DNA from: a bacterium
GTDB lineage: Bacteria; UBP4; UBA4092; JAOAEQ01
DNA: 64,000 nt
Reading direction: 5' to 3'
Assembly (NCBI GenBank): GCA_026416715.1
Contig: JAOAEQ010000019.1
Span: 1 to 64,000, forward strand
The notes under the pieces are model-generated. The model did not search any database, was not told the DNA's origin, and worked only from the letters and a program-made list of their open reading frames with translations. Shown here in pieces: positions 1 to 64,000 of the stretch. Position 1 is the stretch's first letter. Each line of letters opens with the position of its first letter. The position numbers and the translations under genes were made by a program.

Positions 1-264
1 TGGAAATTATTGTTGAGTTCGTTTCTGATGATATTTATTGCCGAGTTGGGAGATAAAACGCAATTAGCGACATTTACCTTAGCTGCGGAATCGAAATCGC
101 CATGGTTAGTTTTCCTCGGTTGTGGAAGTGCGTTACTCTTAACCACGTTTCTCGCTGTTTTTTTCGGGGATTTAATCACGCGATTTATTCCAATGCATAT
201 CATGAAATATCTCGCTGGAATCGTGTTTATCGGGTTCGGGATAATGATGTTTTTCGGGAAGTAA
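1..264 (+). CDS. UPF0016/GDT1-family membrane transporter, 5'-truncated by window edge
   Basis: This is a small membrane protein of the UPF0016 (GDT1/TMEM165) family, whose members export Mn2+ or exchange Ca2+/Mn2+ for protons. The visible part carries the family signature ELGDKTQLAT near its N-terminus, followed by two more hydrophobic helices and a typical short cytoplasmic end. The reading frame is open to base 1 and the family normally starts a few residues before the signature, so the true start codon lies just upstream of the window. The length fits a half-size, single-repeat bacterial member (about 90 residues with one signature), which usually pairs with a second half-size protein to make the transporter. 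That partner would be expected immediately upstream, outside the window. The substrate is inferred from the family. Confidence 0.85.
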   Translation, partial: WKLLLSSFLMIFIAELGDKTQLATFTLAAESKSPWLVFLGCGSALLLTTFLAVFFGDLITRFIPMHIMKYLAGIVFIGFGIMMFFGK

Positions 265-332
265 TATTGTATAACTACCCGGATTGAACGGCAACAAAGT
301 TTACAGCGATTAAGCTCTATGTAATCTTTTGT

Positions 333-803
333 ATGGACAAACATCCGGTACAACAATTTATCGTTCGAACGTTAATCAAACATGCGCTATTTTTTGAAGA
401 ACAATCGGCTACGTTTTACCAGCAGGCAGCGAACCGGCTAAAAACGGAACCGAAAAAGAAACTATTACTTTCCCTAGCAGAAGAAGAGCTTCAGCATCAG
501 GTTAAACTCAACCAAATCCTCGCTGGTAATTTCCATGAAATATTCGAAGTTACCCTACCGCAAGAGAAACTCGATTTAGCGATTGACTCCAAAAAACTGC
601 ATCAGCCGATTGATGATACCTGGTCGGAACCGCAGATACTTGAACTTGCGGTAATGCGCGAAAAAGCATCGTATGATTTCTATTATCTTCTAGCGCAGAA
701 AACGAAAATCAAAACCGCTAAACAGGTTTTCCGCTATCTCGCGCAACAGGAACAATCGCATATCGCTAAACTGGAAACTGAACTGAAGAACACCGTCGGG
801 TAA
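333..803 (+). CDS. Ferritin-like / rubrerythrin-type diiron protein without rubredoxin domain
   Basis: The 156-residue protein has two helix pairs, each with an acidic residue and an ExxH-type element. FFEEQSATFY with EEELQHQ covers the first half, and EKASYDFYYLLA with AQQEQSH covers the second. This is the four-helix diiron layout of the rubrerythrin/ferritin superfamily. No rubredoxin-like CxxC pair is present, so it is the erythrin-only form. Family members reduce peroxide or store iron, and the exact activity is not resolved here. It starts at an ATG. No strong Shine-Dalgarno sequence is visible, and there is no close operon partner: purB begins about 200 bases downstream behind its own likely promoter. 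Confidence 0.8.
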   Translation: MDKHPVQQFIVRTLIKHALFFEEQSATFYQQAANRLKTEPKKKLLLSLAEEELQHQVKLNQILAGNFHEIFEVTLPQEKLDLAIDSKKLHQPIDDTWSEPQILELAVMREKASYDFYYLLAQKTKIKTAKQVFRYLAQQEQSHIAKLETELKNTVG

Positions 804-853
804 TTCGTCGCGATATCTGCCGAAAAGACTTCACCTTGTTCCGGAAATGATTT

Positions 854-882
854 TTATTCCCTTCACTTTTTTATGGTATAAT
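854..882 (+). promoter_or_regulatory. Putative extended -10 promoter upstream of purB
   Basis: TGGTATAAT at 874-882 is a consensus extended -10 element. A weak -35-like TTATTC lies at 854-859 with a 17-base spacer. The next gene on this strand is purB, about 125 bases on. This is called from pattern only. Confidence 0.4.
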
Positions 883-1007
883 TTCATAAAAATAATACAA
901 TTGCTACGAATATTTCGAATGGAAACGAATGTCTTCCGTTGAATTAAGGATCTGAGCAATCCTTTGAAAACGACTTGTTGTCATTCGATATATTCGTAAT
1001 GGGAACT

Positions 1008-2303
1008 ATGATTGACCGATATACTTTACCCGCAATGCGGGAGTTATGGAGTGAACAGAATAAGTTCCAGAGTTATTTAGAAATCGAGTTGCTCGTTTGT
1101 AAAGCGTGGGCGGAACTCGGCGAAATCCCAAAACCAGATTTAGAGAATATCATCGCGAAATCGAAGTTTGATATCAATCGAATTAATGAAATTGAACAGA
1201 AGGTTAAACATGATGTGATAGCATTCGTCAGTGCAGTAGCAGAAAACGTCGGTCCGTCCGGACGGTATATCCATCTCGGGATGACGTCTTCGGATTTGCT
1301 TGATACCTCACTAGCGGTTCGGATGCGACAAGCGGCGGATTTAATTCTTGCGGAACTGCATCGGCTAGAAAAGGTTCTGTTGGATAAGGCAAAAGAATAT
1401 AAAGATACGGTTATGATTGGTCGAACCCATGGTGTCCATGCGGAACCGATAACGCTCGGATTAAAATTTGCACTCTGGCTGATGGAAACGAAACGGAATA
1501 TCGCGCGAATGACTCGGGCAAAAGAAGTTATCAGTTACGGGAAAATTTCAGGAGCGGTCGGCACCTATGCGCATCTCCCAACGTTTATTGAAGAATATGT
1601 GTGTCGAGAACTCGGATTACAACCTGCAGAAGTAGCGAACCAAATCATCCAGCGTGACCGGCATGCGGAATATTTAACCATGCTAGCATTAACAGCTGCG
1701 CTGCTCGAAAAGATTGCACTTGAAATCCGCCATTTGCAGCGAACGGAAGTGCTTGAATGTGAGGAGCCGTTTGCGAAAGGACAGAAAGGCTCATCGGCGA
1801 TGCCGCATAAACGGAATCCGGTCACCTGTGAACAGATTTGCGGGTTAGCGCGGTTAGTGAGAAGTAATGCACTTGCGGCAATAGAAAATATTGCGCTCTG
1901 GCACGAACGAGATATTTCGCATTCGTCAGTAGAACGCGTGATTATTCCTGATAGTACAACGTTAGTTCATTATATGCTGGTAAAAATGATTGACGTACTG
2001 ACGAATTTAGTTGTGCATAAAGAGAATATCGCTGCGAATCTCAATTTAACCTATGGTGTTATTTTCAGTCAGCAGGTATTATTAGCGTTAACGAAAAAGG
2101 GCATCTCGCGTGAACAGGCATACCAACTGGTGCAAGAACATGCGATGAAAGCCTGGGGCGAAAAAATCGAGTTCAAATCGTTGCTACTCGCCGATGAACG
2201 AGTGAAACAATATTTGACTGCGGAAGAAATTTCCGCATGTTTCGATCTGTCGAAGTATACCCAAAATATCGATTATATCTATAAAAAAGCTGGAATAAAC
2301 TAA
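1008..2303 (+). CDS. purB: Adenylosuccinate lyase
   Basis: PurB catalyses two steps of purine synthesis: SAICAR to AICAR plus fumarate, and adenylosuccinate to AMP plus fumarate. The protein has 431 residues, the usual bacterial length. The fumarase/aspartase superfamily signature GSSAMPHKRNP sits near residue 261. The conserved GMTSSDLLDTS (about 91) and GRTHGVHAEP (about 138) segments that hold the catalytic and substrate-binding residues are intact. The frame stays open upstream to a TTG at 975, but the ATG at 1008 gives the canonical N-terminus MIDRYTLPAMRELW, so that start is preferred. An inverted repeat separates it from hslU. No other purine genes are adjacent. Confidence 0.96.
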   Translation: MIDRYTLPAMRELWSEQNKFQSYLEIELLVCKAWAELGEIPKPDLENIIAKSKFDINRINEIEQKVKHDVIAFVSAVAENVGPSGRYIHLGMTSSDLLDTSLAVRMRQAADLILAELHRLEKVLLDKAKEYKDTVMIGRTHGVHAEPITLGLKFALWLMETKRNIARMTRAKEVISYGKISGAVGTYAHLPTFIEEYVCRELGLQPAEVANQIIQRDRHAEYLTMLALTAALLEKIALEIRHLQRTEVLECEEPFAKGQKGSSAMPHKRNPVTCEQICGLARLVRSNALAAIENIALWHERDISHSSVERVIIPDSTTLVHYMLVKMIDVLTNLVVHKENIAANLNLTYGVIFSQQVLLALTKKGISREQAYQLVQEHAMKAWGEKIEFKSLLLADERVKQYLTAEEISACFDLSKYTQNIDYIYKKAGIN

Positions 2304-2310
2304 ACGATTA

Positions 2311-2390
2311 ACCGCTGAGAAGACTGAGTCCGCAGAGGCAGAGATAGATAAGCAATAACCCTCTGCGTTCTCTGCGAGCTTTGCGGTGAA
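2311..2390 (+). repeat. Family-1 inverted repeat between purB and hslU
   Basis: The left arm begins ACCGCTGAGA and carries CCGCAGAGGCAGAG. The right arm reads CCTCTGCG, TTCTCTGCG and TTGCGGTGAA, an imperfect reverse complement. Its GGTGA end lies 7 bases before the hslU ATG and looks like that gene's Shine-Dalgarno sequence. Related copies are at 30121, 36305, 36643 and 63660. Confidence 0.75.
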
Positions 2391-2396
2391 AGAATT

Positions 2397-3779
2397 ATGG
2401 AAAGTCTTACTCCAAAAGAGATTGTTACCGAATTAGATAAATATATCATCGGACAGGATGAAGCGAAAAAAGCGGTTGCGATTGCGCTGCGGAACCGTGC
2501 TCGGCGGAAACTTTTACCACCGGAATTGATGGATGAAGTTGCGCCGAAAAACATTATTATGATTGGACCGACGGGGGTTGGGAAAACTGAAATCGCTCGC
2601 CGGCTCGCCAAACTCGCGCAAGCGCCGTTCGTTAAAGTTGAAGCGACGAAGTATACCGAGGTAGGGTATGTCGGTCGGGATGTTGAATCGATCATTCGGG
2701 AATTAACCGAACTTGCGGTGAATATGGTTCGTGCAGAATATATGGAACAAGTGAAAGAACCGGCAGAACGCGCCGCTAAAGAGCGGTTGCTCGATTTATT
2801 ATTACCTCGTTCCCGGAAAAAACCGTTACGTATGAATGCGCATCTTACCGCCACCCAACTTGAACAGCAGCGGGAAGAAGAGGAAAAACGAAAACGGACT
2901 CGGGAAAAATTGCGTGCCCAACTTGATGCCGGTCATCTAGATGACCGAATGGTAGAACTTGAAGTGAATGAAGCGCCTTCTCCGGTAGTAGAGGTATTCG
3001 GGGCGGTTGGTGGTATAGATGAAATGATTAGCATGGATATCAAAGATATGATGAGTCGCATTATCCCGCCGAAACGGAAAGAACGGAAAGTGACGGTTGC
3101 TGAAGCGAAACGGATTCTGTTCAACGAGGAAGTAGCTAAACTCATTGATAGTGACGCAGTAACCCGAGAAGCGATTAAACGGGTTGAAAGTTCTGGGATA
3201 GTTTTCCTCGATGAACTCGATAAAATTGCGGGGCGGGAAACCTACGGAGCGGGACCGGATGTATCCCGAGAAGGAGTCCAGCGGGATTTATTGCCGATTG
3301 TTGAAGGAACTACGGTCATGACCAAATATGGTATGGTTAAAAGCGACCATATTTTATTCATTGCAGCCGGTGCGTTTAATGTAAGTAAACCGTCAGATTT
3401 AATTCCGGAATTGCAGGGTCGGTTTCCGATACGCGTGGAGTTGAAATCGTTAACGAAAGATGATTTTGTCCGCATTTTAACTCAACCACAAAATGCGTTA
3501 ATCAAACAGTATACCGCATTACTCGCAACGGAAAATGTCGAACTTTCTTTTACCGAGGATGCAATTTCGGCTATTGCAGAACTTGCGCAACAGGTGAATG
3601 ACCAGACAGAAAACATCGGAGCTCGACGTCTGCATACCGTCATGGAAAAATTACTGGAAGATATCTCATTCAACGCTCCGGAACTAGCTGGCCAGAAGAT
3701 AACGATCGATGCACAATATGTTCGCGAACGGTTATCGAAGTTGGTGAAAAATTTGGATTTAAGTCGGTATATTCTATAA
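2397..3779 (+). CDS. hslU: ATP-dependent protease ATPase subunit HslU (ClpY)
   Basis: HslU is the AAA+ unfoldase that feeds substrates to the HslV peptidase in the cytoplasm. The 460-residue protein starts with the family opening [16 protein letters not shown]. It has Walker A GPTGVGKT near residue 58, a charged I-domain insertion at roughly 110-240, and Walker [12 protein letters not shown] near 267. The C-terminal tail ends LSRYIL, the part that docks into HslV. No hslV is next to it, although the two genes are usually adjacent, so the peptidase must be encoded elsewhere. Its ribosome binding site appears to come from the end of the inverted repeat just upstream. Confidence 0.96.
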
Positions 3780-3798
3780 ACTCAGTATAAAAATGGAT

Positions 3799-3836
3799 AA
3801 TGAGCATTGTAACGTTTACGGTTACAATGATTCATT
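3799..3836. repeat. Family-3 palindromic element between hslU and murJ
   Basis: An AATGA/TCATT outer stem flanks a perfect CATTGTAAC/GTTACAATG inner stem (3805-3813 and 3821-3829) around a 7-base loop. The half AATGAGCATTG is shared with the palindrome at 17199. No T-run follows, so a simple terminator is unlikely. Confidence 0.55.
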
Positions 3837-3872
3837 CAATCGTCCCATTATTGTTCTCGTTCCTATCCTCTT

Positions 3873-5486
3873 GTGACAATTCCTATCTCTAAACATAAAT
3901 CCGTAATCAAGTCAGCGTCGGTAGTCAGTTCCCTAACGATGGTCAGTCGTATCCTTGGGTATCTGCGGGATGCGGTTATCGGGTATGCGTTTGGTGGAAA
4001 TAAATGGTATACCGACATCTTCTTTTTAAGTTTTGAAATTCCGAATTTCTGTCGTCGTCTTTTGGGAGAAGGCGCGTTATCCGCTGCGTTCATTTCCGTT
4101 TTCACCGATTATCTGACCAATAAAGAGAAAAAAGATGCTTGGGAATTCGCGAGTAATGTCGTAAACCTACTATTTCTGCTCACCGCAACGCTGGTTATCC
4201 TCGGGATTATTCTAACCCCGGTATTAGTGTATATTCTTATCCCTGGATATCGGCATAACCAACTGGCAATTGCCACCGCAATTAAATTGACTAGAATAAT
4301 GTTCCCGTATTTAGGATTTATCGCATTTGCGGCGTTGTTTATGGGAATCCTCAATTCACTGCGGCATTTTGCGATGCCAGCAGCTACGCCGATATTTCTG
4401 AATCTATCCATGATAATCGCCGCGATATGGATATCGCCGTTATTCGGTTCGAATCTCGAAAACCGGTTAACCGGGCTGGCGTTAGGCGTTATCATTGGCG
4501 GATTCTTGCAAGCTGCAGTTCAGGTACCGGTTGCGCTGAAAAAAGGTATGCACTATACCGTTCGATTTAACTATCGGCATCCGGGCGTGATTCGCGTAGC
4601 GAAAATGCTTATCCCAGCGGTGTTCGGACTGGCGATAACTCAGATAAATCTCGCCGTAGATAAAATCTGTGCGTCTCTCGTCGGCGAAGGAACAATCTCT
4701 GCGTTATACTACGGGAACCGATTGGTTGAACTTCCGGAATCGGTGTTCGGGATAGCGATTGCGGTTGCGGTTATGCCGGTGCTCGCTACCCATGCGGCAA
4801 AAAAAGAGTTTCTGGAATTGAAGGAAACCTTAGCGTATGGATTACGATTAGCTATGTTTTTAACGATACCTGCTGCGGTCGGCTTGATCATTCTTCGGAT
4901 ACCAATCCTCAGTTTCCTATTCGAACGTGGAATGTTTACCGCTCAAGCTACGGAAGGCGCAGCGGTAGCGTTACTATTTTATTCGCTTGGATTATTCTCG
5001 TTTGCAGCGGTGAAAATTGTCGTTCCGGTATTCTATGCGCTAGAAGATGTTTGGGTACCGGTTAAAGTTGGGTTCATTGCCGTCGCTGTCAATACGGTAT
5101 TAAACTTATCCCTGATGTGGTCAATGAAACAAGGCGGATTAGCGTTAGCGACCACGATTTCATCTACCGTAAACTGGGTATTACTCCTATACCTTCTGCG
5201 GAAACGAGTCGGATTACTCGGGCTGAAGAAAGTAACGAATTCGTTTCTACGCATACTTGCTGCGAGTGCGGTTATGGGTCTCGGCTGTTATGTTATCAAT
5301 GGGTGGTATGTAGCACATATACCTATCAGTGGATTCATTGCGAAACTGGTTTATATAAGCGTAGTTATCGGAGTTAGCGCAATTATTTTTCTCGGTGCGT
5401 CGTGGGGATTTAGCGTCCACGAACTGCAGGATATCTGGCAGATTATCCGCAATAAAATTTTATTAGGGAGGAGGAAGTCTATATGA
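3873..5486 (+). CDS. murJ: Lipid II flippase MurJ (MviN family)
   Basis: MurJ moves the peptidoglycan precursor lipid II across the inner membrane. The 537-residue, highly hydrophobic protein has the MviN N-terminal pattern of a first helix followed by SRILGYLRDAVIGYAFG, then IPNFCRRLLGEGALSAAFI with the conserved Arg, Glu and Gly residues. Many further membrane helices fit the expected 14. It uses a GTG start at 3873 that gives MTIPISKHKS before the first conserved segment. Its 3' end overlaps the next gene by four bases (ATGA), so the two are translationally coupled. Confidence 0.93.
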   Translation: MTIPISKHKSVIKSASVVSSLTMVSRILGYLRDAVIGYAFGGNKWYTDIFFLSFEIPNFCRRLLGEGALSAAFISVFTDYLTNKEKKDAWEFASNVVNLLFLLTATLVILGIILTPVLVYILIPGYRHNQLAIATAIKLTRIMFPYLGFIAFAALFMGILNSLRHFAMPAATPIFLNLSMIIAAIWISPLFGSNLENRLTGLALGVIIGGFLQAAVQVPVALKKGMHYTVRFNYRHPGVIRVAKMLIPAVFGLAITQINLAVDKICASLVGEGTISALYYGNRLVELPESVFGIAIAVAVMPVLATHAAKKEFLELKETLAYGLRLAMFLTIPAAVGLIILRIPILSFLFERGMFTAQATEGAAVALLFYSLGLFSFAAVKIVVPVFYALEDVWVPVKVGFIAVAVNTVLNLSLMWSMKQGGLALATTISSTVNWVLLLYLLRKRVGLLGLKKVTNSFLRILAASAVMGLGCYVINGWYVAHIPISGFIAKLVYISVVIGVSAIIFLGASWGFSVHELQDIWQIIRNKILLGRRKSI

Positions 5487-5713
5487 AACAACTGATTATC
5501 TCGTTCTTATTGGGAAGTATGTTAATCGTAGGAACAATATCTATTAGCGGGTGTACTGCGGTGGTAGTTGGTGGTGCGGCGGGTGCTGGTGGATATTGGT
5601 ATGCGAAGAATTATCGGGCGTGTCCGTATTGTAAGAAACAGATTCGGAAAGATGCCTCGGTATGTCCATATTGCCAGCGAGCGGTTACCCCGATTCCGAA
5701 AGACCAACGGTAA
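5483..5713 (+). CDS. Small predicted lipoprotein with C-terminal zinc ribbon
   Basis: This 76-residue protein is not one I can name. It has an N-terminal hydrophobic signal ending in a lipobox-like ISGC (Cys about 24), then a glycine-rich stretch VVVGGAAGAGGYW. The C-terminal CPYCKKQI and CPYCQRAV form a four-cysteine zinc-ribbon pattern. The ATG overlaps the murJ stop region and has a strong AGGAGG site within the murJ coding end. An acylated zinc ribbon is unusual, because zinc ribbons of this type are normally cytoplasmic. The hydrophobic start could instead be an uncleaved anchor that leaves the ribbon inside the cell. The murJ coupling hints at an envelope role, by inference only. Confidence 0.75.
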   Translation: MKQLIISFLLGSMLIVGTISISGCTAVVVGGAAGAGGYWYAKNYRACPYCKKQIRKDASVCPYCQRAVTPIPKDQR

Positions 5714-5926
5714 CACGCTCATTGGCCGCTGATTTAACTGATTTATTTGATGTATCGAAAATCAGAATCCCTATTAGAGAATCCGCTTTTTTAGGTGGAG
5801 TGCGAGAGAAGGTCGGGGCTATGCAATATAGAATACGATTCCCTCGGTGGTCTCTGTGGTTTGGTTTTATTGGATAGGGAATCCCCCGATAGTTTATCGT
5901 AAAATGCGGAAAACAACGATTAATTT

Positions 5927-5972
5927 TCGGAGTAAGGATGAACGAGCTCGAGCTCGTTCATCCTTACTCCGA
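5927..5972. repeat. Perfect 46-bp palindrome
   Basis: Two 23-base arms (5927-5949 and 5950-5972) are exact reverse complements with no spacer and meet at GAGCTC|GAGCTC. It lies in the roughly 420-base gap between the lipoprotein gene and the SRP RNA, where I see no gene. It could form a cruciform or a long RNA hairpin. No T-run follows on the + strand. Confidence 0.85.
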
Positions 5973-6092
5973 TTTCAATCTGTTCTTTCCACTCACTTAA
6001 GTTATCGGCGAGGTATTGTTCGGAAAACGACCTGCTATTAACGGTTTGCTAAATCAAACAAACCATTCCGTGCAGATAACCTAACCTGCAAT

Positions 6093-6122
6093 TTGACACA
6101 CTATACCGCTGTATAATATGAT
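6093..6122 (+). promoter_or_regulatory. Promoter of the SRP RNA gene
   Basis: Consensus TTGACA (6093-6098) is followed after 18 bases by TATGAT (6117-6122). The predicted start falls 7-9 bases further on, matching the first paired base of the SRP RNA at 6131. This is the best-supported promoter in the window. Confidence 0.7.
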
Positions 6123-6130
6123 AACTAACT

Positions 6131-6404
6131 CGGTCGTGCTACATGGGGAACTAGCGGTGCCCTGTACCGGAAATCCGCTTATGCCGGGTGGAATTCCTCG
6201 ATTGAGGGCTTTTACTCTCCCGTGTCTGACCAACGCAAGTGACGATGAGCATCAGGTCCTTCGCGACGAACCGCTATGAACCCCGCCAGGTCCGGAAGGA
6301 AGCAACGGTAAATAGCATCGTTCGGGTGCCGAAGGGGCACCTGATAGGAGTTAACTACGTTGGTTCCGGCGGTGGACGCGGCTCGAGATTGAGGTGCACG
6401 ACCG
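6131..6404 (+). ncRNA. ffs: Signal recognition particle RNA, large bacterial form with Alu domain
   Basis: This is the RNA scaffold of the signal recognition particle, which targets membrane and secreted proteins. The domain IV apical motif CCAGGTCCGGAAGGAAGCA (6286-6304) is essentially invariant in bacteria. The 5' part has the Alu-domain element GGGGAACTAGCGGTGCCCTG seen in large SRP RNAs. The ends pair exactly: CGGTCGTGC at 6131-6139 with GCACGACCG at 6396-6404, giving a transcript of about 274 bases. It lies directly upstream of dnaX, ybaB and recR, a conserved neighbourhood. A further CCTGCT/AGCAGG hairpin follows at about 6412-6430 without a T-run. Confidence 0.95.
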
Positions 6405-6596
6405 GTAAACTCCTGCTAGAACCGAGCAGGGGCGAAATCCAAATGTCAAATCAACCCCGAATGCTAAACGTATAATGAACCTATAGTTAGGATTGTTAGA
6501 AATTTGGAATTAGTTGTGTGCGCCGTGGCGGAGGAAAGTTTGGCGGTTTGAGTTTGAAATTTGGAATTACATTTTGAATTTTGAATTTTGAGAGAT

Positions 6597-8315
6597 ATGG
6601 GATATCTGGTTTTTGCGCGGCGGTATCGACCGCAGACGTTTGATGAGGTTATCGGGCAAGAGCATATCACCCGCATGCTAGCTGGGTCGATTGCCGCGAA
6701 CCGAATTGGTCATGCGTATTTGTTCTCAGGACCACGTGGGGTCGGGAAAACCAGTACTGCCCGTATTCTGGCGAAAGCGTTGAATTGTGTTACCGGTCCA
6801 ACGGCGACTCCATGTAATCAATGTGATAATTGTACAAGCATTACCGAAGGAAGTAATCTAGATATCATTGAAATCGATGCGGCGTCGAACCGTGGAATCG
6901 ATGATATTCGTCAATTGCGTGAATATGTTCGACTCGTTCCCACTGGCGGTAGTAGGTATAAGGTATATATTATCGACGAAGTGCATATGCTGACTCCGGA
7001 AGCGTTCAATGCACTGCTGAAAACGCTGGAAGAACCGCCAGCGCATGCGATATTCGTTCTCGCTACGACGGAAAAACAAAAAGTGCCGGCAACGATTATT
7101 TCCCGATGCCAGCAATGCGATTTCAAACGGATTTCAGTTGCGAATATCGTTAAACAACTCGACCGGATTGTTAGTTCTGAACCGAGTATCGAAATCTCAA
7201 ATGATGAAAAACAGGCGATACTATATACCGTTGCGCGATCAGCTTCCGGCAGTATGCGCGATGCAGAAAGTCTGTTCGATCAGTTAATTTCGTTCACGGG
7301 CGGGAAACCGACGCTCGAACAAACCATCGCTCTGCTTGGCACCATTCCGTCTCAGATACTGTACGAACTGCTTGAACACGTTGCAGCGCAAGAAATCCCG
7401 GCAGCAATCATGAAACTCGATGCATTGATTGACCAAGGGATCGAATACGAAACCTTCCTTGATGATATGCTGCAGTATGTGAGAAGTTTAATGCTCCTGC
7501 AGGTGGTGGATGCGAACAGTCCGCAGCTAGATTTAACGGATGAAGAGAAACACCTGCGGATTGAACAGAGTAAAAAGTTTAAACTGTCGCAGCTGTTGCA
7601 AATGATGAAGTTAACCACCGCCGCAAAAGAACAGTTGCGGAAAACTATTCCCGGTCGTGTCGTTATCGAAATGCTCATTCTTGATTTCATCGAACTGAAA
7701 CAGACTATCCCGTTACCGGAACTGGTTGACCGAGTTAAATCGTTGCAGAAACAAGGTGAACGCGGTAACCCGATACCGAGCTCTGGTAGCGGTGCAAATT
7801 CAGCGGATTTATTCAAGGGTCAACCCGAATCCGCAGAACCGAATCTGGAAAAAAAAACGGTTCCGACCTTCGAAGTAAGCGGTGAATCTACCCTATCGGC
7901 ATTTATTTCACATTGGGACGATATCCGAAAAGTGATCAGTCAGACGAAACCAACATTGTCGGCGCATTTATCGGATGCGCAACCGCTCCGGATAGACGGT
8001 GATACTTTAGTTCTCGGATTCCAGAATGCGAATGGATTCCATAAACGTGCGGTTGAACAACCGGAAAGTCGGCAGTTGGTAGAATCGGTGATAACCCGAA
8101 TGTGCGGGAAATCGTTTCGGATTAAAGGAGAGCTTATTGCGGCGGCACCGAAACCGGAGAAAACCGTGCCGATTCCAATCGTTCAGCCGAAAGCGCGACC
8201 GGAAGAAGCGGTGTTGCAGGAACCAACGATAAAGAAAATCATCAACCTGTTTGGGATTTCTGATGTGAAAGTAAAAAAGAAACTCGGAATTGAGGAGAAA
8301 CCAGAAAATTATTAA
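6597..8315 (+). CDS. dnaX: DNA polymerase III subunit tau/gamma
   Basis: DnaX is the clamp-loader ATPase that organises the replisome. The 572-residue protein opens YLVFARRYRPQTFDEVIGQ and has Walker A GPRGVGKTS near residue 45. A zinc knuckle follows (Cys in LNCVTG, then CNQCDNC), then the DEVH Walker B at about 128 and a sensor region. The tau-specific C-terminal third is divergent. The ATG at 6597 gives the family N-terminus, so the upstream TTG at 6588 is rejected. At codons 418-421 there is a run of nine A's (7849-7857). Gaining or losing one A reaches a stop within about a dozen codons, which would give a gamma-like product of about 426-429 residues. Confidence 0.95.
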   Translation: MGYLVFARRYRPQTFDEVIGQEHITRMLAGSIAANRIGHAYLFSGPRGVGKTSTARILAKALNCVTGPTATPCNQCDNCTSITEGSNLDIIEIDAASNRGIDDIRQLREYVRLVPTGGSRYKVYIIDEVHMLTPEAFNALLKTLEEPPAHAIFVLATTEKQKVPATIISRCQQCDFKRISVANIVKQLDRIVSSEPSIEISNDEKQAILYTVARSASGSMRDAESLFDQLISFTGGKPTLEQTIALLGTIPSQILYELLEHVAAQEIPAAIMKLDALIDQGIEYETFLDDMLQYVRSLMLLQVVDANSPQLDLTDEEKHLRIEQSKKFKLSQLLQMMKLTTAAKEQLRKTIPGRVVIEMLILDFIELKQTIPLPELVDRVKSLQKQGERGNPIPSSGSGANSADLFKGQPESAEPNLEKKTVPTFEVSGESTLSAFISHWDDIRKVISQTKPTLSAHLSDAQPLRIDGDTLVLGFQNANGFHKRAVEQPESRQLVESVITRMCGKSFRIKGELIAAAPKPEKTVPIPIVQPKARPEEAVLQEPTIKKIINLFGISDVKVKKKLGIEEKPENY

Positions 8316-8388
8316 CCTCAGATTATGGAGATGAGCAAGCGATGGTTCGGTGTACCTTATTTAACGTTTAACGGAGGGGAATAACTAG

Positions 8389-8697
8389 ATGAATATTGCC
8401 AAATTAATGAAACAAGCGGAAAAAATGCAGGCGAAAATGCTCGAAGTCCAAGAAGAGCTAGCGAAAAAAACAGTTGAAGCGACTTCCGGCGGCGGAATGG
8501 TGAAAGCGGTAGCGTCTGGCGATGGCATGATTGTAAGTATAAAAATTGACCCGCAGGTGGTATCCGCAAATGATATTGAGATGCTTGAAGATTTGGTGGT
8601 TGCTGCGGTGAATACTGCACTTGAGAATGTAAAATCTCTGGTAACTGAAGAAATGAAAAAAGTTACCGGCGGGATAGGTATCCCTGGTTTCATGTAA
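8389..8697 (+). CDS. ybaB: YbaB/EbfC family nucleoid-associated protein
   Basis: A small 102-residue DNA-binding protein of the YbaB/EbfC family, which forms dimers and coats the nucleoid. It shows the family layout: a charged N-terminal helix (MKQAEKMQAKMLEVQEEL), the sheet segment with GGGMVKAVASGDG, and the ending MKKVTGGIGIPGFM. The ATG at 8389 follows a strong GGAGGGG site. It sits between dnaX and recR as in a very wide range of bacteria, so the three are probably co-transcribed. Confidence 0.93.
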   Translation: MNIAKLMKQAEKMQAKMLEVQEELAKKTVEATSGGGMVKAVASGDGMIVSIKIDPQVVSANDIEMLEDLVVAAVNTALENVKSLVTEEMKKVTGGIGIPGFM

Positions 8698-8732
8698 TCA
8701 AAAACGGTGCAAATGTAGCATGGTAAATTGCT

Positions 8733-9332
8733 ATGCAGTTTTACGCTCCTGCAATAGAAAAATTGGTTAATGAACTGCAGAAATTGCCGGGAATCGGGCA
8801 GAAGACCGCACAACGGCTAACGTACCATCTGCTAAAATCGTCTCCGGAACAGGTGCAATCGTTATCCGAGGCGATAGCTGGGATAATCGGGAAAATCAAA
8901 CATTGCACGGTATGCAATAATCTGACGGAATCCGAGCGATGCAGTATTTGTGCTGACCCGAATCGAGATACCTCAGTGATTTGCGTCGTAGAACAGCCAT
9001 TTGATATTCTTGCTTTTGAACGAACTCGAGCGTTTAATGGCGTATACCATGTTCTGCTCGGTGCGCTTTCACCGATAGATGGGATAACCCCGGATGATTT
9101 AACCATAGCCTCGTTACTTGCTCGGGTGCAGCGAGGTGGGGTTAAAGAGGTTATTCTCGGAACCAATCCGGATACTGAAGGAGAAGCGACAGCAGCGTAT
9201 CTAGTTAATGTCTTACGCCCGTTTAATATCACTATATCTCGCCTCGGGGTTGGCGTACCGATTGGTGGCGATTTAGAATATGCAGATGAAGTAACGTTAT
9301 CTCGCGCGCTGGAAGGAAGACGTCGCATATAA
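8733..9332 (+). CDS. recR: Recombination mediator protein RecR
   Basis: RecR acts with RecF/RecO to load RecA at single-strand gaps. The 199-residue protein has the N-terminal helix-hairpin-helix segment LPGIGQKTAQRLTYHLL, the zinc finger CTVCNNLTESERCSIC (residues about 54-69), and a Toprim domain beginning VICVVEQPFD with GTNPDTEGEATAAYL. It closes with the Walker-B-like C-terminal GVGVPIGGDLEYADEVTL. The length is normal for the family. It is third in the dnaX-ybaB-recR block, 35 bases after ybaB. Confidence 0.95.
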   Translation: MQFYAPAIEKLVNELQKLPGIGQKTAQRLTYHLLKSSPEQVQSLSEAIAGIIGKIKHCTVCNNLTESERCSICADPNRDTSVICVVEQPFDILAFERTRAFNGVYHVLLGALSPIDGITPDDLTIASLLARVQRGGVKEVILGTNPDTEGEATAAYLVNVLRPFNITISRLGVGVPIGGDLEYADEVTLSRALEGRRRI

Positions 9333-9385
9333 AACCATTCATTGGCAAAATGCAAAATGAACTGTGCAAATTTTAATGGTGTTAT

Positions 9386-10126
9386 ATGAAAAAACCTTGC
9401 ATTGGAATAACCAGTAGTTACGATGCCGGAAAACGAAAAGATAGTTTGCGAAAGAATCGGGAGTTATACTATCTCAATCGAAGTTATGTTCTTTCGATTG
9501 AGCGCGCTGGCGGGATTCCGTTCATTCTTCCGCCAGTAGAAACCGTTGCTGACGCTGATATCGATACAACCTTATCCCAACTCGATGGATTATTATTAAC
9601 TGGCGGATATGATATTCATCCGCGAGTGTATGGCGTTAACCGTGTGCATCCGAAAACAGAACCGCTCGACTGGTTACGGTTGAACTATGAACTAGCGCTG
9701 GTTAAACGCGCGCTCCACCGAGAACTCCCGATTTTAGCAATCTGTTTAGGGATTCAGATGGTAAACGTTGCTGCGGGCGGAACGTTATATCAAGATATTC
9801 CGTCTGAACTCCAGAACCCGCTCATCCATTCGCAGAAAGAAAACCGTGACGTTTTAACCCATTGGGTAGAAATCGATAGAACGAGCCGGTTATATCACAT
9901 TGTTAAAACGACGCGATTGCAAACGAACTCGTTCCATCATCAAGCGCTCGCGCAAGTTGCGGCCGGATTTCGGGCGGTAGCTTGGACGAAAGATGGAATT
10001 ATTGAAGCGATTGAATCCACAGATAAAATATTTCGACTCGGAATCCAATGGCATCCGGAAGAGTTGATTAAATATCCTAAACATCTTGCGTTGTTTAAAG
10101 AACTTGTGAAACAAGCTAGTTATTAA
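9386..10126 (+). CDS. Peptidase C26 family class I glutamine amidotransferase-like hydrolase (PuuD type)
   Basis: This family hydrolyses gamma-glutamyl amides such as gamma-glutamyl-GABA. The 246-residue protein opens with the family pattern KPCIGITSSYDA. It has the oxyanion strand LLLTGGYDIHPRVYG, the nucleophile elbow LAICLGIQMVNVAAGGTL (Cys about 119), SFHHQAL, and the catalytic His-Glu pair in QWHPEEL near the end. All three catalytic residues are present, so it should be active. The substrate cannot be told from sequence, and no putrescine-degradation genes are nearby. An inverted repeat follows it. Confidence 0.87.
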   Translation: MKKPCIGITSSYDAGKRKDSLRKNRELYYLNRSYVLSIERAGGIPFILPPVETVADADIDTTLSQLDGLLLTGGYDIHPRVYGVNRVHPKTEPLDWLRLNYELALVKRALHRELPILAICLGIQMVNVAAGGTLYQDIPSELQNPLIHSQKENRDVLTHWVEIDRTSRLYHIVKTTRLQTNSFHHQALAQVAAGFRAVAWTKDGIIEAIESTDKIFRLGIQWHPEELIKYPKHLALFKELVKQASY

Positions 10127-10138
10127 AAACTATTTCTA

Positions 10139-10216
10139 CCACCAAGACGCTAAGCCACAAAGAAATACTAATTAAGATACTGTAAATAACTTTGTGAACC
10201 TTAGTGGTCTTTGTGC
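10139..10216. repeat. Inverted repeat of the CACAAAGAC/CTTTGTG type
   Basis: The left arm CCACCAAGACGCTAAG plus CCACAAAG is an imperfect reverse complement of the right arm CTTTGTG, AACCTTAGTGG, TCTTTGTG. It fills the gap before the pseudopilin at 10274. It is a sequence variant with the same two-arm design as the family-1 repeats. Confidence 0.65.
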
Positions 10217-10273
10217 TTTTGAGGCAAAAATATTACGATGAAAGATTTATTAATAACTTTACAAGGAGGGAAT

Positions 10274-10816
10274 ATGAAACAAGGCAAAGGGTTTACTTTG
10301 ATTGAACTGTTAATAGTCGTAGCGATTATAGCTATCCTAGCAGCGATAGCGATTCCGAATTTTCTCGCAGCGCAGACCCGGTCGAAAGTATCAAAATCAA
10401 AATCGGAAATGCGGAATTTAGCTACTGCATTAGAAGCATACTATACGGATAACAATCAATATCCCTGTCCGCAACCGCCAGGATACTATAATGTTCCGAA
10501 TAGTTTATCTACGCCGGTATCGTATGTCGCGAATATCGCTTCATTCTACGATCCATTTTCCGCACGGTTCCCCGGAACGTCTATGTTACATCGGTATGGA
10601 TATTTATCTGCGGATTGGCCACAGTATTATTGGAACTCTTCCCTTAGCGCAGAGAATCGCGAACGCGCCGGTAAATGGCGGTTAGATGGGTTCGGTCCGA
10701 CTGAGAATCGTGCTGGTGGTTGGCCAAACTGTCCGACGTATGACCCGACGAACGGAACGATTAGCAACGGACAGATATACCGTAGCCAGAAAGACCCGCT
10801 CGGTATCCAATTCTAA
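10274..10816 (+). CDS. Type IV pilin-like / type II secretion pseudopilin, copy 1
   Basis: The protein has a class III signal peptide, MKQGKG before the cleavage point and FTLIELLIVVAIIAILAAI after it, with Glu at mature position 5. This marks it as a substrate of prepilin peptidase and a pilus or pseudopilus subunit. The 180-residue form starts at the ATG at 10274, which has AAGGAGGG directly upstream; the in-frame ATG at 10238 lies before that site and is rejected. The C-terminus carries YDPTNGTISNGQIYR, a motif repeated in the two other TFP-like pseudopilins of this window. It faces the next pseudopilin tail to tail. Confidence 0.88.
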   Translation: MKQGKGFTLIELLIVVAIIAILAAIAIPNFLAAQTRSKVSKSKSEMRNLATALEAYYTDNNQYPCPQPPGYYNVPNSLSTPVSYVANIASFYDPFSARFPGTSMLHRYGYLSADWPQYYWNSSLSAENRERAGKWRLDGFGPTENRAGGWPNCPTYDPTNGTISNGQIYRSQKDPLGIQF

Positions 10817-10821
10817 AAAAA

Positions 10822-10887
10822 TAACCACAGAGGATAACATAGATATAAACAAAGTTTTCTACGTTAATCTATGTTCATCTGTGGTTA
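10822..10887. repeat. Inverted repeat between convergent pseudopilin genes
   Basis: The left arm TAACCACAGA...AACATAGAT pairs with the right arm ATCTATGTT...TCTGTGGTTA, nearly perfect over about 20 positions, with a 22-base loop. It lies between two convergent stop codons, so it could serve as a bidirectional terminator. Its sequence belongs to the CCACAGAGG variant of the family-1 repeats. Confidence 0.65.
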
Positions 10888-10896
10888 AAATAGGTT

Positions 10897-11532
10897 TTAC
10901 GGGAGTTTATAGGTACCTAATCCACTCGGGTTAATTTGCGTAACGATAATATTCCCGAAACTAATCACGCCATTCGTCGGGTCGTAAAGGATATCGAACG
11001 AATATAATCCGTCGTAAGCGCCGTATCCGCCGATATATTCCGGCGGTTTATAATAGACTAAATCCGGCCCGAGTGACATCTGGTTCCATTTTCCATATTT
11101 TTTAAATGCACCTTGGTTTGCGGTCGGGTCATCAACCGAATCTCTCGTATCCCAATAGGAATACGCTTCCGCTGCAGAAACAATTTTATGGTAGGTATAT
11201 AGTTTCGCTTCTTCCTCATATCCCGGAAGAACCGAAACGGCCATGATTGCAAACGGATCTGGTGGTCGTGAACGGATATATGCAACCGGTGTGGTAACTT
11301 CTATCGGGGTAACTCCGTATCCGTTATTCGGCGGATACGACGTTTCGTCAACATAATATGCTTCTAACGCAGTCGCTATTGACCGCATATCCGCTTTCGT
11401 TCGGGAAACTTTCGCCCGGGTTTGCGCTGCAAGAAAATTCGGGATCGCTATCGCTGCAAGTATCGCAATAATCGCGACGACTATCAATAATTCAATTAAC
11501 GTAAACCCATTGTTGGTTTTCCGTGGTATCAT
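10897..11532 (-). CDS. Type IV pilin-like / type II secretion pseudopilin, copy 2
   Basis: The protein has leader MIPRKTNNG and mature start FTLIELLIVVAIIAILAAIAI, then PNFLAAQTRAKVSRTKADM, almost identical to copies 1 and 3 over the first 45 residues. The rest diverges except for the C-terminal YDPTNGVISFGNI. The ATG at 11532 follows GGGAGG by 11 bases and gives a normal short leader. The in-frame ATG at 11565 would put the cleavage site after 20 residues and lies before the ribosome site. At 211 residues it fits a minor pseudopilin or a cargo-like subunit. It is not in an operon with secretion genes. Confidence 0.87.
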   Translation of the reverse strand: MIPRKTNNGFTLIELLIVVAIIAILAAIAIPNFLAAQTRAKVSRTKADMRSIATALEAYYVDETSYPPNNGYGVTPIEVTTPVAYIRSRPPDPFAIMAVSVLPGYEEEAKLYTYHKIVSAAEAYSYWDTRDSVDDPTANQGAFKKYGKWNQMSLGPDLVYYKPPEYIGGYGAYDGLYSFDILYDPTNGVISFGNIIVTQINPSGLGTYKLP

Positions 11533-11680
11533 ACACGCTTTCGCCTCCCTTATCAATTCGTTCATGGTTTAACTAACATCGCCGGAACAAATCTTGAACG
11601 ATCCATTCACTATCCAGTTACTTCTCGCCTAAACCTCTATGGTTAGTTTATCGCAGAGACGCTTCTTCTGTCAATATAAA

Positions 11681-14600
11681 TCAGGTACGGTTTCTCAAGG
11701 TATTGATTTCTTTCACGCAATGGATATCCTGGATTTGTTGCGCGTATTGTTCTGCGGTATTCAGCCAGGTATTGGTTAAGGACATATTGTTTCTTTGCGA
11801 AGCGACTTTCGCCAGCGTTAACGCACACCACGCTAAATCGCGCGGGTTCCCCGCTCGTTTCGCTAGGTCATACGCTTTCCTTGCCTGTAGGTCAGCTTGG
11901 TCAAGGTTATGGTTCAGGAGCGCAAGTTCCGCAAGCAGACGATAGGTTATCGTTGCGTTTTGTTCCTGAATTTCGCGTATGAACGGAACAACTTTATCCG
12001 CAGTTTGTTCAGCTCGGTCAACTTGTTCATGGCGAATGTATAACTCTAATAGTCCATTGAGAACTACTACGGAAGTATAATGTTCTTTTGTCGTCTCCGC
12101 AACGGTCAATCCCTGCAAGAAATAATCTAACGCCCGCTGGTAATCGTTCAAGAACAAATATACATAGCCAAAATTACACAGCACAATCGCTTGTGCGTTT
12201 GGGTCGCCCATTTTTTCCGCTTCCGATAACACATACCGATAGATAGTTATCGCTTCTTTCTCTTTCCCTTGCAGCCAATAGATCCACCCGATATTATTCT
12301 GGGCGGCGACTTCACCTTTTTTGAATCCGATTTCGCGCGCTAACCGAACACAATCGTTATACGCTGCAACCGCTGCGTCGAGTTTCCCCAGTTTTTCATA
12401 GAGTATCCCGAGATTGTTATATCCGGCTACCTGCCCCCTTTTATCGCCGAGTTCTTCCCGCAACGCTAGCCCCTGTTGGATATGCTGGATTGCCGCAGTA
12501 TAATCTCCCATTGACCAGTAGGTTAACCCTAGATTATTATGCGCATGCGCTAACAACCTTACATCCTGCAAGTCTTGACTTAATTTTAACACTTCTTCAA
12601 AATAGCGAATTGCGGAATCGAACTGCCCTAAATCCCGCGAAATTACCGCTAGCCGGTTGATACAATCGAGTTCCGCTTTCGTATCGCCCTGCTGCTGGCA
12701 GAGCGTAAACGCTCGTTGTTCGAAATCAATCGCTAGCTGGAACTCGCCGAGTTGTCGATGGAGTTCGCCGAGATTCTGATATGCCCGAATGAGTAAAACG
12801 GTGTTTCCGATACTCTGGGCGAGTTCCGCAGCGGTCATGTTATCGTGCATGGCGGATTTAATATCGCCAATCAGTTCGGATACCGTTCCCCGGTTCAGAC
12901 GTAACGTGATTTCTAATTCTATCCGTTGTGATGCGGTGCCAGGAAAATATTCCGTTCGTTTTAACGCTTGCGTATAGAAATCGAGCGCCGCTTCATTTGC
13001 ATACAGCAGTCGGCATTTATCTCCGGCTTTCACCAAATATTCGAGCGCTTTCTGGTTATTATTACTATTCGAATAATGATGGGCAATCAGTTCATAATGT
13101 TCATCTAACCGGTCTGGATACATTATTTCGATACATTGCGCAATTTTCTCGTGATATATTTTCCGCCGTTTGACTAGCAAGGTATTATAGGTTACCTCTT
13201 GGGTTATCGAATGACGAAAGATATATTCGAGTTCTGGAATTACACTCTGCTGAAGAATCAATCCGGTTCTCATGAGGTCGGTGAGGTGCTGTTCTAAATC
13301 TTGTTCAACTTCTAGAACATAGTCTAACACTTTATAGCGGAACCGGTGCCCGATAACCGAGGCACACTGCAGCACCCGACGTGGATGCGATGCTAATCGG
13401 TCGATTCGGGATAACACCACACCTTGGATCGTATCCGGAATATCGATCTCGTAGAGTGATTTCGTGAGACGCCAGCCGTCCGCAGATGGTTGTAAGGTTC
13501 CACTCTGGCATAAATAGAGAATGACTTCTTCAGCGAAAAACGGGTTCCCTTCCGTTTTCTTGAGGATGGTTTCCATTAACTCCTGCGGGAATTTCTGGAA
13601 TCCTAATAAGTGGGAGATGAGTTTTTCGCTATCGTGCTCAGACAATTCTTTCAGTTCGAGCGTAATCTGTTTTCCGCGAGTAACCCACGGATGCGTGAAA
13701 TAGGGACGATAGACCAGCACCATTGCCACCGGAACATTGCTGAGTTCAGGGATTAAATAGTTGATTAAATTGAGTGAAAGCGAATCCGCCCATTGTAAAT
13801 CTTCAAATTCCAGCACGAGCGGTTTTTTTACTGCGGTATGTTTAATCACCGCAAATACCGCATTGAAAATTCGTTTCATTCGCGATTTCGGCTCTTCTTC
13901 AAGCACGGATTGCGGCGCTCCTTCCGGTGTAACTAAGTATTGAATATACGGAATCTCATCGCGCAGGTCAGCAGAGAGATGCAGCAGAAATTCTTCCACT
14001 TTTCTTGCCGCATCGAATTTCGATATACTATCCGGAATACCACATAACCCGCGAATGAATAAATCAATAAACGGTAGATACGGACTCCCTTTCCCATAGG
14101 ATAGGCACCGACCGTAGTAGAATTGGAATCCGCGACTACGCGCTTCTTTGCCAAACTCATACATCAGCCGACTTTTTCCAACGCCGGATTCTCCTTTCAG
14201 ATGCACGACGACACCGTGGGATTGTTTCGTCTCCTCGAGAACATTGAGTAGCAGACAAAGTTCCGTTTCGCGACCGATAAGTTCTACCGAACTCATTTTC
14301 CGCATCGGCATTTTATCATAATCTCGAATTGGCTTTTCAACCGCATAGGCGGTAATCGGAGCGGATTTCCCTTTCAACTCAATCGTACCGAGCGATTTGA
14401 ATTCAAATGCATATTGCGTTCGTTCATAAATCCGCTGACTCACTACCGTCTGACCAGGTTCAGCGATCGACTGCAGCCGACTCGCAAGGTTGACTACATC
14501 GCCAATCGCAGTATAATCTAATCGCTGACCGCCACCCAGCCCGCCAACGATAACTTCACCGCAACTGATTCCAATATGCAGTTTAATTTCCCGATTAAAC

Positions 14601-15118
14601 TTGTTCCCCAATCTGGTCATCGCTGCTTGAATCTCTAACGCTGACCGGAGCGCTCGTTCCGGGTCATCTTCATGCGCGACCGGCGCACCGAATAACGCCA
14701 TCACCGCATCGCCAATGAATTTATCAACGGTTCCGTCATACTTATGGATGATTTCCGTCATAGTTCCGAGGTAGGTATCTATCAGGTCTTTCAACTCTTC
14801 CGGATCGAGCGTTTCTGCTAACGGGGTAAATCCGGCGATATCCGCAAAGAGAATGGTTAGGTTGCGCCGTTCACCTTCTTCCATCATCTCTGAACCGGAT
14901 AATATCCCTTCAATAACTTTCGACGGAACAAAACGGGATAACCGCTGGAGTTCGGTTTGGTCTTCTACGGTTAAACGCGCGCTACCTGGGAACGATACCG
15001 ATGATGGTGCAGCAGGCGTTGTGTCTATGAGCATTGTCTGGCAATATCGGCATTTAATCGCCTGCTCTTTAATTTCTTCCGCACAATATGGACAGATTTT
15101 ATATCCCGGTTGTGGCAT
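11681..15118 (-). CDS. Zinc ribbon - class III adenylyl/guanylyl cyclase - ATPase - TPR protein
   Basis: This very large protein (1145 residues) resembles the soluble adenylyl cyclase type. Residues about 10-27 form a zinc ribbon (CPYCAEEI and CRYCQTM). Residues about 75-250 are a class III cyclase domain with FADIAGFTPLA and DKFIGDAVMALFG, which hold the two metal-binding Asp residues, and DYTAIGDVVNLASRL. The Thr in that last segment is typical of class IIIb, bicarbonate-sensitive adenylyl cyclases. An AAA/NB-ARC-like ATPase follows, with Walker A KGESGVGKSR near 306. From about 690 to the end there are many TPR repeats. The ATG at 15118 is preferred over a TTG at 15169. It probably makes cAMP in response to a partner bound by the TPRs. 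It stands alone. Confidence 0.88.
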   Translation of the reverse strand: MPQPGYKICPYCAEEIKEQAIKCRYCQTMLIDTTPAAPSSVSFPGSARLTVEDQTELQRLSRFVPSKVIEGILSGSEMMEEGERRNLTILFADIAGFTPLAETLDPEELKDLIDTYLGTMTEIIHKYDGTVDKFIGDAVMALFGAPVAHEDDPERALRSALEIQAAMTRLGNKFNREIKLHIGISCGEVIVGGLGGGQRLDYTAIGDVVNLASRLQSIAEPGQTVVSQRIYERTQYAFEFKSLGTIELKGKSAPITAYAVEKPIRDYDKMPMRKMSSVELIGRETELCLLLNVLEETKQSHGVVVHLKGESGVGKSRLMYEFGKEARSRGFQFYYGRCLSYGKGSPYLPFIDLFIRGLCGIPDSISKFDAARKVEEFLLHLSADLRDEIPYIQYLVTPEGAPQSVLEEEPKSRMKRIFNAVFAVIKHTAVKKPLVLEFEDLQWADSLSLNLINYLIPELSNVPVAMVLVYRPYFTHPWVTRGKQITLELKELSEHDSEKLISHLLGFQKFPQELMETILKKTEGNPFFAEEVILYLCQSGTLQPSADGWRLTKSLYEIDIPDTIQGVVLSRIDRLASHPRRVLQCASVIGHRFRYKVLDYVLEVEQDLEQHLTDLMRTGLILQQSVIPELEYIFRHSITQEVTYNTLLVKRRKIYHEKIAQCIEIMYPDRLDEHYELIAHHYSNSNNNQKALEYLVKAGDKCRLLYANEAALDFYTQALKRTEYFPGTASQRIELEITLRLNRGTVSELIGDIKSAMHDNMTAAELAQSIGNTVLLIRAYQNLGELHRQLGEFQLAIDFEQRAFTLCQQQGDTKAELDCINRLAVISRDLGQFDSAIRYFEEVLKLSQDLQDVRLLAHAHNNLGLTYWSMGDYTAAIQHIQQGLALREELGDKRGQVAGYNNLGILYEKLGKLDAAVAAYNDCVRLAREIGFKKGEVAAQNNIGWIYWLQGKEKEAITIYRYVLSEAEKMGDPNAQAIVLCNFGYVYLFLNDYQRALDYFLQGLTVAETTKEHYTSVVVLNGLLELYIRHEQVDRAEQTADKVVPFIREIQEQNATITYRLLAELALLNHNLDQADLQARKAYDLAKRAGNPRDLAWCALTLAKVASQRNNMSLTNTWLNTAEQYAQQIQDIHCVKEINTLRNRT

Positions 15119-15400
15119 AACGTAGCTGTGCAAATTCGAAATTCGCAGTTCGAAAATCTCGAACCGCAAAATATCGCACTGAAAAAAATTTCTGAAGGTT
15201 AGAATCAGGAATACCGATTCAGCGCTAGGTTCTTTTCGTTCATTCGTTCTGCGGTTTTTTCGGCTGCAGGTGGTTAACCTGCGTTCGGTTTGCTGGTTCG
15301 ATTATTTATCCTAGGGTAAAGTTACTATTTTGTCAATAGCAATTTGCTCGGGTGGTAACCGGATTACTCCGATGCCCATAACCAATCGGAGCAAAGAACC

Positions 15401-15739
15401 CTATTCATAGCTAATTTTATCTTCCGGTCGATAGAGATGTTTAATAAAAATGATTTTAACTGAGCTTTCGGTATCGTTAACAATATTATGGCTTTCTGTA
15501 GGCGGGATCCGAAACGCATCACCCGGTTTCACCCGATATGCGATATCATTGACGTATATCATCGGCGCACTATCCGGAAAATAAAAGGTTTCTTCAACTT
15601 CTCGATGTCCATGTTTTCCGAGTGATTCGCCGGATGGTAAAACGATAACGCCCCAATCAATATTCGGTCCGCGAAAAAGGTATTTAACGCCGGAATTGCC
15701 TTTCGGAAAAGGTTTATCGAATTCGTTGACTCGTTCCAT
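15401..15739 (-). CDS. Small cupin-domain protein
   Basis: A 112-residue single-domain cupin. The two conserved motifs are visible: GKHGHREVEETFYF (metal-binding His, His, Glu) and PPTESHNIVND (second-motif His), separated by the GDAFRIPP turn. Such proteins bind a metal and serve as isomerases, dioxygenases or sugar-binding sensors, and this one cannot be assigned further. The ATG has a clear GGAGGG site. It lies 85 bases downstream of the iron alcohol dehydrogenase on the same strand and is probably co-transcribed with it. Confidence 0.85.
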   Translation of the reverse strand: MERVNEFDKPFPKGNSGVKYLFRGPNIDWGVIVLPSGESLGKHGHREVEETFYFPDSAPMIYVNDIAYRVKPGDAFRIPPTESHNIVNDTESSVKIIFIKHLYRPEDKISYE

Positions 15740-15824
15740 ATTCTTCCCTCCGATACCAAACCACTGGGCAACGCTGTTTCGACAATAAACCGTGTCAATC
15801 AGAGTTAATCAGTGGAATTGATAG

Positions 15825-16988
15825 TTAAATAAGTTTTTGGAATAAGTTGGTTACATCGTCATTGGTTAACGGTCGTGGATTATCGCGCAGACTCGCTCCT
15901 TGTGCGCCTTGAATGATGAACGGAATATCTGCCGGATTGATTGCATACGATTTGAAATTTCTCGGGATATTGAGTTCATCGCATAAGGTTCGAACGAACT
16001 GTAACCCGTGAACTGCAGCAACTGCATCGTGCACATAATGCATTTTTCCGGTTAGCGCTCTGCCAATTTCAGCGTATTTCGTTACATTCGCATCTAGATT
16101 CAGTTCCATAATATAGGGAAGCAGAATCGCACAGGCTAATCCATGCGGGATATGGTAGTATGCACCGAGCGGTCGCGCCAGCGCATGGACGGCACCGAGT
16201 CCAGCGTTAGCTAACGCTAATCCGCTCAATACCGCCGCAATCGCCATTTTCTCGCGCGCAATGAGGTCAGCTCCGTTATGATACGCCGCCAATAACGATT
16301 CACCGATCAATTTAATCCCATAAATCGCTAACGCATCCGTGATCGGATTCGCTGATTTCGATACATACGGTTCAATCAATTGCGTTAATGCATCTAAACC
16401 GGAATATGCGGTCGGTTCCGGCGGTAACGATACCGTTAATTCCGGATCTATGAGCGCAACGGTCGGAATTAACTTCGGACTCCGGATACTCACCTTAAAC
16501 TTGTTCACGGAACTTTCATCAGAACTAATCACCGCATTCTTGGTTACTTCCGACCCGGTTCCGGCAGTAGTCGGAATAGCAATATAGGGTAACGCTGGTC
16601 GAACAAACTTTTTCCCATTCCCAACACCTTCTAAATAATCGAATACTGACCCGCCATTAGTTACTACTCCGGCAATCGCTTTTCCAGTATCCAGAACACT
16701 ACCGCCACCAACTGCAATAACCATATTGCACCGATTCGCTATCGCGAGATTAACGCCGGCATCTACGAGCCCAACGGTCGGTTCCTGATGGATGCCTTCA
16801 TAGAAAGTATATCTCACCGAATTCTGGTCTAATAGTTGCTGCAATCGGTCAACGACACCGAGGTTCCGCATAGCGGTTCCGCCGAGTACAATCAGTGCAG
16901 TATCGCCGAGTTCTTGCGCGATATGACCCGTTAACGAAAAGCTCCCTGACCCGAAAATTAATCGTCCCGCTGAATAGAATTCAAACAT
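15825..16988 (-). CDS. Iron-containing alcohol dehydrogenase
   Basis: A 387-residue group III (Fe-dependent) alcohol dehydrogenase of the type that interconverts alcohols and aldehydes with NAD(P). The dinucleotide-binding segment GGGSVLDTGKAIAG (about 97-110), the family signature area AGLGAVHALARPLGAYYHIP, and HGLACAILLPYIMELN supply the metal-binding Asp/His residues. Length and N-terminus (MFEFYSAGRLIFGSG) are typical. It is transcribed away from the GT39-like gene, and the divergent gap holds a family-3 palindrome. The substrate is not predictable; a fermentative alcohol or diol role is possible. Confidence 0.9.
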   Translation of the reverse strand: MFEFYSAGRLIFGSGSFSLTGHIAQELGDTALIVLGGTAMRNLGVVDRLQQLLDQNSVRYTFYEGIHQEPTVGLVDAGVNLAIANRCNMVIAVGGGSVLDTGKAIAGVVTNGGSVFDYLEGVGNGKKFVRPALPYIAIPTTAGTGSEVTKNAVISSDESSVNKFKVSIRSPKLIPTVALIDPELTVSLPPEPTAYSGLDALTQLIEPYVSKSANPITDALAIYGIKLIGESLLAAYHNGADLIAREKMAIAAVLSGLALANAGLGAVHALARPLGAYYHIPHGLACAILLPYIMELNLDANVTKYAEIGRALTGKMHYVHDAVAAVHGLQFVRTLCDELNIPRNFKSYAINPADIPFIIQGAQGASLRDNPRPLTNDDVTNLFQKLI

Positions 16989-17198
16989 AGGTTTTAGAAA
17001 ATCCTTTACTCCCTATAGCAAATTCCATTTTCGCAACGTTGCTACTATAGTATTATATTATGCGGCAATTTGGGAGTTATAACAACTCCACCTCGATACT
17101 GGTTACGTTCTGCTATATATTCTTCGCAACGAGAAACGGTATGTTTGCATTACCGCATCGTGCTGGTGCGGTATCGGATGCTGAATATAGGGGAATAG

Positions 17199-17243
17199 CG
17201 GTACAGAATGAGCATTGAACGGTTCAATTCTCATTCTATACCG
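17199..17243. repeat. Family-3 45-bp palindrome in a divergent intergenic region
   Basis: Two 22-base arms (17199-17220 and 17222-17243) match at 20 of 22 positions around a single central G, with core TTGAACGGTTCAA. It is the same size and has the same core as the element at 48783. It is the only structure I see in the 302-base gap between the divergent genes at 16988 and 17291, so a regulatory or repeat role are both possible. Confidence 0.8.
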
Positions 17244-17290
17244 TAGTTTCATCTTGGCAAAGGGACGAATTGTAGGATAGGATAAAACAT

Positions 17291-19339
17291 ATGGAGAACC
17301 ACACGACAATCGCTACATTCCACCGGATAATCGGAATAATCGGTCGAGAGAAAACGATATTACTCGGGATATTTTTGCTAGCGTTTCTGCTACGACTTGG
17401 GTATCTCTGGCAGATATCGAGTGCGCCATATTTCGATGACCCGATTGGTGATTCCCAGATATATTATCAACGGGCATTAGAGATTTTAGCCGGTGATCTG
17501 CTCGGGAAAGACGTTTTCTTTCACAGTTCACCGCCATATCCATATTTCATCGCTGCAGCGTTAGCGGTTTCAGGTCACTCGCTCTTTTTTGTCTATCTTC
17601 TTCAGATTCTCATCGGCTCTGGAAACTGTATTCTCATATATCTACTCACCAAACGGTTAGCGAACGGCAGAATCTATCCAGCGATACTCGCCGGATTGTT
17701 TGCAGGATTCTACGGTTTATTTGCTTTTTTCGATGGCGATATGCTCATGATTTTTTTGACGGTATTCTGTGTTGATTTAAGCATACTCCTTCTCCTGAAA
17801 TATCTGGAAACGAAACAAATCAGATATAGTTTTTTCGCCGGATTATCGTTCGGATTAGCGGTTCTCGATAAACCGAATCTGCTCCTGTTCGTTCCGGTAG
17901 CGATGGTCTTTCTCGTGCGGGATTGGTCGGATCGCGCGATCCGATGCCGACGCTGGCATTGGAAACCAGCGTTTCTATATCTCGGTGCGATTTTCCTGCT
18001 GATGATGCCAGTAACCATACGGAATTATATCGTAGGACATGATTTTGTGCTCATTTCGTCAAACGGTGGTGTAAATTTTTATATTGGGAATAACCCGAAT
18101 AGTCTCGGCACGTTCAAGCTCCCTAAAGGTTCCGGATTGCGTGACCCTGGTCTATATGAGAGTTCGGTTGCGGTTGCGGAACAAGCGCTCGGTCGGCAAC
18201 TAAAACCGTCGGAAGTATCTAACTATTGGGCAAGAAAAGCCGGTGAATTTATGCTCAATCATCCATGCCAGGCACTGAAATTATTTGCGCGAAAATTATT
18301 GCTTTTGCTCAATGCCTACGAAGTGCCAAACCATCAGAATTATTACTATATCCGAACAGAATTTGCGCCACTGCTGAATTTCATGCCGGTCGGGTTCTGG
18401 TTCATTGCGCCGTTAGCGTTTGCAGGAATCGTTTGGCAGATGAAATCAGGATGTAATCTCGTTGGGAAATTGTATGGAAGTTTTCTGGTCTGTTATACAG
18501 TTTCGCTACTCTTATTTTTTGTTACAGAACGATACCGGCTGCCGATGGTTCCGTTTCTCATCGCGTTTGCTGCAATGGCAATCGATGCGATCCGGCGAAC
18601 CGTCCCGAGCTGGCGTGCGTATATTTTCTGGGGAATAACGCTCTTGATATCGGGGATTGTAGTCTTCTTACCGGTTCAACGGTTCAGGTATAGTTTCGAC
18701 CGGATTGCGGTTGGCACGAAATATTTCAACCACGCACGGCGCATCCAAGGAACCCAAGGTTATATGTATCTGCAGATGGCGATAGTCAATTATAAATGGG
18801 CGCTGGAAACCGACCCGACACTCGCGTATGGCCATTATGATTTAGGGTTAGCGTATGAAGTTATCGGATACAATTCCGGTGCAATTCGCGAATATGAAAC
18901 TACCTTGCAACTCGATCCGGGGTTTACCGCAGCTACGCTAGCGATACTGAGTGTTAAAGAAAAATACGCAAAAATAGGCGATACCATAGAATCAACCGCG
19001 ATACCTCGCACCCCGTATGAAGATATTCTTGCTCTAGAATCAACCGCTCCTCCGGCAATGAATATTCAACGATATCGCGAACTGACCGCTCGTGATCCAT
19101 TTCATTACGAAGCGTTCAATCGACTCGGTCAACTCTATTTCCAGCAGAAACAGTATACTCAGGCAATTCGCGCGTATAAAAAAGGGTTAGCGGTTCAACC
19201 GAACCATGGTATGCTGTTAAACAACCTTGCGGAAACGTATGCTAAACTTGGGAAATTTGCACTCGCGAACCGGCTCTGGCAGCGATGTTTATCTCTCGAT
19301 CCGAATAACCAAACAATTCGCCAACGAATCCATCAATGA
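17291..19339 (+). CDS. GT39/PMT-type polytopic membrane glycosyltransferase-like protein with C-terminal TPRs
   Basis: This 682-residue protein has about 10-12 hydrophobic helices over residues 20-480. It has a GT-C-style first loop with acidic residues (YFDDPIGDSQIYYQRA), which fits the dolichol-phosphate-mannose-mannosyltransferase (GT39/PMT_2) superfamily. From about residue 500 onward there are several TPR units (for example AYGHYDLGLAYEVIGYNSGA and AFNRLGQLYFQQKQYTQAIR). Such fusions probably transfer sugars from a polyprenyl-phosphate donor at the outer face of the inner membrane, with the TPRs in the periplasm binding the protein target. Donor and acceptor are unknown. It stands alone. 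Confidence 0.8.
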   Translation: MENHTTIATFHRIIGIIGREKTILLGIFLLAFLLRLGYLWQISSAPYFDDPIGDSQIYYQRALEILAGDLLGKDVFFHSSPPYPYFIAAALAVSGHSLFFVYLLQILIGSGNCILIYLLTKRLANGRIYPAILAGLFAGFYGLFAFFDGDMLMIFLTVFCVDLSILLLLKYLETKQIRYSFFAGLSFGLAVLDKPNLLLFVPVAMVFLVRDWSDRAIRCRRWHWKPAFLYLGAIFLLMMPVTIRNYIVGHDFVLISSNGGVNFYIGNNPNSLGTFKLPKGSGLRDPGLYESSVAVAEQALGRQLKPSEVSNYWARKAGEFMLNHPCQALKLFARKLLLLLNAYEVPNHQNYYYIRTEFAPLLNFMPVGFWFIAPLAFAGIVWQMKSGCNLVGKLYGSFLVCYTVSLLLFFVTERYRLPMVPFLIAFAAMAIDAIRRTVPSWRAYIFWGITLLISGIVVFLPVQRFRYSFDRIAVGTKYFNHARRIQGTQGYMYLQMAIVNYKWALETDPTLAYGHYDLGLAYEVIGYNSGAIREYETTLQLDPGFTAATLAILSVKEKYAKIGDTIESTAIPRTPYEDILALESTAPPAMNIQRYRELTARDPFHYEAFNRLGQLYFQQKQYTQAIRAYKKGLAVQPNHGMLLNNLAETYAKLGKFALANRLWQRCLSLDPNNQTIRQRIHQ

Positions 19340-19360
19340 GTTACGAAATAGCATCTGGTT

Positions 19361-19540
19361 AATCCCGTTAGGGATGATTGGATACTAGCCCAGCCATTCA
19401 TGGCTGGGTTCCCATGCACCACCGTATCCGCCCTAGTCCCGTCAGGGACGATTGAATGCATGGTCAGATTAACCACTCTCATCAGATCAGCCGTCCCTAA
19501 AGGGACTCTATCTTTTTTCTCCCTACCGGTTCCCAGCATT
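19361..19540. repeat. Family-2 composite hairpin repeat, copy A
   Basis: It contains a series of short palindromes: TCCCGTTAGGGA, AGCCCAGCCATTCATGGCTG, GTCCCGTCAGGGAC and GTCCCTAAAGGGAC, then a TCCCAGCATT half. The same series recurs at 30207, 36406 and 36691. A 68-codon open frame across it on the minus strand is a by-product of the repeat. It fills most of the gap before the pseudopilin at 19719. Confidence 0.8.
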
Positions 19541-19718
19541 CTATACGGTTACATAGCGCGAATAAATTTACCTTGAATTTACCCTAACTTAATTTATATT
19601 TAATATTTTTTATTTAGAATAATTGCGCATTTCACATTCGCTCCTTATTAAGAAAAACGAGGGCTATGTTTAAATTGCGTGACTATTGTTAACTATTGTC
19701 AAGGAAGGGGGTGAAATA

Positions 19719-20486
19719 ATGGTATTTACGGCGATAGAAAAAAGAACCGGATTTACGTTAATTGAGTTATTGATTGTCGTAGCCATAATTGCTATCCTAG
19801 CAGCAATCGCTATCCCGAACTTTTTAGCGGCGCAAACCAGAAGTAAAGTTGCCCGAACCCAGAACGACCTGCGCGTACAAGCTTCTGCGTTAGAAGCGTA
19901 TTTTATTGATTACAACGAATATACCCGCGATAGCGACTCAAGTCTTGACCAAAAAGATTGTGGTATTGGAGCGGTTACTCCGGGCAGTGCATTATGGGGA
20001 ATCTGCGCGAATGGCGCTTTGCTCTTAACCAGTCCGATTCCGTATATGAGTTCGCTTCTATCCGACCCGTTCTTGAAAAGTGTTGAAGTTGAAGGTGCGG
20101 GAGCGATTGGATATCGTATTGGTTCAGGAACCTGGTCGTATCCTAATCCACCGCCAAATTCGAAAGACCATCAGGATTCGCATCTGGTTTTTCAACAAAT
20201 GGGACGACGAAGTTGCTATGTGGTTATCGGAGTCGGGCCGGATGGGCAACGATGCCGGATGGGTTATAAAAATTTCCCATTTATGAGTATGTACGAAGGT
20301 GGCGCTAGCGAAGCTATCATGCCATCAAAAGGACAACCGCTCTGTTATGTTGATTATGACCCGACGAATGGCACGATTAGTTTAGGAGATATCTATCGGT
20401 TTGGAGGAAACTTTACCGACGGACGATTTATGCATAACGGTGCAATTGTCGGTTCACAAACTTCCCCTGGCGGTGCGTGCTGGTAA
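19719..20486 (+). CDS. Type IV pilin-like / type II secretion pseudopilin, copy 3
   Basis: A 255-residue prepilin-type protein. Its leader (MVFTAIEKRTG) is followed by mature FTLIELLIVVAIIAILAAI, then PNFLAAQTRSKVARTQNDL, nearly identical in protein but not in codons to copies 1 and 2. The C-terminal region has YDPTNGTISLGDIYRFGG, the motif shared with the other two. The ATG at 19719 has AAGGAAGGGGG just upstream; an in-frame start at 19686 precedes that site and is rejected. It has its own terminator-like hairpin after the gene, so it is probably expressed alone. Confidence 0.88.
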   Translation: MVFTAIEKRTGFTLIELLIVVAIIAILAAIAIPNFLAAQTRSKVARTQNDLRVQASALEAYFIDYNEYTRDSDSSLDQKDCGIGAVTPGSALWGICANGALLLTSPIPYMSSLLSDPFLKSVEVEGAGAIGYRIGSGTWSYPNPPPNSKDHQDSHLVFQQMGRRSCYVVIGVGPDGQRCRMGYKNFPFMSMYEGGASEAIMPSKGQPLCYVDYDPTNGTISLGDIYRFGGNFTDGRFMHNGAIVGSQTSPGGACW

Positions 20487-20536
20487 TACGGAATTGCGTT
20501 TACGTCCTTAACTGCTAGACGGCGGCGGGCAAAAAG

Positions 20537-20590
20537 ATGCGCTTCTTCTCAGATATCATCATGATCGTTGAGAACGGAGCGCATTTTTTT
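20537..20590 (+). terminator. Rho-independent terminator after pseudopilin copy 3
   Basis: The stem ATGCGCT (20537-20543) pairs with AGCGCAT (20578-20584), with an inner CTCA/TGAG pairing, and is followed by seven T's. It lies 50 bases after the stop codon. Confidence 0.7.
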
Positions 20591-20681
20591 GCTTAAATAT
20601 CTCGGGGGGCAAGAAACGCAATTGCGTGATGTCGAGCTCAAGTTGATTGCTGCATTTGCATTCTAGATTATTGATGCATAT

Positions 20682-21152
20682 TTACGCGGCGAACGCTGGA
20701 CTATTCTCGGCGTTCAACTCTACGGGGTTAGCATACCCTGGAGGGGTTATCCATTGAACGATTACTCCGCCAGAACCGGTACTCCAAAACATTATTTTTC
20801 CACGATATCTTCTCTTAAACTGTTTTGCTATTTCAATCGCTAGTTTTGGCTGGTTAGTTTTGATTACCATACCATTTTGCGCTGGATTCAGATTAACCTC
20901 TATGATTCGAGAACTAGTTTCGGTTTTCCGAACCTGTTTCTCAATACGATAAATTAACGCTAACGAATATTTCTGGTGGTGTTTAACAAATTCACCATCT
21001 AAAAAAACGGTGCTTATTAAGCTTTTCTGAACTTTAATCTTCTCTTCTTTTTTGCAGGTAGGACAAAGGATGTATACGACATTACGGAGATGTTTCGATG
21101 GAATCCATCGCTGATTGATTAACACCGCTTTACACTGCTTACAAACTTTCAT
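20682..21152 (-). CDS. Zinc-ribbon protein resembling the BCAM0308/NMD3-like family
   Basis: A 156-residue protein whose N-terminus has two Cys pairs, CKQCKAV and CPTCKKEE, about 25 residues apart with a bulky RWIP between them. This is followed by a region that reads like the small bacterial BCAM0308-type proteins (LDGEFVKHHQKY..., then an alternating strand region, then RYRGKIMFW...VIVQW). The family has no settled function; some links to RNA or ribosome binding through NMD3 have been suggested. It has a GGAGG site before the ATG. It lies 78 bases after a small winged-helix protein and may be co-transcribed with it. The assignment is by remembered pattern and should be treated as tentative. 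Confidence 0.65.
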   Translation of the reverse strand: MKVCKQCKAVLINQRWIPSKHLRNVVYILCPTCKKEEKIKVQKSLISTVFLDGEFVKHHQKYSLALIYRIEKQVRKTETSSRIIEVNLNPAQNGMVIKTNQPKLAIEIAKQFKRRYRGKIMFWSTGSGGVIVQWITPPGYANPVELNAENSPAFAA

Positions 21153-21230
21153 CGTGCCATTCCTCCAAAAACCAATTTATCCGGAGAAGCTCTCATTGTT
21201 CATTCGGCAAGATTCGCAAGGTAGCAATGG

Positions 21231-21557
21231 TTAGACCGATATCGGTTCATAAACGAACTCGAACCGATTGATAACGTTTTCTACTTGCGCATTCGGATTG
21301 AATGAATAGAATTCATAATATTTATTTACATAAATCGGTTTACCCCAAATCGGACCATGGTTATGCAATATTCCCTCTCGTTCTAAATATAGGATTATCG
21401 GTTCAAGTTCTTCCGGAGTGCGATTGAGAACCGTTGCGAGTTCTTCGATAGTTTTATACGATTCCGGATGCTCTTGAAAGTAATATATAACTTCGTTGGC
21501 GAGCAGTAACCGGTTAAGACTATCTATGAATTTCGTGAGTAATGGTGAATCAGACAT
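21231..21557 (-). CDS. Small winged-helix-like hypothetical protein
   Basis: A 108-residue soluble protein that I do not recognise. The segment from about 14 to 70 (LLLANEVIYYFQEHPESYKT, then IEELATVLNRTPEEL, then IILYLEREGILHNHG) has the helix-helix-helix-strand rhythm of a winged helix, including a basic/aromatic wing (GPIWGKPIYVNKYYEF). A DNA-binding or protein-binding role is therefore possible. It has a strong AAAGGAGG site. It lies between the PhoR-like kinase gene and the zinc-ribbon gene on the same strand, so it may belong to the phoBR transcript, although 187 bases separate it from the kinase gene. Confidence 0.7.
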   Translation of the reverse strand: MSDSPLLTKFIDSLNRLLLANEVIYYFQEHPESYKTIEELATVLNRTPEELEPIILYLEREGILHNHGPIWGKPIYVNKYYEFYSFNPNAQVENVINRFEFVYEPISV

Positions 21558-21744
21558 AGTCTATCCTCCTTTAGATGTTTTCGGTTCGATAATATATTAG
21601 CAAAGATACATTAAACCCAAATAAAGTTCATGTAAAATCTAAATAAAAAATAAATCAATGAGTATCCAGCACTATAAATGGTTGATATTTACCGCAAACG
21701 AATTGAACGACTAAATTCTGAACACTACTGCAAATCACCAGATT

Positions 21745-23580
21745 CTAGTTTTTCATTTTAGGTAAGGCAAATCGAAAGCAGGAACCTCGCCCGAGTTCGC
21801 TGGTAACGGTAATCGTCCCGTTATGTTGGTCGATGATATGTTTCACAATAGCAAGTCCGAGTCCAGTCCCGCCAAGGTCGCGCGAGCGAGTTTTATCGAC
21901 GCGATAGAATCGTTCAAAAATTCGGGGTAGGTCTTGTTCCGGTATCCCGATTCCGGTATCGGAAATTGAAACCGATATTTCACGGTCGGATTCAATCGCG
22001 GTAATCTCGATGGTACCATGGACTTGATTAAACTTGATGGCATTATCGAGGAGATTCAGGAACACCTCTTTCAATTGTTCACGGTTCGCTCGGATCGCGG
22101 ATAGCGACGCGGGTAGATTGAGTTTAACCTGAATATCCCGTTGCGCGAGCTGCCGAGTGAATATCGGGAGAATTTCATCGAGCAGCGGTTTGAGTTCGAC
22201 TGCTTGAAATTCGTTCACAATTCCTTTTGACTCTAACTCGGAGAGCTGAAGGACATCATCCACGATTCGGATTAACCGATTTGTATGGGATTCAACTATG
22301 GTTAGGAACCGCCGACTATTCTCTCGGTCGTCTATTGCGCCGTCGAGTAACGTTTCGATATATCCTTTAATTGCGGTTAACGGCGTTTTGAGTTCGTGGG
22401 AAACGTTAGCAACAAATTCTTTTCGCATTCTTTCGAGTTTACGCAGGTCGGTTACGTCGTGGATCACCAGAACGCATCCGCTTATCTCGCGATTAGAAAA
22501 TAAGGGCGAACCGATGACCTCAATCGTTTTCTCGATCGGAACTAAGAGGGTAATTTCTGCCGTGATATTCTCACCAGATTGAAGTACCTTCGCAGCAAGT
22601 TCGTTCAATTCATTATTCCGAATCGTCTCCATCAATAATTTCCCAGTGCTTTCGAGGTGATTGATATTAAACATCTGCGCGAATGCCGGATTGACCGAAA
22701 TCACGCGCAAATTGTTATCTACCGCTATGACTCCTTCAACCATACTGTTCACAATCGCGACGATTTCGTTTTTCTCATTCTGGATGAGTGTGATTTTCGC
22801 CTGAATTTCTTCTGCCATTCGGTTCAAGGTTTCCGCTAATTGGTTGATTTCTGTTACCGAATCAACATAAATCTTTTTACTTAAATCGCCAGCGGTATAC
22901 TGTGCGGAAATCCGGTTAATCTCTTTAATCGGGCTGGTAACGGAACGAGCCATCAGAACGCCAGTAAGGATACTGACAAACAACGCTATCAACGCTCCAA
23001 CGAACACGACGTGCCGGATCGACCAGCGCAGCGCTTGCACTGTTTTCAACGGTATCGCTAGTCGAATGACACCGTTTACTGATGGAGCTAAGGTGGAGGA
23101 AATTGCTTCGTTTCTAGCGGTTGAGAATGTGGAAGTTCCCGTTAAGGGGATGGCAACATAGAGCATTTTCTGTCGTACCGTATCCGAATATCGAATCGAA
23201 CTAGCAAATTGTCCGGATAACGCTTGTTTCACTTCCGGACGATAGCGATGGTTTTCCATCAGCGGGATTTTCTCTCGCGGTTCGTCAGAATCGCCGAGTA
23301 CCTCGCCATCAACCGCAATAATTGTTGTTCGACATCCGGTTAACCGTTTGACTTTTTTCGCTATGGCATCGAGCGTGTCAATATCTCGCTGGTCAACTGG
23401 AGCAGTATCAACGAATTGCGCAGCAATATTCGCTTGGATACCTAACGATTCTCGGAGATGGTTAATCGCTTCTTTTTCCAGTGTCAAATCAACAATGAAC
23501 CCTAGAAAGAAAATTACCAATACCGAAATGATAAGATACGTTACGATGAGCCGATTTTGGAACGTTCTCGGTAACTGCAT
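21745..23580 (-). CDS. phoR: PhoR-type sensor histidine kinase
   Basis: A membrane histidine kinase of 611 residues. Domains in order: a transmembrane helix (about 10-30), a periplasmic sensor of about 160 residues, a second helix (about 185-205), HAMP (about 205-260), PAS (about 270-370), HisKA with the phosphorylated His in NVSHELKTPLTAIKGYIETL (near 395), and HATPase with NLLDNAIKFN, DTGIGI and GGTGLGLAIV. All catalytic boxes are intact. It follows the phoB-like regulator by about 95 bases, the usual order of a PhoB-PhoR pair. The phosphate link is by similarity only, since no pst genes are in the window. Confidence 0.9.
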   Translation of the reverse strand: MQLPRTFQNRLIVTYLIISVLVIFFLGFIVDLTLEKEAINHLRESLGIQANIAAQFVDTAPVDQRDIDTLDAIAKKVKRLTGCRTTIIAVDGEVLGDSDEPREKIPLMENHRYRPEVKQALSGQFASSIRYSDTVRQKMLYVAIPLTGTSTFSTARNEAISSTLAPSVNGVIRLAIPLKTVQALRWSIRHVVFVGALIALFVSILTGVLMARSVTSPIKEINRISAQYTAGDLSKKIYVDSVTEINQLAETLNRMAEEIQAKITLIQNEKNEIVAIVNSMVEGVIAVDNNLRVISVNPAFAQMFNINHLESTGKLLMETIRNNELNELAAKVLQSGENITAEITLLVPIEKTIEVIGSPLFSNREISGCVLVIHDVTDLRKLERMRKEFVANVSHELKTPLTAIKGYIETLLDGAIDDRENSRRFLTIVESHTNRLIRIVDDVLQLSELESKGIVNEFQAVELKPLLDEILPIFTRQLAQRDIQVKLNLPASLSAIRANREQLKEVFLNLLDNAIKFNQVHGTIEITAIESDREISVSISDTGIGIPEQDLPRIFERFYRVDKTRSRDLGGTGLGLAIVKHIIDQHNGTITVTSELGRGSCFRFALPKMKN

Positions 23581-23584
23581 AGAA

Positions 23585-23675
23585 AACTAACGGAAGAAAT
23601 GAAAAACAAAGGTACTAACCGCTGCAAACGTCAACCATTACATTTTGTTCTTTTTAGTTCTTCCGTTCTTTAGTT
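23585..23675. repeat. Family-5 inverted repeat between phoB-like and phoR-like genes
   Basis: AACTAACGGAAGAA at 23585-23598 is matched by TTCTTCCGTT...TAGTT at 23658-23675 with a 3-base insertion. The AAGAACGAA-rich character is shared with the element at 41721. Confidence 0.5.
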
Positions 23676-23676
23676 C

Positions 23677-24378
23677 CTACGTTTCGAGGTCGAATCGGTA
23701 TCCCACATTTTTTACCGTTATAATTCGCGCTCCTTCGCTGCCCAGCTTTTTCCGTAACTGCGCGATATGGACATCAATCGTTCTGGTTTCTATTTCACTC
23801 GAGTCAGCTATCCCCCAGACACGGTCGAGGAGATAATCTCGGGTTAAAACCCTGCCTTTTGCCGCTATGAGAGTTTTTAATAACTCGATTTCTTTCGAAG
23901 TCAAGTCGATCGCTCGATTATTCACGGTAACAATATATTTCGCGAAATCGAATTTCAATTGTCCGACTTTAATGGTTTCGCTAACCGGTTCTGATTTCAG
24001 TTCGCTTGTTCGACGCAGTATCGCTTTAATTCGAGCGACTAATTCCCGCGGGCTAAACGGTTTCGTTACATAATCATCTGCTCCGAGTTCAAGCCCGACA
24101 ACTTTATCGGTTTCCGTGGATTTTGCGGTTACCATCAGAATTGGGATACTTGCGGTTTGAACGTTGCGTTTGAGCAGTTTACATACTTCTAACCCATCAA
24201 GTTCCGGCAGCATTAAATCTAACACAATCAGATTCGGTACCTCTTTTTCCGCAAGTTTTAACGCTCCCGTTCCATCGTTTGCAGAAATAACTCGATAGCC
24301 TTCTTTTTCCAGATTGTATCGAATCAATTCAACGATATCTTTCTCATCATCAACAACCAGTATCTTCGGTTTCAGCAT
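23677..24378 (-). CDS. phoB: PhoB/OmpR-family response regulator
   Basis: A 233-residue DNA-binding response regulator. The receiver domain has ILVVDDEKDI (acidic pocket), the phospho-acceptor Asp in LIVLDLMLPELDG near residue 52, MVTAKSTE and the KPFSPREL Lys. The C-terminal winged helix has LTSKEIELLKTL and ETRTIDVHIAQLRKKLG with the closing VKNVGYRF. The start is set at the ATG at 24378, behind a GAGG site, which gives MLKPKILVVDDE; an in-frame upstream start at 24405 adds nine unconserved residues. It is probably the partner of the kinase encoded just downstream. Confidence 0.92.
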   Translation of the reverse strand: MLKPKILVVDDEKDIVELIRYNLEKEGYRVISANDGTGALKLAEKEVPNLIVLDLMLPELDGLEVCKLLKRNVQTASIPILMVTAKSTETDKVVGLELGADDYVTKPFSPRELVARIKAILRRTSELKSEPVSETIKVGQLKFDFAKYIVTVNNRAIDLTSKEIELLKTLIAAKGRVLTRDYLLDRVWGIADSSEIETRTIDVHIAQLRKKLGSEGARIITVKNVGYRFDLET

Positions 24379-24553
24379 AACCAAATACCTCTGCCAAAGA
24401 TGCACCTCGAACCCTAGGTTGCCCTAAAGGTATCGTTGGTAAATCGCGCTGGTCTTGCTGTATGCTGGATGTAGTAAATCAGGTTAATCGGTAAAATTCT
24501 ATACCGAATATCGTGGGGTTCGCAACTCAAGATAGGAATTCGAATTTCAGAAC

Positions 24554-25633
24554 TTATAGTTGGATGGGGTATTTTCCAAACTCTCGGCAAGTTTCAACCA
24601 TGGCGCGATAATTCTGCACTGGCACATAGTTCGGAACGGTATTCGATGAACCCAGCGCATATCCGCCACCAGGCGCAACGTCTTTAATTCGCTGTTTCAC
24701 TTCAGCGGCAACCTCTTCCGGCGTACCCCGGGTTAACGTATATCCTAAATCAATATTGCCGATAACCGCAACTTTCCCCGCTAACCGCTGTTTTACTTCA
24801 ACGATATCCATCGCTTTCGGTTCAATCGGATGCAAAGCGTTAATCCCGCAATCAATCAAATCGTCCATAACTTCCCATAACACACCGTCGGTATGGTAAA
24901 TGAACGGGATATTCCGTTTCTTGCAGAGGTCACCGATTTTTTTCATCCACGGGAATAAATATTTCCGTAATACTGACGGCGCAACTAATAATCCTTCCGT
25001 ATACGCTATATCATCACTATACCACAACGCACCTATATTCGGCACTTCAGCCATCGTCGCAAACATAGCATATTCTATTTCACCGAGTTTATTGATTAAC
25101 GCTTCGACTAATTCCGGCTGTTCTACCAACGCGTAGGAAAACTGTTCGAACCCCATAAATTCCCAAGCAAACGTGAATATATCGCCATACTGCCCGATAA
25201 TTTTCATTCCATCCGGAAGCAGCGGCTGGACTCGTTCGAACACCGAATAATCTATCTCGTTTAGGTTAGGCCATTGGAATGATTCGAACTCCTGCATTGA
25301 CGTGATAAATCCGGTTCCTTCTGGCGCCCAAGCTCGTTCTCGACCGGTATCATTCTCGGCAGAAATTCGGGCACCTTCTTTCGGTTTTATCCCTGCAGGA
25401 TTTAAGTTGACTGACGGCGAAAGTTTAACGTAATCGTAGCCGGCAGTACACCAGAATTCGAGATAATCCGGTAACCGGTCTCGCAGTTTTGGTTCCCAAC
25501 AAGGTTTGCCCATAAACTGCTCCATCACAACCGGGTCGACCATCAATTCCGCTAATGGTACCCGGTCGGGTTCACCTTGGCATAATAGTGCTTTTCGTAA
25601 ACGGTTGTCGAAATCCGGTTGTGGTTTTTGCAT
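24554..25633 (-). CDS. Uroporphyrinogen decarboxylase-family protein (MtaA/corrinoid methyltransferase-like)
   Basis: A 359-residue TIM-barrel protein of the UroD superfamily. It has the family opening (RVPLAELMVDP), the mid-region GQYGDIFTFAWEFMGFEQF, FIYHTDGVLWEVMDDLIDCG, and the C-terminal KVAVIGNIDLGYTLTRGT. The HTDG and GNID segments match the methyltransferase-like branch that moves methyl groups to or from corrinoid proteins rather than heme synthesis. No other heme genes are present. The ATG at 25633 is chosen over an in-frame TTG at 25663. Its substrate is unknown, and no corrinoid protein is encoded next to it. Confidence 0.85.
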   Translation of the reverse strand: MQKPQPDFDNRLRKALLCQGEPDRVPLAELMVDPVVMEQFMGKPCWEPKLRDRLPDYLEFWCTAGYDYVKLSPSVNLNPAGIKPKEGARISAENDTGRERAWAPEGTGFITSMQEFESFQWPNLNEIDYSVFERVQPLLPDGMKIIGQYGDIFTFAWEFMGFEQFSYALVEQPELVEALINKLGEIEYAMFATMAEVPNIGALWYSDDIAYTEGLLVAPSVLRKYLFPWMKKIGDLCKKRNIPFIYHTDGVLWEVMDDLIDCGINALHPIEPKAMDIVEVKQRLAGKVAVIGNIDLGYTLTRGTPEEVAAEVKQRIKDVAPGGGYALGSSNTVPNYVPVQNYRAMVETCREFGKYPIQL

Positions 25634-25897
25634 TCCGAAAACTGACGACCCCGATGATCCCAACCGATTACCACAAACTTAACCGCATTGGGTATCGATG
25701 GGAATAATCGCTATGGTCGCTACTTCCTTTCATATTTTATGCATTCTCTTGCGTTCGGTCGTTCTTTTCGAAAACATAGGTTTCCATAATTATATTTACA
25801 ACTATCGCAGAGAAATTCGTCACGTAATCCTAACCATCGTTTCAGTTTCTGCAACCACATCGTGCGTTTCAATTACGATAAAAAATATTTTCGCCAC

Positions 25898-25963
25898 GGC
25901 ACGAAGACCACGCTGAACGCAGAATAATCGTTATGTACCTTTATATCTAGGTGGCTTAGTGCC
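25898..25963. repeat. Degenerate inverted repeat upstream of the UroD-like gene
   Basis: GGCACGAAGACCAC at the left and GTGGCTTAGTGCC at the right pair with two or three mismatches. It is the only feature I see in the 343-base gap at 25634-25976. It is a worn member of the CACAAAGAC-type repeats. Confidence 0.5.
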
Positions 25964-25976
25964 ATTGGATATTCGG

Positions 25977-26429
25977 CTATTTCTTTTCTGGTTTCTCCCA
26001 GTTGCCGATATCATCTTCTGAGCCATCTTGTCCATCGGGTCCCATTGACCAAATATCATATTCTTCCGGATTATGGTCTCCTGGACATTTATATTTATAT
26101 TCGTTGCCCCACGGGTCTACCGGAACCTGTTTCTTCTTAAGATACGGACCACGCCAGTCTTTCGGTATTGGCGCTGAAGTCGGTTTCTCAATTAACGCTT
26201 GGAGTCCTTGGTCAGTCGTCGGATAATTGCCGTTATGCATATAATATAAATCAATCACGTTGCTAATATTGACAATATCGGCTTTCGTCCGGTCAATTTT
26301 TACGCCCGGTAGCTGTTTAACCGCATTGGGTATAATAAACCCAGCCAGAATAGCAATAATAACCACTACGAGCATTATTTCCATTAATGTGAATCCATGA
26401 GGAAAATAACATAATCTTTTCTTTCTCAT
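25977..26429 (-). CDS. gspG: Type II secretion major pseudopilin GspG
   Basis: A 150-residue prepilin with leader MRKKRLCYFPHG and mature FTLMEIMLVVVIIAILAGF. Unlike the three other pseudopilins it has the full GspG plan: NYPTTDQGLQALIEKP, WRGPYLKKKQVPVDPWGN and the C-terminal calcium-loop region YDIWSMGPDGQDGSEDDIGN. It should therefore form the pseudopilus shaft. The ATG at 26429 gives a normal leader; an in-frame TTG at 26447 is rejected. It is encoded alone downstream of dnaA, far from the secretin cluster at 54-63 kb. Confidence 0.93.
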   Translation of the reverse strand: MRKKRLCYFPHGFTLMEIMLVVVIIAILAGFIIPNAVKQLPGVKIDRTKADIVNISNVIDLYYMHNGNYPTTDQGLQALIEKPTSAPIPKDWRGPYLKKKQVPVDPWGNEYKYKCPGDHNPEEYDIWSMGPDGQDGSEDDIGNWEKPEKK

Positions 26430-26458
26430 ATATTCCCGATTACCCAATTCAAAATTTT

Positions 26459-26512
26459 AGTTAGCATTTTTATTTTTGAAACTTACAATGCTAATTTTGC
26501 AATTTGAAATGA
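26459..26512. repeat. Family-4 repeat between dnaA and gspG
   Basis: TTAGCATT pairs with AATGCTAA 18 bases apart. The stretch AAACTTACAATGCTAATTTT closely matches one at 34363-34420. It may end dnaA transcription, but no T-run is present. Confidence 0.5.
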
Positions 26513-26524
26513 ATCTTTTCTCCT

Positions 26525-27991
26525 TTATTCTTTAATCTGTTGAATAATATGGTTAACTACCCGGCGGAAATTCGCATCGGTTTGCAAATCCTGTTCGATT
26601 TTATTGCAAGCGTGGATAACCGTCGTATGGTCACGTTTTCCGAACGCTGCGCCTATTTCCGGAAAAGAACAATTGGTTAAATTCCGACATAAATACATCG
26701 CTACCTGCCGCGGCTGAACGATTCCTTTCGTTCGTTTCTGCCCTAAGAGTTCTTCGAGAGTAATATTGTAATACGCAGCTACCCGCTTTTGAATTAACTC
26801 AATATTTATAGTCGCCACTTTCTTTTCGGTCAGCAGCCGACTTAACGCGGTTTTTGCCATCTCGAGCGTTATCGGCTGGCTGGTAAACGCAGCAGTCGCA
26901 CCAAGTTTAACCAAACATCCTTCCAGCTCGCGGATATTTGACGTGATATTCTCAGCAATATAATACGTCACCTCGTCGGGGATAGAAATCCGGTCTTGAT
27001 ATGCTTTCTTCTTAAGAATCGCAACCCGAGTTTCAAAATCCGGCGGCTGAATATCCGCAATTAGCCCCCATTCAAACCGAGAACGAAGCCGTTCTTCCAG
27101 CGTCGGAATTTCTTTCGGGGGTCGGTCGCTACTTACCACAATCTGTTTACTCGCTTCATGGAGCGCATTAAAGGTATGGAAAAAAACTTCTTGCGTCTGT
27201 TCTTTTCCGGCAATAAACTGGATATCGTCAATAATTAAAATATCTACGTTGCGATATCGTGCGTTAAACTCTTGAATTTGGGTGGATTGCATAGCGTAAA
27301 TAAACGCATTTAAAAATTTCTCGCTGGTAATATATACCACTTTCGCTTGCGGATTGGTTTTTTGGATATAATGGCCGATAGCTTGCATCAGATGCGTTTT
27401 CCCTAATCCTACGCCGCCATACAAAAACAGTGGATTATATTGTTTTGCCGGATTCTGCGCAACCGCTAACGCTGCCGCTTGCGCTAAACGATTGCTCGCA
27501 CCTACCACAAACGTTTCAAACGTATATCGCGGATTCAGATAACTGCGTTCAAAAGTTTCGCCACGATATTGGTCTTGTGAAATGACTCCTGATTTTACCT
27601 GGTGAATAGATCCATAGGTGTATGGGTAAAGAGTAGACCGTTCTTCGATGCGCCGCATGGTTGGTTCTCCGGATTCCGCATTCTCTAAATCTCTGGTTCG
27701 GTTCCGCAACCCCAGTTCACCAATCTGGAATTGGATGATAATTCGTTGCCCGGTGATTTCTTCAACCGCATTCATAATATCTTCGAGAAAATGGGAACTA
27801 ATCCAATCCTGATAATATTTACTGGGAACGAATAGACTAAGTTTACCCTCCGCGAATTCATACCCGCGAATCGCCTGAAACCAAACCTGTAAATTCTCAC
27901 GACTAATCCGCTTCTCTAAAATGCGCAACGTCTCCTGCCATAAATCTAATGATGAAGTAGTAGAATTATTATTTATTATCTTTTCATACAT
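26525..27991 (-). CDS. dnaA: Chromosomal replication initiator DnaA
   Basis: DnaA binds 9-base boxes at oriC and opens the duplex. The protein has 488 residues. Domain I begins LDLWQETLRILEKRISRENL. The AAA+ domain has NPLFLYGGVGLGKTHLMQAI (Walker A about 195) and DILIIDDIQFIAGKE (Walker B). The C-terminal domain IV has the box-binding signature KRDHTTVIHACNKI. It starts at an ATG behind GTGGAGG. DnaA-box-like sites lie upstream at 28039-28091 and 28479, so the gene adjoins a likely origin. dnaN does not follow. Confidence 0.97.
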   Translation of the reverse strand: MYEKIINNNSTTSSLDLWQETLRILEKRISRENLQVWFQAIRGYEFAEGKLSLFVPSKYYQDWISSHFLEDIMNAVEEITGQRIIIQFQIGELGLRNRTRDLENAESGEPTMRRIEERSTLYPYTYGSIHQVKSGVISQDQYRGETFERSYLNPRYTFETFVVGASNRLAQAAALAVAQNPAKQYNPLFLYGGVGLGKTHLMQAIGHYIQKTNPQAKVVYITSEKFLNAFIYAMQSTQIQEFNARYRNVDILIIDDIQFIAGKEQTQEVFFHTFNALHEASKQIVVSSDRPPKEIPTLEERLRSRFEWGLIADIQPPDFETRVAILKKKAYQDRISIPDEVTYYIAENITSNIRELEGCLVKLGATAAFTSQPITLEMAKTALSRLLTEKKVATINIELIQKRVAAYYNITLEELLGQKRTKGIVQPRQVAMYLCRNLTNCSFPEIGAAFGKRDHTTVIHACNKIEQDLQTDANFRRVVNHIIQQIKE

Positions 27992-28020
27992 AATTTATCC
28001 TCCACTTATTAACAACAAAT

Positions 28021-28590
28021 TCGGTTATCAGAAACAAGTTTTCCACAGGTTCTTTCATGGTTATCCACAGGATATTCACAGCTGTGGAGAATTAGCGCTT
28101 TGCAAAATGTCCCGGATAAAATCGGTATCAATCGAGAAACTATTATCTGATTGATTTGATTGAAGATATATCGATTCACCTGAATCCGAATATCATTTAA
28201 ACCGTATTTCGCTTTTTCAGTTTTTATGTTCTGCGGTCAGACGAGATTACGAATCCCGCTATTTTGCTCGGGCTCGTTGGGGTTGATACTTAAGATACTC
28301 CGATAACTTTTTTTAGTATAGCAGCAAGAAGAATTTATTGATAAACCCTAAATTGATAAAGCCGTTGACTATCGTCCGACCTATGGTTTTCTGTTTACAG
28401 TTTCAACGTAATACCAATAACTGAAAACCTTTACCTACCACGGAATACTGATTGATTTCCTCCACGTATCTGTGTAAAATATCCACAGAATCCGAATTGA
28501 AATAAAATGTTATAGAAAAATTCTAAGGCATACTACCATACTTAGTATGATAATTTCAAGTGGAAAATTTGCTATTTTAGCTAAAAAAAT
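28021..28590. other. Putative replication origin (oriC) upstream of dnaA
   Basis: This gene-free stretch of about 600 bases directly precedes dnaA. It contains an exact DnaA box TTATCCACA (28061-28069) and near matches TTTTCCACA (28039-28047), TTCTCCACA on the minus strand (28083-28091), and ATATCCACA (28479-28487). The far end (28500-28590) is very AT-rich, suiting duplex unwinding. A CATACTA/TAGTATG hairpin lies at about 28532. ParABS about 23 kb away supports an origin-proximal position. Confidence 0.65.
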
Positions 28591-28593
28591 TTA

Positions 28594-30012
28594 CTAATCG
28601 ATTACCCGAAATCTATCAAATTGGTATAATTTTTGATACCACGAAATGGATTCTTGCGGATGTCCTACAATATATTGCGCTGCTTCCCTGCCCATGATTA
28701 TTGAATGGTCAAGATTATTATGGTGGAATAATCCTTGCCGCCCTGTAGTAATTAGGTTAACAAATCTGGCTAAATATTCAAACAACTTATTGAGTTTAAT
28801 TTGATAGGCTAAATCATATATCGGATACGCATGAGAAATCCGGATAACTAAATAATCTTCTATTTCATCTTCGTCCTCGATTAATTCCGCTTGTTTGAGA
28901 AACGGAATTAGGGCACTATATATCTCAGCATCGGGACTCGACCATAGCGCATCTGTCGGAGAACAGGTTACTTCAACAACGATCGAGCTTTTACCTTCAG
29001 GACATAAGGTTTGACTAAAATTTTTCGGTTCGTAGATACGCGTAAACGGGAACTGTTTTTCTGGAAAATAGAGCCAGGTTTCTTGCGTTATTTCCGCTTT
29101 GTTCACCATCACATTGAGTAGAATGATATTCCGAAATTTAAGCGAAGAACTTATCGTTCGCAGTTTTTGGTCTTCCGTTAACAATGCGATGAGGGTTGGC
29201 AAGGGGATCGTCGAAATCAGATGGTTTATGGGAAGCTCGATGCGTGAGGAATCAAGCTTATTTTCTATCACAATCTTGGTAATGCTACCATCGGATTTCT
29301 GTAAACCAACGACTGAATGGTTTACATAGATTATTCCATTTTTTTTCCGAATTGATTCCGCAAGTTTTTCCGCAATCAGACCAATCCCGCTTTTGGGATA
29401 GAGAAACTCAGGCACTGCGGTTTGGATACTCTCTTGTTTATGCCCACGAAATACATCCCGGATTGTTTCCATTAAATTCTCTTGCGCCAGTCGTTTTTTT
29501 GCAATATCGCAAGATAATTCCTCCGGCGGTATTCCCCATACTTTTTGGGCATAGGGTTCAAAAAAAAATTCGGTCATCGCTTTCCCGAAACGATTGGTCA
29601 ACCACCCGCTATAACTTAATTCATCCGGTATCGAAAACCAGTTTTTTATTCCGGTAAAAAAATAACTCGCGAGAAATGTTACTGGTAAGACCGGAGAAAA
29701 ATATCGAAAGAGTTCCCCAGCACGTAACGGATACTGATAATACCGATTATGTAACCGGAGCCGGCTCCGACGTTTGACCGAAATCAACTCATCTTTGCAA
29801 AGTTCCTGAATAAACTGGATTATTTCCGGGAATTCTGAATAGATTCGATGCGGTCCCAAATCGAAGGTAAATCCACGATAATGAATACTTGATGCTAATC
29901 CACCTATTGTGGGTTCCGATTCAATAATTTCAACTGGAATATCTTTCTGTACCAACTCATACCCGGCAGCTAATCCAGCTAAACCAGCGCCTAGTATCGT
30001 TACCTTTTGCAT
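28594..30012 (-). CDS. FAD-dependent amine-oxidase-like protein (protoporphyrinogen oxidase / UDP-galactopyranose mutase-like)
   Basis: A 472-residue flavoprotein. The N-terminus has the Rossmann motif VTILGAGLAGLAAGYELV and then IIESEPTIGGLASS, and LGPHRIYSEFPEI follows. It has the overall plan of the NAD(P)-binding, FAD-dependent amine oxidase superfamily often found with polysaccharide genes and annotated as PPOX- or GLF-like. The real substrate cannot be told. The ATG at 30012 has GAGGAG four bases before it; an in-frame GTG at 30024 overlaps that site and is rejected. No glycan gene cluster adjoins it. Confidence 0.8.
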   Translation of the reverse strand: MQKVTILGAGLAGLAAGYELVQKDIPVEIIESEPTIGGLASSIHYRGFTFDLGPHRIYSEFPEIIQFIQELCKDELISVKRRSRLRLHNRYYQYPLRAGELFRYFSPVLPVTFLASYFFTGIKNWFSIPDELSYSGWLTNRFGKAMTEFFFEPYAQKVWGIPPEELSCDIAKKRLAQENLMETIRDVFRGHKQESIQTAVPEFLYPKSGIGLIAEKLAESIRKKNGIIYVNHSVVGLQKSDGSITKIVIENKLDSSRIELPINHLISTIPLPTLIALLTEDQKLRTISSSLKFRNIILLNVMVNKAEITQETWLYFPEKQFPFTRIYEPKNFSQTLCPEGKSSIVVEVTCSPTDALWSSPDAEIYSALIPFLKQAELIEDEDEIEDYLVIRISHAYPIYDLAYQIKLNKLFEYLARFVNLITTGRQGLFHHNNLDHSIIMGREAAQYIVGHPQESISWYQKLYQFDRFRVID

Positions 30013-30120
30013 AAAGCTCCTCACTTATCCCGCAATTTCTGATGTTAACCGAACTCTGCAGGAATTTACTGGTTGAAATGAGTACAACGTTCAGAACTTC
30101 ACGTTGGGCTCAACTGTACT

Positions 30121-30189
30121 CACCGCAGAGGAAGCTGAGTTCGCTGAGAAAAATGAGACCGGTTTATTGTAACCTCGGCGAACTCTGCA
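30121..30189. repeat. Family-1 inverted repeat
   Basis: The left arm CACCGCAGAGGAAGCTGAG pairs with the right arm CCTCGGCGAACTCTGC. It lies next to family-2 copy B in the 648-base gap before the molybdenum hydroxylase gene. Confidence 0.65.
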
Positions 30190-30206
30190 ATGCAAAAATT
30201 CTTGTT

Positions 30207-30314
30207 CATTCAGCCGTCCCAAACGGGACTAACTCAATTTTTTCTCCTACCGCATCCTCAGCATTGCATGCTGGAGTAAACCCAATCGCCCGTATCAGGG
30301 CTATCAACCTGCAA
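30207..30314. repeat. Family-2 composite hairpin repeat, copy B (second half only)
   Basis: It matches the later half of copy C: CAGCCGTCCC...GGGAC, then CAGCATTGCATGCTG, then AATCGCCCGTATCAGGGCTA. The first half, with the AGCCCAGC hairpin, is missing. From 30315 to 30660 I see only a GCTAAC/GTTAGC hairpin (30513-30533) and no gene. Confidence 0.7.
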
Positions 30315-30660
30315 CTCGAAACACAAACCGTATCTCTGTATCCCCAGCTTTCCGACCTGAAAAGCTCGAAGCTAGTCAGGTTGCCTAATATTCTATTTTC
30401 TAACTATTGTACCCTATTTTACTGGTTTTTTGCTTTTGATACAAGTTTCGGGATTCGCTATCTATCAAGTTGTTGATTTTCTGCTAACCATCCCTACGCC
30501 TGGAGTATATTCGCTAACTAATAATAGGTTAGCTTACCACAACACGTAATCGAATTTCACATCTTAGATTGATATAACCTACAATTCTATCCGAGTTTAT
30601 GTTATTATTTTTTATACCATGGTTCTATGAGAATATCGCATAATACCTAGCATATACCGC

Positions 30661-32982
30661 ATGAATAAACAATATCAATATATAGGCAAGTCCCCGATTC
30701 GGATAGATGCACGAGATAAAGTTACCGGCGCTGCGCACTATATTGCTGACCTGAATTTCCCGAACCAACTGTATGGGAAAATGGTTCTCGCTGGACTCCC
30801 GCATGCGATGATTAACAGGATTGATACGAGTCAAGCGGAAAAACTGCCCGGTGTTGTAGCTGTTCTTACGGCAAAGCATATTCCGGGGAAAAATCAGGTC
30901 GGTGTGGTTATTGCTGACCAGCCGTTGTTAGCGGAAAGGAAAGTTCGATATTCCGGAGATTGCGTTGCGTTAATCGCTGCGGAATCGAAATCGCTCGCTG
31001 ACCAAGCGAGCCGGTTAATTCATATTGAATATCAAGAGTTACCGGGGATATTTTCTCCGCTCGAAGGAATCAAACCTACTGCCGCTAAAATTCATGATTC
31101 CGGTAATCTATTAACGCATTATAGAATCCGAAAAGGGAATATTGAAAAAGGATTTAACGAGGCAGATATTGTCGTTGAACAGACGCTCGAAACCGGTCAT
31201 CAGGAACATTTGTATTTAGAAACGCTCGGTGCGATTGCCGTACCGCAATCGAACGGTGAAATGACGATTTATGGCTCACTCCAATGTCCGTTCTATGTTC
31301 AGAAAGCAGTCGCTACGGCGTTAGGTATCGGACTGAATTATGTTCGGGTTATCCAGACGGTCACCGGTGGCGGGTTCGGGGGAAAAGAAGATGTGCCGAG
31401 CGAAATCTGTGCGCGTGCTGCGGTTCTTGCGCAAGCGACTAACCGACCGGTTAAACTTATTCTTGACCGAGAAGAAGATATTATCACTACTTCGAAACGG
31501 CATCCCGCAATACTGCATTATAAATATGGTGCGAAAAAAAATGGGAAGTTGACCGCTGCGGAAATCGAAATCTATTCTGATATTGGCGCTTATGCGACGT
31601 TAAGTACGATCGTGTTATATCGAATGACCGTTCATGCTCCGGGTCCCTATATCATTCCGAACGTTAACGTTGATACCTATGGAATATATACCAACCATCC
31701 GCCGTGCGGTGCATTGCGCGGGTTCGGAACACCTCAAGCGAATTTCGGTTCTGAACTGACGATGGATTTGCTCGCGGAAAAACTAGGAATCGACCCGATT
31801 ACGTTGCGATTACGGAACGCACTTACAGTTGGTTCGCGCACAGCGACCAACCAGTTACTTAAAGAAAGTGTTGGATTAAAGGAAACGTTACGGAAAGCAA
31901 AACAGGCTGCAAACTGGACTAAAAAAACTAAACAGACAGCAAGAGTCAAAAATATTTTGCGGAATCAGGATTCTATCCGACCGAGAAAACTATACGGTAT
32001 CGGATGTGCAACGATGTATTATGGAGTTAGTTTAGGCGCTAAAGGATGGAGTTTAGATGCTGCGGGCGCGCATCTCCAGTTACTGGCTGACGGAACGGTT
32101 AGCGTTGCTATCGGGAACACCGAAATGGGGCAGGGCGCAGAAACCGTTCTTGCACAAATCACCGCTGAATCGCTCGGTGTATCATTAGATTCCGTTCGAG
32201 TTATGCCAGTTGATACTAGCTACGTTCCTGATAGCGGACCCACGGTTGCCTCGCGTACTACGGTTTTATCCGGAAACGCTATTGTTAACGCGGCTAACCA
32301 ATTGAAACAAAACCTTATTCCGATAGCTGCGCGTTTATTAGCAACGAAAAAATTGAACGAAATTATGTTCCAAAACGGTTACGTTTTTTTGAAACGGAAT
32401 CCCCAAAAAAAGGTTCCGTTTTCAATGGTAGCGCAAGAAGCGTTTCGCCGAAATGTCTGTATGTTCGCTATCGGGTGGTACCATGCGCCGGAAGTGAAAT
32501 GGGACACAGCCACCGGGTTAGGAGATGCCTATTATGTATATTCTTATGGAACACAAATTGCCGAAGTTGAAGTTGATACGCTCACGGGTAAAGTGAACGT
32601 ATTAACCATCACAGCAGCACATGATGTTGGAAAAGCGATAAATCCAACGCAAATCGAACAGCAGGTTGAAGGTGGTGTGGTCCAAGGGATTGGCTATGCG
32701 TTATATGAAAAATTCTTAATTCAGAACGGCACAATATTGACGGATACATGCGCAACCTATACGATTCCAACGGCATTGGATACGCCAGCAAATATTAAAA
32801 CGATTATTGTCGAATCGGAATCGAAAGAAGGTCCCTTCGGAGCAAAAGGGGTCGGGGAGCCGCCGATTATACCGACCGCAGCCGCGATTGCGAATGCGGT
32901 ATCAAACGCTCTCGGGAAACGAATCACTCGAATCCCGATTACTCCAGAAGCTATTTTAGATATAAAAAAACAACATGAGTAA
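30661..32982 (+). CDS. Xanthine dehydrogenase-family molybdopterin-binding large subunit
   Basis: This is the catalytic large subunit of a molybdenum hydroxylase, 773 residues. The N-terminal aldehyde-oxidase a/b-hammerhead runs to about 130. The Mo-cofactor region has TVTGGGFGGKEDVPSE, PPCGALRGFGTPQ and GNTEMGQGAETVLAQITAES. Near the end, GPFGAKGVGEPP supplies the catalytic Glu of the family. Xanthine, purines, aldehydes or aromatic compounds are possible substrates. The FAD and 2Fe-2S subunits such enzymes need are not encoded on either side, which is odd. Its last bases overlap the start of a solute-binding lipoprotein gene, so the oxidation and uptake genes are translationally linked. Confidence 0.9.
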   Translation: MNKQYQYIGKSPIRIDARDKVTGAAHYIADLNFPNQLYGKMVLAGLPHAMINRIDTSQAEKLPGVVAVLTAKHIPGKNQVGVVIADQPLLAERKVRYSGDCVALIAAESKSLADQASRLIHIEYQELPGIFSPLEGIKPTAAKIHDSGNLLTHYRIRKGNIEKGFNEADIVVEQTLETGHQEHLYLETLGAIAVPQSNGEMTIYGSLQCPFYVQKAVATALGIGLNYVRVIQTVTGGGFGGKEDVPSEICARAAVLAQATNRPVKLILDREEDIITTSKRHPAILHYKYGAKKNGKLTAAEIEIYSDIGAYATLSTIVLYRMTVHAPGPYIIPNVNVDTYGIYTNHPPCGALRGFGTPQANFGSELTMDLLAEKLGIDPITLRLRNALTVGSRTATNQLLKESVGLKETLRKAKQAANWTKKTKQTARVKNILRNQDSIRPRKLYGIGCATMYYGVSLGAKGWSLDAAGAHLQLLADGTVSVAIGNTEMGQGAETVLAQITAESLGVSLDSVRVMPVDTSYVPDSGPTVASRTTVLSGNAIVNAANQLKQNLIPIAARLLATKKLNEIMFQNGYVFLKRNPQKKVPFSMVAQEAFRRNVCMFAIGWYHAPEVKWDTATGLGDAYYVYSYGTQIAEVEVDTLTGKVNVLTITAAHDVGKAINPTQIEQQVEGGVVQGIGYALYEKFLIQNGTILTDTCATYTIPTALDTPANIKTIIVESESKEGPFGAKGVGEPPIIPTAAAIANAVSNALGKRITRIPITPEAILDIKKQHE

Positions 32983-34345
32983 ACGATATCATTTAGTTAA
33001 CCACCGACGTACTAAGATACCACGGAAATCACATGCTCGGTTGATAGTATCTTTTTCTCTGAGTATCTTGGTAGCGATATCTTCCTGTGGCGGACCGCCG
33101 AAACGTAATCCGAACGAACTCACCTTCGGTTATTGGTCTAGTGTTACCGATAAATCGCTTATTGAAGAGACCATTGCTAATTTCGAACAATTACATCCGG
33201 GCGTGAAAATTAAGGGTGAATCTACCCCTTGGGTACAATATTTTAATAAAATGTTAGTTCGGTTCGTTGCCGAAACCGCTCCTGACGTTATCATGACCTC
33301 AACGGAACGAGTTTCTGGGTATATTGAAGCAGAGGTATTAGTTGACCTGATGCCATTTATCCAAAACGATACGACGTTTTCGCTAGCAGATTATTATCCG
33401 GAATTAATTGAACGGATGAGTAATAATGGTAAACTCTATGTTCTGCCACGGGATATTGATGTTATCGCTTGCGTGTTTTATAACAAAGATATGTTTAAAA
33501 AGGAAGGTATCCCTTTTCCACACGATGATTGGACTTGGGCTGAGTTTTTAGATGCGAGTTTGAAATGTACCAAAGATTTTAACCACGATGGGAAAATTGA
33601 CCAGTGGGGAGTAAGTATCTATGGATTCATTGATGCGTTTATCTATAGTAACGGCGGAACGCTGGTTGACGATTGGCGGCATCCGACCCGATGCACGTTT
33701 GACGACCCACGAACGATTGAAGCGGTTAAATTCTGGCAAGATTTGATGTATACCTATAAAGTTATGCCCACAGGGGTAACGTTAAGTTCGCTGGGAATGT
33801 CGGAACCGGACCTGTTTTTCGATGGGAAAATGGGGATGTTTATTGCCGGGATTTGGATGACTCCGACATTCAGCAAAATCACCGCATTCGATTGGGATGT
33901 CGTCATGATTCCGCGCGGACCGAGCGGAGAACGGCGGTTTATCGCAGAAGGTTCCGGATATTCAATGACTAAATTCTGTCAGAATCGGGAACTCGCATGG
34001 GAATTTATTAAATATCTCGGCGGAAAAGAAGGGCAAACGATCCTATCTCGTCCGGGGTTAACTCAGCCAGCGTTAATGTCGCTTGCGCGATCAACCGTTT
34101 TCCTGAATGGCCAGAAACCGGCGAATCGGAAAGTAGTCGTTGAAGCAGCAAAATTAGGCATGTATCGACCGGCAACCGCAAAATGGGATGAAGTTGAACA
34201 GAGTTATTGGCAGCCAATGCTTGATCGAATTATGTCCGCAGATGCGAAATTGCGAATTCCAGCAGATATTGGACTGAAAGAAGTTACTGAAAAAGTTAAT
34301 AAAGAGATATTTAAAATACCATCCGCTACAGAGGAACGCAGATAA
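32975..34345 (+). CDS. ABC transporter sugar-type solute-binding lipoprotein
   Basis: An extracellular solute-binding protein of family 1 (maltose-type), 456 residues. The N-terminus has a basic stretch and a hydrophobic core ending SILVAISSCGG, a lipobox with Cys near 39. After that come NELTFGYWSS, PGVKIKGESTPWVQYFNKML, MSTERVSGYI-like strand segments, and the conserved FIAGIWMTPTF and GSGYSMTKFC late in the chain. It delivers a solute to the two permeases encoded next. The ATG overlaps the stop of the molybdenum hydroxylase gene by eight bases, and no independent Shine-Dalgarno site is evident. Confidence 0.9.
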   Translation: MSKRYHLVNHRRTKIPRKSHARLIVSFSLSILVAISSCGGPPKRNPNELTFGYWSSVTDKSLIEETIANFEQLHPGVKIKGESTPWVQYFNKMLVRFVAETAPDVIMTSTERVSGYIEAEVLVDLMPFIQNDTTFSLADYYPELIERMSNNGKLYVLPRDIDVIACVFYNKDMFKKEGIPFPHDDWTWAEFLDASLKCTKDFNHDGKIDQWGVSIYGFIDAFIYSNGGTLVDDWRHPTRCTFDDPRTIEAVKFWQDLMYTYKVMPTGVTLSSLGMSEPDLFFDGKMGMFIAGIWMTPTFSKITAFDWDVVMIPRGPSGERRFIAEGSGYSMTKFCQNRELAWEFIKYLGGKEGQTILSRPGLTQPALMSLARSTVFLNGQKPANRKVVVEAAKLGMYRPATAKWDEVEQSYWQPMLDRIMSADAKLRIPADIGLKEVTEKVNKEIFKIPSATEERR

Positions 34346-34362
34346 TCAATTCCCATTGAGTA

Positions 34363-34420
34363 TAGCGCATTTTTTAAATTTAAACTTTACAATGCTACTT
34401 TTGCGATTACGATTGGAATT
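34363..34420. repeat. Family-4 repeat between solute-binding protein and permease genes
   Basis: It shares AGC..CATTTTTT, AAACTTTACAATGCTA and TTTTGCGATT with 26459-26512 on the same strand, with the AGC(GC)ATT/AATGCT pairing kept. Confidence 0.45.
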
Positions 34421-34447
34421 GAGAAAAAGATTTCGTGGTAAAAAGAT

Positions 34448-35401
34448 ATGGTTAAATTCTTAAAGAAAAATCTCCCTGGATATCTATTCATTTCACCGTG
34501 GCTATTCGGATTCATTATTTTCACTGCGTTCCCGATACTTGCTTCGATCGTTATCAGCTTTTGCGATTGGAATCTATTAAGCGGGTTCAAACATATCAAA
34601 TGGGTCGGTTTCGATAACTATATTAAACTGCTCGGATTCCACCAAGAAGCGGGTCAATGGGTGCCACGCGACCCGTTATTCTGGAAAAGTCTAAAGGTTA
34701 CCTTTGTATATACCATTTTTGCGGTTCCACTTGGTCTATGCGGAGCAATAGCGATTGCTATGTTAATGAACCAAAAGATTAAAGGTATAACTACCTATCG
34801 TACGATATACTATCTTCCAGCGGTGGTATCCGGCGTAGCTACCGCAGTGTTATGGCGATGGATATTCAATCCAGAATTCGGCTTGCTGAATTATTTCTTG
34901 ACCATTATTGGGGTAAAATGGCTCCTAGCGCAATTCGGAATGGAATTACCGTTATGGCTTGCGAGTCCGACTTGGGCACTCCCCGCATTCATTTTTATGT
35001 CACTTTGGGGAGTCGGCGGCGCTATGGTCATTTATCTCGCGGGTTTGCAAGGAATTCCGCGGGAACTCTACGAAGTCGCTGAACTCGATGGCGCTGGCGT
35101 CTGGAAAAAGTTTACTCATGTTACACTCCCATTACTATCGCCAACGATATTTTTCAATCTGATTATGGGCATAATCGGGTCGTTTCAAGTCTTCACATCC
35201 GCTTACATCATGACTGGCGGCGGGCCATCGAACGCAACTCTATTTTATGGTTTATACTTATTCCGGCATGCGTTTGTTTATTACCGCATGGGGTATGCGA
35301 GCGCTATGGCGTGGATTCTGTTTGTTATCATTCTCTTTTTCACGCTGCTCCAGTTTAAGTATGCAAAACGTTGGGTATATTATCATGGTGAGAAAATCTA
35401 G
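34448..35401 (+). CDS. ABC sugar transporter permease (MalF/UgpA type)
   Basis: A 317-residue inner-membrane permease with six predicted helices. It has the family entry PGYLFISPWLFGFIIFTAFP and the EAA-loop ELYEVAELDGAGVWKKFTHV, where the conserved E-x-A-x-x-D-G-A docks onto the ATPase. The C-terminal half has SPTIFFNLIMGIIGSFQVF. It pairs with the next gene to make the channel. No gene for the ATPase is in the operon, so a shared MsiK-like ATPase encoded elsewhere is likely. Confidence 0.92.
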   Translation: MVKFLKKNLPGYLFISPWLFGFIIFTAFPILASIVISFCDWNLLSGFKHIKWVGFDNYIKLLGFHQEAGQWVPRDPLFWKSLKVTFVYTIFAVPLGLCGAIAIAMLMNQKIKGITTYRTIYYLPAVVSGVATAVLWRWIFNPEFGLLNYFLTIIGVKWLLAQFGMELPLWLASPTWALPAFIFMSLWGVGGAMVIYLAGLQGIPRELYEVAELDGAGVWKKFTHVTLPLLSPTIFFNLIMGIIGSFQVFTSAYIMTGGGPSNATLFYGLYLFRHAFVYYRMGYASAMAWILFVIILFFTLLQFKYAKRWVYYHGEKI

Positions 35402-35442
35402 TTTATTCGCTTTGTACAATTGTGCAATACGGGATTAATCTC

Positions 35443-36294
35443 ATGGCTTTACTAAAGAGTAAAAAAATTCGATACCGGCTATTTATCGCGGTAGTATATC
35501 TGCTCTGTACCGCTGGGGCAATATTATTCATTTTACCGTTTCTCTGGATGGTATCAACCTCATTGAAAGATTCAACCGCAGTGTTTACCTTTCCGCCCAA
35601 ATGGATACCGCAGCCGATCAAATGGAGTAATTATCCGGAATCTTGGACATTGCTACCGTTTACTCGGTTTCTGATAAATACGTGTATTATCACCTTCTCG
35701 TGCATTATTGGCCAAGTGGTTTCAGCGGCGTTAGTCGCTTATGGTTTTGCTCGTATCCCGTTTAAAGGCAACCGTATCCTGTTCCTTATCCTGATCAGCA
35801 CGATGATGTTACCTGGTCAGGTAACCATGATTCCATCGTTTCTCATTTTTAAAGCATTACATTGGATAGATACATTCAAACCGCTGATTGTCCCTGCATT
35901 TTTCGGCGGCGGCGCATTTTTCATCTTTTTGCTCCGCCAGTTCTTTTTAACGATCCCTCGGGATTTAGATGAAGCAGCGACCATTGATGGATGTAACAAA
36001 TTCGATATCTTCTGGCGAATAATCCTACCGCTATCGAAACCAGCGTTAGCAACGGTGGTGGTTTTCTCCTTTATCGGACATTGGAACGATTTTATGGGTC
36101 CCTTAATTTATCTGAATAGCGAACATAATTTCACGCTCGCTGTCGGATTAAACTTATTCCAGGGATATCATACTACCGCATATAACCTGCTTATGGCAGC
36201 GTCGTTAATCGTCTTAGCGCCAGTTTTAATTATCTTTTTCCTCGCCCAGCGATATTTTATTGAAGGAATAACGTTAACGGGAATTAAAGGATAA
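35443..36294 (+). CDS. ABC sugar transporter permease (MalG/UgpE type)
   Basis: A 283-residue inner-membrane permease. It has the MalG-type N-terminal helix, PFLWMVSTSLKD, SNYPESWTLLPF, the EAA loop DLDEAATIDGCNKFDIFWRI and the terminal LAQRYFIEGITLTGIKG, which is diagnostic for the second permease of such importers. The ATG at 35443 gives MALLKSKK. An in-frame GTG at 35422 is possible, but neither has a clear Shine-Dalgarno site. It is last in the four-gene unit that starts with the molybdenum hydroxylase. Confidence 0.92.
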   Translation: MALLKSKKIRYRLFIAVVYLLCTAGAILFILPFLWMVSTSLKDSTAVFTFPPKWIPQPIKWSNYPESWTLLPFTRFLINTCIITFSCIIGQVVSAALVAYGFARIPFKGNRILFLILISTMMLPGQVTMIPSFLIFKALHWIDTFKPLIVPAFFGGGAFFIFLLRQFFLTIPRDLDEAATIDGCNKFDIFWRIILPLSKPALATVVVFSFIGHWNDFMGPLIYLNSEHNFTLAVGLNLFQGYHTTAYNLLMAASLIVLAPVLIIFFLAQRYFIEGITLTGIKG

Positions 36295-36304
36295 CCCAGG
36301 GTTT

Positions 36305-36386
36305 ACCGCAGAGAACGCTGAGTTCGCTGAGAAAAAAATTAGAATGGTTTATAACCAAGAAAAACCTCTGCGCGCTCTGCGGTGAA
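36305..36386. repeat. Family-1 inverted repeat
   Basis: ACCGCAGAG...CTGAG pairs with CCTCTGCGCGCTCTGCGGTG. It directly follows the last permease gene and precedes family-2 copy C. Confidence 0.75.
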
Positions 36387-36405
36387 AAAAAAAATTACTT
36401 TTTAT

Positions 36406-36630
36406 TAATCCCGTTAGGGATGTCTGATTCTAGCCCAGCTATTCATAGCTGGGTTCCCGCGCCGCTTTGATTTCGGTAGTCCCCTCAGGGACAACTGATT
36501 GGTCGCATTAACTAATCTTATCGGTTCAGCCGTCCCTTGCGGGACTACATCGTTCCTCTCTCAACCTAAGTCCCAGCATTTCATGCTGGGCTAATTCCAA
36601 TCGCCCTTACCAGGGCTAACAAACTGCAAC
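36406..36630. repeat. Family-2 composite hairpin repeat, copy C (full unit)
   Basis: This is the most complete copy. It has, in order, TCCCGTTAGGGA, AGCCCAGCTATTCATAGCTG, GTCCCCTCAGGGAC, GTCCCTTGCGGGAC, CCCAGCATTTCATGCTGGG and GCCCTTACCAGGGC. Six palindromes lie within 225 bases. Confidence 0.8.
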
Positions 36631-36642
36631 AAACCTTTGTTT

Positions 36643-36675
36643 ACCTCGGCGCGCTCTGCGCGCTCTGCGGTGAAA
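36643..36675. repeat. Family-1 repeat, right half
   Basis: It carries ACCTCGGCGCGCTCTGCGCG and CTCTGCGGTGAA without a matching left arm. Lying between family-2 copies C and D, it makes the order family 1, family 2, family 1, family 2, as if the pair had been duplicated in tandem. Confidence 0.65.
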
Positions 36676-36690
36676 AAATTGCTTTTTGTT

Positions 36691-36790
36691 AATCCCGAAG
36701 GGATGTTTGATTCTAGCCCAGCTATTCATAGCTGGGTTCCCATGTCGCTTTGATTTCGGTAGTCCCCTCAGGGACGACTGATTGGTTTCA
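36691..36790. repeat. Family-2 composite hairpin repeat, copy D (first half)
   Basis: It matches the first 100 bases of copy C closely, including AGCCCAGCTATTCATAGCTG and GTCCCCTCAGGGAC, and then stops. Confidence 0.75.
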
Positions 36791-36805
36791 GCAATGCACA
36801 TTCGC

Positions 36806-36835
36806 TTGACAGTATAATTCCTCGTATGCTACACA
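36806..36835 (+). promoter_or_regulatory. Putative promoter of the secreted C1 peptidase gene
   Basis: TTGACA (36806-36811) is followed after 18 bases by TACACA (36830-36835), preceded by an extended -10 TGC. The gene starts 51 bases on. It begins right after repeat copy D. Confidence 0.45.
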
Positions 36836-36885
36836 ATATAGATAGAAATCAGAGGTAATAATATTTTTCAACGGAGGAACCGATT

Positions 36886-39800
36886 ATGGTTTGGCTAAAA
36901 ACCTGGTCTATTGCTGGAGTAGGAGTAGTATTATTATGCCTGGTTATCTCGGTGTATGCAACCGAGTTGGTTATAACTACTGAACCGATTCCCGGCGTGC
37001 CTTTATTCCCGGCAGAGGTAGCGCCGGCAGAAAATCTCGCTGTAACCAATTCGGGTCCGGCGATATTAGCTGCGCCAAATCTAACCCCCTATAAACCTTC
37101 CGGCTGGTCGGATAAAGTGGTGGTAAATTCGGTATTTCCCTCAACCATGTCAACCGTTACCGAAGGTGCAGTCTATGCTGGCCAACCGAGTTATATCAGT
37201 TGGGCGGTTATCAATAACGGCACAGCAAATATCCCGCCTTTTATCCGATTCTATTGTTATCTTTACATCAACAGTAATTTTACTACCGGCTGGTATACTG
37301 ACGGGCTTCTGCAGAATTATTATGTCTACGCTACCGGATATCAATATATTTTTACAAATAGTGGAACGAACGCGATCCAAATCACTGCGGATGTTACTGG
37401 CGCGGTAACCGAATCAGACGAATCGGATAATAACTATAGTCGAAACGTTAATGTTAATCCGGGCATACCAGCAGAACCTGATATCCGGATTAATCCAACC
37501 AAATTAGATTTTAATCTGACGTCGTTGATGGAATCATTTATTCCATCATCAGAATTAACGGATAACCCTGACCCAAATGTCGTAGATACCTCTAGTCCAA
37601 AAGGACAGCTTGCTCCGCTAAATCCAGCGTTTATTCGATATCGAGAAAACCTCGCGAGCGGAAAACTTCAAAGATTAACGAAATCTGGTTTCCCACTAGG
37701 ACATATTCCGGCGCCGCGGGATTTATCCTACCTGAAAGACATACCAGCTAGTTCGGAAGCAGCGTTTGCGTTACCAGTCGCGTATGACTGTAGAACCGCT
37801 AATAAAGTTACTGCGGTACGCGACCAAGGAAACGCGGGGAGCTGCTGGGCGCATGCAACGTATGGCTCGCTCGAATCCTGCTTATTACCAGGGGAACTCT
37901 GGGATTTTTCAGAAAACAATATGAAAAACATGTTAAGTTCTGCATATCCGGAAGGGTTCGACCGTGCTCATGACGAAGGTGGTAATTGTTTTATGGCAAC
38001 CGCATATTTATCGCGTTGGTCCGGACCGATTTCTGAATCTGACGACCCATATAATCCATATAGCGGGACTTCACCGGTAGGATTAACGGTACGGAAACAT
38101 ATCCAGAATGTTATCTATCCGACCAGTAGAACTAGTGCAACGGATAATACGACGTTAAAACAAGCGATTTTAAACTACGGCGGGGTTGATAGCGGAATAT
38201 ATTACGATGACGCTTATTATAATTCAACAACTTATTCCTATTATTATAACGGAAGCGAAAATGAGAATCACGACATAACCATTGTCGGTTGGGACGATAA
38301 TTATCCGGCAAGTAATTTCAATCCGGCTGCGCCGGGGAATGGTGCGTTTTTGATTAAGAATAGCTGGGGTACGGATTGGGGACAAAATGGCTATTTCTAT
38401 ATGTCATACTATGATTCGAAAATCGGAAAGACGAACGCTCAGTTTCGCTATGCAGAATCAACTACTAACTATAATAAAGTATATAGCTACGACCCGCTCG
38501 GTTGGATTAACTCGTATGGATTTGGAACTACTGTCGGCTGGTTTGCGAATGTATTTACCGCTGGTGGTTCTGAAGAGCTTACTGCGGTTAGCTGGTATAC
38601 TCCGGTTCCGAGCACACCGTATGAACTTCGGATATATCAGAATCCTAATTCCGGTCCGATTAATTCAAGTGGTGCCGTATTCACGAAAACCGGAACTATC
38701 GCTGAACCTGGTTACGTAACGATTGCACTTGGGACAACAATTAGTCTTACCGCTGGGCAGAAATTTTCTGCAGTGGTTAAATTAACTACGCCGGGATATA
38801 ATTATCCGATACCAATCGAATATCCAGAACCGGGGTATTCAACCAAGGCGAAAGGCGGTCCTGGTGAAAGTTATATCAGTAGTAATGGAAGTAGCTGGTC
38901 GGATATTAGCTCTGCATTTATGCCGAAATCAAATGTCTGCTTGAAAGCGTTTACGAAAACGACGTCGCTTTCTGGCACTACGCAGAGTTTCACCGTATAT
39001 AATGATGGGTTTAGTATTCTGACCGTAACCAATATAACGAAAACCAATAATAAATCATGGATAACCAGCATAAGTCCGACGGCATTCACGGTTCCGCCAT
39101 CGGGAACACAAACGGTAAATGTTACCGTTTCCGCTAGTGGATTAACGGTAGCGAAAGATACAGAAGTTCTCAAAATCTGGTCAAATGACCCGGACGAAAA
39201 CCCATATTCTGGTCCAACGGTTACGATTACCGGCAGACCGCAGGCTCCGGTTAACAGCTATGGTTATTTCTCAACGGCAAGCGATACCAGCCGCTGGTAT
39301 TTTGAAGTATACGGCGATGGAACCGGTCCGGGAACGCTCTCTTGGCTACCAGGGTTCAGCGGACAGACCGGCGTGGTTAGAATCATCCAAACTCCTGGAC
39401 AGAAAGGGAAATTGACTATGCTTTTTTCAGTATCAAGTGCCGGCTGGTATACTGCGCGGGCAAAAGTTGCTACCGATATTACTAACTCAGCGAAACAACC
39501 AAAAATATATTTATACCTACAAGAGTTAACTGGCAGTTCGACGATAATCGGTTGCGCGAATGAAGTTATTGCTGCTGGCGCAGGCGGATTCTCTGCTGCA
39601 AGTTCTTGGAAGAATCTAGAAATATCATACTATGCTAGCGGAACTAGTCTTGCGGTTCAGGTAGTGAGCATTAATTCAGGGAATAGCGGAGTTATTGGCG
39701 GAATATATTTCGATGATATTCTCGTTTATGCTTCTGCGCCAAAAGGATATAACGGAACAACGGCTTCTCTAACGAATGCAAGTTTCACTTCGAATACGTC

Positions 39801-40245
39801 CGGCTGGTCAGTTCAGGTTTACGGAGATGCGACTGCAATGGGAACTTGGAGTTGGGCTACCGGCTGGTATGGTCGTTCTGGGCTGATGAAAGGAACTCAA
39901 TCCAGCGGACAGAAAGCTAAAGTTAGCCAGCTGTTCGCTTTACCAAACGGTAGTAATAAGAATGCATTTGTATCAATTTGGGTGTTTAGCGGTGCAACTG
40001 CTAAAAGTAATACACAAAAAGTTTACCTTTACCTTTATTCTTGGGATTCTGGATATACCAAAATTATTGAAAGCGGAAACGCGATACTCTATCCCGGTCA
40101 ATGGAATCAGAACCAGTGGAGAGAATTGAAATTTGGATATACTCCATATAGCGGAACAAATGCACTCCAGTTTGTCGCTATCAATCCCAGCGGGAAACCA
40201 GTTCAAACGATCTATTTCGATGCCGTAACCGTAAAACAAGAATAA
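36886..40245 (+). CDS. Secreted papain-like (C1) cysteine peptidase with accessory beta-sandwich domains
   Basis: A 1119-residue exported protein. It has a signal peptide of about 25 residues, then a CARDB-like beta domain (about 65-195, ending NYSRNVNVNPG), a linker and the peptidase. Catalytic residues are present: RDQGNAGSCWAHATYG (Gln and Cys about 320), NHDITIVGWDD (His about 461) and FLIKNSWGTDWGQNGYF (Asn about 492). A C1-associated lectin-like domain and an immunoglobulin-like segment (about 690-780) follow. Two tandem domains of about 150 residues end the protein, each beginning with a W.VQVYGD/WYFEVYGD-type strand and closing with YFDDILV or YFDAVTV. It probably digests proteins outside the cell. 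AACGGAGG precedes the ATG. Confidence 0.88.
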   Translation: MVWLKTWSIAGVGVVLLCLVISVYATELVITTEPIPGVPLFPAEVAPAENLAVTNSGPAILAAPNLTPYKPSGWSDKVVVNSVFPSTMSTVTEGAVYAGQPSYISWAVINNGTANIPPFIRFYCYLYINSNFTTGWYTDGLLQNYYVYATGYQYIFTNSGTNAIQITADVTGAVTESDESDNNYSRNVNVNPGIPAEPDIRINPTKLDFNLTSLMESFIPSSELTDNPDPNVVDTSSPKGQLAPLNPAFIRYRENLASGKLQRLTKSGFPLGHIPAPRDLSYLKDIPASSEAAFALPVAYDCRTANKVTAVRDQGNAGSCWAHATYGSLESCLLPGELWDFSENNMKNMLSSAYPEGFDRAHDEGGNCFMATAYLSRWSGPISESDDPYNPYSGTSPVGLTVRKHIQNVIYPTSRTSATDNTTLKQAILNYGGVDSGIYYDDAYYNSTTYSYYYNGSENENHDITIVGWDDNYPASNFNPAAPGNGAFLIKNSWGTDWGQNGYFYMSYYDSKIGKTNAQFRYAESTTNYNKVYSYDPLGWINSYGFGTTVGWFANVFTAGGSEELTAVSWYTPVPSTPYELRIYQNPNSGPINSSGAVFTKTGTIAEPGYVTIALGTTISLTAGQKFSAVVKLTTPGYNYPIPIEYPEPGYSTKAKGGPGESYISSNGSSWSDISSAFMPKSNVCLKAFTKTTSLSGTTQSFTVYNDGFSILTVTNITKTNNKSWITSISPTAFTVPPSGTQTVNVTVSASGLTVAKDTEVLKIWSNDPDENPYSGPTVTITGRPQAPVNSYGYFSTASDTSRWYFEVYGDGTGPGTLSWLPGFSGQTGVVRIIQTPGQKGKLTMLFSVSSAGWYTARAKVATDITNSAKQPKIYLYLQELTGSSTIIGCANEVIAAGAGGFSAASSWKNLEISYYASGTSLAVQVVSINSGNSGVIGGIYFDDILVYASAPKGYNGTTASLTNASFTSNTSGWSVQVYGDATAMGTWSWATGWYGRSGLMKGTQSSGQKAKVSQLFALPNGSNKNAFVSIWVFSGATAKSNTQKVYLYLYSWDSGYTKIIESGNAILYPGQWNQNQWRELKFGYTPYSGTNALQFVAINPSGKPVQTIYFDAVTVKQE

Positions 40246-40570
40246 CTTCCGGAGAAACGTCATTTTTACGAGAAAGAAGGTAGGCGCGCGGATTCTTTTT
40301 CGTCTTTACGGCTTGTAGTAGGAGCAGGATACTTCTGCCTGAGGTTGTTTTTCCAAAAGCTGGATTCTTCCTCACGCAGCCAATATACTCTGATATTTCT
40401 TTTAGCGATACCAATAATTTGACTAAATTAAGAATTTTAGGATAGGATATTTTTCGCGTGTAGATTTTTTTATTTTTTTTCAGGTTTTTGTTTGATTATT
40501 ATCACCCTTGTAACTTGAAATCTAGCGAATTGTCGTTCGGGGAAAAACAGGTTTCAGAAAATAATTAGAC
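40246..40570. other. Intergenic gap before the hydrogenase operon, no gene seen
   Basis: These 325 bases hold only a weak AGGAGCAG/CTGCCT pairing near 40320-40345 and an AT-rich run (40440-40500) that may contain the hydrogenase promoter. I could not place convincing -35 and -10 boxes. Confidence 0.4.
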
Positions 40571-41716
40571 ATGGTTAATCAAAAAGAACTATATCTCGTA
40601 TCGCGTAAGAATTTTGCTGCTCTATTCGATTCGCTTTGTTTCTATGGATATACGGTAATAGGTCCCACGCATACACCATCTGGTATCGCTTATGAACCAA
40701 TCGAATCAGTAGAAGATTTACCTATTGGTTGGTCAGATGAACAATTCGCTGGGTCATATCGTCTCATTAAGCTTGATACACCGCAGGTATTCCATTATGT
40801 TGTCAGTCAGCATTCTTGGAAAACCTTCTTAAACCCAGCGGTTCGCCAGCTCTGGAAAGCAGAGAAAAAAGGAAAATCATTTGAAACTCGAAATCGGGTC
40901 TCAGAAGAAGCAAGACATCAGAAATATGCTTTTCTTGGCGTTCGGACTTGCGAACTCCATGCGATTCTCATTCAGGATAAAGTGTATACCACCGCACCAT
41001 TTATTGACCCATACTATGCGGAGTTGCGGAAAACTACGTTTATCGTTGCGGTTAACTGTTCGGTTGCACGAAATACCTGTTTTTGTAGTTCTATGCACAC
41101 TGGACCAAAAGTTTCGGCAGAGTTACCATTCGACTTAGCGATAACGGAACTATTTGACACAACTCGGCATGATTTTCTTATCGAAATCGGCTCTGACCGT
41201 GGTAGGGATATAATGGGTCGGGTTCCGAAGCAACCTGCTACTACCGCTGATATACAATCTGCAGAATCGGTGGTCGCGACAACCATATCGCAAATATCTA
41301 AAACGATGAATATAACCAATGTTAAACAACTCCTAGAACAAAATCTTGACCATCCACATTGGCAGGATATCGCGCGTCGTTGTTTAACCTGCGGGAATTG
41401 TACTATGGTGTGTCCGACCTGTTTCTGTTCAACGGTAGAAGATTATACTGATTTACTCGGCACAACCGCAGAACGAATCCGAAAACAAGATGTATGTTTC
41501 AATCTTGATTTTTCTTATATTCATGGAGGAAGCATTCGTACCAGTCCGGCATCTCGTTATCGGCAATGGTTAACGCATAAACTTGCGCGGTGGTTCGACC
41601 AATTCGGCTGTTCTGGTTGTGTTGGCTGTGGTAGATGTATCACTTGGTGTCCGGTCGGAATAGACATAACCGAAGAAGTTCGTTTTTTTCAGGATGCGGG
41701 AAAAAATAACCCCTAA
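40571..41716 (+). CDS. hydB: 4Fe-4S dicluster subunit of NAD(P)-linked NiFe hydrogenase (HydB type)
   Basis: This is the beta subunit of a group 3b-type (sulfhydrogenase) complex, 381 residues. It carries electrons between the small subunit and the flavin subunit. The C-terminal half has two ferredoxin-like clusters, [16 protein letters not shown] (with an extra CxC) and [17 protein letters not shown]. Further Cys occur in [13 protein letters not shown]. The N-terminal half ([14 protein letters not shown]) is characteristic of the HydB/anaerobic sulfite reductase A group. It is the first gene of a five-gene operon. Sulfur reduction is known for some relatives, but whether it occurs here cannot be told. 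Confidence 0.92.
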
Positions 41717-41720
41717 TAAA

Positions 41721-41785
41721 ACAAAAGAACGAAGAACCGGTGGAACCATACCGTTTTTTGCTCTTTAATTTTTTCGTTCTTTTGT
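41721..41785. repeat. Family-5 inverted repeat inside the hydrogenase operon
   Basis: ACAAAAGAACGAA (41721-41733) is an exact reverse complement of TTCGTTCTTTTGT (41773-41785). It sits between hydB and the cyclic-nucleotide-fold gene, where a hairpin could act as a partial terminator or an RNA processing site. Confidence 0.6.
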
Positions 41786-41797
41786 TAAGAATCAGTT

Positions 41798-42259
41798 ATG
41801 TTCGAAACGTTAGTGCCGTTGTTAAAGAAACATCCGTTTCTAAAAGATTTAAGCGAAGAGTATATTGAACGGTTGGTTTCCTGTGCAAAGAATGTGCGGT
41901 TTAACCAAGATGAATATATTTGCCGGGAAGGACAAGAAGCCGAATCGTTTTATCTGATTCGAGAAGGACGCGCCGCTATTGAAATCTATTCCCCAGTAAA
42001 AGGTTCGATTCGAATTCAAACGATAGAAGCGGGTGACGTTCTCGGTTGGTCATGGTTATTTGCGCCGTATCGCTGGCATTTTGATATTCGAGCGATTGAA
42101 CCGATTCGCGCCTTCGAATTCGACGGGAAATGTCTGCGGAGTAAATGCGAAGAAGACCATGATTTGGGATATGAACTGATGAAACGATTTGCCCGGCTTA
42201 TGGAAGAGCGGTTACAGGCAACCCGATTACAACTCCTAGATATGTACGGTGAGAAGTAA
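41798..42259 (+). CDS. Cyclic-nucleotide-binding-fold protein within the hydrogenase operon
   Basis: A 153-residue single Crp-type sensor domain without a DNA-binding helix-turn-helix. Visible parts are the beta-roll ICREGQEAESFYLIREGRA, the phosphate-cassette position EAGDVLGWSWLFAPYRWHF, and a helical tail (about 115-150). The usual cassette glycine-glutamate pair (GE-x-A) is replaced by GWSW, so normal cAMP binding is doubtful. Proteins with this GWSWLF pattern occur beside group 3b hydrogenases and may sense something else or simply stabilise the complex. It lies between hydB and hydG on the same strand. Confidence 0.85.
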   Translation: MFETLVPLLKKHPFLKDLSEEYIERLVSCAKNVRFNQDEYICREGQEAESFYLIREGRAAIEIYSPVKGSIRIQTIEAGDVLGWSWLFAPYRWHFDIRAIEPIRAFEFDGKCLRSKCEEDHDLGYELMKRFARLMEERLQATRLQLLDMYGEK

Positions 42260-42329
42260 CGTAAAAATCAGACTTAATCGCTTCCATTCGCGCGATTCGA
42301 TTTACTATAATAATAAAATAAAAAAATAT

Positions 42330-43157
42330 ATGAACGACCTGTTCTCTCCGCAATTAGCGAAAGTAACTAGAGTTTATCAGGATACTTACGATACGGTAAC
42401 ACTGGAATTATCGCTGCAAAATTCACAAAAAACCTTCACCTTTTTTCCAGGTCAGTTCAACATGCTCTATGTTTTCGGTGTCGGTGAAGTGCCTATCTCC
42501 ATTAGCGGCGACCCGAACAAACCGAAAAGGTTAGTGCATACTATTCGAAAAGTCGGTCCGGTTACGAACGCGCTCGGTGTATTAAAACCGGGGGATTATC
42601 TCGGAGTACGCGGTCCGTTTGGAAGCAAATGGCCGGTTGAATTAGCATACGGTAAAGATGTAGTTATTGTTACCGGCGGAATCGGATTAGCGCCGTTACG
42701 ACCGGCAATATATCAGATATTAAAACAGCGGAAGTTATATCATAGATTTATCCTACTCTATGGCGCGCGTACACCGAACGATTTGTTATATCTTGAAGAA
42801 TTGCAACAATGGCGGGGAAGATTCGATTTCGAAGTCTTGGTGACTGTTGACCGCGGCAATGAACAGTGGCATGGTTCCGTCGGTGTAGTGACCACCTTAT
42901 TTCCCAAAATTTCGTTTGAACCTGAAAATACGATAGCAATGATTTGTGGACCGGAAATTATGATGCGGTTTACTATCGTTGAACTGCAAAAACGTGAGGT
43001 TCCGGATTCTAACATTTATATTTCTATGGAACGGAACATGAAATGTGGTATCGGATTTTGCGGCCATTGTCAATGCGGTCCGTTATTTATATGTAAAGAT
43101 GGACCGGTATTCAATTATGCACAAATTAAACCGCATTTTGGAAAACGAGAATTATAA
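42330..43157 (+). CDS. hydG: FAD/NAD(P)-binding subunit of NiFe hydrogenase (HydG type)
   Basis: The gamma subunit, 275 residues, transfers electrons between NAD(P) and the iron-sulfur chain. It has a ferredoxin-reductase-like FAD domain (PGQFNMLYVFGVGEVPISIS, GDYLGVRGPFG), an NAD(P) domain (VVIVTGGIGLAPLRPAI, MICGPEIMMRF), and a C-terminal 2Fe-2S cluster (MKCGIGFCGHCQCG with a later Cys in FICKDG). The ATG at 42330 yields MNDLFSPQLAKV. An in-frame GTG at 42249 would overlap the upstream gene and add 27 residues rich in Lys/Asn, so it is rejected. Confidence 0.92.
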   Translation: MNDLFSPQLAKVTRVYQDTYDTVTLELSLQNSQKTFTFFPGQFNMLYVFGVGEVPISISGDPNKPKRLVHTIRKVGPVTNALGVLKPGDYLGVRGPFGSKWPVELAYGKDVVIVTGGIGLAPLRPAIYQILKQRKLYHRFILLYGARTPNDLLYLEELQQWRGRFDFEVLVTVDRGNEQWHGSVGVVTTLFPKISFEPENTIAMICGPEIMMRFTIVELQKREVPDSNIYISMERNMKCGIGFCGHCQCGPLFICKDGPVFNYAQIKPHFGKREL

Positions 43158-43244
43158 TAACCTGATTCCTATTTCAACGAGGGTATTAGTTCTAAATAGA
43201 GAATAACTGTGAACGGTTGATTCACCTCGATAGAATCTAACGTT

Positions 43245-44021
43245 ATGAAAAAGAAACCAACTTTAGCGGTATGGAAATTTGCTTCTTGTGACGGATGCCA
43301 ATTAAATCTGCTCAATTGCGAAGACGAACTATTAGCGGTCGCAGCGGTGATTGATATTGCCAATTTTCTCGAAGCGTCACGCGCGGTTAAATCCGGTCCG
43401 TATGATATTTCTTTAGTTGAAGGCAGTATTACCAACGCGCATGATGCAGAACGAATCCAGCATATTCGTCGTATATCGAAACTGCTCATTACCATTGGTG
43501 CATGTGCTACAGCTGGTGGAATACAAGCGTTACGGAATTTTAAAGATGTACATAAATTTATCAACCTGGTTTATCCGACTCCGGAATATATCCAAGTCCT
43601 CGACCACTCAACCCCGATATCGGCGCATGTGAAGGTAGATTTTGAACTGCGTGGATGCCCGATTAACCAGCAGCAACTGGTAGAAGTCATCAGTGCACTA
43701 TTGAATCATCGCAAGGCAAATATCCCGCAATATAGCGTATGTATGGAATGTAAACGGCGGGGAACAATTTGTGTGATGGTTGCAACCGGTGTTCCATGTC
43801 TTGGTCCGGTAACCCAAGCGGGCTGCGGCGCAATATGTCCTGCGTATAGTCGAGGATGTTATGGTTGTTTCGGTCCGATGGAGTCACCGAATCCGAGTTC
43901 GTTAAGTCAATGGTTCAAACAGAATTTACAGATTGCTACTCCGGACATTATTCGTTTATATCGTGGGTTTAATGCGTATGCAGAAGCGTTTCGAAAAGAA
44001 AGCGAAGCGCACGAAAAGTAA
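43245..44021 (+). CDS. hydD: NiFe hydrogenase small subunit (HydD type)
   Basis: The delta subunit, 258 residues, carries the cluster nearest the NiFe centre. The proximal motif [16 protein letters not shown] lies near residues 15-30, with EGSITN following and [10 protein letters not shown] at about 87. The later Cys-rich part [33 protein letters not shown] and CYGCFGP holds two more clusters, typical of group 3. No Tat signal is present, so the enzyme is cytoplasmic. It lies between hydG and hydA. Confidence 0.93.
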
Positions 44022-44122
44022 ACACTGAGATTACTCCAATTGTTTAAAAAACGATTTCATAGAGTATCGCTGGTTCAAATCTGTTTGATCTAAGCTTTGT
44101 TAATCTAGGATAATTATGTAAT

Positions 44123-45415
44123 ATGAAAAAGAGTAAAACAATTAAAGTTGAAGCGCTAGCCCGAGTTGAAGGTGAAGGCGGTATATATATCAAAGTGAAA
44201 GATAATCGGGTAGTTGATGTTAAACTCCACATTTTTGAGCCGCCACGGTTTTTTGAAGCGTTTCTTATCGGGCGAAGTTATAAAGAAGTACCGGATATCG
44301 TTGCGAGAATTTGTGGGATTTGTCCGATAGCATATCAGATGAGTTCCGTGCATGCGCTTGAGAACGCTTTTGGTGTCAAGGTTGATGGCCAGCTGCGCGA
44401 ACTCCGTCGGCTATTCTACTGCGGAGAATGGATTGAAAGTCATGTGCTTCACATCTATATGTTGCACGCACCGGATTTTCTCGGGTATCAAGATGCATTT
44501 CAGCTCGCAAAAGACGCTCCGGATGTGGTTGAACGCGCACTACGGTTGAAAAAAATCGGGAATGAAATTGTTGCGTTACTCGGTGGGCGGTCGGTACATC
44601 CGGTATCCGCTTGTGTTGGTGGATTTTATAAAGTCCCGTCGAAAAAAGAATTACTGGCGTTGGTTCCGGATTTAGAATGGGCGAAAGAAGCTGCTCTGGA
44701 AACGATTCGGTTTACCGCAACATTACCGTTTCCGGCGTTTGAGTCGAATTATGAATATGTCGCGTTACGTCATCCGGATGAATACCCTTTCAATGAAGGG
44801 CGAATCGTTTCTAATCAGGGATTGGATATTGCTATTGAACAATTTTTCGAATATTTTATGGAATTCCAGGTTCCGCATTCAACCTCGCTACATGCTAAAC
44901 TGAAACCGCGCGATGCTTATTTTGTTGGCCCGTTAGCGCGAGTCAATTTAAATTTCGATAAGTTAACCCCGTTATCTCAACAAGCAGCGAGAGATGCAGG
45001 ATTAACGATACCGTGTTACAATCCGTTTAAAAGCATCATCGCTCGGAGTGTTGAAACGTTGTATGCTATCGAAGAAGCGCTCCGAATCATCAATCAATAC
45101 CAGATGCCTGAACAAGCGTCGGTTACGATTAAGCCGCGTGCTGGTGTAGGTCATGGATGCACGGAAGCACCTCGGGGGATTCTCTACCATCGCTATCGCG
45201 TCGATGACCACGGTCTCGTTGTAGAATCGAAAATCGTTCCGCCTACTTCACAGAACCAGCGGAGTATCGAACAAGATTTATGGAAAATCGTCCCGCATAT
45301 GATAGATGCACCTACGGAAGAACTCACGTGGCGATGCGAACAAGCGGTCCGGAATTATGACCCTTGCATTTCTTGCTCTTGCCATTTCTTGAAATTATCT
45401 ATTGAAAAAGAATAG
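44123..45415 (+). CDS. hydA: NiFe hydrogenase large subunit (HydA type, group 3b-like)
   Basis: The alpha subunit, 430 residues, holds the NiFe active site. The N-terminal L1 motif [17 protein letters not shown] (about 59) and the C-terminal L2 motif [13 protein letters not shown] (about 413) provide the four Ni-binding Cys. The short end after the last His of L2 is expected to be cut by a maturation protease. The hyp maturation genes and the protease are not in the window. Its place after hydB, hydG and hydD supports an NAD(P)-linked bidirectional enzyme. A tRNA gene follows. Confidence 0.94.
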
Positions 45416-45456
45416 AGTAATATACTCATCTTGGTTGTTCGCTCGGTACATTCGAT

Positions 45457-45485
45457 TTGTTTTAATAAAAATCGTATGATATAAT
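45457..45485 (+). promoter_or_regulatory. Putative promoter for tRNA-Gly
   Basis: TTGTTT (45457-45462) and consensus TATAAT (45480-45485) are separated by 17 bases. The tRNA begins about 84 bases after the -10, so a 5' leader would be processed by RNase P. Confidence 0.5.
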
Positions 45486-45568
45486 AATTGTATTGAGAAA
45501 TTCAGTGATTTAGGTTTACCTCAGAGGAATTAACGCCTGCTAATCTTTTTCCCAAACGATGTTTGGTT

Positions 45569-45644
45569 GCGGGAGTAGTTCAGTTGGTAGAATACTACCT
45601 TGCCAAGGTAGGTGTCGCGGGTTCGAATCCCGTCTCCCGCTCCA
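45569..45644 (+). tRNA. tRNA-Gly (anticodon GCC)
   Basis: A full cloverleaf of 76 bases including the encoded CCA. The acceptor GCGGGAG pairs with CTCCCGC. The anticodon stem CTACC/GGTAG encloses loop TTGCCAA, giving anticodon GCC, which reads GGC and GGU glycine codons. The T arm has the usual GTTCGAATC. After it, a hairpin from about 45667 to 45725 overlaps the end of the epimerase gene on the other strand. Confidence 0.96.
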
Positions 45645-45710
45645 TCCTTATCAACCAATTCACTTCGAAATGAGCTAATGAGCATTGCGTAATATGGCTA
45701 AGCTGCATTG

Positions 45711-46730
45711 CTAATAGTTCATTTGCCCTTGTTTCGTTTTCAGCCATGCTAGCGTTTTAACTAATCCTTCTTTCAACGGGATATGGGTATATCCGAGTTC
45801 TTGTTCTGCTTTTGCAGAAGTATAGGTCCAATCGTGCTTATAGATTTCGATAGTTCCGCGGGTATTCTGCGGAATGCGATTGCTGAACCTAGCGTACACT
45901 TCTTCGCAGCCGGCAACGAATTTTGCTAGCCAATATGGGATATGCCGTTTCGGTGCAGGAATGTTCGAGAGCGATTCAAGTAAACTGATAAACGTTTGGA
46001 TGCTCGCATTTTCGCCACCAAGGATATATCTTGCTCCAAGCGGCGCTTTTTCAAGCGCTAGAATATGCCCGGTTACCACATCATCAACATAAACATAATT
46101 CCATTGCTTCGAGCCGTCACCGAGCAATCCGGGCAGCTTCCGGTTAAGATATTGCTGAATTAGGTTGACAACGATATTCCCTTGCGTCATTTCGCCTGGT
46201 CCGTAAATTACCCCAGGATACAGGATAACGACCGGATATCCTTCATTCGCATATTTCCGCGCTAGTTGGTCCGCAAGATATTTCGTTCGTTCATAATCGT
46301 TATGAAAGGCGGTGCTGATGGTCAAACGGTGTGGTGAGATATAATTCTCGTCGGCTACTACTCCATCCGTTGGACCAAGCGCAATAAATGACGAGGTATA
46401 AATAATTTTCTGTACTCCGGCTCGGGTAGCGCAAGTTAGAACATTTCCGAGCCCTTCAACATTAACCCGGTCAAACTGAACTCGATCGCGTACCCAAGTT
46501 TTAACCAACGCCGCAGTATGCAAAACGTATTGACAACCCGCTACCGCTTTGGTGAGTGAAATTTCATCGGTTATATCGCCTTCCGCCAATTCTATCCCCA
46601 ATTCTTTAAGGGCACAGCTAGCTTCGCTTTTCCTTGAGCGAACAAACGCACGCACCGGTTCATTTCTTCTCCGGAGTTCCGTAGCTAAATTTTTACCGAG
46701 AAATCCTGTTGCACCAGTAACTAATATCAT
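45711..46730 (-). CDS. NAD-dependent epimerase/dehydratase (extended SDR, dihydroflavonol-reductase-like)
   Basis: A 339-residue extended short-chain dehydrogenase. The N-terminal Rossmann motif is MILVTGATGFLGKNLATEL, the active-site region has YTSSFIALGPTDG, and the catalytic YxxxK is seen in YERTKYLADQLA with following VVILYPGVIYGPGE. All catalytic residues are present. The closest named relatives are the dihydroflavonol-4-reductase-like NAD-dependent epimerases that act on sugar nucleotides or isoprenoid precursors, such as hopanoid HpnA. The substrate is not known. Confidence 0.87.
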   Translation of the reverse strand: MILVTGATGFLGKNLATELRRRNEPVRAFVRSRKSEASCALKELGIELAEGDITDEISLTKAVAGCQYVLHTAALVKTWVRDRVQFDRVNVEGLGNVLTCATRAGVQKIIYTSSFIALGPTDGVVADENYISPHRLTISTAFHNDYERTKYLADQLARKYANEGYPVVILYPGVIYGPGEMTQGNIVVNLIQQYLNRKLPGLLGDGSKQWNYVYVDDVVTGHILALEKAPLGARYILGGENASIQTFISLLESLSNIPAPKRHIPYWLAKFVAGCEEVYARFSNRIPQNTRGTIEIYKHDWTYTSAKAEQELGYTHIPLKEGLVKTLAWLKTKQGQMNY

Positions 46731-46820
46731 AAGTTACAAAATAACGAATGCGTGAACCAGTAAATCGGTGAAGGATGAGAAAATTATTTATCCCGTTCTC
46801 CGAGTTTCCGGCTTCCCGAT

Positions 46821-48065
46821 TCAGTGTTTGGATTTACCGCCCGGACCGGAAAAAGCATACACCGTAACACCAAGCGTTCCGATAATGAACGCGAGATAAA
46901 ATGGATATTCCGGTTTAATCGTCCAGAGCCAACCGCCAACCAGCGACGCTGGGAAAACAATAATCCCGCGCAGTAAATAGTATACTCCAACCGCACGAGC
47001 GCGTGCATCCGGTTGCGCTAAATCAACAATCAGTGCTTTTCGCGCAGGTTCACCAATTTCGCGAAAACCAGCGATGATAAACGCTACTGTCAACCCAATC
47101 GTTAATGGGGCGAATTCATCTGCAGTAACCACCATTAGCGGAAACAGGGAAAAAAAGATAAAGGTTAAAAGCACAAACGGTTTCCGTTCAGTAACATCCG
47201 CAAGTTTAGCGATAGGAATATAGATTAAAATTGCGGTTAGCATCTGGATGCTGGTTAACCAGCCGAAGGTGAACGTGTCCACATTAAGAATATTCATGAG
47301 ATAGAGAACAATGAAAACCTTTGGGATACCTTCCGCCCAACGCGCAAGGATATCGGAAACTAACAATCGTTTCAATTGCGTATCCATTTTCCGCCAGATA
47401 TCGGAGAATCGAAACGAATCGGTTACCGATACTGGTTTTTCAATATAATACCTGCGAACGATAATCATTGATATGAGAGAGAGAATAATGGTGATAACGA
47501 GACAGAGCCGAATACCGGTTACGAAACCTTTTTGCTCGCCTAACTGCGAACATGCGACCGCAATAATTGCTCCGCCGAGCGGTGGCGCGAGAACAATCGG
47601 AATCCGTTTAAGAATTGATTGCATACTGAATCCGATAACCCGTCGAGATTTCGGCAGGTTATCCCCGATAATTGCAAATATCGCAGGTAGCGTTAAACTA
47701 CTCCACGACATAACGAAGAGCGTCCCAATAATAACGAACAGCCAATTCTGACTTATTAGGTAAAGGATATAACCGAATATAGCTAGCCAAATGAAAATAA
47801 GTAACGCAATTCGGCGACCTAGTTTGTCTGTTAACCATCCGCCAGGGTACTGATACAACGCATCTAGGATATCTTTTAACGTACCGTAGAACGCAATGAT
47901 CCACGCCGATGCACCGAGAAGTTCCAAATATTTCGGGATAAATCGGCTCCAAAGTTCTTCACCCATCCCGATAATCAGAACCGTAACTAACATGACCAGA
48001 ATGTTCCTTTTCAAACCCAACCAATCAAGGATACGAGATGCTATAAGGAGGTTTTCCTGTTTCAT
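46821..48065 (-). CDS. Major facilitator superfamily transporter
   Basis: A 414-residue membrane protein with about 12 helices. The MFS loop 2-3 motif is visible as GGWLTDKLGRRIALL near residue 77 and a second-half counterpart as IAKLADVTERKPFVL near 285. The middle has a cytoplasmic linker around residues 195-225. The first helix segment reads NILVMLVTVLIIGMGEELWS. The substrate cannot be predicted. It lies 91 bases upstream of the epimerase gene on the same strand and may share a transcript. Confidence 0.88.
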   Translation of the reverse strand: MKQENLLIASRILDWLGLKRNILVMLVTVLIIGMGEELWSRFIPKYLELLGASAWIIAFYGTLKDILDALYQYPGGWLTDKLGRRIALLIFIWLAIFGYILYLISQNWLFVIIGTLFVMSWSSLTLPAIFAIIGDNLPKSRRVIGFSMQSILKRIPIVLAPPLGGAIIAVACSQLGEQKGFVTGIRLCLVITIILSLISMIIVRRYYIEKPVSVTDSFRFSDIWRKMDTQLKRLLVSDILARWAEGIPKVFIVLYLMNILNVDTFTFGWLTSIQMLTAILIYIPIAKLADVTERKPFVLLTFIFFSLFPLMVVTADEFAPLTIGLTVAFIIAGFREIGEPARKALIVDLAQPDARARAVGVYYLLRGIIVFPASLVGGWLWTIKPEYPFYLAFIIGTLGVTVYAFSGPGGKSKH

Positions 48066-48183
48066 GTAACATTTTGATAGTTCGATAGAGATTAGGAATG
48101 CAACTTTGCGCTAAATCGGAAAAGAAAATTGAACGATACGTTGCTAACTTCGCCTATTGACCGATTCAGCTATTTATAGCAAA

Positions 48184-48612
48184 TCAGCTTTTTTCTTCTT
48201 TAATTTTGTTCTGGCAATAGGCATAAAGCGCATCATAAACGATAAACTCTTTCTCCAGAATTTCATGGTCATCATTACAGATTAAAGCAAATCCTTGAGC
48301 GATAGCCTTTAATCCCGGTCCTTCCGGTGCGCTATCTCGGTCGGTGGAAACATCTGCAGCATGAACAATTTTCGCTAGCGCTACTAGAGCTGGATCTGAG
48401 AGGTTGTATTTTTCGATAATCACTTCAAAACTGCATTTGCCACTATGATGCCCTAGTTCGACTCCCGCTGCATCGAACGGTATTCCTTCTGTTACAGCAA
48501 TTTTATCCGCTGGAACGAATATGAATTCTGCTTGCGGATCAATAAACTTTTTAATCAACCAAGGGCAAGCAACTCGGTCAACCTTAATATGTTCTCTCGT
48601 CACCCATTTCAT
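48184..48612 (-). CDS. Chromate resistance protein ChrB-like domain protein
   Basis: A 142-residue protein matching the C-terminal domain of ChrB/chromate-resistance exported proteins. The opening MKWVTREHIKVDRVACPWLI and IDPQAEFIFVP are strong family marks, followed by GVELGHHSGKCSFE and the acidic HAADVSTDRDS. The N-terminal ChrB regulatory domain is absent, as in many short stand-alone members. The name reflects the family and does not prove chromate resistance here, since no chrA transporter is nearby. It starts at an ATG behind GAGGGA. Confidence 0.85.
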   Translation of the reverse strand: MKWVTREHIKVDRVACPWLIKKFIDPQAEFIFVPADKIAVTEGIPFDAAGVELGHHSGKCSFEVIIEKYNLSDPALVALAKIVHAADVSTDRDSAPEGPGLKAIAQGFALICNDDHEILEKEFIVYDALYAYCQNKIKEEKS

Positions 48613-48782
48613 ATATCCCTCACGATGTATTGTGTAAAGTATTTATATTTGACAAATAAATTGGTTTAAGTCTCTTGGCACGTTAAATGTAAAATATGAC
48701 AAGCAAATATACTTTACTAGTTTTGTTTTTATCTTTTCGATTGACTTTTGTTGTCGCGTAAAACAATTTAATATTCCTATAA

Positions 48783-48827
48783 TGGAGTAGAATCGGAATT
48801 GAACGGTTCAATTCCGATTCTACTCCA
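48783..48827. repeat. Family-3 45-bp palindrome (perfect arms)
   Basis: Two exact 22-base arms (48783-48804 and 48806-48827) surround one G, with core TTGAACGGTTCAA. They share TAGAAT and GAATTGAAC with the element at 17199. It lies in the 233-base gap between the HIT and ChrB-like genes. Confidence 0.85.
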
Positions 48828-48845
48828 GAGTCAAGCTAAAACTAC

Positions 48846-49358
48846 CTATGGTTTTTTCTTTAGTGTAGCAAGTTTTTTTACGAAAGCATCGGTTAGTTTC
48901 TGTTTGGTTTCATTCGGGTCTTCAACGATAATTTTCGACCCGCCAATGATATCGAGGAAGCCAAGTTCGTTATAATATCGGGGAACAATATGCAAATGGA
49001 GATGCTCGATACTTGCTCCGCTAGCTTCCCTGACATTGAATCCGATAGTAAACCCTCGTGGATTATAGATTTCTTCGAGTACATCCATTGTTAAATTTTG
49101 GATTTTATAGAGTTCGTTAACCTCTTTTATGGTCAATTCTCGCGGGTCAACGATATGCCGATTCGGAAATAACATTACATGACCAGGATTATAGGGATAA
49201 AGATTTAAACTAACCGAAAATAATTTAGACTTATATATCGTTAGGTTTACCACATCCGGTGCGTTGTTTAATATTCCACAAAGAATGCATCCTTGTAACC
49301 GCTTTCGTTCATGAATATATTTTCGTTTGCCTGGAACAAATAAATGCTTTTTTAGCAT
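48846..49358 (-). CDS. HIT-family hydrolase/phosphorylase
   Basis: A 170-residue histidine-triad protein. The catalytic motif HLHLHIVPRY is present near residue 117. The N-terminal CILCGILNN supplies a Cys pair that often binds zinc in the Ap4A-hydrolase/phosphorylase-like branch. Residues around NPGHVMLFPNRHI are the conserved nucleotide-binding strand. It should cleave a nucleoside phosphate-linked substrate such as a dinucleoside polyphosphate. Its gene lies 73 bases downstream of parB on the same strand but has no obvious functional link to it. Confidence 0.9.
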   Translation of the reverse strand: MLKKHLFVPGKRKYIHERKRLQGCILCGILNNAPDVVNLTIYKSKLFSVSLNLYPYNPGHVMLFPNRHIVDPRELTIKEVNELYKIQNLTMDVLEEIYNPRGFTIGFNVREASGASIEHLHLHIVPRYYNELGFLDIIGGSKIIVEDPNETKQKLTDAFVKKLATLKKKP

Positions 49359-49430
49359 AAGAATCCTAACCTCGTAACTATAGGAAAAGTAAATATTTAG
49401 GAAATAAAAGAATGAACTGCTTAAAACCTA

Positions 49431-50315
49431 TTATTCCGGTTTTACACCGAGTTTTAGCAGAATTCGGTCTAGCTCATCGAGTGAATGGAATTCAATTTCG
49501 ATTTTCCCTTTCTTTCCGCGAACAGACAACCGAACTTTAGTACCCAGCGCACGTTGAATCTGTTCTTCAAGGTGAGCTACTTCAGGTGCTGGAGTTGTTT
49601 TCCTTTCGAGACCCTTATGACCTGATTTAATCCGTTTAACTAAATTCTCTGTTTGTCGAACCGATAAAAATTTTTTTAGAATAATAGTACATACTTCTTC
49701 TTGCTGATGAACGGTTGGAAGAGATAACAACGCGCGGGCGTGTCCGAAAGAAATTGTTCCACGTGAAACCTTTTCCTGGATAGATTCAGGTAACTCTAAT
49801 AATCTCAATATATTTGAAACAGAACTACGATCTAATCCGGTCTTTTTCGCTATATCTTCATGCCGTAAATTGAATTGCGTAATTAGTTGCTGGAATCCTT
49901 TTGCTTTTTCAATTGGATTCAAATCGTCACGTTGGAGATTTTCAATCAACGCTAATTCTAACGCCTCTTGGTCTGAAACCTGTTTAATAATTGCCGGAAT
50001 CGTTGGGAGATTAAGCTTAACCGCAGCGCGATACCTTCGTTCTCCAGCAATGATTTCATAGCCAGAATCAACCTGACGAACCGTTATCGGTAAGATTATT
50101 CCCTTTTCTCGAATAGAAGCAGCTAATTCTTCAAGGGAAGTATCTGAAAAATTTTGTCGCGGTTGTAGCTTATTCGGCTTAAGACTAGCGAGTGGAATTT
50201 CCACTACTTGCTCTTGTTTCTGCTGGTCTCTCGCTAACGTTTCGAGCATTTGTTTTTTCTCTGTAGGAATTAATGCAGATAATCCCCTACCGAGCGCTTG
50301 TTTCTTCACGTTCAA
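49431..50315 (-). CDS. parB: Chromosome partitioning protein ParB
   Basis: ParB binds parS and spreads along DNA as a CTP-dependent clamp to segregate origins. The 294-residue protein has the N-terminal ALGRGLSALI that touches ParA. The CTPase/spreading domain has LQPRQNF and the GERRYRA box (near residue 93), and a helix-turn-helix reads HEDIAKKTGLDRSSVSNILR. A C-terminal dimerisation region closes it. It uses a GTG start and overlaps parA by 29 bases. A parS site lies within its own coding sequence at 49755. Confidence 0.95.
   Translation of the reverse strand: MNVKKQALGRGLSALIPTEKKQMLETLARDQQKQEQVVEIPLASLKPNKLQPRQNFSDTSLEELAASIREKGIILPITVRQVDSGYEIIAGERRYRAAVKLNLPTIPAIIKQVSDQEALELALIENLQRDDLNPIEKAKGFQQLITQFNLRHEDIAKKTGLDRSSVSNILRLLELPESIQEKVSRGTISFGHARALLSLPTVHQQEEVCTIILKKFLSVRQTENLVKRIKSGHKGLERKTTPAPEVAHLEEQIQRALGTKVRLSVRGKKGKIEIEFHSLDELDRILLKLGVKPE
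49755..49770. promoter_or_regulatory. parS site within parB
   Basis: TGTTCCACGTGAAACC differs from the bacterial consensus TGTTTCACGTGAAACA at two positions. The central CACGTG and the GTTNCACGTGAAAC core are complete. parS sites inside or next to parAB are common. Confidence 0.8.
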
Positions 50316-51063
50316 TCACCTCTTGAGTTAGTTTAATATAAGCTTCGGCTCCGGAAGAGCGGAAATCATAAAAAATAATCGGTTTGCCAAACCCTGGCGC
50401 TTCGCTTAATCTGATCGACCGTGGGATAACCGTTTTGAATACTCGGTCGCCAAAATGTTGCCTGACTTCATCAGCTACCTGCGAAGATAAATTAGTTCTA
50501 CTATCATACATAGTTAAAATGATTCCCAGAATCGCTAGTTCCGGATTGAGTGATGATTTAACTAATTCTATGGTTTCGAGCAGTTTCGCAAACCCTTCCA
50601 GCGCATAATACTCACATTGGAGCGGGATTAATATCTTATTCCCTGCAACGAGAGCGTTAACTGTTAATAAACCTAGCGAAGGTGGAGTGTCAATTAGAAT
50701 ATAATCATAACTATTTTTTATCGAATTAATGGCTTGCTGAAGGAGAAATTCACGATTCTCAATCTCAACTAGTTCAACTTGTGCTCCGTTTAGCTGGTCG
50801 TTTGCGGGCAACAAATCAAGCAGCGGAACAAAAGTATGTACTAAAATTTGGTCAATAGGGGTTGAATTAATGATACCGTCATAGATGCTTTTTGCAATTA
50901 ATCTTTTATCTAGTCCGAGTCCGCTCGTTGCGTTTGCTTGCGGGTCAAGGTCGATCAGCAGCGTTTTTTTACCTGCTGCAGCTAAACAAGCGGCAAGGTT
51001 GACCGCAGTTGTGGTTTTTCCGACACCACCTTTTTGATTCGCAATAGTAATAATTCTATTCAT
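50287..51063 (-). CDS. parA: Chromosome partitioning ATPase ParA (Soj)
   Basis: A 258-residue Walker-type ATPase that forms a nucleoid-bound gradient moved by ParB. It has the deviant Walker A KGGVGKTTTAVNLA with the signature Lys near residue 11, LLIDLDPQANATSG, and YDYILIDTPPSLG (Walker B). The length fits chromosomal Soj rather than plasmid ParA, which carries an extra DNA-binding domain. It is encoded just before parB with a 29-base overlap. A parS site sits 33 bases before its start and a candidate structured RNA a little further upstream. Confidence 0.95.
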   Translation of the reverse strand: MNRIITIANQKGGVGKTTTAVNLAACLAAAGKKTLLIDLDPQANATSGLGLDKRLIAKSIYDGIINSTPIDQILVHTFVPLLDLLPANDQLNGAQVELVEIENREFLLQQAINSIKNSYDYILIDTPPSLGLLTVNALVAGNKILIPLQCEYYALEGFAKLLETIELVKSSLNPELAILGIILTMYDSRTNLSSQVADEVRQHFGDRVFKTVIPRSIRLSEAPGFGKPIIFYDFRSSGAEAYIKLTQEVIEREETSAR

Positions 51064-51095
51064 TCCTGATATTTAACATTTATATTTCACGTGTA

Positions 51096-51111
51096 TGTTT
51101 CACGTGGAACA
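51096..51111. promoter_or_regulatory. parS site upstream of parA
   Basis: TGTTTCACGTGGAACA is one base from the consensus parS and almost fully symmetric. A partial half-site ATTTCACGTGTA lies directly before it at 51084-51095. It would let ParB repress parAB as well as mark the origin region. Confidence 0.85.
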
Positions 51112-51238
51112 TTTTATAAATAATAGATAACTCTGTTAAGATACCATAGGATAGATTATCTTGTCTAGAGGAAATTTAGATTTTTTAGGTGAGCTGATTA
51201 TTTTGCTAAGAATTGAAATTAAAAGTTGATTTTTAGGG

Positions 51239-51347
51239 AAAATAAAAAAGCTCGGAAACTGACCAAGGGATTTGAGGGGAACGCGTTTAAATTTTTCATT
51301 TCGTGCCCGGCAAGGGAACGATATTGCGTTTATAGTCAGTCCGAGCT
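51239..51347 (-). ncRNA. Candidate structured RNA or leader upstream of parA
   Basis: On the minus strand the element starts AGCTCGGACTGAC and ends GTCAG, two bulged bases, TCCGAGCT, then TTTTTTATTTT. This gives a 13-bp closing stem around about 71 bases, followed by a U-tract typical of a terminator. Inside there are repeated GTTCCC segments and a CGGGCACG stretch. It lies between a small protein gene (51399) and parA. It matches no RNA family that I can name. It could be a small RNA of about 110 bases or a 3' UTR of the small gene. Confidence 0.5.
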
Positions 51348-51398
51348 TTTCGCAGCAATTGCTTTCTTTCTAAACAACATCAATAATATCTTACTATC

Positions 51399-51587
51399 TT
51401 AATTGAGCATTTTTACATGGAGAACACTAGTGCCATTCTTATAGCAATGACCCTTTTTAACTCCGGCGAATCCTTTCGCTTTCTGCATAGCTTCAAGGAT
51501 ATTATTCGCCCGAATTAATAATTTCCGTTCGACATATCGACCGGAGCCAACATGTCCCCCTTTAACTAAACAATGGTAAATATTCAA
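51399..51587 (-). CDS. Small conserved-looking protein of 62 residues
   Basis: I do not recognise this protein by name. It is basic, with several Lys/Arg and a Gly-rich beginning (CLVKGGHVGSGRYVERKL). The middle is probably helical (ILEAMQKAKGFAGVKKG), and the end reads KNGTSVLHVKML. The frame uses a TTG start preceded by a good GGGGGTG site seven bases upstream, and no competing gene lies on the other strand. The balanced composition and clear ribosome site support a real gene. Its transcript would run into the candidate RNA at 51239-51347. Confidence 0.55.
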   Translation of the reverse strand: MNIYHCLVKGGHVGSGRYVERKLLIRANNILEAMQKAKGFAGVKKGHCYKNGTSVLHVKMLN

Positions 51588-52001
51588 ATATATTCACCCC
51601 CTTCGATAAATCTATTTAAGCAAATTTTATACCAAATAATAATATTGGCACCGATTGTATTGCAACAATAATAAAATCAAATATTTATAAAATATCGGTT
51701 TGTCGGTTATGTTTTTGTAACCCAACACAACCGTTCAGAAAATTAACGATACCGTTCATTTTCTGAACGCTATTTCGCATTTGCATAATTCCGATACATA
51801 AACTACCCGCTCGAACGAAAACCTATTACCTTCTCTATCATTCTGTTCCAGCAACTTTTATTTCAACGAAAAAAGGAGATATCGTGAAGATGCGCATCTT
51901 GCCAAATGCAATTCCAAAAATGTAGAGATTAAACTATCATTGTGGTAATCGAAAGATGGAAAAAATTAGGATTTGATATAGAGGAGATAAGAAATATAAA
52001 T
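51588..52001. other. Intergenic gap with an inverted repeat
   Basis: This is an AT-rich stretch of about 414 bases. CGTTCAGAAAA (51732-51742) pairs exactly with TTTTCTGAACG (51759-51769) with a 16-base loop. I see no gene and no certain promoter here. Confidence 0.5.
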
Positions 52002-53993
52002 TTATCCTGTAGGTGTTGGTTTAACCAAATTATATTTTCTTATTTTTTCATACAACGTAACCTTGCTAACCCGCAATTGTTCAGCGGTTCTGGTGATATT
52101 CCAATTATTGATATTCAGCGCATGCAAAATATATTTTTTTTCTATTTCTTCTAAGGGAAGGATTTTCGAAGTGGTAGTATCTGTTGGTGCCATAATCTCT
52201 GAAATTGATGCTCCGGCATCAAGCGCATAAAGGTCAGCTGGCCGGATAACGTTAGAGGTTGCCATGACTACAATCCGTTCAATCATATTTTCTAATTCAC
52301 GAACGTTTCCAGGCCAATCCCGATGCTGGAGAATATGCATCGTTTCAGGAGCTATAGTTATCGCTCCTGCTTTATCATATTTACGCAAAAAATGCGCCAC
52401 TAAATAAGGGATATCTTCTCGTCGTTCGCGCAACGAAGGCATATGGATTGGAATAATATTCAGACGATAAAATAAATCTTCGCGGAATCGCTTTTCCGCG
52501 ATCGCTTGATATAAATCCTGATTCGTTGCCGCGATGATTCGAACATCTACTTTAATAGTCTCATTTCCACCGACTCGTTCAAACGCTTTATCTTGCAGAA
52601 CCCGGAGTAACTTCAGTTGTAAAACAGGACTTATATCTCCTATTTCTTCAAGGAATATCGTTCCGTGGTTAGCGGATTCAAACCTACCGATGCGGCGGTT
52701 AGTGGCTCCGGTAAACGACCCTTTTTCGTGTCCAAATAGTTCTGATTCCAGTAATGATTCCGGCAACGCAGCGCAATTTACCACCACAAACGGTTGATTT
52801 TTCCGCGGACTATTCTGATGGATAATCTGGGCAATGAGCGTTTTCCCGGTACCGTTTTCTCCCGTAATTAAAACCGTCGAATCGATTGCCGCTGCCAGTC
52901 TCGCTTTTCGAACCACCTCGCGCATTTTGGGACTCGTCCCGATAATTCGTAATCCGCCTGCTCCTGTAGCGGTATCTACTAACGACCCGGTTGGACTTCC
53001 GCCCGGTTTAACCATATCGAACGTAAACGAAGCGCCTTCCATAAAACTGATAAACTCGCGGAAATCTTTCGAATCAAGCATAGTACGGTCGGTTGCTGAT
53101 TTCCCGAGCCCGTGTTTCGCATAAATCAACCCGAGGTTATATATTGCATTTGCGTTTCCTGGCTCTCGGCGGATGATTTCATTAAACTGCTCGATCGCTT
53201 TCTGAATTTGCCCGGATCTATAATATGCAATACCGAGATTATTTCGTGTGGCTAAAGTATCTAAAACGCTGGGGGTTAATTCGATGACACGAAGATACGC
53301 GCCGATTGCTTTTTCAAACTCATTTTGTCCGAGATAACAATCGCCAAGTACCTGATACGCGGAAACTAGATATGGATTCAATCGAATTGCTTCCTGTAAG
53401 TCAGTTATCGCTGACTTAGGGTTAGCGCTTTTTGACCGCGCTACCCCAAGATAGAAATATATATCCGCAATAAACAACGATTTCTGCGGATAGAATAATC
53501 CGAGATAATATTTATTCGGTTGATATTCATTATGGAGCGAGAGCGCGGTGGTGAAACAGTCGATTGCTTCCGCTATTTCATTGCGATAAAGCTTGATTAA
53601 CCCTAGATTGAAATAAAGGTCTAATCCTTTATATTTCAATTTCAATGCACGCTGATATGCTTGATATGCCTGCGAATGTTTACCCGCATGAAGATAACAA
53701 TGCCCGAGGTCACATAACAGTTGCGGTTGATTTAATCCCGGATTTTCTTTCAGGAGTTTCTCATATCCTAGTAAAGCAGATTCATAATCGCCGAGCATAA
53801 ATTTATATTGTACTTCCTGGTATTCAGGGGTAGATAAAAGCGAAATTCGCGACCGTTTAACCTTCTTTCCCGGCGAGCTATCGGTTGATTGGATCTCAGG
53901 CGATTTGAGTTCAGGGCGAGCAATCGCGGTTCCGCAATTCGGACAGTATCGGCTGGTTTTAGAAACACTCCTCCCGCAGTTTTGACATAGCAA
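52002..53993 (-). CDS. Zinc ribbon - TPR - sigma-54 activator - Fis-type HTH regulator
   Basis: An enhancer-binding activator of sigma-54 RNA polymerase, 663 residues, with an unusual sensor. Residues 3-20 form a zinc ribbon (CQNCGRS and CPNCGTA). About 55-310 are TPR repeats ([20 protein letters not shown] and similar). The AAA+ domain has Walker A GENGTGKT near 378 and the sigma-54 contact loop GSFTGA near 426 (Ser in place of the common Ala). The C-terminus [20 protein letters not shown] is a Fis helix-turn-helix. There is no receiver, GAF or PAS domain. A TTG start at 53993 with AAAGGAGGTG is chosen, because the longer frame would overlap the next gene. It may control the adjacent secretin cluster. 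Confidence 0.87.
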
Positions 53994-54060
53994 TGGATTT
54001 TCACCTCCTTTACAAAATATCGTATCTTCAAAACCTGCAATTCGAAACCATACTTTACGG

Positions 54061-54429
54061 TTACATTTTCCCGTTGCTAGGTTTTTCCGTTTGGTTCGAG
54101 TCTCGAGATTCAAGCTTCACGTTTGCTTCTCGATTGAGCCATTTAATTCGTTCTTCCGCAATATACGCAAACTTCGGATATTTTTCAATTAACGTGCGAT
54201 AGATTTCTTCCGCCTGTCGGAACTGGTTTTGATGCTCTAGTTCGTATCCTTTCCGAAATTCCTTTTCGAATCGGATTAGTTCTTCTCGGTCTTGTTCGCT
54301 AAGCGATTTTAAAAGATACCCCAAACCACCGAGCGCGGATGCGGCTAAAAAACTAATAAAATATGGCGGAAAGGCTAATGATAATAATAAAAACCCAACC
54401 GCAGCTAACCCATATTCTTCCTTACGCAT
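54061..54429 (-). CDS. Small membrane protein with TPR-like region
   Basis: A 122-residue protein that I cannot name. Two hydrophobic helices near the N-terminus ([20 protein letters not shown] and then a Gly-rich second segment ending about 42) are followed by a charged helical part. That part reads like one TPR unit ([20 protein letters not shown], then [15 protein letters not shown]). The end is Lys/Glu-rich. It lies between the secretin gene and the sigma-54 activator on the same strand, 67 bases from the latter, so it probably belongs to the same unit. A partner for the TPR activator is possible but unproven. Confidence 0.7.
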
Positions 54430-54533
54430 ACCGTTGAAAAAATATACTTGTTAAAAACTCGTGTAATTGCTCTAAAATAGTATTATACAACTACCCAGAC
54501 TATAGGCACAAACCCTATGGTAATAGAAATAGG

Positions 54534-56489
54534 TTATTTTGGTATCTCCGGAGCTTCACGGTCAGTCGGTTCTACGCTGGTTTTCTTCTGTGCTGGTTGA
54601 TTTGTATCCGTTGGGAATGCTCGCGCTTTCATCAATGCATCGTATGCTTCCGGTTGAACAGCATTCATTGCCGCAGTAGTCCCGGAAACAATATGCGGAG
54701 TCAAAAATAATAACAGGTTTCGTTTTGCGTGTTTGGTATCTTTAGCACTAAAGAGGGTCGAGCCCAAGACCGGAATTTTTTCTAAAATCGGGATACCGGT
54801 TCTGGAGTTTGATTTACTCTGCGAAACCAATCCGCCGATAACGACGGTCTGATTATTCCGCGCCTGAATTTTCGTTTCGGCTTTACTTGTGGTCGTCTTG
54901 ACGCCGGTATATTTAGTACCGCCAGCTTCGAGAGTCATCGTATCTGCGGAAGTATTTTCGATGGTTATATCCATATCAATGACATTATCGTCGTTAATAT
55001 GCGGTTTTACCGAAAGTTTAATTCCATAATCTTGATTCACTTGAGAATAATATTGGCTATACGTTGATGTGGTAGTTGCAGGTTGGGTTACCACGGTAGT
55101 ATACGGCAACGTACCGCCGATAATGATAGATGCTTTTTCATCATTTTTTATCAGAATCCGTGGCGAAGCAAGGATATCGGTATCTCCGGTTGATGCGGTC
55201 GGAAGTTTTGCCGTAGCGGATAAAGTTCCGGTGATAAAACTGGTGTTATGACTAAAGAAATTGCGTACTTGGTCTTCCCAGGAACTTCCCCCAGGCAGCG
55301 GGATAGTAAAATTTGCTGACGGCGAAAAACTGGTTGCTCCGCTTGTCGTATCGGTACTACTCGCGCCGGAAATATTAAAACTTAATCCATAATTCCAGTT
55401 TATCCCGAGCGAAACGGATTTGTTATAATCCATATCAACAATTTCCGCCTCGATATACACTAGTTTATCCGGTGCATCTAATGCAGCAACTACTTGTTTC
55501 ACCTTTTCAATTCGGCTCGGGATATCATCTACAATCAACCGATTATTCCGTTTATCAACCTGAGAATATCCCTTTTTCGAGAGCAATTCTTTTATTTTCG
55601 TCTGAATCTCTTCCGCTTTCGCATAGTTGATTATGAACACTTCTAACTGGGTATTGATATCCAATTGTTTAACCAACTCGCGCATCTTAACAATAGACGG
55701 CTCTACATCGGTCGCAACTATGGTATTCAGCCGGGTATCAACTTCAATTTTCCCTTTAGGGCTTTTCACTCCTTCAAGTTTTTTAGCAATATCATCAGGG
55801 TCAGCATATTTGATTGCGAAAACTTCCGTGGTGACCGGAATATCAATATTCGCAATTAACGCATCTATTTTCGCTAACGTCTCTGGGGTATCTGTGATGA
55901 ATAGCTGGTTGGTTCGGTCATCGCGGGTAATTTTCCCCGCGGAAGATAAGAGCGATTGAATTGCATTCTGCACATCCGCTGCTGTGGTATATTGAATCTG
56001 ATACGTTTTCTGAATTACCAACTCTTTCTGTTTCTCTTGATATTCAGGAATGGTCATGATCGTAATCGTGTTCTCTTCTCGGTAATATTTCCAGCTATTC
56101 GGTCCAGTAATCGCATCCAGTGCTTGTTCCAACGTAGCGTTGGTTAACGCTAAACTGATCTTATTTCCTTTAACTCCTTTCGAAACGACGATATTCACCC
56201 CGAACCGTTTCGACATGGTACCGACAACATTATCAATGACCGTATCAGTTAAGGTAACCGTCCACCGAATTTCACCGGTCGATTCCACAGTTGAACGAAC
56301 CGGAGCGGAAGCCGGCGGTGGAACCGGCGTAGGCGTAACTTGTGGCGGAACCTCTCCACCTATCGGTGGGGGTGGCATAGGCGGCGGTACCTGCTCTTGG
56401 GTAAAACCAGGCGATAACAAGCAGGAGATACACAATTGTAAACAAAATATAATCATCCATATTCCAGGGGCAGTAACTAGTTTTTTCAT
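54534..56489 (-). CDS. Secretin (PilQ/GspD family)
   Basis: The outer-membrane channel of a type IV pilus or type II secretion machine, 651 residues. It has a signal peptide of about 30 residues and a Pro-rich linker, then an N0/STN-like domain (about 75-150, LALTNATLEQALDAITGPNS). Two or three N1-type NolW domains follow (YQIQYTTAADVQNAIQSLLS; EVFAIKYADPDDIAKKL; EVFIINYAKAEEIQTKIKEL). The C-terminal secretin domain has VYIEAEIVDMDYNKSVSLGI, TVVIGGLVSQSKSN and IPVLGSTLFSAK. The ATG at 56489 behind GGAAGG is chosen. The N-domain pattern fits PilQ as well as GspD, and the neighbouring PilM/N/O/P genes favour a pilus-type assembly. Confidence 0.9.
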   Translation of the reverse strand: MKKLVTAPGIWMIIFCLQLCISCLLSPGFTQEQVPPPMPPPPIGGEVPPQVTPTPVPPPASAPVRSTVESTGEIRWTVTLTDTVIDNVVGTMSKRFGVNIVVSKGVKGNKISLALTNATLEQALDAITGPNSWKYYREENTITIMTIPEYQEKQKELVIQKTYQIQYTTAADVQNAIQSLLSSAGKITRDDRTNQLFITDTPETLAKIDALIANIDIPVTTEVFAIKYADPDDIAKKLEGVKSPKGKIEVDTRLNTIVATDVEPSIVKMRELVKQLDINTQLEVFIINYAKAEEIQTKIKELLSKKGYSQVDKRNNRLIVDDIPSRIEKVKQVVAALDAPDKLVYIEAEIVDMDYNKSVSLGINWNYGLSFNISGASSTDTTSGATSFSPSANFTIPLPGGSSWEDQVRNFFSHNTSFITGTLSATAKLPTASTGDTDILASPRILIKNDEKASIIIGGTLPYTTVVTQPATTTSTYSQYYSQVNQDYGIKLSVKPHINDDNVIDMDITIENTSADTMTLEAGGTKYTGVKTTTSKAETKIQARNNQTVVIGGLVSQSKSNSRTGIPILEKIPVLGSTLFSAKDTKHAKRNLLLFLTPHIVSGTTAAMNAVQPEAYDALMKARAFPTDTNQPAQKKTSVEPTDREAPEIPK

Positions 56490-56609
56490 AAGATTATATC
56501 CTTCCTTTTGATAAACGATACGTCCAAAATCCAACTTTTCACAGTATCGATTTTAAAAAATCAATTGGATTTAATTTGGTTCTTGATAATATGAATATTG
56601 ATATTGACA

Positions 56610-57335
56610 TTAAAATCCTCCCATTTTAATTATTCTTCTTTGGGTACCATATTTTAGTTCGATACCGTCATCTCGAACTTTTTCGAGTCGGATATGGTCA
56701 AACGTTGTCCCTTCAGACAATGGCATTGATCTGCCATATCGTTCAATAAACACGTATGCCTCTCCGGTGTCTGGAGAAACCCCTTCTAATTTCCAGCCAC
56801 GGGTCACTGTTTCGATATCCTGCAAAACCAACCATTTCGATTCGTTTTTATAGATCAATTCAACCCGGTTCGTTTCCGGTTCAATTCTCCCGATAGTAAC
56901 CCCACCAATCTCATCCCCGGGCGATACCGTATGCGGAGCACGACGCGTATCGGTTATAATCGCTTCGTTAGCGCTAATGATTTCTTCCACAACCCAGTTG
57001 ATGGTTAATTCATGGACTCCTCGTTCTTTTGGTTTCGGTGGCGGTGGTGGCGGAATTAATGGGGTAAATAAATCGCGGGTGCCAATGTTCCGGTAGAACC
57101 GTTTGGTTACGACCGCATTACCATCAAATGAAGTTTCGACTCGAATTTCGTTAGTTCCACTCAGTTCGCTGCCTGCGGATGGAACCTGAATTCGGTCAGA
57201 AGTGGGTTTAGCCGGAACTGTTTTACGGGCGATACGAGCCCCCCCTTGATTCCGCTGGTAGAAAAAATAATAACCGAGCAAACCGAGTATGATGATGATT
57301 AAAATAGTGTTCGTGATAAGTTTTTTTCGATTCAT
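56610..57335 (-). CDS. PilP/GspC-like inner-membrane protein
   Basis: A 241-residue protein with one N-terminal membrane helix (TNTILIIIILGLLGYYFFYQ), a flexible linker, and the RDLFTPLIPPPPPP segment that resembles the PilP and GspC homology-region entry. Two small beta domains follow (about 110-170 and 185-240). PilP-type proteins connect PilN/PilO to the secretin. It lies between the secretin gene and the PilO-like gene, the expected place. The sequence is diverged, so the call depends mostly on layout and the RDLF..P motif. Confidence 0.7.
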   Translation of the reverse strand: MNRKKLITNTILIIIILGLLGYYFFYQRNQGGARIARKTVPAKPTSDRIQVPSAGSELSGTNEIRVETSFDGNAVVTKRFYRNIGTRDLFTPLIPPPPPPKPKERGVHELTINWVVEEIISANEAIITDTRRAPHTVSPGDEIGGVTIGRIEPETNRVELIYKNESKWLVLQDIETVTRGWKLEGVSPDTGEAYVFIERYGRSMPLSEGTTFDHIRLEKVRDDGIELKYGTQRRIIKMGGF

Positions 57336-57457
57336 GGGTTACGTAAACATGACAAAGTTAACCGGTTATATTTGTGGTGTCATATCGTTGATCGGTTGTG
57401 TTCTTGATCTTCCCTTAACTTTTGATGCAACCGTAACGTCTATTGACACTATTGTAA

Positions 57458-58024
57458 CTATTCTTTCTCCACCGGTTTCGCAACGATTTTCGCTAAGGTT
57501 AAATCAACTGATAACCTCGGATTATTCACTCCACTTTTCCGGTTAATCACCAGCCGATGCACATAAATCGCTCGATGCTGCATTTCACCTAAGAACTCGC
57601 CAAGTTGCGCTAAATCCGACTCGAAACTTATCGGCAAAAGATATTCTTCATATCCTGGTAAATCTTTCAATTTAACCTTCGTGATTTGGCGAATACTGAA
57701 CACAATCCCAAGCTGTTCTCCAACATTGTTTGCGTCAAGCATCAACATATCTTCCGGCAATTTCGTTTCGGTTATTCCTTTCATTTCAATCTGCGATTGA
57801 TATCGGGCAAACTCCTGTTCGATTTGCGTTTTCCGATTAACTAACGCGAGAACTTTTTTTAGTTCTGCTTCTTGCCGTTGCAATTTCCGGGTTAGCGCAA
57901 ACCATTTCCCTGCAAGCGGCAATATTACCCAGTATAACAGAAGTGCGATGACTAACATTGCCGCAGTAGTATATAACAGATACCGTTCCCGTTGTGTTGT
58001 AACTAATTTATCTAACCATTTCAT
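57458..58024 (-). CDS. PilO/GspM-like alignment protein
   Basis: A 188-residue protein with a single N-terminal membrane helix (LLYTTAAMLVIALLLYWVIL), a coiled-coil stretch (LQRQEAELKKVLALVNRKTQ) and a ferredoxin-like C-terminal domain ending in SVDLTLAKIVAKP. This is the plan of PilO/GspM, which forms dimers with PilN in the periplasm. It is 70 bases after the PilM-PilN fusion gene. Sequence identity across this family is low, so the plan and the order carry the call. Confidence 0.8.
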   Translation of the reverse strand: MKWLDKLVTTQRERYLLYTTAAMLVIALLLYWVILPLAGKWFALTRKLQRQEAELKKVLALVNRKTQIEQEFARYQSQIEMKGITETKLPEDMLMLDANNVGEQLGIVFSIRQITKVKLKDLPGYEEYLLPISFESDLAQLGEFLGEMQHRAIYVHRLVINRKSGVNNPRLSVDLTLAKIVAKPVEKE

Positions 58025-58094
58025 ATCGACTCACTTCAAAATTATGCATTATCAATTTTCAAGGTAAAATGAAGCTTGCATATTGACCATTGAC

Positions 58095-59822
58095 TTATAT
58101 TTTTCTAGCACCGAGTTCTTGTTGTGTTTTCTTAAGTTTACATTCTATCGTAAAGAATTGAACCGGTTTACCTTCCATGAGTCCAGCGCGAGTATCGCGG
58201 AGTTTAACGAGTTCAAATAATCCGGATTTATCTAGTGTTTCACGGAACATGATTATATCCGGTAGAGTTAACGCTGCTCCGTCTATTGTCAATTGGCTGT
58301 TCCGTTTATAATCAAATCGGATTATCGCCAGTTGGCTCGGAATAAAATCTAACTGACTGAGTGTAACTAACACATCTATTGCTGGGTCATCCGGTGAAAT
58401 CATTGCTTTAATTCGTTCGATTTGGGATTGCATCTCGGTTAATTTCGACGCGAGCGGTGTCAATTCTCGCAATTTGAGATTAATATCAATAAGGCGTTGT
58501 TCCCGAACAATATATTCGCGATATCCGGTTCCGAGCGCGGTTAATACTATTACTCCCGCAAGCGCGCTGCTCGCGATATATTTCCGTCGCTGAACATTTC
58601 GATATCGTTGCCGTAATAATTCACGAGGGAGTAAATTTAGACCAGCGCCGAGTTCGGTATCAAACCCACGAAGCGCTAAACCAATTGCTCCGTTCAGGCG
58701 TGGTTGCCATAGGTTCAGTTCTTTGGTAACCTGACTGCGATGAATCGAAATATAGTTGAGTGGATTCGCTGGGATAATTTCTAGATTCAGCTCTTTCATA
58801 AGATGCGCGGCTAGCCCGTTCATCTGGGATAAACCGCCACTTACAATCATTGAATCGAGTTGCGCTACGCCTGATTCTGACCGGAAATACTCCAGCGACT
58901 GTTTAATTTCGTTATCGAGCGATTCTAGCCAACCGCTTATAGCTGATTCGAGCGCCGGACGATGATATGTGTCTAATCCGAAATCTGACCGCGTTAAATC
59001 GATGCGCGGAACCATCGCTTCCGCAGAGAGTTCATCAATCTGCAGTTGGTCACGGAGCCGATGCACTAATTGATTCCCCGCAACCGGTACACTTCGTGAA
59101 TACACGAGAATCCGGTTCCGAACCAGGGTTAAATCGGTTATACTAGCGCCAATATCGAGCAAAACCTGAACCGCACCTTCTTCGAGTTGGTCGCTTTGTT
59201 TCGCGGCGGTATAGAACGCTACGGAACTGACGGTAACGATTTCCGGTTCAATCCCTATGTTCTTAAACAGCGCAAGATGATTATCAACAATCTGTTTTCT
59301 CACTGCAACAAGTAATACCTGGGAACCGCCAAGCGGAGAAGAACCCATAATCTGGAAGTCGAGGATATCATCTTCAGATAAAAACGGTATCTGTTTCGCA
59401 GCTTCAAACCGAATCATCTGGGCGATTTCAGCGGGTGAATCCGTTGGTAGCGTTATTGACCGTATGGTAGTAAGATGTTTCGGGATCGCGGTGATTACAT
59501 GGGTCGGTCGAATTTTTTGCGCATTAAAAAGCTGTTCGATCGTTTCTGCAATCTGTTCGGGATTCGCTGTACGGGGTTGTTCCGCCGAATATACGGTTCG
59601 TGGTTCAGACAGTGGACTGGGAATTTCACTGATAGCAAAATTAACCAACTGGATAGTACCGCGACCCGGTATCCTTTTCAGTTCAGGCTCCCCCGGCGTT
59701 GGTTCAACCTGAGAAAATCGCGCTCGTTGCTGGTTACGAACCACAGTACCCCGTCCTCGTTTCAATTGTACCAGTTTAATCGTTTTGCTGCCGATATCTA
59801 ACCCAGTAAATATTTTTGCCAT
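58095..59822 (-). CDS. PilM-PilN fusion protein (GspL-like)
   Basis: The protein has 575 residues and joins two type IV pilus proteins that are usually separate. Residues 1 to about 380 are PilM, an actin-fold ATPase with FTGLDIGSKTIKLVQL at the start, DIGASITDLTLVRN in the middle and SGGLSQMNGLAAHLMKE later. From about 385 it is PilN: LNLLPRELLRQRYRNV, a membrane helix (YIASSALAGVIVLTALGTGY), a coiled coil and a periplasmic domain. A similar cytoplasm-to-periplasm fold occurs in GspL. It is the first gene of the PilMN-O-P-secretin run and is preceded by a promoter-like site. Confidence 0.88.
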   Translation of the reverse strand: MAKIFTGLDIGSKTIKLVQLKRGRGTVVRNQQRARFSQVEPTPGEPELKRIPGRGTIQLVNFAISEIPSPLSEPRTVYSAEQPRTANPEQIAETIEQLFNAQKIRPTHVITAIPKHLTTIRSITLPTDSPAEIAQMIRFEAAKQIPFLSEDDILDFQIMGSSPLGGSQVLLVAVRKQIVDNHLALFKNIGIEPEIVTVSSVAFYTAAKQSDQLEEGAVQVLLDIGASITDLTLVRNRILVYSRSVPVAGNQLVHRLRDQLQIDELSAEAMVPRIDLTRSDFGLDTYHRPALESAISGWLESLDNEIKQSLEYFRSESGVAQLDSMIVSGGLSQMNGLAAHLMKELNLEIIPANPLNYISIHRSQVTKELNLWQPRLNGAIGLALRGFDTELGAGLNLLPRELLRQRYRNVQRRKYIASSALAGVIVLTALGTGYREYIVREQRLIDINLKLRELTPLASKLTEMQSQIERIKAMISPDDPAIDVLVTLSQLDFIPSQLAIIRFDYKRNSQLTIDGAALTLPDIIMFRETLDKSGLFELVKLRDTRAGLMEGKPVQFFTIECKLKKTQQELGARKI

Positions 59823-59901
59823 AAATTCTTAATTTCAACATTGTATTTCGACACTGTGTAGGCGGTTAATCTATCTCTATAACCATAATATTATAACAAT
59901 A

Positions 59902-59928
59902 ATTATACCAGAGTTTAACGAATTACAA
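59902..59928 (-). promoter_or_regulatory. Putative extended -10 promoter upstream of the PilM-PilN gene
   Basis: On the minus strand TTGTAA (59928-59923) precedes TATAAT (59907-59902) with a 15-base spacer. TGG just before the -10 forms an extended -10. The 238-base gap between gspK and the PilM-PilN gene has no other feature. Confidence 0.4.
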
Positions 59929-60060
59929 TAATTAGCTTATATCGTCTATGATGCGGTTGATTGTATCCAATATATACGACAAACCGCAAAGATTTGTTGA
60001 CTTACCCAGCTACTTGTACGCATTATGGTTATGGTATCCGTCGGCAATAGGTTATAGAAG

Positions 60061-61182
60061 TTATTGTTCAATCCATTGTTTAATCCGCAGGGACACGCCT
60101 TCTTTCGTTGTTTTCGTTTTGTCTTCGTTATACTCCTTTTCCTGTTCCGTAAGTTGACGAACTACCCAATCTCGCGAGACCAAAACCGTAATGGTTTTCT
60201 TCGCACGATGTATCTCCCCGGTAGCAGTGATTCGAAATAAATTAGTTGCTACCTGTCCCCGCGACAACAGAACCGAAATATACCCGGGGTTGAGCCCAGG
60301 TAAGGTTCCGAGTTCAGCGAGTGAATGAAACGGTTTATCGTCATCAGTTCCAGGAATTTCATCTAGTCCTTCTCGGCGGTCGATAACCTGTTGGGCTAAT
60401 TCCGTAGCAGCTTCCATATCAGGAACGCTACCACGAAACCAGCTCACCAACACCGGTTTCGGTGCAGTATTGATATTAATCAATCCGGAACCATGGACGG
60501 TAAATAATTCATATAGACTGCGTTCTTGTCCGTTTTCAATATCTATCGGTACTTTTTTGTATAACAATTCTGGGGTAAACCCCGGCAGATTCAGCAGTTC
60601 ATCTACCGTTTCAAATAAACCATTTTTCATCAGATACTTCGGGGAAATCATATCCGTGGATTCCGGATTATAATAAGCAAGTTCGTCAATGGTAGTATCT
60701 TTCCAATATTGGGTATCCGAGTCACGATAATCCTGCCAAGCGTCCGCAATAAAATTCAGCCGTTCTTCTTCATCTTCTAATTCTGGATGAACCACCGTTA
60801 ATGCTGCTATAAACATCTCCCGGCTAATATAGTTGATATTCAGTTTGCTATATTCATCAACAACGGTAACCGAGTATTTTCCATCACCGAGTTTGACATT
60901 CTGATAATATTCTTCTGAAAATTCGTTATTTGCCCAGGATTCCCCTAACGAATCGATACTTTGCGGGCGTGCTTTTCGGTCAAGGATTAAGTCGTTTTTC
61001 AATTCCACGAACGCTCGATGGAGTCCTGCTTGTGCTACATAAGATGCCGTATATCGGTCAAGCTGATATCGAGCGACCCGGGATTCAAGATGGATTTCGA
61101 AAGCAAACCCAAGCGCAATAGTCGAGAGAATCAGTAGGATCCATAAGGTTATGATTAAAACCACTCCGGATTGAGGTTGCAT
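60061..61182 (-). CDS. gspK: Type II secretion minor pseudopilin GspK
   Basis: A 373-residue pseudopilin that caps the tip of the pseudopilus. The leader is short (MQPQSG) and mature VVLIITLWILLILSTIALGF lacks the usual Glu at +5, as expected for GspK. The large periplasmic part contains DSDTQYWKDT, LLNLPGFTPELLYK, ININTAPKPVLVSW and a helix-hairpin-helix-like LAELGTLPGLNPGYISVLLS, all known GspK features. It follows gspJ by 63 bases. No other secretion genes lie downstream until the PilM-PilN fusion. Confidence 0.92.
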   Translation of the reverse strand: MQPQSGVVLIITLWILLILSTIALGFAFEIHLESRVARYQLDRYTASYVAQAGLHRAFVELKNDLILDRKARPQSIDSLGESWANNEFSEEYYQNVKLGDGKYSVTVVDEYSKLNINYISREMFIAALTVVHPELEDEEERLNFIADAWQDYRDSDTQYWKDTTIDELAYYNPESTDMISPKYLMKNGLFETVDELLNLPGFTPELLYKKVPIDIENGQERSLYELFTVHGSGLININTAPKPVLVSWFRGSVPDMEAATELAQQVIDRREGLDEIPGTDDDKPFHSLAELGTLPGLNPGYISVLLSRGQVATNLFRITATGEIHRAKKTITVLVSRDWVVRQLTEQEKEYNEDKTKTTKEGVSLRIKQWIEQ

Positions 61183-61245
61183 ATAACGTTGTTTTCGTTG
61201 AGTTATCCGTTCTCAGGTTAAATACTGAAAACAGAATAACGATAA

Positions 61246-62049
61246 TTACCAACTCGCGGTTGCAGTTGGAATCAAAATTATTGTCTGGTATTCATGCACA
61301 ATTGGTCTTCTTGTGTCGGGTTCAGAAATAGCAAAGGTAATCTCTACCGCTTCCGGCAGTAGATCTGGATATATCCGCAGCGGAACGGTACGTCGGGTGA
61401 TTATTTCCGAGTCATCCTTCGGTTCACGCGGATGCCGATACACATCCCGCCGGGAATCCCAAGTATCTACCCAGAACCATTTATTTTCTTTCACGTATCC
61501 ATATCGAACCCGAAACTTCTCTACATTATCCGCTATTTCTTCACCCACTGCGGTTTCAGCAAGTGCTGTTATCCCGGCTCGTTCCCGGTATAGTTTATTT
61601 TCCTCCAAATAATATCGGACAGCCATAATCTGTTCCCGAAGTAATGATTGACGAACTACCGGAATAGTACGAATGGTGTAAAACGATATCTCCGTAGTAT
61701 TTCCTGAAAAAGGATATGGATTTCGGCTATACATTGTTTCTTCTATAATAATGGTATCTTCACCATAGGTCGGCTCTTCTGTTTGTGGTTGCGGGGGCGG
61801 TGGCGGAACATCATAGTATGTCTCTTCAATTGCACAGACCGACCGTAAATCTAGTCGAATAGTCTCGGTTATCGCTCGGACCGAAACATAGACCGATTTC
61901 ATTGCGATCCCGCTACGATATACCGCTAACCCCGTTCGGAACGTGGTATATACCGCTACGATAACCATTGTGAAAATCAGAACCCCGAGGATTATTTCGA
62001 GCAGGGTGAATCCGATTTCAGATTTTTTTTGGTATTTGGCATCGGCCAT
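61246..62049 (-). CDS. gspJ: Type II secretion minor pseudopilin GspJ
   Basis: A 267-residue prepilin with leader MADAKYQKKSEIG and mature FTLLEIILGVLIFTMVIVAV followed by YTTFRTGLAVYRSG. The periplasmic part has the GspJ-type TEISFYTIRT, VRYYLEENKLYRER and a closing PLRIYPDLLPEAVEITFAIS. GspJ helps form the tip with GspI and GspK. It overlaps no gene and is eight bases from gspI, so the three are co-translated or at least co-transcribed. Confidence 0.9.
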   Translation of the reverse strand: MADAKYQKKSEIGFTLLEIILGVLIFTMVIVAVYTTFRTGLAVYRSGIAMKSVYVSVRAITETIRLDLRSVCAIEETYYDVPPPPPQPQTEEPTYGEDTIIIEETMYSRNPYPFSGNTTEISFYTIRTIPVVRQSLLREQIMAVRYYLEENKLYRERAGITALAETAVGEEIADNVEKFRVRYGYVKENKWFWVDTWDSRRDVYRHPREPKDDSEIITRRTVPLRIYPDLLPEAVEITFAISEPDTRRPIVHEYQTIILIPTATASW

Positions 62050-62056
62050 TTGCGAT

Positions 62057-62602
62057 TTATTCTAAAAATGACTGTGGGTTGGTTATATAGGTAACCAGCT
62101 CGATTGGAACAATTGATTTCCCTTGTTCTTCATATTTTATTCGGAGTGTGATCCGATAATATTTTTCCGGCTCCAGTGATATTTCAGAGTCAAGCTCAGG
62201 AAATTCAGAATCACATTCTTCAACTTCATATTCCCAGGAATACTCTGGGTATTGGTCACCAAACTCGCCACTATCTCGGGTACGCCAAGAATCAATTGGC
62301 ATTGTTTGTAGTTCGAACATTTTCTGTTCCGCAAGTCGAATCGCTTCAGCATATCGTTTCGAGGTAGCAATGATTTTAGTCGATGACGAAAACGCTCCCA
62401 GCACAGCCACGAGACCAATTGATAGAATCAATATCGAAACCAGAACCTCCAACAAGATAAATCCGCGATCCGTAATAAAATCTAACCGCAGAGAAAATAT
62501 GTTCTTGCGGTTATTACCACAACATAATCTCCACGACCACTGCGGATTCCGCAGTAAAGACCCTGTTTGGGTTTCGGTATTCATTCTTCGAGCTCGGTGC
62601 AT
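62057..62602 (-). CDS. gspI: Type II secretion minor pseudopilin GspI
   Basis: A 181-residue protein with the prepilin segment DRGFILLEVLVSILILSIGL, cleaved after Gly, and a periplasmic part carrying a C-rich/acidic EYSWEYEVEECDSEFPELD. It is first of the gspI-J-K run. The segment before the cleavage site is unusually long, about 47 residues even from the ATG at 62602. The DNA encoding it contains an ACCGCAGAG...TTGCGGT repeat. A start nearer the cleavage site is not available at ATG or GTG, so the long leader may be genuine or may hide an undetected start. Confidence 0.82.
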   Translation of the reverse strand: MHRARRMNTETQTGSLLRNPQWSWRLCCGNNRKNIFSLRLDFITDRGFILLEVLVSILILSIGLVAVLGAFSSSTKIIATSKRYAEAIRLAEQKMFELQTMPIDSWRTRDSGEFGDQYPEYSWEYEVEECDSEFPELDSEISLEPEKYYRITLRIKYEEQGKSIVPIELVTYITNPQSFLE

Positions 62603-62618
62603 AAATTTTTTCTTCAAT

Positions 62619-63650
62619 TTAAGTTTCGTTTTGAACTTTGGATTTTTGCTTGTCGAGTTTATTTGGCATTTGCAATTGAGCAGCTGATATTTCCGTAAAG
62701 TATGGTGGTTCGCTTCCGAATAACCGCGCGATCTGCTCTGGGTAGGTAACCAGATAATAAGCGATACGTTCCGCGAATTTTCGGGTATTCAACTCCAGAT
62801 CTGCAGATTCGTTTCCGGTATTCTGCAGCGCGAGTGGCGGTTCAATGATAATTTTATGGATATACTTTTTCGCAGTTCGGAGAACGAACGTTGGCAGTAA
62901 TGGTGCACCGGTTCGCATCGCCATAGCTATCGGTCCGGTTGATAACGAGAGAACGCGTCCTGCAACGTCAACCAGGACACGATTATCCCCTGCAAGTCCA
63001 TCAATCGCAATGGCAACAATTTCGTTTTTTTTCAAACAACGGAACGCCGGTAATAGCGTTTGGTGGATGTAAATATATTTCGCTGGAAGTGTTTGTTCTA
63101 GCTGATGGATTAAATTCAGGATTCGGTTCAGCGTCGGGCTCATCGGCGGTAACCCGAGCGGCGGTACCGTGTCGGATTGTATCTGATTTAAGGTTGGTAA
63201 TGCGCGACCAACTTGATTAATCCGGAAATTCCGATACCCAAGCGCTGGCATTAACAATTGCGGATTCCCGAAATGGGGGTGCGCGAGGATAACCCCCTGG
63301 TTCTTTTGTAATGCGGATTGCAGTTCTTGCAATCCTTCCACTTCAGTATAATATTCGACTGGAACTCGAGCAAGTTTCGGATACAGCATGATATCGATAT
63401 AGTTTAAAACCAAACTGACCATCGCCTCGCGAACGATACGGTTGATGGTTTTCTGGTCGAGTTGCGTTGTAACCGTTAACGACAACAGTTCGGTTTTCGT
63501 TTTTTTCCGTCTTCGTCCTGCGCTTCCATAATAGACATAACCAAGCCAAGTCCCAACCGTATATGCTACCGGCAATGGTAATACCGTTAACATGTTCCGT
63601 AGCGGAAACCAGAACATCCAACGGAAGATATCTTTTAGAAATAGAACCAT
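62619..63650 (-). CDS. LpxL/HtrB-like lipid A biosynthesis acyltransferase homologue
   Basis: A 343-residue membrane-bound acyltransferase of the lipid A late acyltransferase family. It has an N-terminal membrane segment (PVAYTVGTWLGYVYYG), the HxxxxD/E-region AHPHFGNPQLLMPALGYR, VAIAIDGLAGDNRVLVDVAG and GAPLLPTFVLRT. In the catalytic motif the expected Asp/Glu is Gln (HFGNPQ), so activity is in doubt or differs. The ATG at 63650 is preceded by GGTGA, the end of a family-1 repeat; a GTG at 63677 lies inside that repeat and is rejected. It lies 16 bases upstream of gspI. Confidence 0.85.
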   Translation of the reverse strand: MVLFLKDIFRWMFWFPLRNMLTVLPLPVAYTVGTWLGYVYYGSAGRRRKKTKTELLSLTVTTQLDQKTINRIVREAMVSLVLNYIDIMLYPKLARVPVEYYTEVEGLQELQSALQKNQGVILAHPHFGNPQLLMPALGYRNFRINQVGRALPTLNQIQSDTVPPLGLPPMSPTLNRILNLIHQLEQTLPAKYIYIHQTLLPAFRCLKKNEIVAIAIDGLAGDNRVLVDVAGRVLSLSTGPIAMAMRTGAPLLPTFVLRTAKKYIHKIIIEPPLALQNTGNESADLELNTRKFAERIAYYLVTYPEQIARLFGSEPPYFTEISAAQLQMPNKLDKQKSKVQNET

Positions 63651-63659
63651 AAAATTTTT

Positions 63660-63764
63660 CACCGCAGAGAACCTCACGCATACAGGAACTCGGTTACGTT
63701 CACAATCCTATATCTTCAAACCTTCTTTTGCTTTTCTCGGTGGTGGTTGCACGGTCTGCGGTTA
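63660..63764. repeat. Family-1 inverted repeat next to the LpxL-like gene
   Basis: CACCGCAGAGAACC and GGTCTGCGGTTAA form the two arms. Read on the minus strand, the first arm ends CTCTGCGGTGAAA eight bases or so before the LpxL-like ATG and supplies its Shine-Dalgarno sequence, as at hslU. Confidence 0.7.
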
Positions 63765-63768
63765 AATC

Positions 63769-64000
63769 TTATTTCGGATTTGGGTTATTGGGTTTTAGGA
63801 TACTTTTAAGCCCTTCAATTTCACGCGCCGAAAACCCTTTTATCAGAATAATCAGAACGAAATAGACCACGAAACTTATTCCGCTTAGTATGAAAAGACT
63901 AATCAGTTCTTGATGCTGCTGCGCATAATAGAGAAATGGTATCATACCGATTCCAGCGATAATCGGTTTAGGTAAAGTTTTAAGCAGCGGGGATATACCG
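63769..64000 (-). CDS. Polysaccharide/lipid flippase (Wzx/PST-like), C-terminal end only
   Basis: The frame is open to the window edge and ends with a stop at 63769, giving the last 76 residues. It shows two membrane helices, PIIAGIGMIPFLYYAQQHQ and ISLFILSGISFVVYFVLIIL, then KGFSAREIEGLKSILKP. The pattern of helix, short loop, helix and a basic Glu-Ile-containing tail is how oligosaccharide flippases of the MATE/PST type end. The start and most of the gene lie outside the window. It precedes the LpxL-like gene on the same strand, which suggests a surface-glycan neighbourhood. Confidence 0.65.
   Translation of the reverse strand, partial: GISPLLKTLPKPIIAGIGMIPFLYYAQQHQELISLFILSGISFVVYFVLIILIKGFSAREIEGLKSILKPNNPNPK

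Follow-up and report, generated by a model that had tools for sequence, protein, structure and literature searches.

The dnaX gene of this JAOAEQ01 bacterium contains a run of nine adenines (A9) that is probably a retained, functional slippage site of the Thermus type, where transcriptional slippage would allow a gamma subunit of DNA polymerase III to be made beside tau. In the mechanism that we propose, RNA polymerase would realign on the run and generate a mixed population of mRNAs. Transcripts with nine adenines, or with nine plus a multiple of three, would encode tau (572 aa). Those with 8, 10, 11 or other such numbers would terminate 6-9 codons further on and yield a gamma-like subunit of 426-429 aa, in which the ATPase, lid and domain III core would be retained and the polymerase-binding tau domain would be gone. 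The occurrence and frequency of slippage, as well as the stability and use of the short product, are predictions read from the DNA sequence. It has been debated whether bacterial replicases in general contain gamma or whether the subunit is peculiar to a few species, and many bacteria are not known to produce it.

Table 1. Features of dnaX and its proposed slippage site. Positions refer to the window, the whole stretch of 64,000 nucleotides that was analysed.
Feature	Position	Strand	Basis or remark
dnaX, DNA polymerase III gamma/tau subunit	6597..8315	+	572 aa from ATG at 6597; full-length (tau) frame
Clamp-loader core: AAA+ ATPase, zinc cysteines, lid and domain III; residues 1-379	6597..7733	+	Pfam PF13177, PF22608, PF12169
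A9 run, proposed transcriptional slippage site; codons 418-421, GAA AAA AAA ACG	7849..7857	+	
Short out-of-frame tails; each shifted frame has a stop (products of 426 and 429 aa)	7858..7884	+	Translated frames, stop distances
tau C-terminal domain DnaX_C, residues 429-533; missing from the predicted short products	7881..8195	+	PF20964

The dnaX product exceeds the curated cut-offs of both PRK05563 (504 bits, cut-off 400) and TIGR02397 (431 bits, cut-off 250), and by these matches it is a clear gamma/tau subunit. Structures of E. coli gamma match residues 1-375 (1JR3, E=3e-82), and the Pfam match to domain III extends to residue 379. Downstream of the A9 run, DnaX_C was recognized with 36 bits against a cut-off of 26.2, and residues 444-530 weakly match 4IQJ_M, the gamma/tau chain of a Thermus polymerase-tau complex. 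Since the core ends at residue 375 or 379 and DnaX_C starts at 429, the A9 run sits in the linker, some 40 residues past domain III and ahead of the tau C-terminal domain. A product ending at residues 426-429 would thus keep the entire clamp-loader core and lose the tau domain. The earlier note gave the coordinates and frame of the run exactly; its description of the run as lying just after the ATPase and zinc part was right in placing it downstream of the core and loose in that it does not directly follow it.

The earlier note also held that gain or loss of a single adenine would soon meet a stop, and translation of the shifted frames bears this out. A run of ten adenines leads to a product of 429 aa with the tail NGSDLRSKR, eight adenines lead to 426 aa, and eleven to 427 aa. 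The stops of the alternative frames follow the ACG codon by 6 and 8 codons, and full-length tau is encoded in the 0 frame. Both stops are as close as this at 10% of dnaX positions. A search of Rfam around the A9 site returned only a sub-threshold chance match, to CRISPR-DR60 (19.8 bits against a cut-off of 45). The 0 frame is intact and has homologous domains on either side of the run, which implies a true length of 9 modulo 3, and a run that was really A6 or A12 would require an error of three bases. Although the genome is in 64 contigs and homopolymers are error-prone, an assembly or sequencing error is therefore an exceedingly improbable source of the run.

The gene lies in the usual order dnaX-ybaB-recR, with a YbaB/EbfC-like gene at 8389-8697 and recR at 8733-9332, both named by eye from their translations. 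Just 5' of dnaX, at 6496-6590, the AT-rich motif GAAATTTGGAATT occurs twice. It recurs at two other sites of the genome (C8 and C22) and is absent from G001, a genome of the same class.

Runs of nine adenines are strongly avoided in the coding sequences of this organism. Our genome sample comprised 864 kb (800 kb of tiles and the window) and held 589 ORFs of at least 150 aa, or 731,553 nt, and the null expectation was obtained by shuffling synonymous codons within each gene. A single coding-sense run of at least nine A was observed in these ORFs, the one in dnaX, against 61.6 expected (sd 4.3). With the same codon shuffle and sample, A8 runs were fewer too (52 vs 170 expected) and A5 runs were near normal (2383 vs 2755); T9 runs were likewise avoided (2 vs 13.5 expected). 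The deficit of A9 extended to all three codon phases, with 0 of 29, 1 of 18 and 0 of 15 retained. An A9 run is permitted by the protein sequence in 64 contexts, those in which [EKQ]KK precedes a codon whose first base is A. A synonymous G interrupts 63 of them, and the one left intact is that of dnaX; codon usage alone would predict 36.3 intact runs among them. By these codon-level measures, the A9 run in dnaX is not random. Runs of nine A or nine T are shunned in many bacterial genomes (PMC1088944), and the coding avoidance suggests that A9 is slippage-prone in this organism, although slippage during replication would give the same avoidance. Simple dinucleotide shuffling of the window made A9 unremarkable (4 matches vs 5.3 expected). 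Such window-level shuffling was set aside as a test of chance because it ignores the coding avoidance, and the codon-level tests were used instead.

The whole genome, counted on either strand, has 30 A or T runs of length nine or more; only seven of these are A runs that lie within ORFs in the coding sense. The six ORFs other than dnaX (L004, L133, L134, L135, L141 and L142) were judged by eye to comprise an acyltransferase-like protein, a membrane protein, a protein of 1145 aa, a nucleotidyltransferase-like protein, a ferredoxin-like protein (codon 16) and a type IV pilin-like protein (codon 2, MKKKS). These may be further candidates for slippage or for phase variation, or may simply be remnants.

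No close relatives were found for this dnaX in the two genomes of the phylum, its own and G001, the sole other genome of the phylum compared. The dnaX of G001 is 47-49% identical, has a different linker and contains no run of seven or more A; the best full-length match among the named genomes is ~40% identical. A search of the organism's own genome for a 16S rRNA gene returned none. The slippage site is not universal in the class. The earlier note had regarded interruption of the run in close relatives as evidence against two products, and the run is indeed absent from G001, but at 47-49% identity the linker has been exchanged in its entirety, and its absence there is not evidence that the run is without function here.

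It is also conceivable that the run is a chance survivor, an A9 produced by drift in a disordered linker that tolerates change, where it causes functionless low-level slippage or forms a mutational hot spot in the DNA. Such linkers tolerate change and are rich in lysine, an A9 run with no known programmed role persists in six other genes of the genome, and G001 does without one in dnaX. If the seven surviving runs were scattered according to the codon-shuffle expectation, the probability that one falls in dnaX would be ~0.04, which is not negligible because dnaX is lysine-rich. Multiplied by the 1-in-10 frequency of close stops, it becomes ~0.004 if the two are independent. We nevertheless consider chance survival unlikely in view of the 63 equivalent contexts that are broken, and of a recurrence of linker runs across phyla that exceeds the synonymous expectation, is accompanied by early stops in both frames, and includes dnaX genes in which a frame shift is needed for tau.

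This recurrence was found in a main set of 104 other dnaX genes that were gathered regardless of runs, the linker being taken as the 90 codons after domain III. Runs of at least nine A occur ten times in these linkers, against 2.9 expected and a maximum of 9 in 300 shuffles. The GC-rich subset of 58 genes has seven (0.7 expected), and the long conserved core has none in any of the 104. Further dnaX genes were taken from the phyla of G008, G028 and G013 after oddities in their dnaX had been seen; in the enlarged set of 181 genes there are 17 linker runs against 5.1 expected, and the claim of enrichment rests on the 104. The genes with a run in the linker and an intact frame include those of Planctomycetaceae (L087, a gene of 74% GC, and L103), Gemmata (L064), Schlesneria (L100), Phycisphaerae (L111), Verrucomicrobia (L109), Ignavibacteria (L050) and Bacteroidetes (L065 and L076). 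In these nine genes the stops of both shifted frames come sooner than usual (combined p ~7e-8, under a null of positions within the same gene that ignores the relatedness of the species).

Four other dnaX genes, L016, L203, L212 and L247 (of G008, G057, G076 and G125), have a stop in the 0 frame 1-3 codons past a run of A9-A11, and a tau-like tail continues in the shifted frame only. For three of the four shifted tails there are sub-threshold Pfam matches to DnaX_C or DUF3646. These genes are candidates for the making of tau by slippage, and single cases among them may be assembly errors. The dnaX of G028 (L027) is an ORF of 395 aa with no A run; a weak match to a dnaX tail lies ~1 kb downstream on the same contig, and the tail is perhaps separately encoded or lost. 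Additionally, five genes (L014, L022, L054, L219 and L226) carry A9-A10 runs ~140-170 codons after domain III, in or after the tau domain, which gamma synthesis does not explain.

From this survey we narrowly favor the view that poly-A slippage at the linker between domain III and tau is a widespread device of dnaX, repeatedly gained and lost, used in both orientations and far commoner than the described cases. Depending on the orientation, slippage would provide either gamma or tau, and it would be used in planctomycete, verrucomicrobial and Ignavibacteria/Bacteroidetes lineages and in others, including that of JAOAEQ01.

A short product could also arise during translation, by programmed -1 ribosomal frameshifting of the kind used by E. 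coli dnaX, in which two lysyl-tRNAs would slip back on A_AAA_AAA and lead to the product of 429 aa. The heptamer A_AAA_AAA is in phase, and the -1 frame meets its stop after 9 codons. Besides a heptamer, such shifts normally require stimulating elements, and these were not found. There is no Shine-Dalgarno-like motif (GGAG, GAGG, AGGA or longer) at 7801-7849, the 49 nt that end at the run, and there is no downstream stem, as predicted folds are weaker than those of shuffled sequences (z +0.8 for 83 nt, +1.5 for 43 nt, and +1.2). The heptamer A_AAA_AAG is also missing, since A_AAA_AAA is followed by A and then C, and in E. coli A_AAA_AAG is far more shift-prone than A_AAA_AAA (PMC5009743). Moreover, this genome avoids A9 whatever the codon phase. 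Avoidance of A runs irrespective of phase, together with avoidance of T runs, is what would be expected if the hazard were slippage of the polymerase and not of tRNA. We therefore regard ribosomal frameshifting as quite improbable and, with no stimulators of it found, transcriptional slippage as the best reading of the site. A homopolymer alone would suffice for transcriptional slippage, which would fit the phase-independent avoidance of A9, the avoidance of T9 and the presence of stops in both frames. Slippage by an enterobacterial RNA polymerase has been reported on runs of at least nine A or T (PMC6260861).

Slippage in dnaX is of a kind already known, and what is added here is an unusually clean exception within one genome and a small survey across phyla. 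The survey suggests that the device is commoner than has been described. That dnaX alone is intact among the A9-permitting contexts of its genome, and that runs recur in the same linker across phyla, suggests repeated selection for a short clamp-loader subunit. Avoidance of A runs within a genome, combined with the position of a run in dnaX, offers a cheap test that uses the genome only. We infer, as the earlier note did, that this dnaX makes two products; the avoidance of A9, the single unbroken context, the position between core and tau domain, the near stops and the recurrence across phyla all support this.

As precedents, the earlier note named both Thermus and E. coli, of which transcriptional slippage of the Thermus type fits the present gene better and ribosomal frameshifting of the E. 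coli type fits it less. The dnaX of Thermus thermophilus was reportedly shown by Larsen et al. in 2000 to undergo transcriptional slippage at an A9 run. Like that gene, the one described here carries A9 in its sense strand, encodes tau in a single ORF, and has stops nearby in both other frames and a predicted short product that keeps the core; it differs in belonging to another, poorly sampled phylum and in that its slippage is a prediction from sequence. Slippage at A9 in Thermus dnaX results in gamma and tau at about 1:1 (PMC1088944, PMC5009743). With E. coli dnaX the likeness lies in the outcome of gamma and tau, the general location of the site and an in-phase heptamer, A_AAA_AAA in the present case. 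E. coli dnaX, however, has A_AAA_AAG, a Shine-Dalgarno-like element and a stem-loop, none of which is present here, and its shifted frame ends almost at once, whereas here it runs 9 codons. A further set of dnaX genes is divided into two ORFs, mostly by A10, and is predicted to yield tau by slippage (Antonov et al. 2013, PMC3711429). In these genes, as in ours, an A run within dnaX separates the gamma-like from the tau-specific part. In our gene, by contrast, full-length tau is encoded in the 0 frame, and it is L016, L203, L212 and L247 that look like this reversed type.
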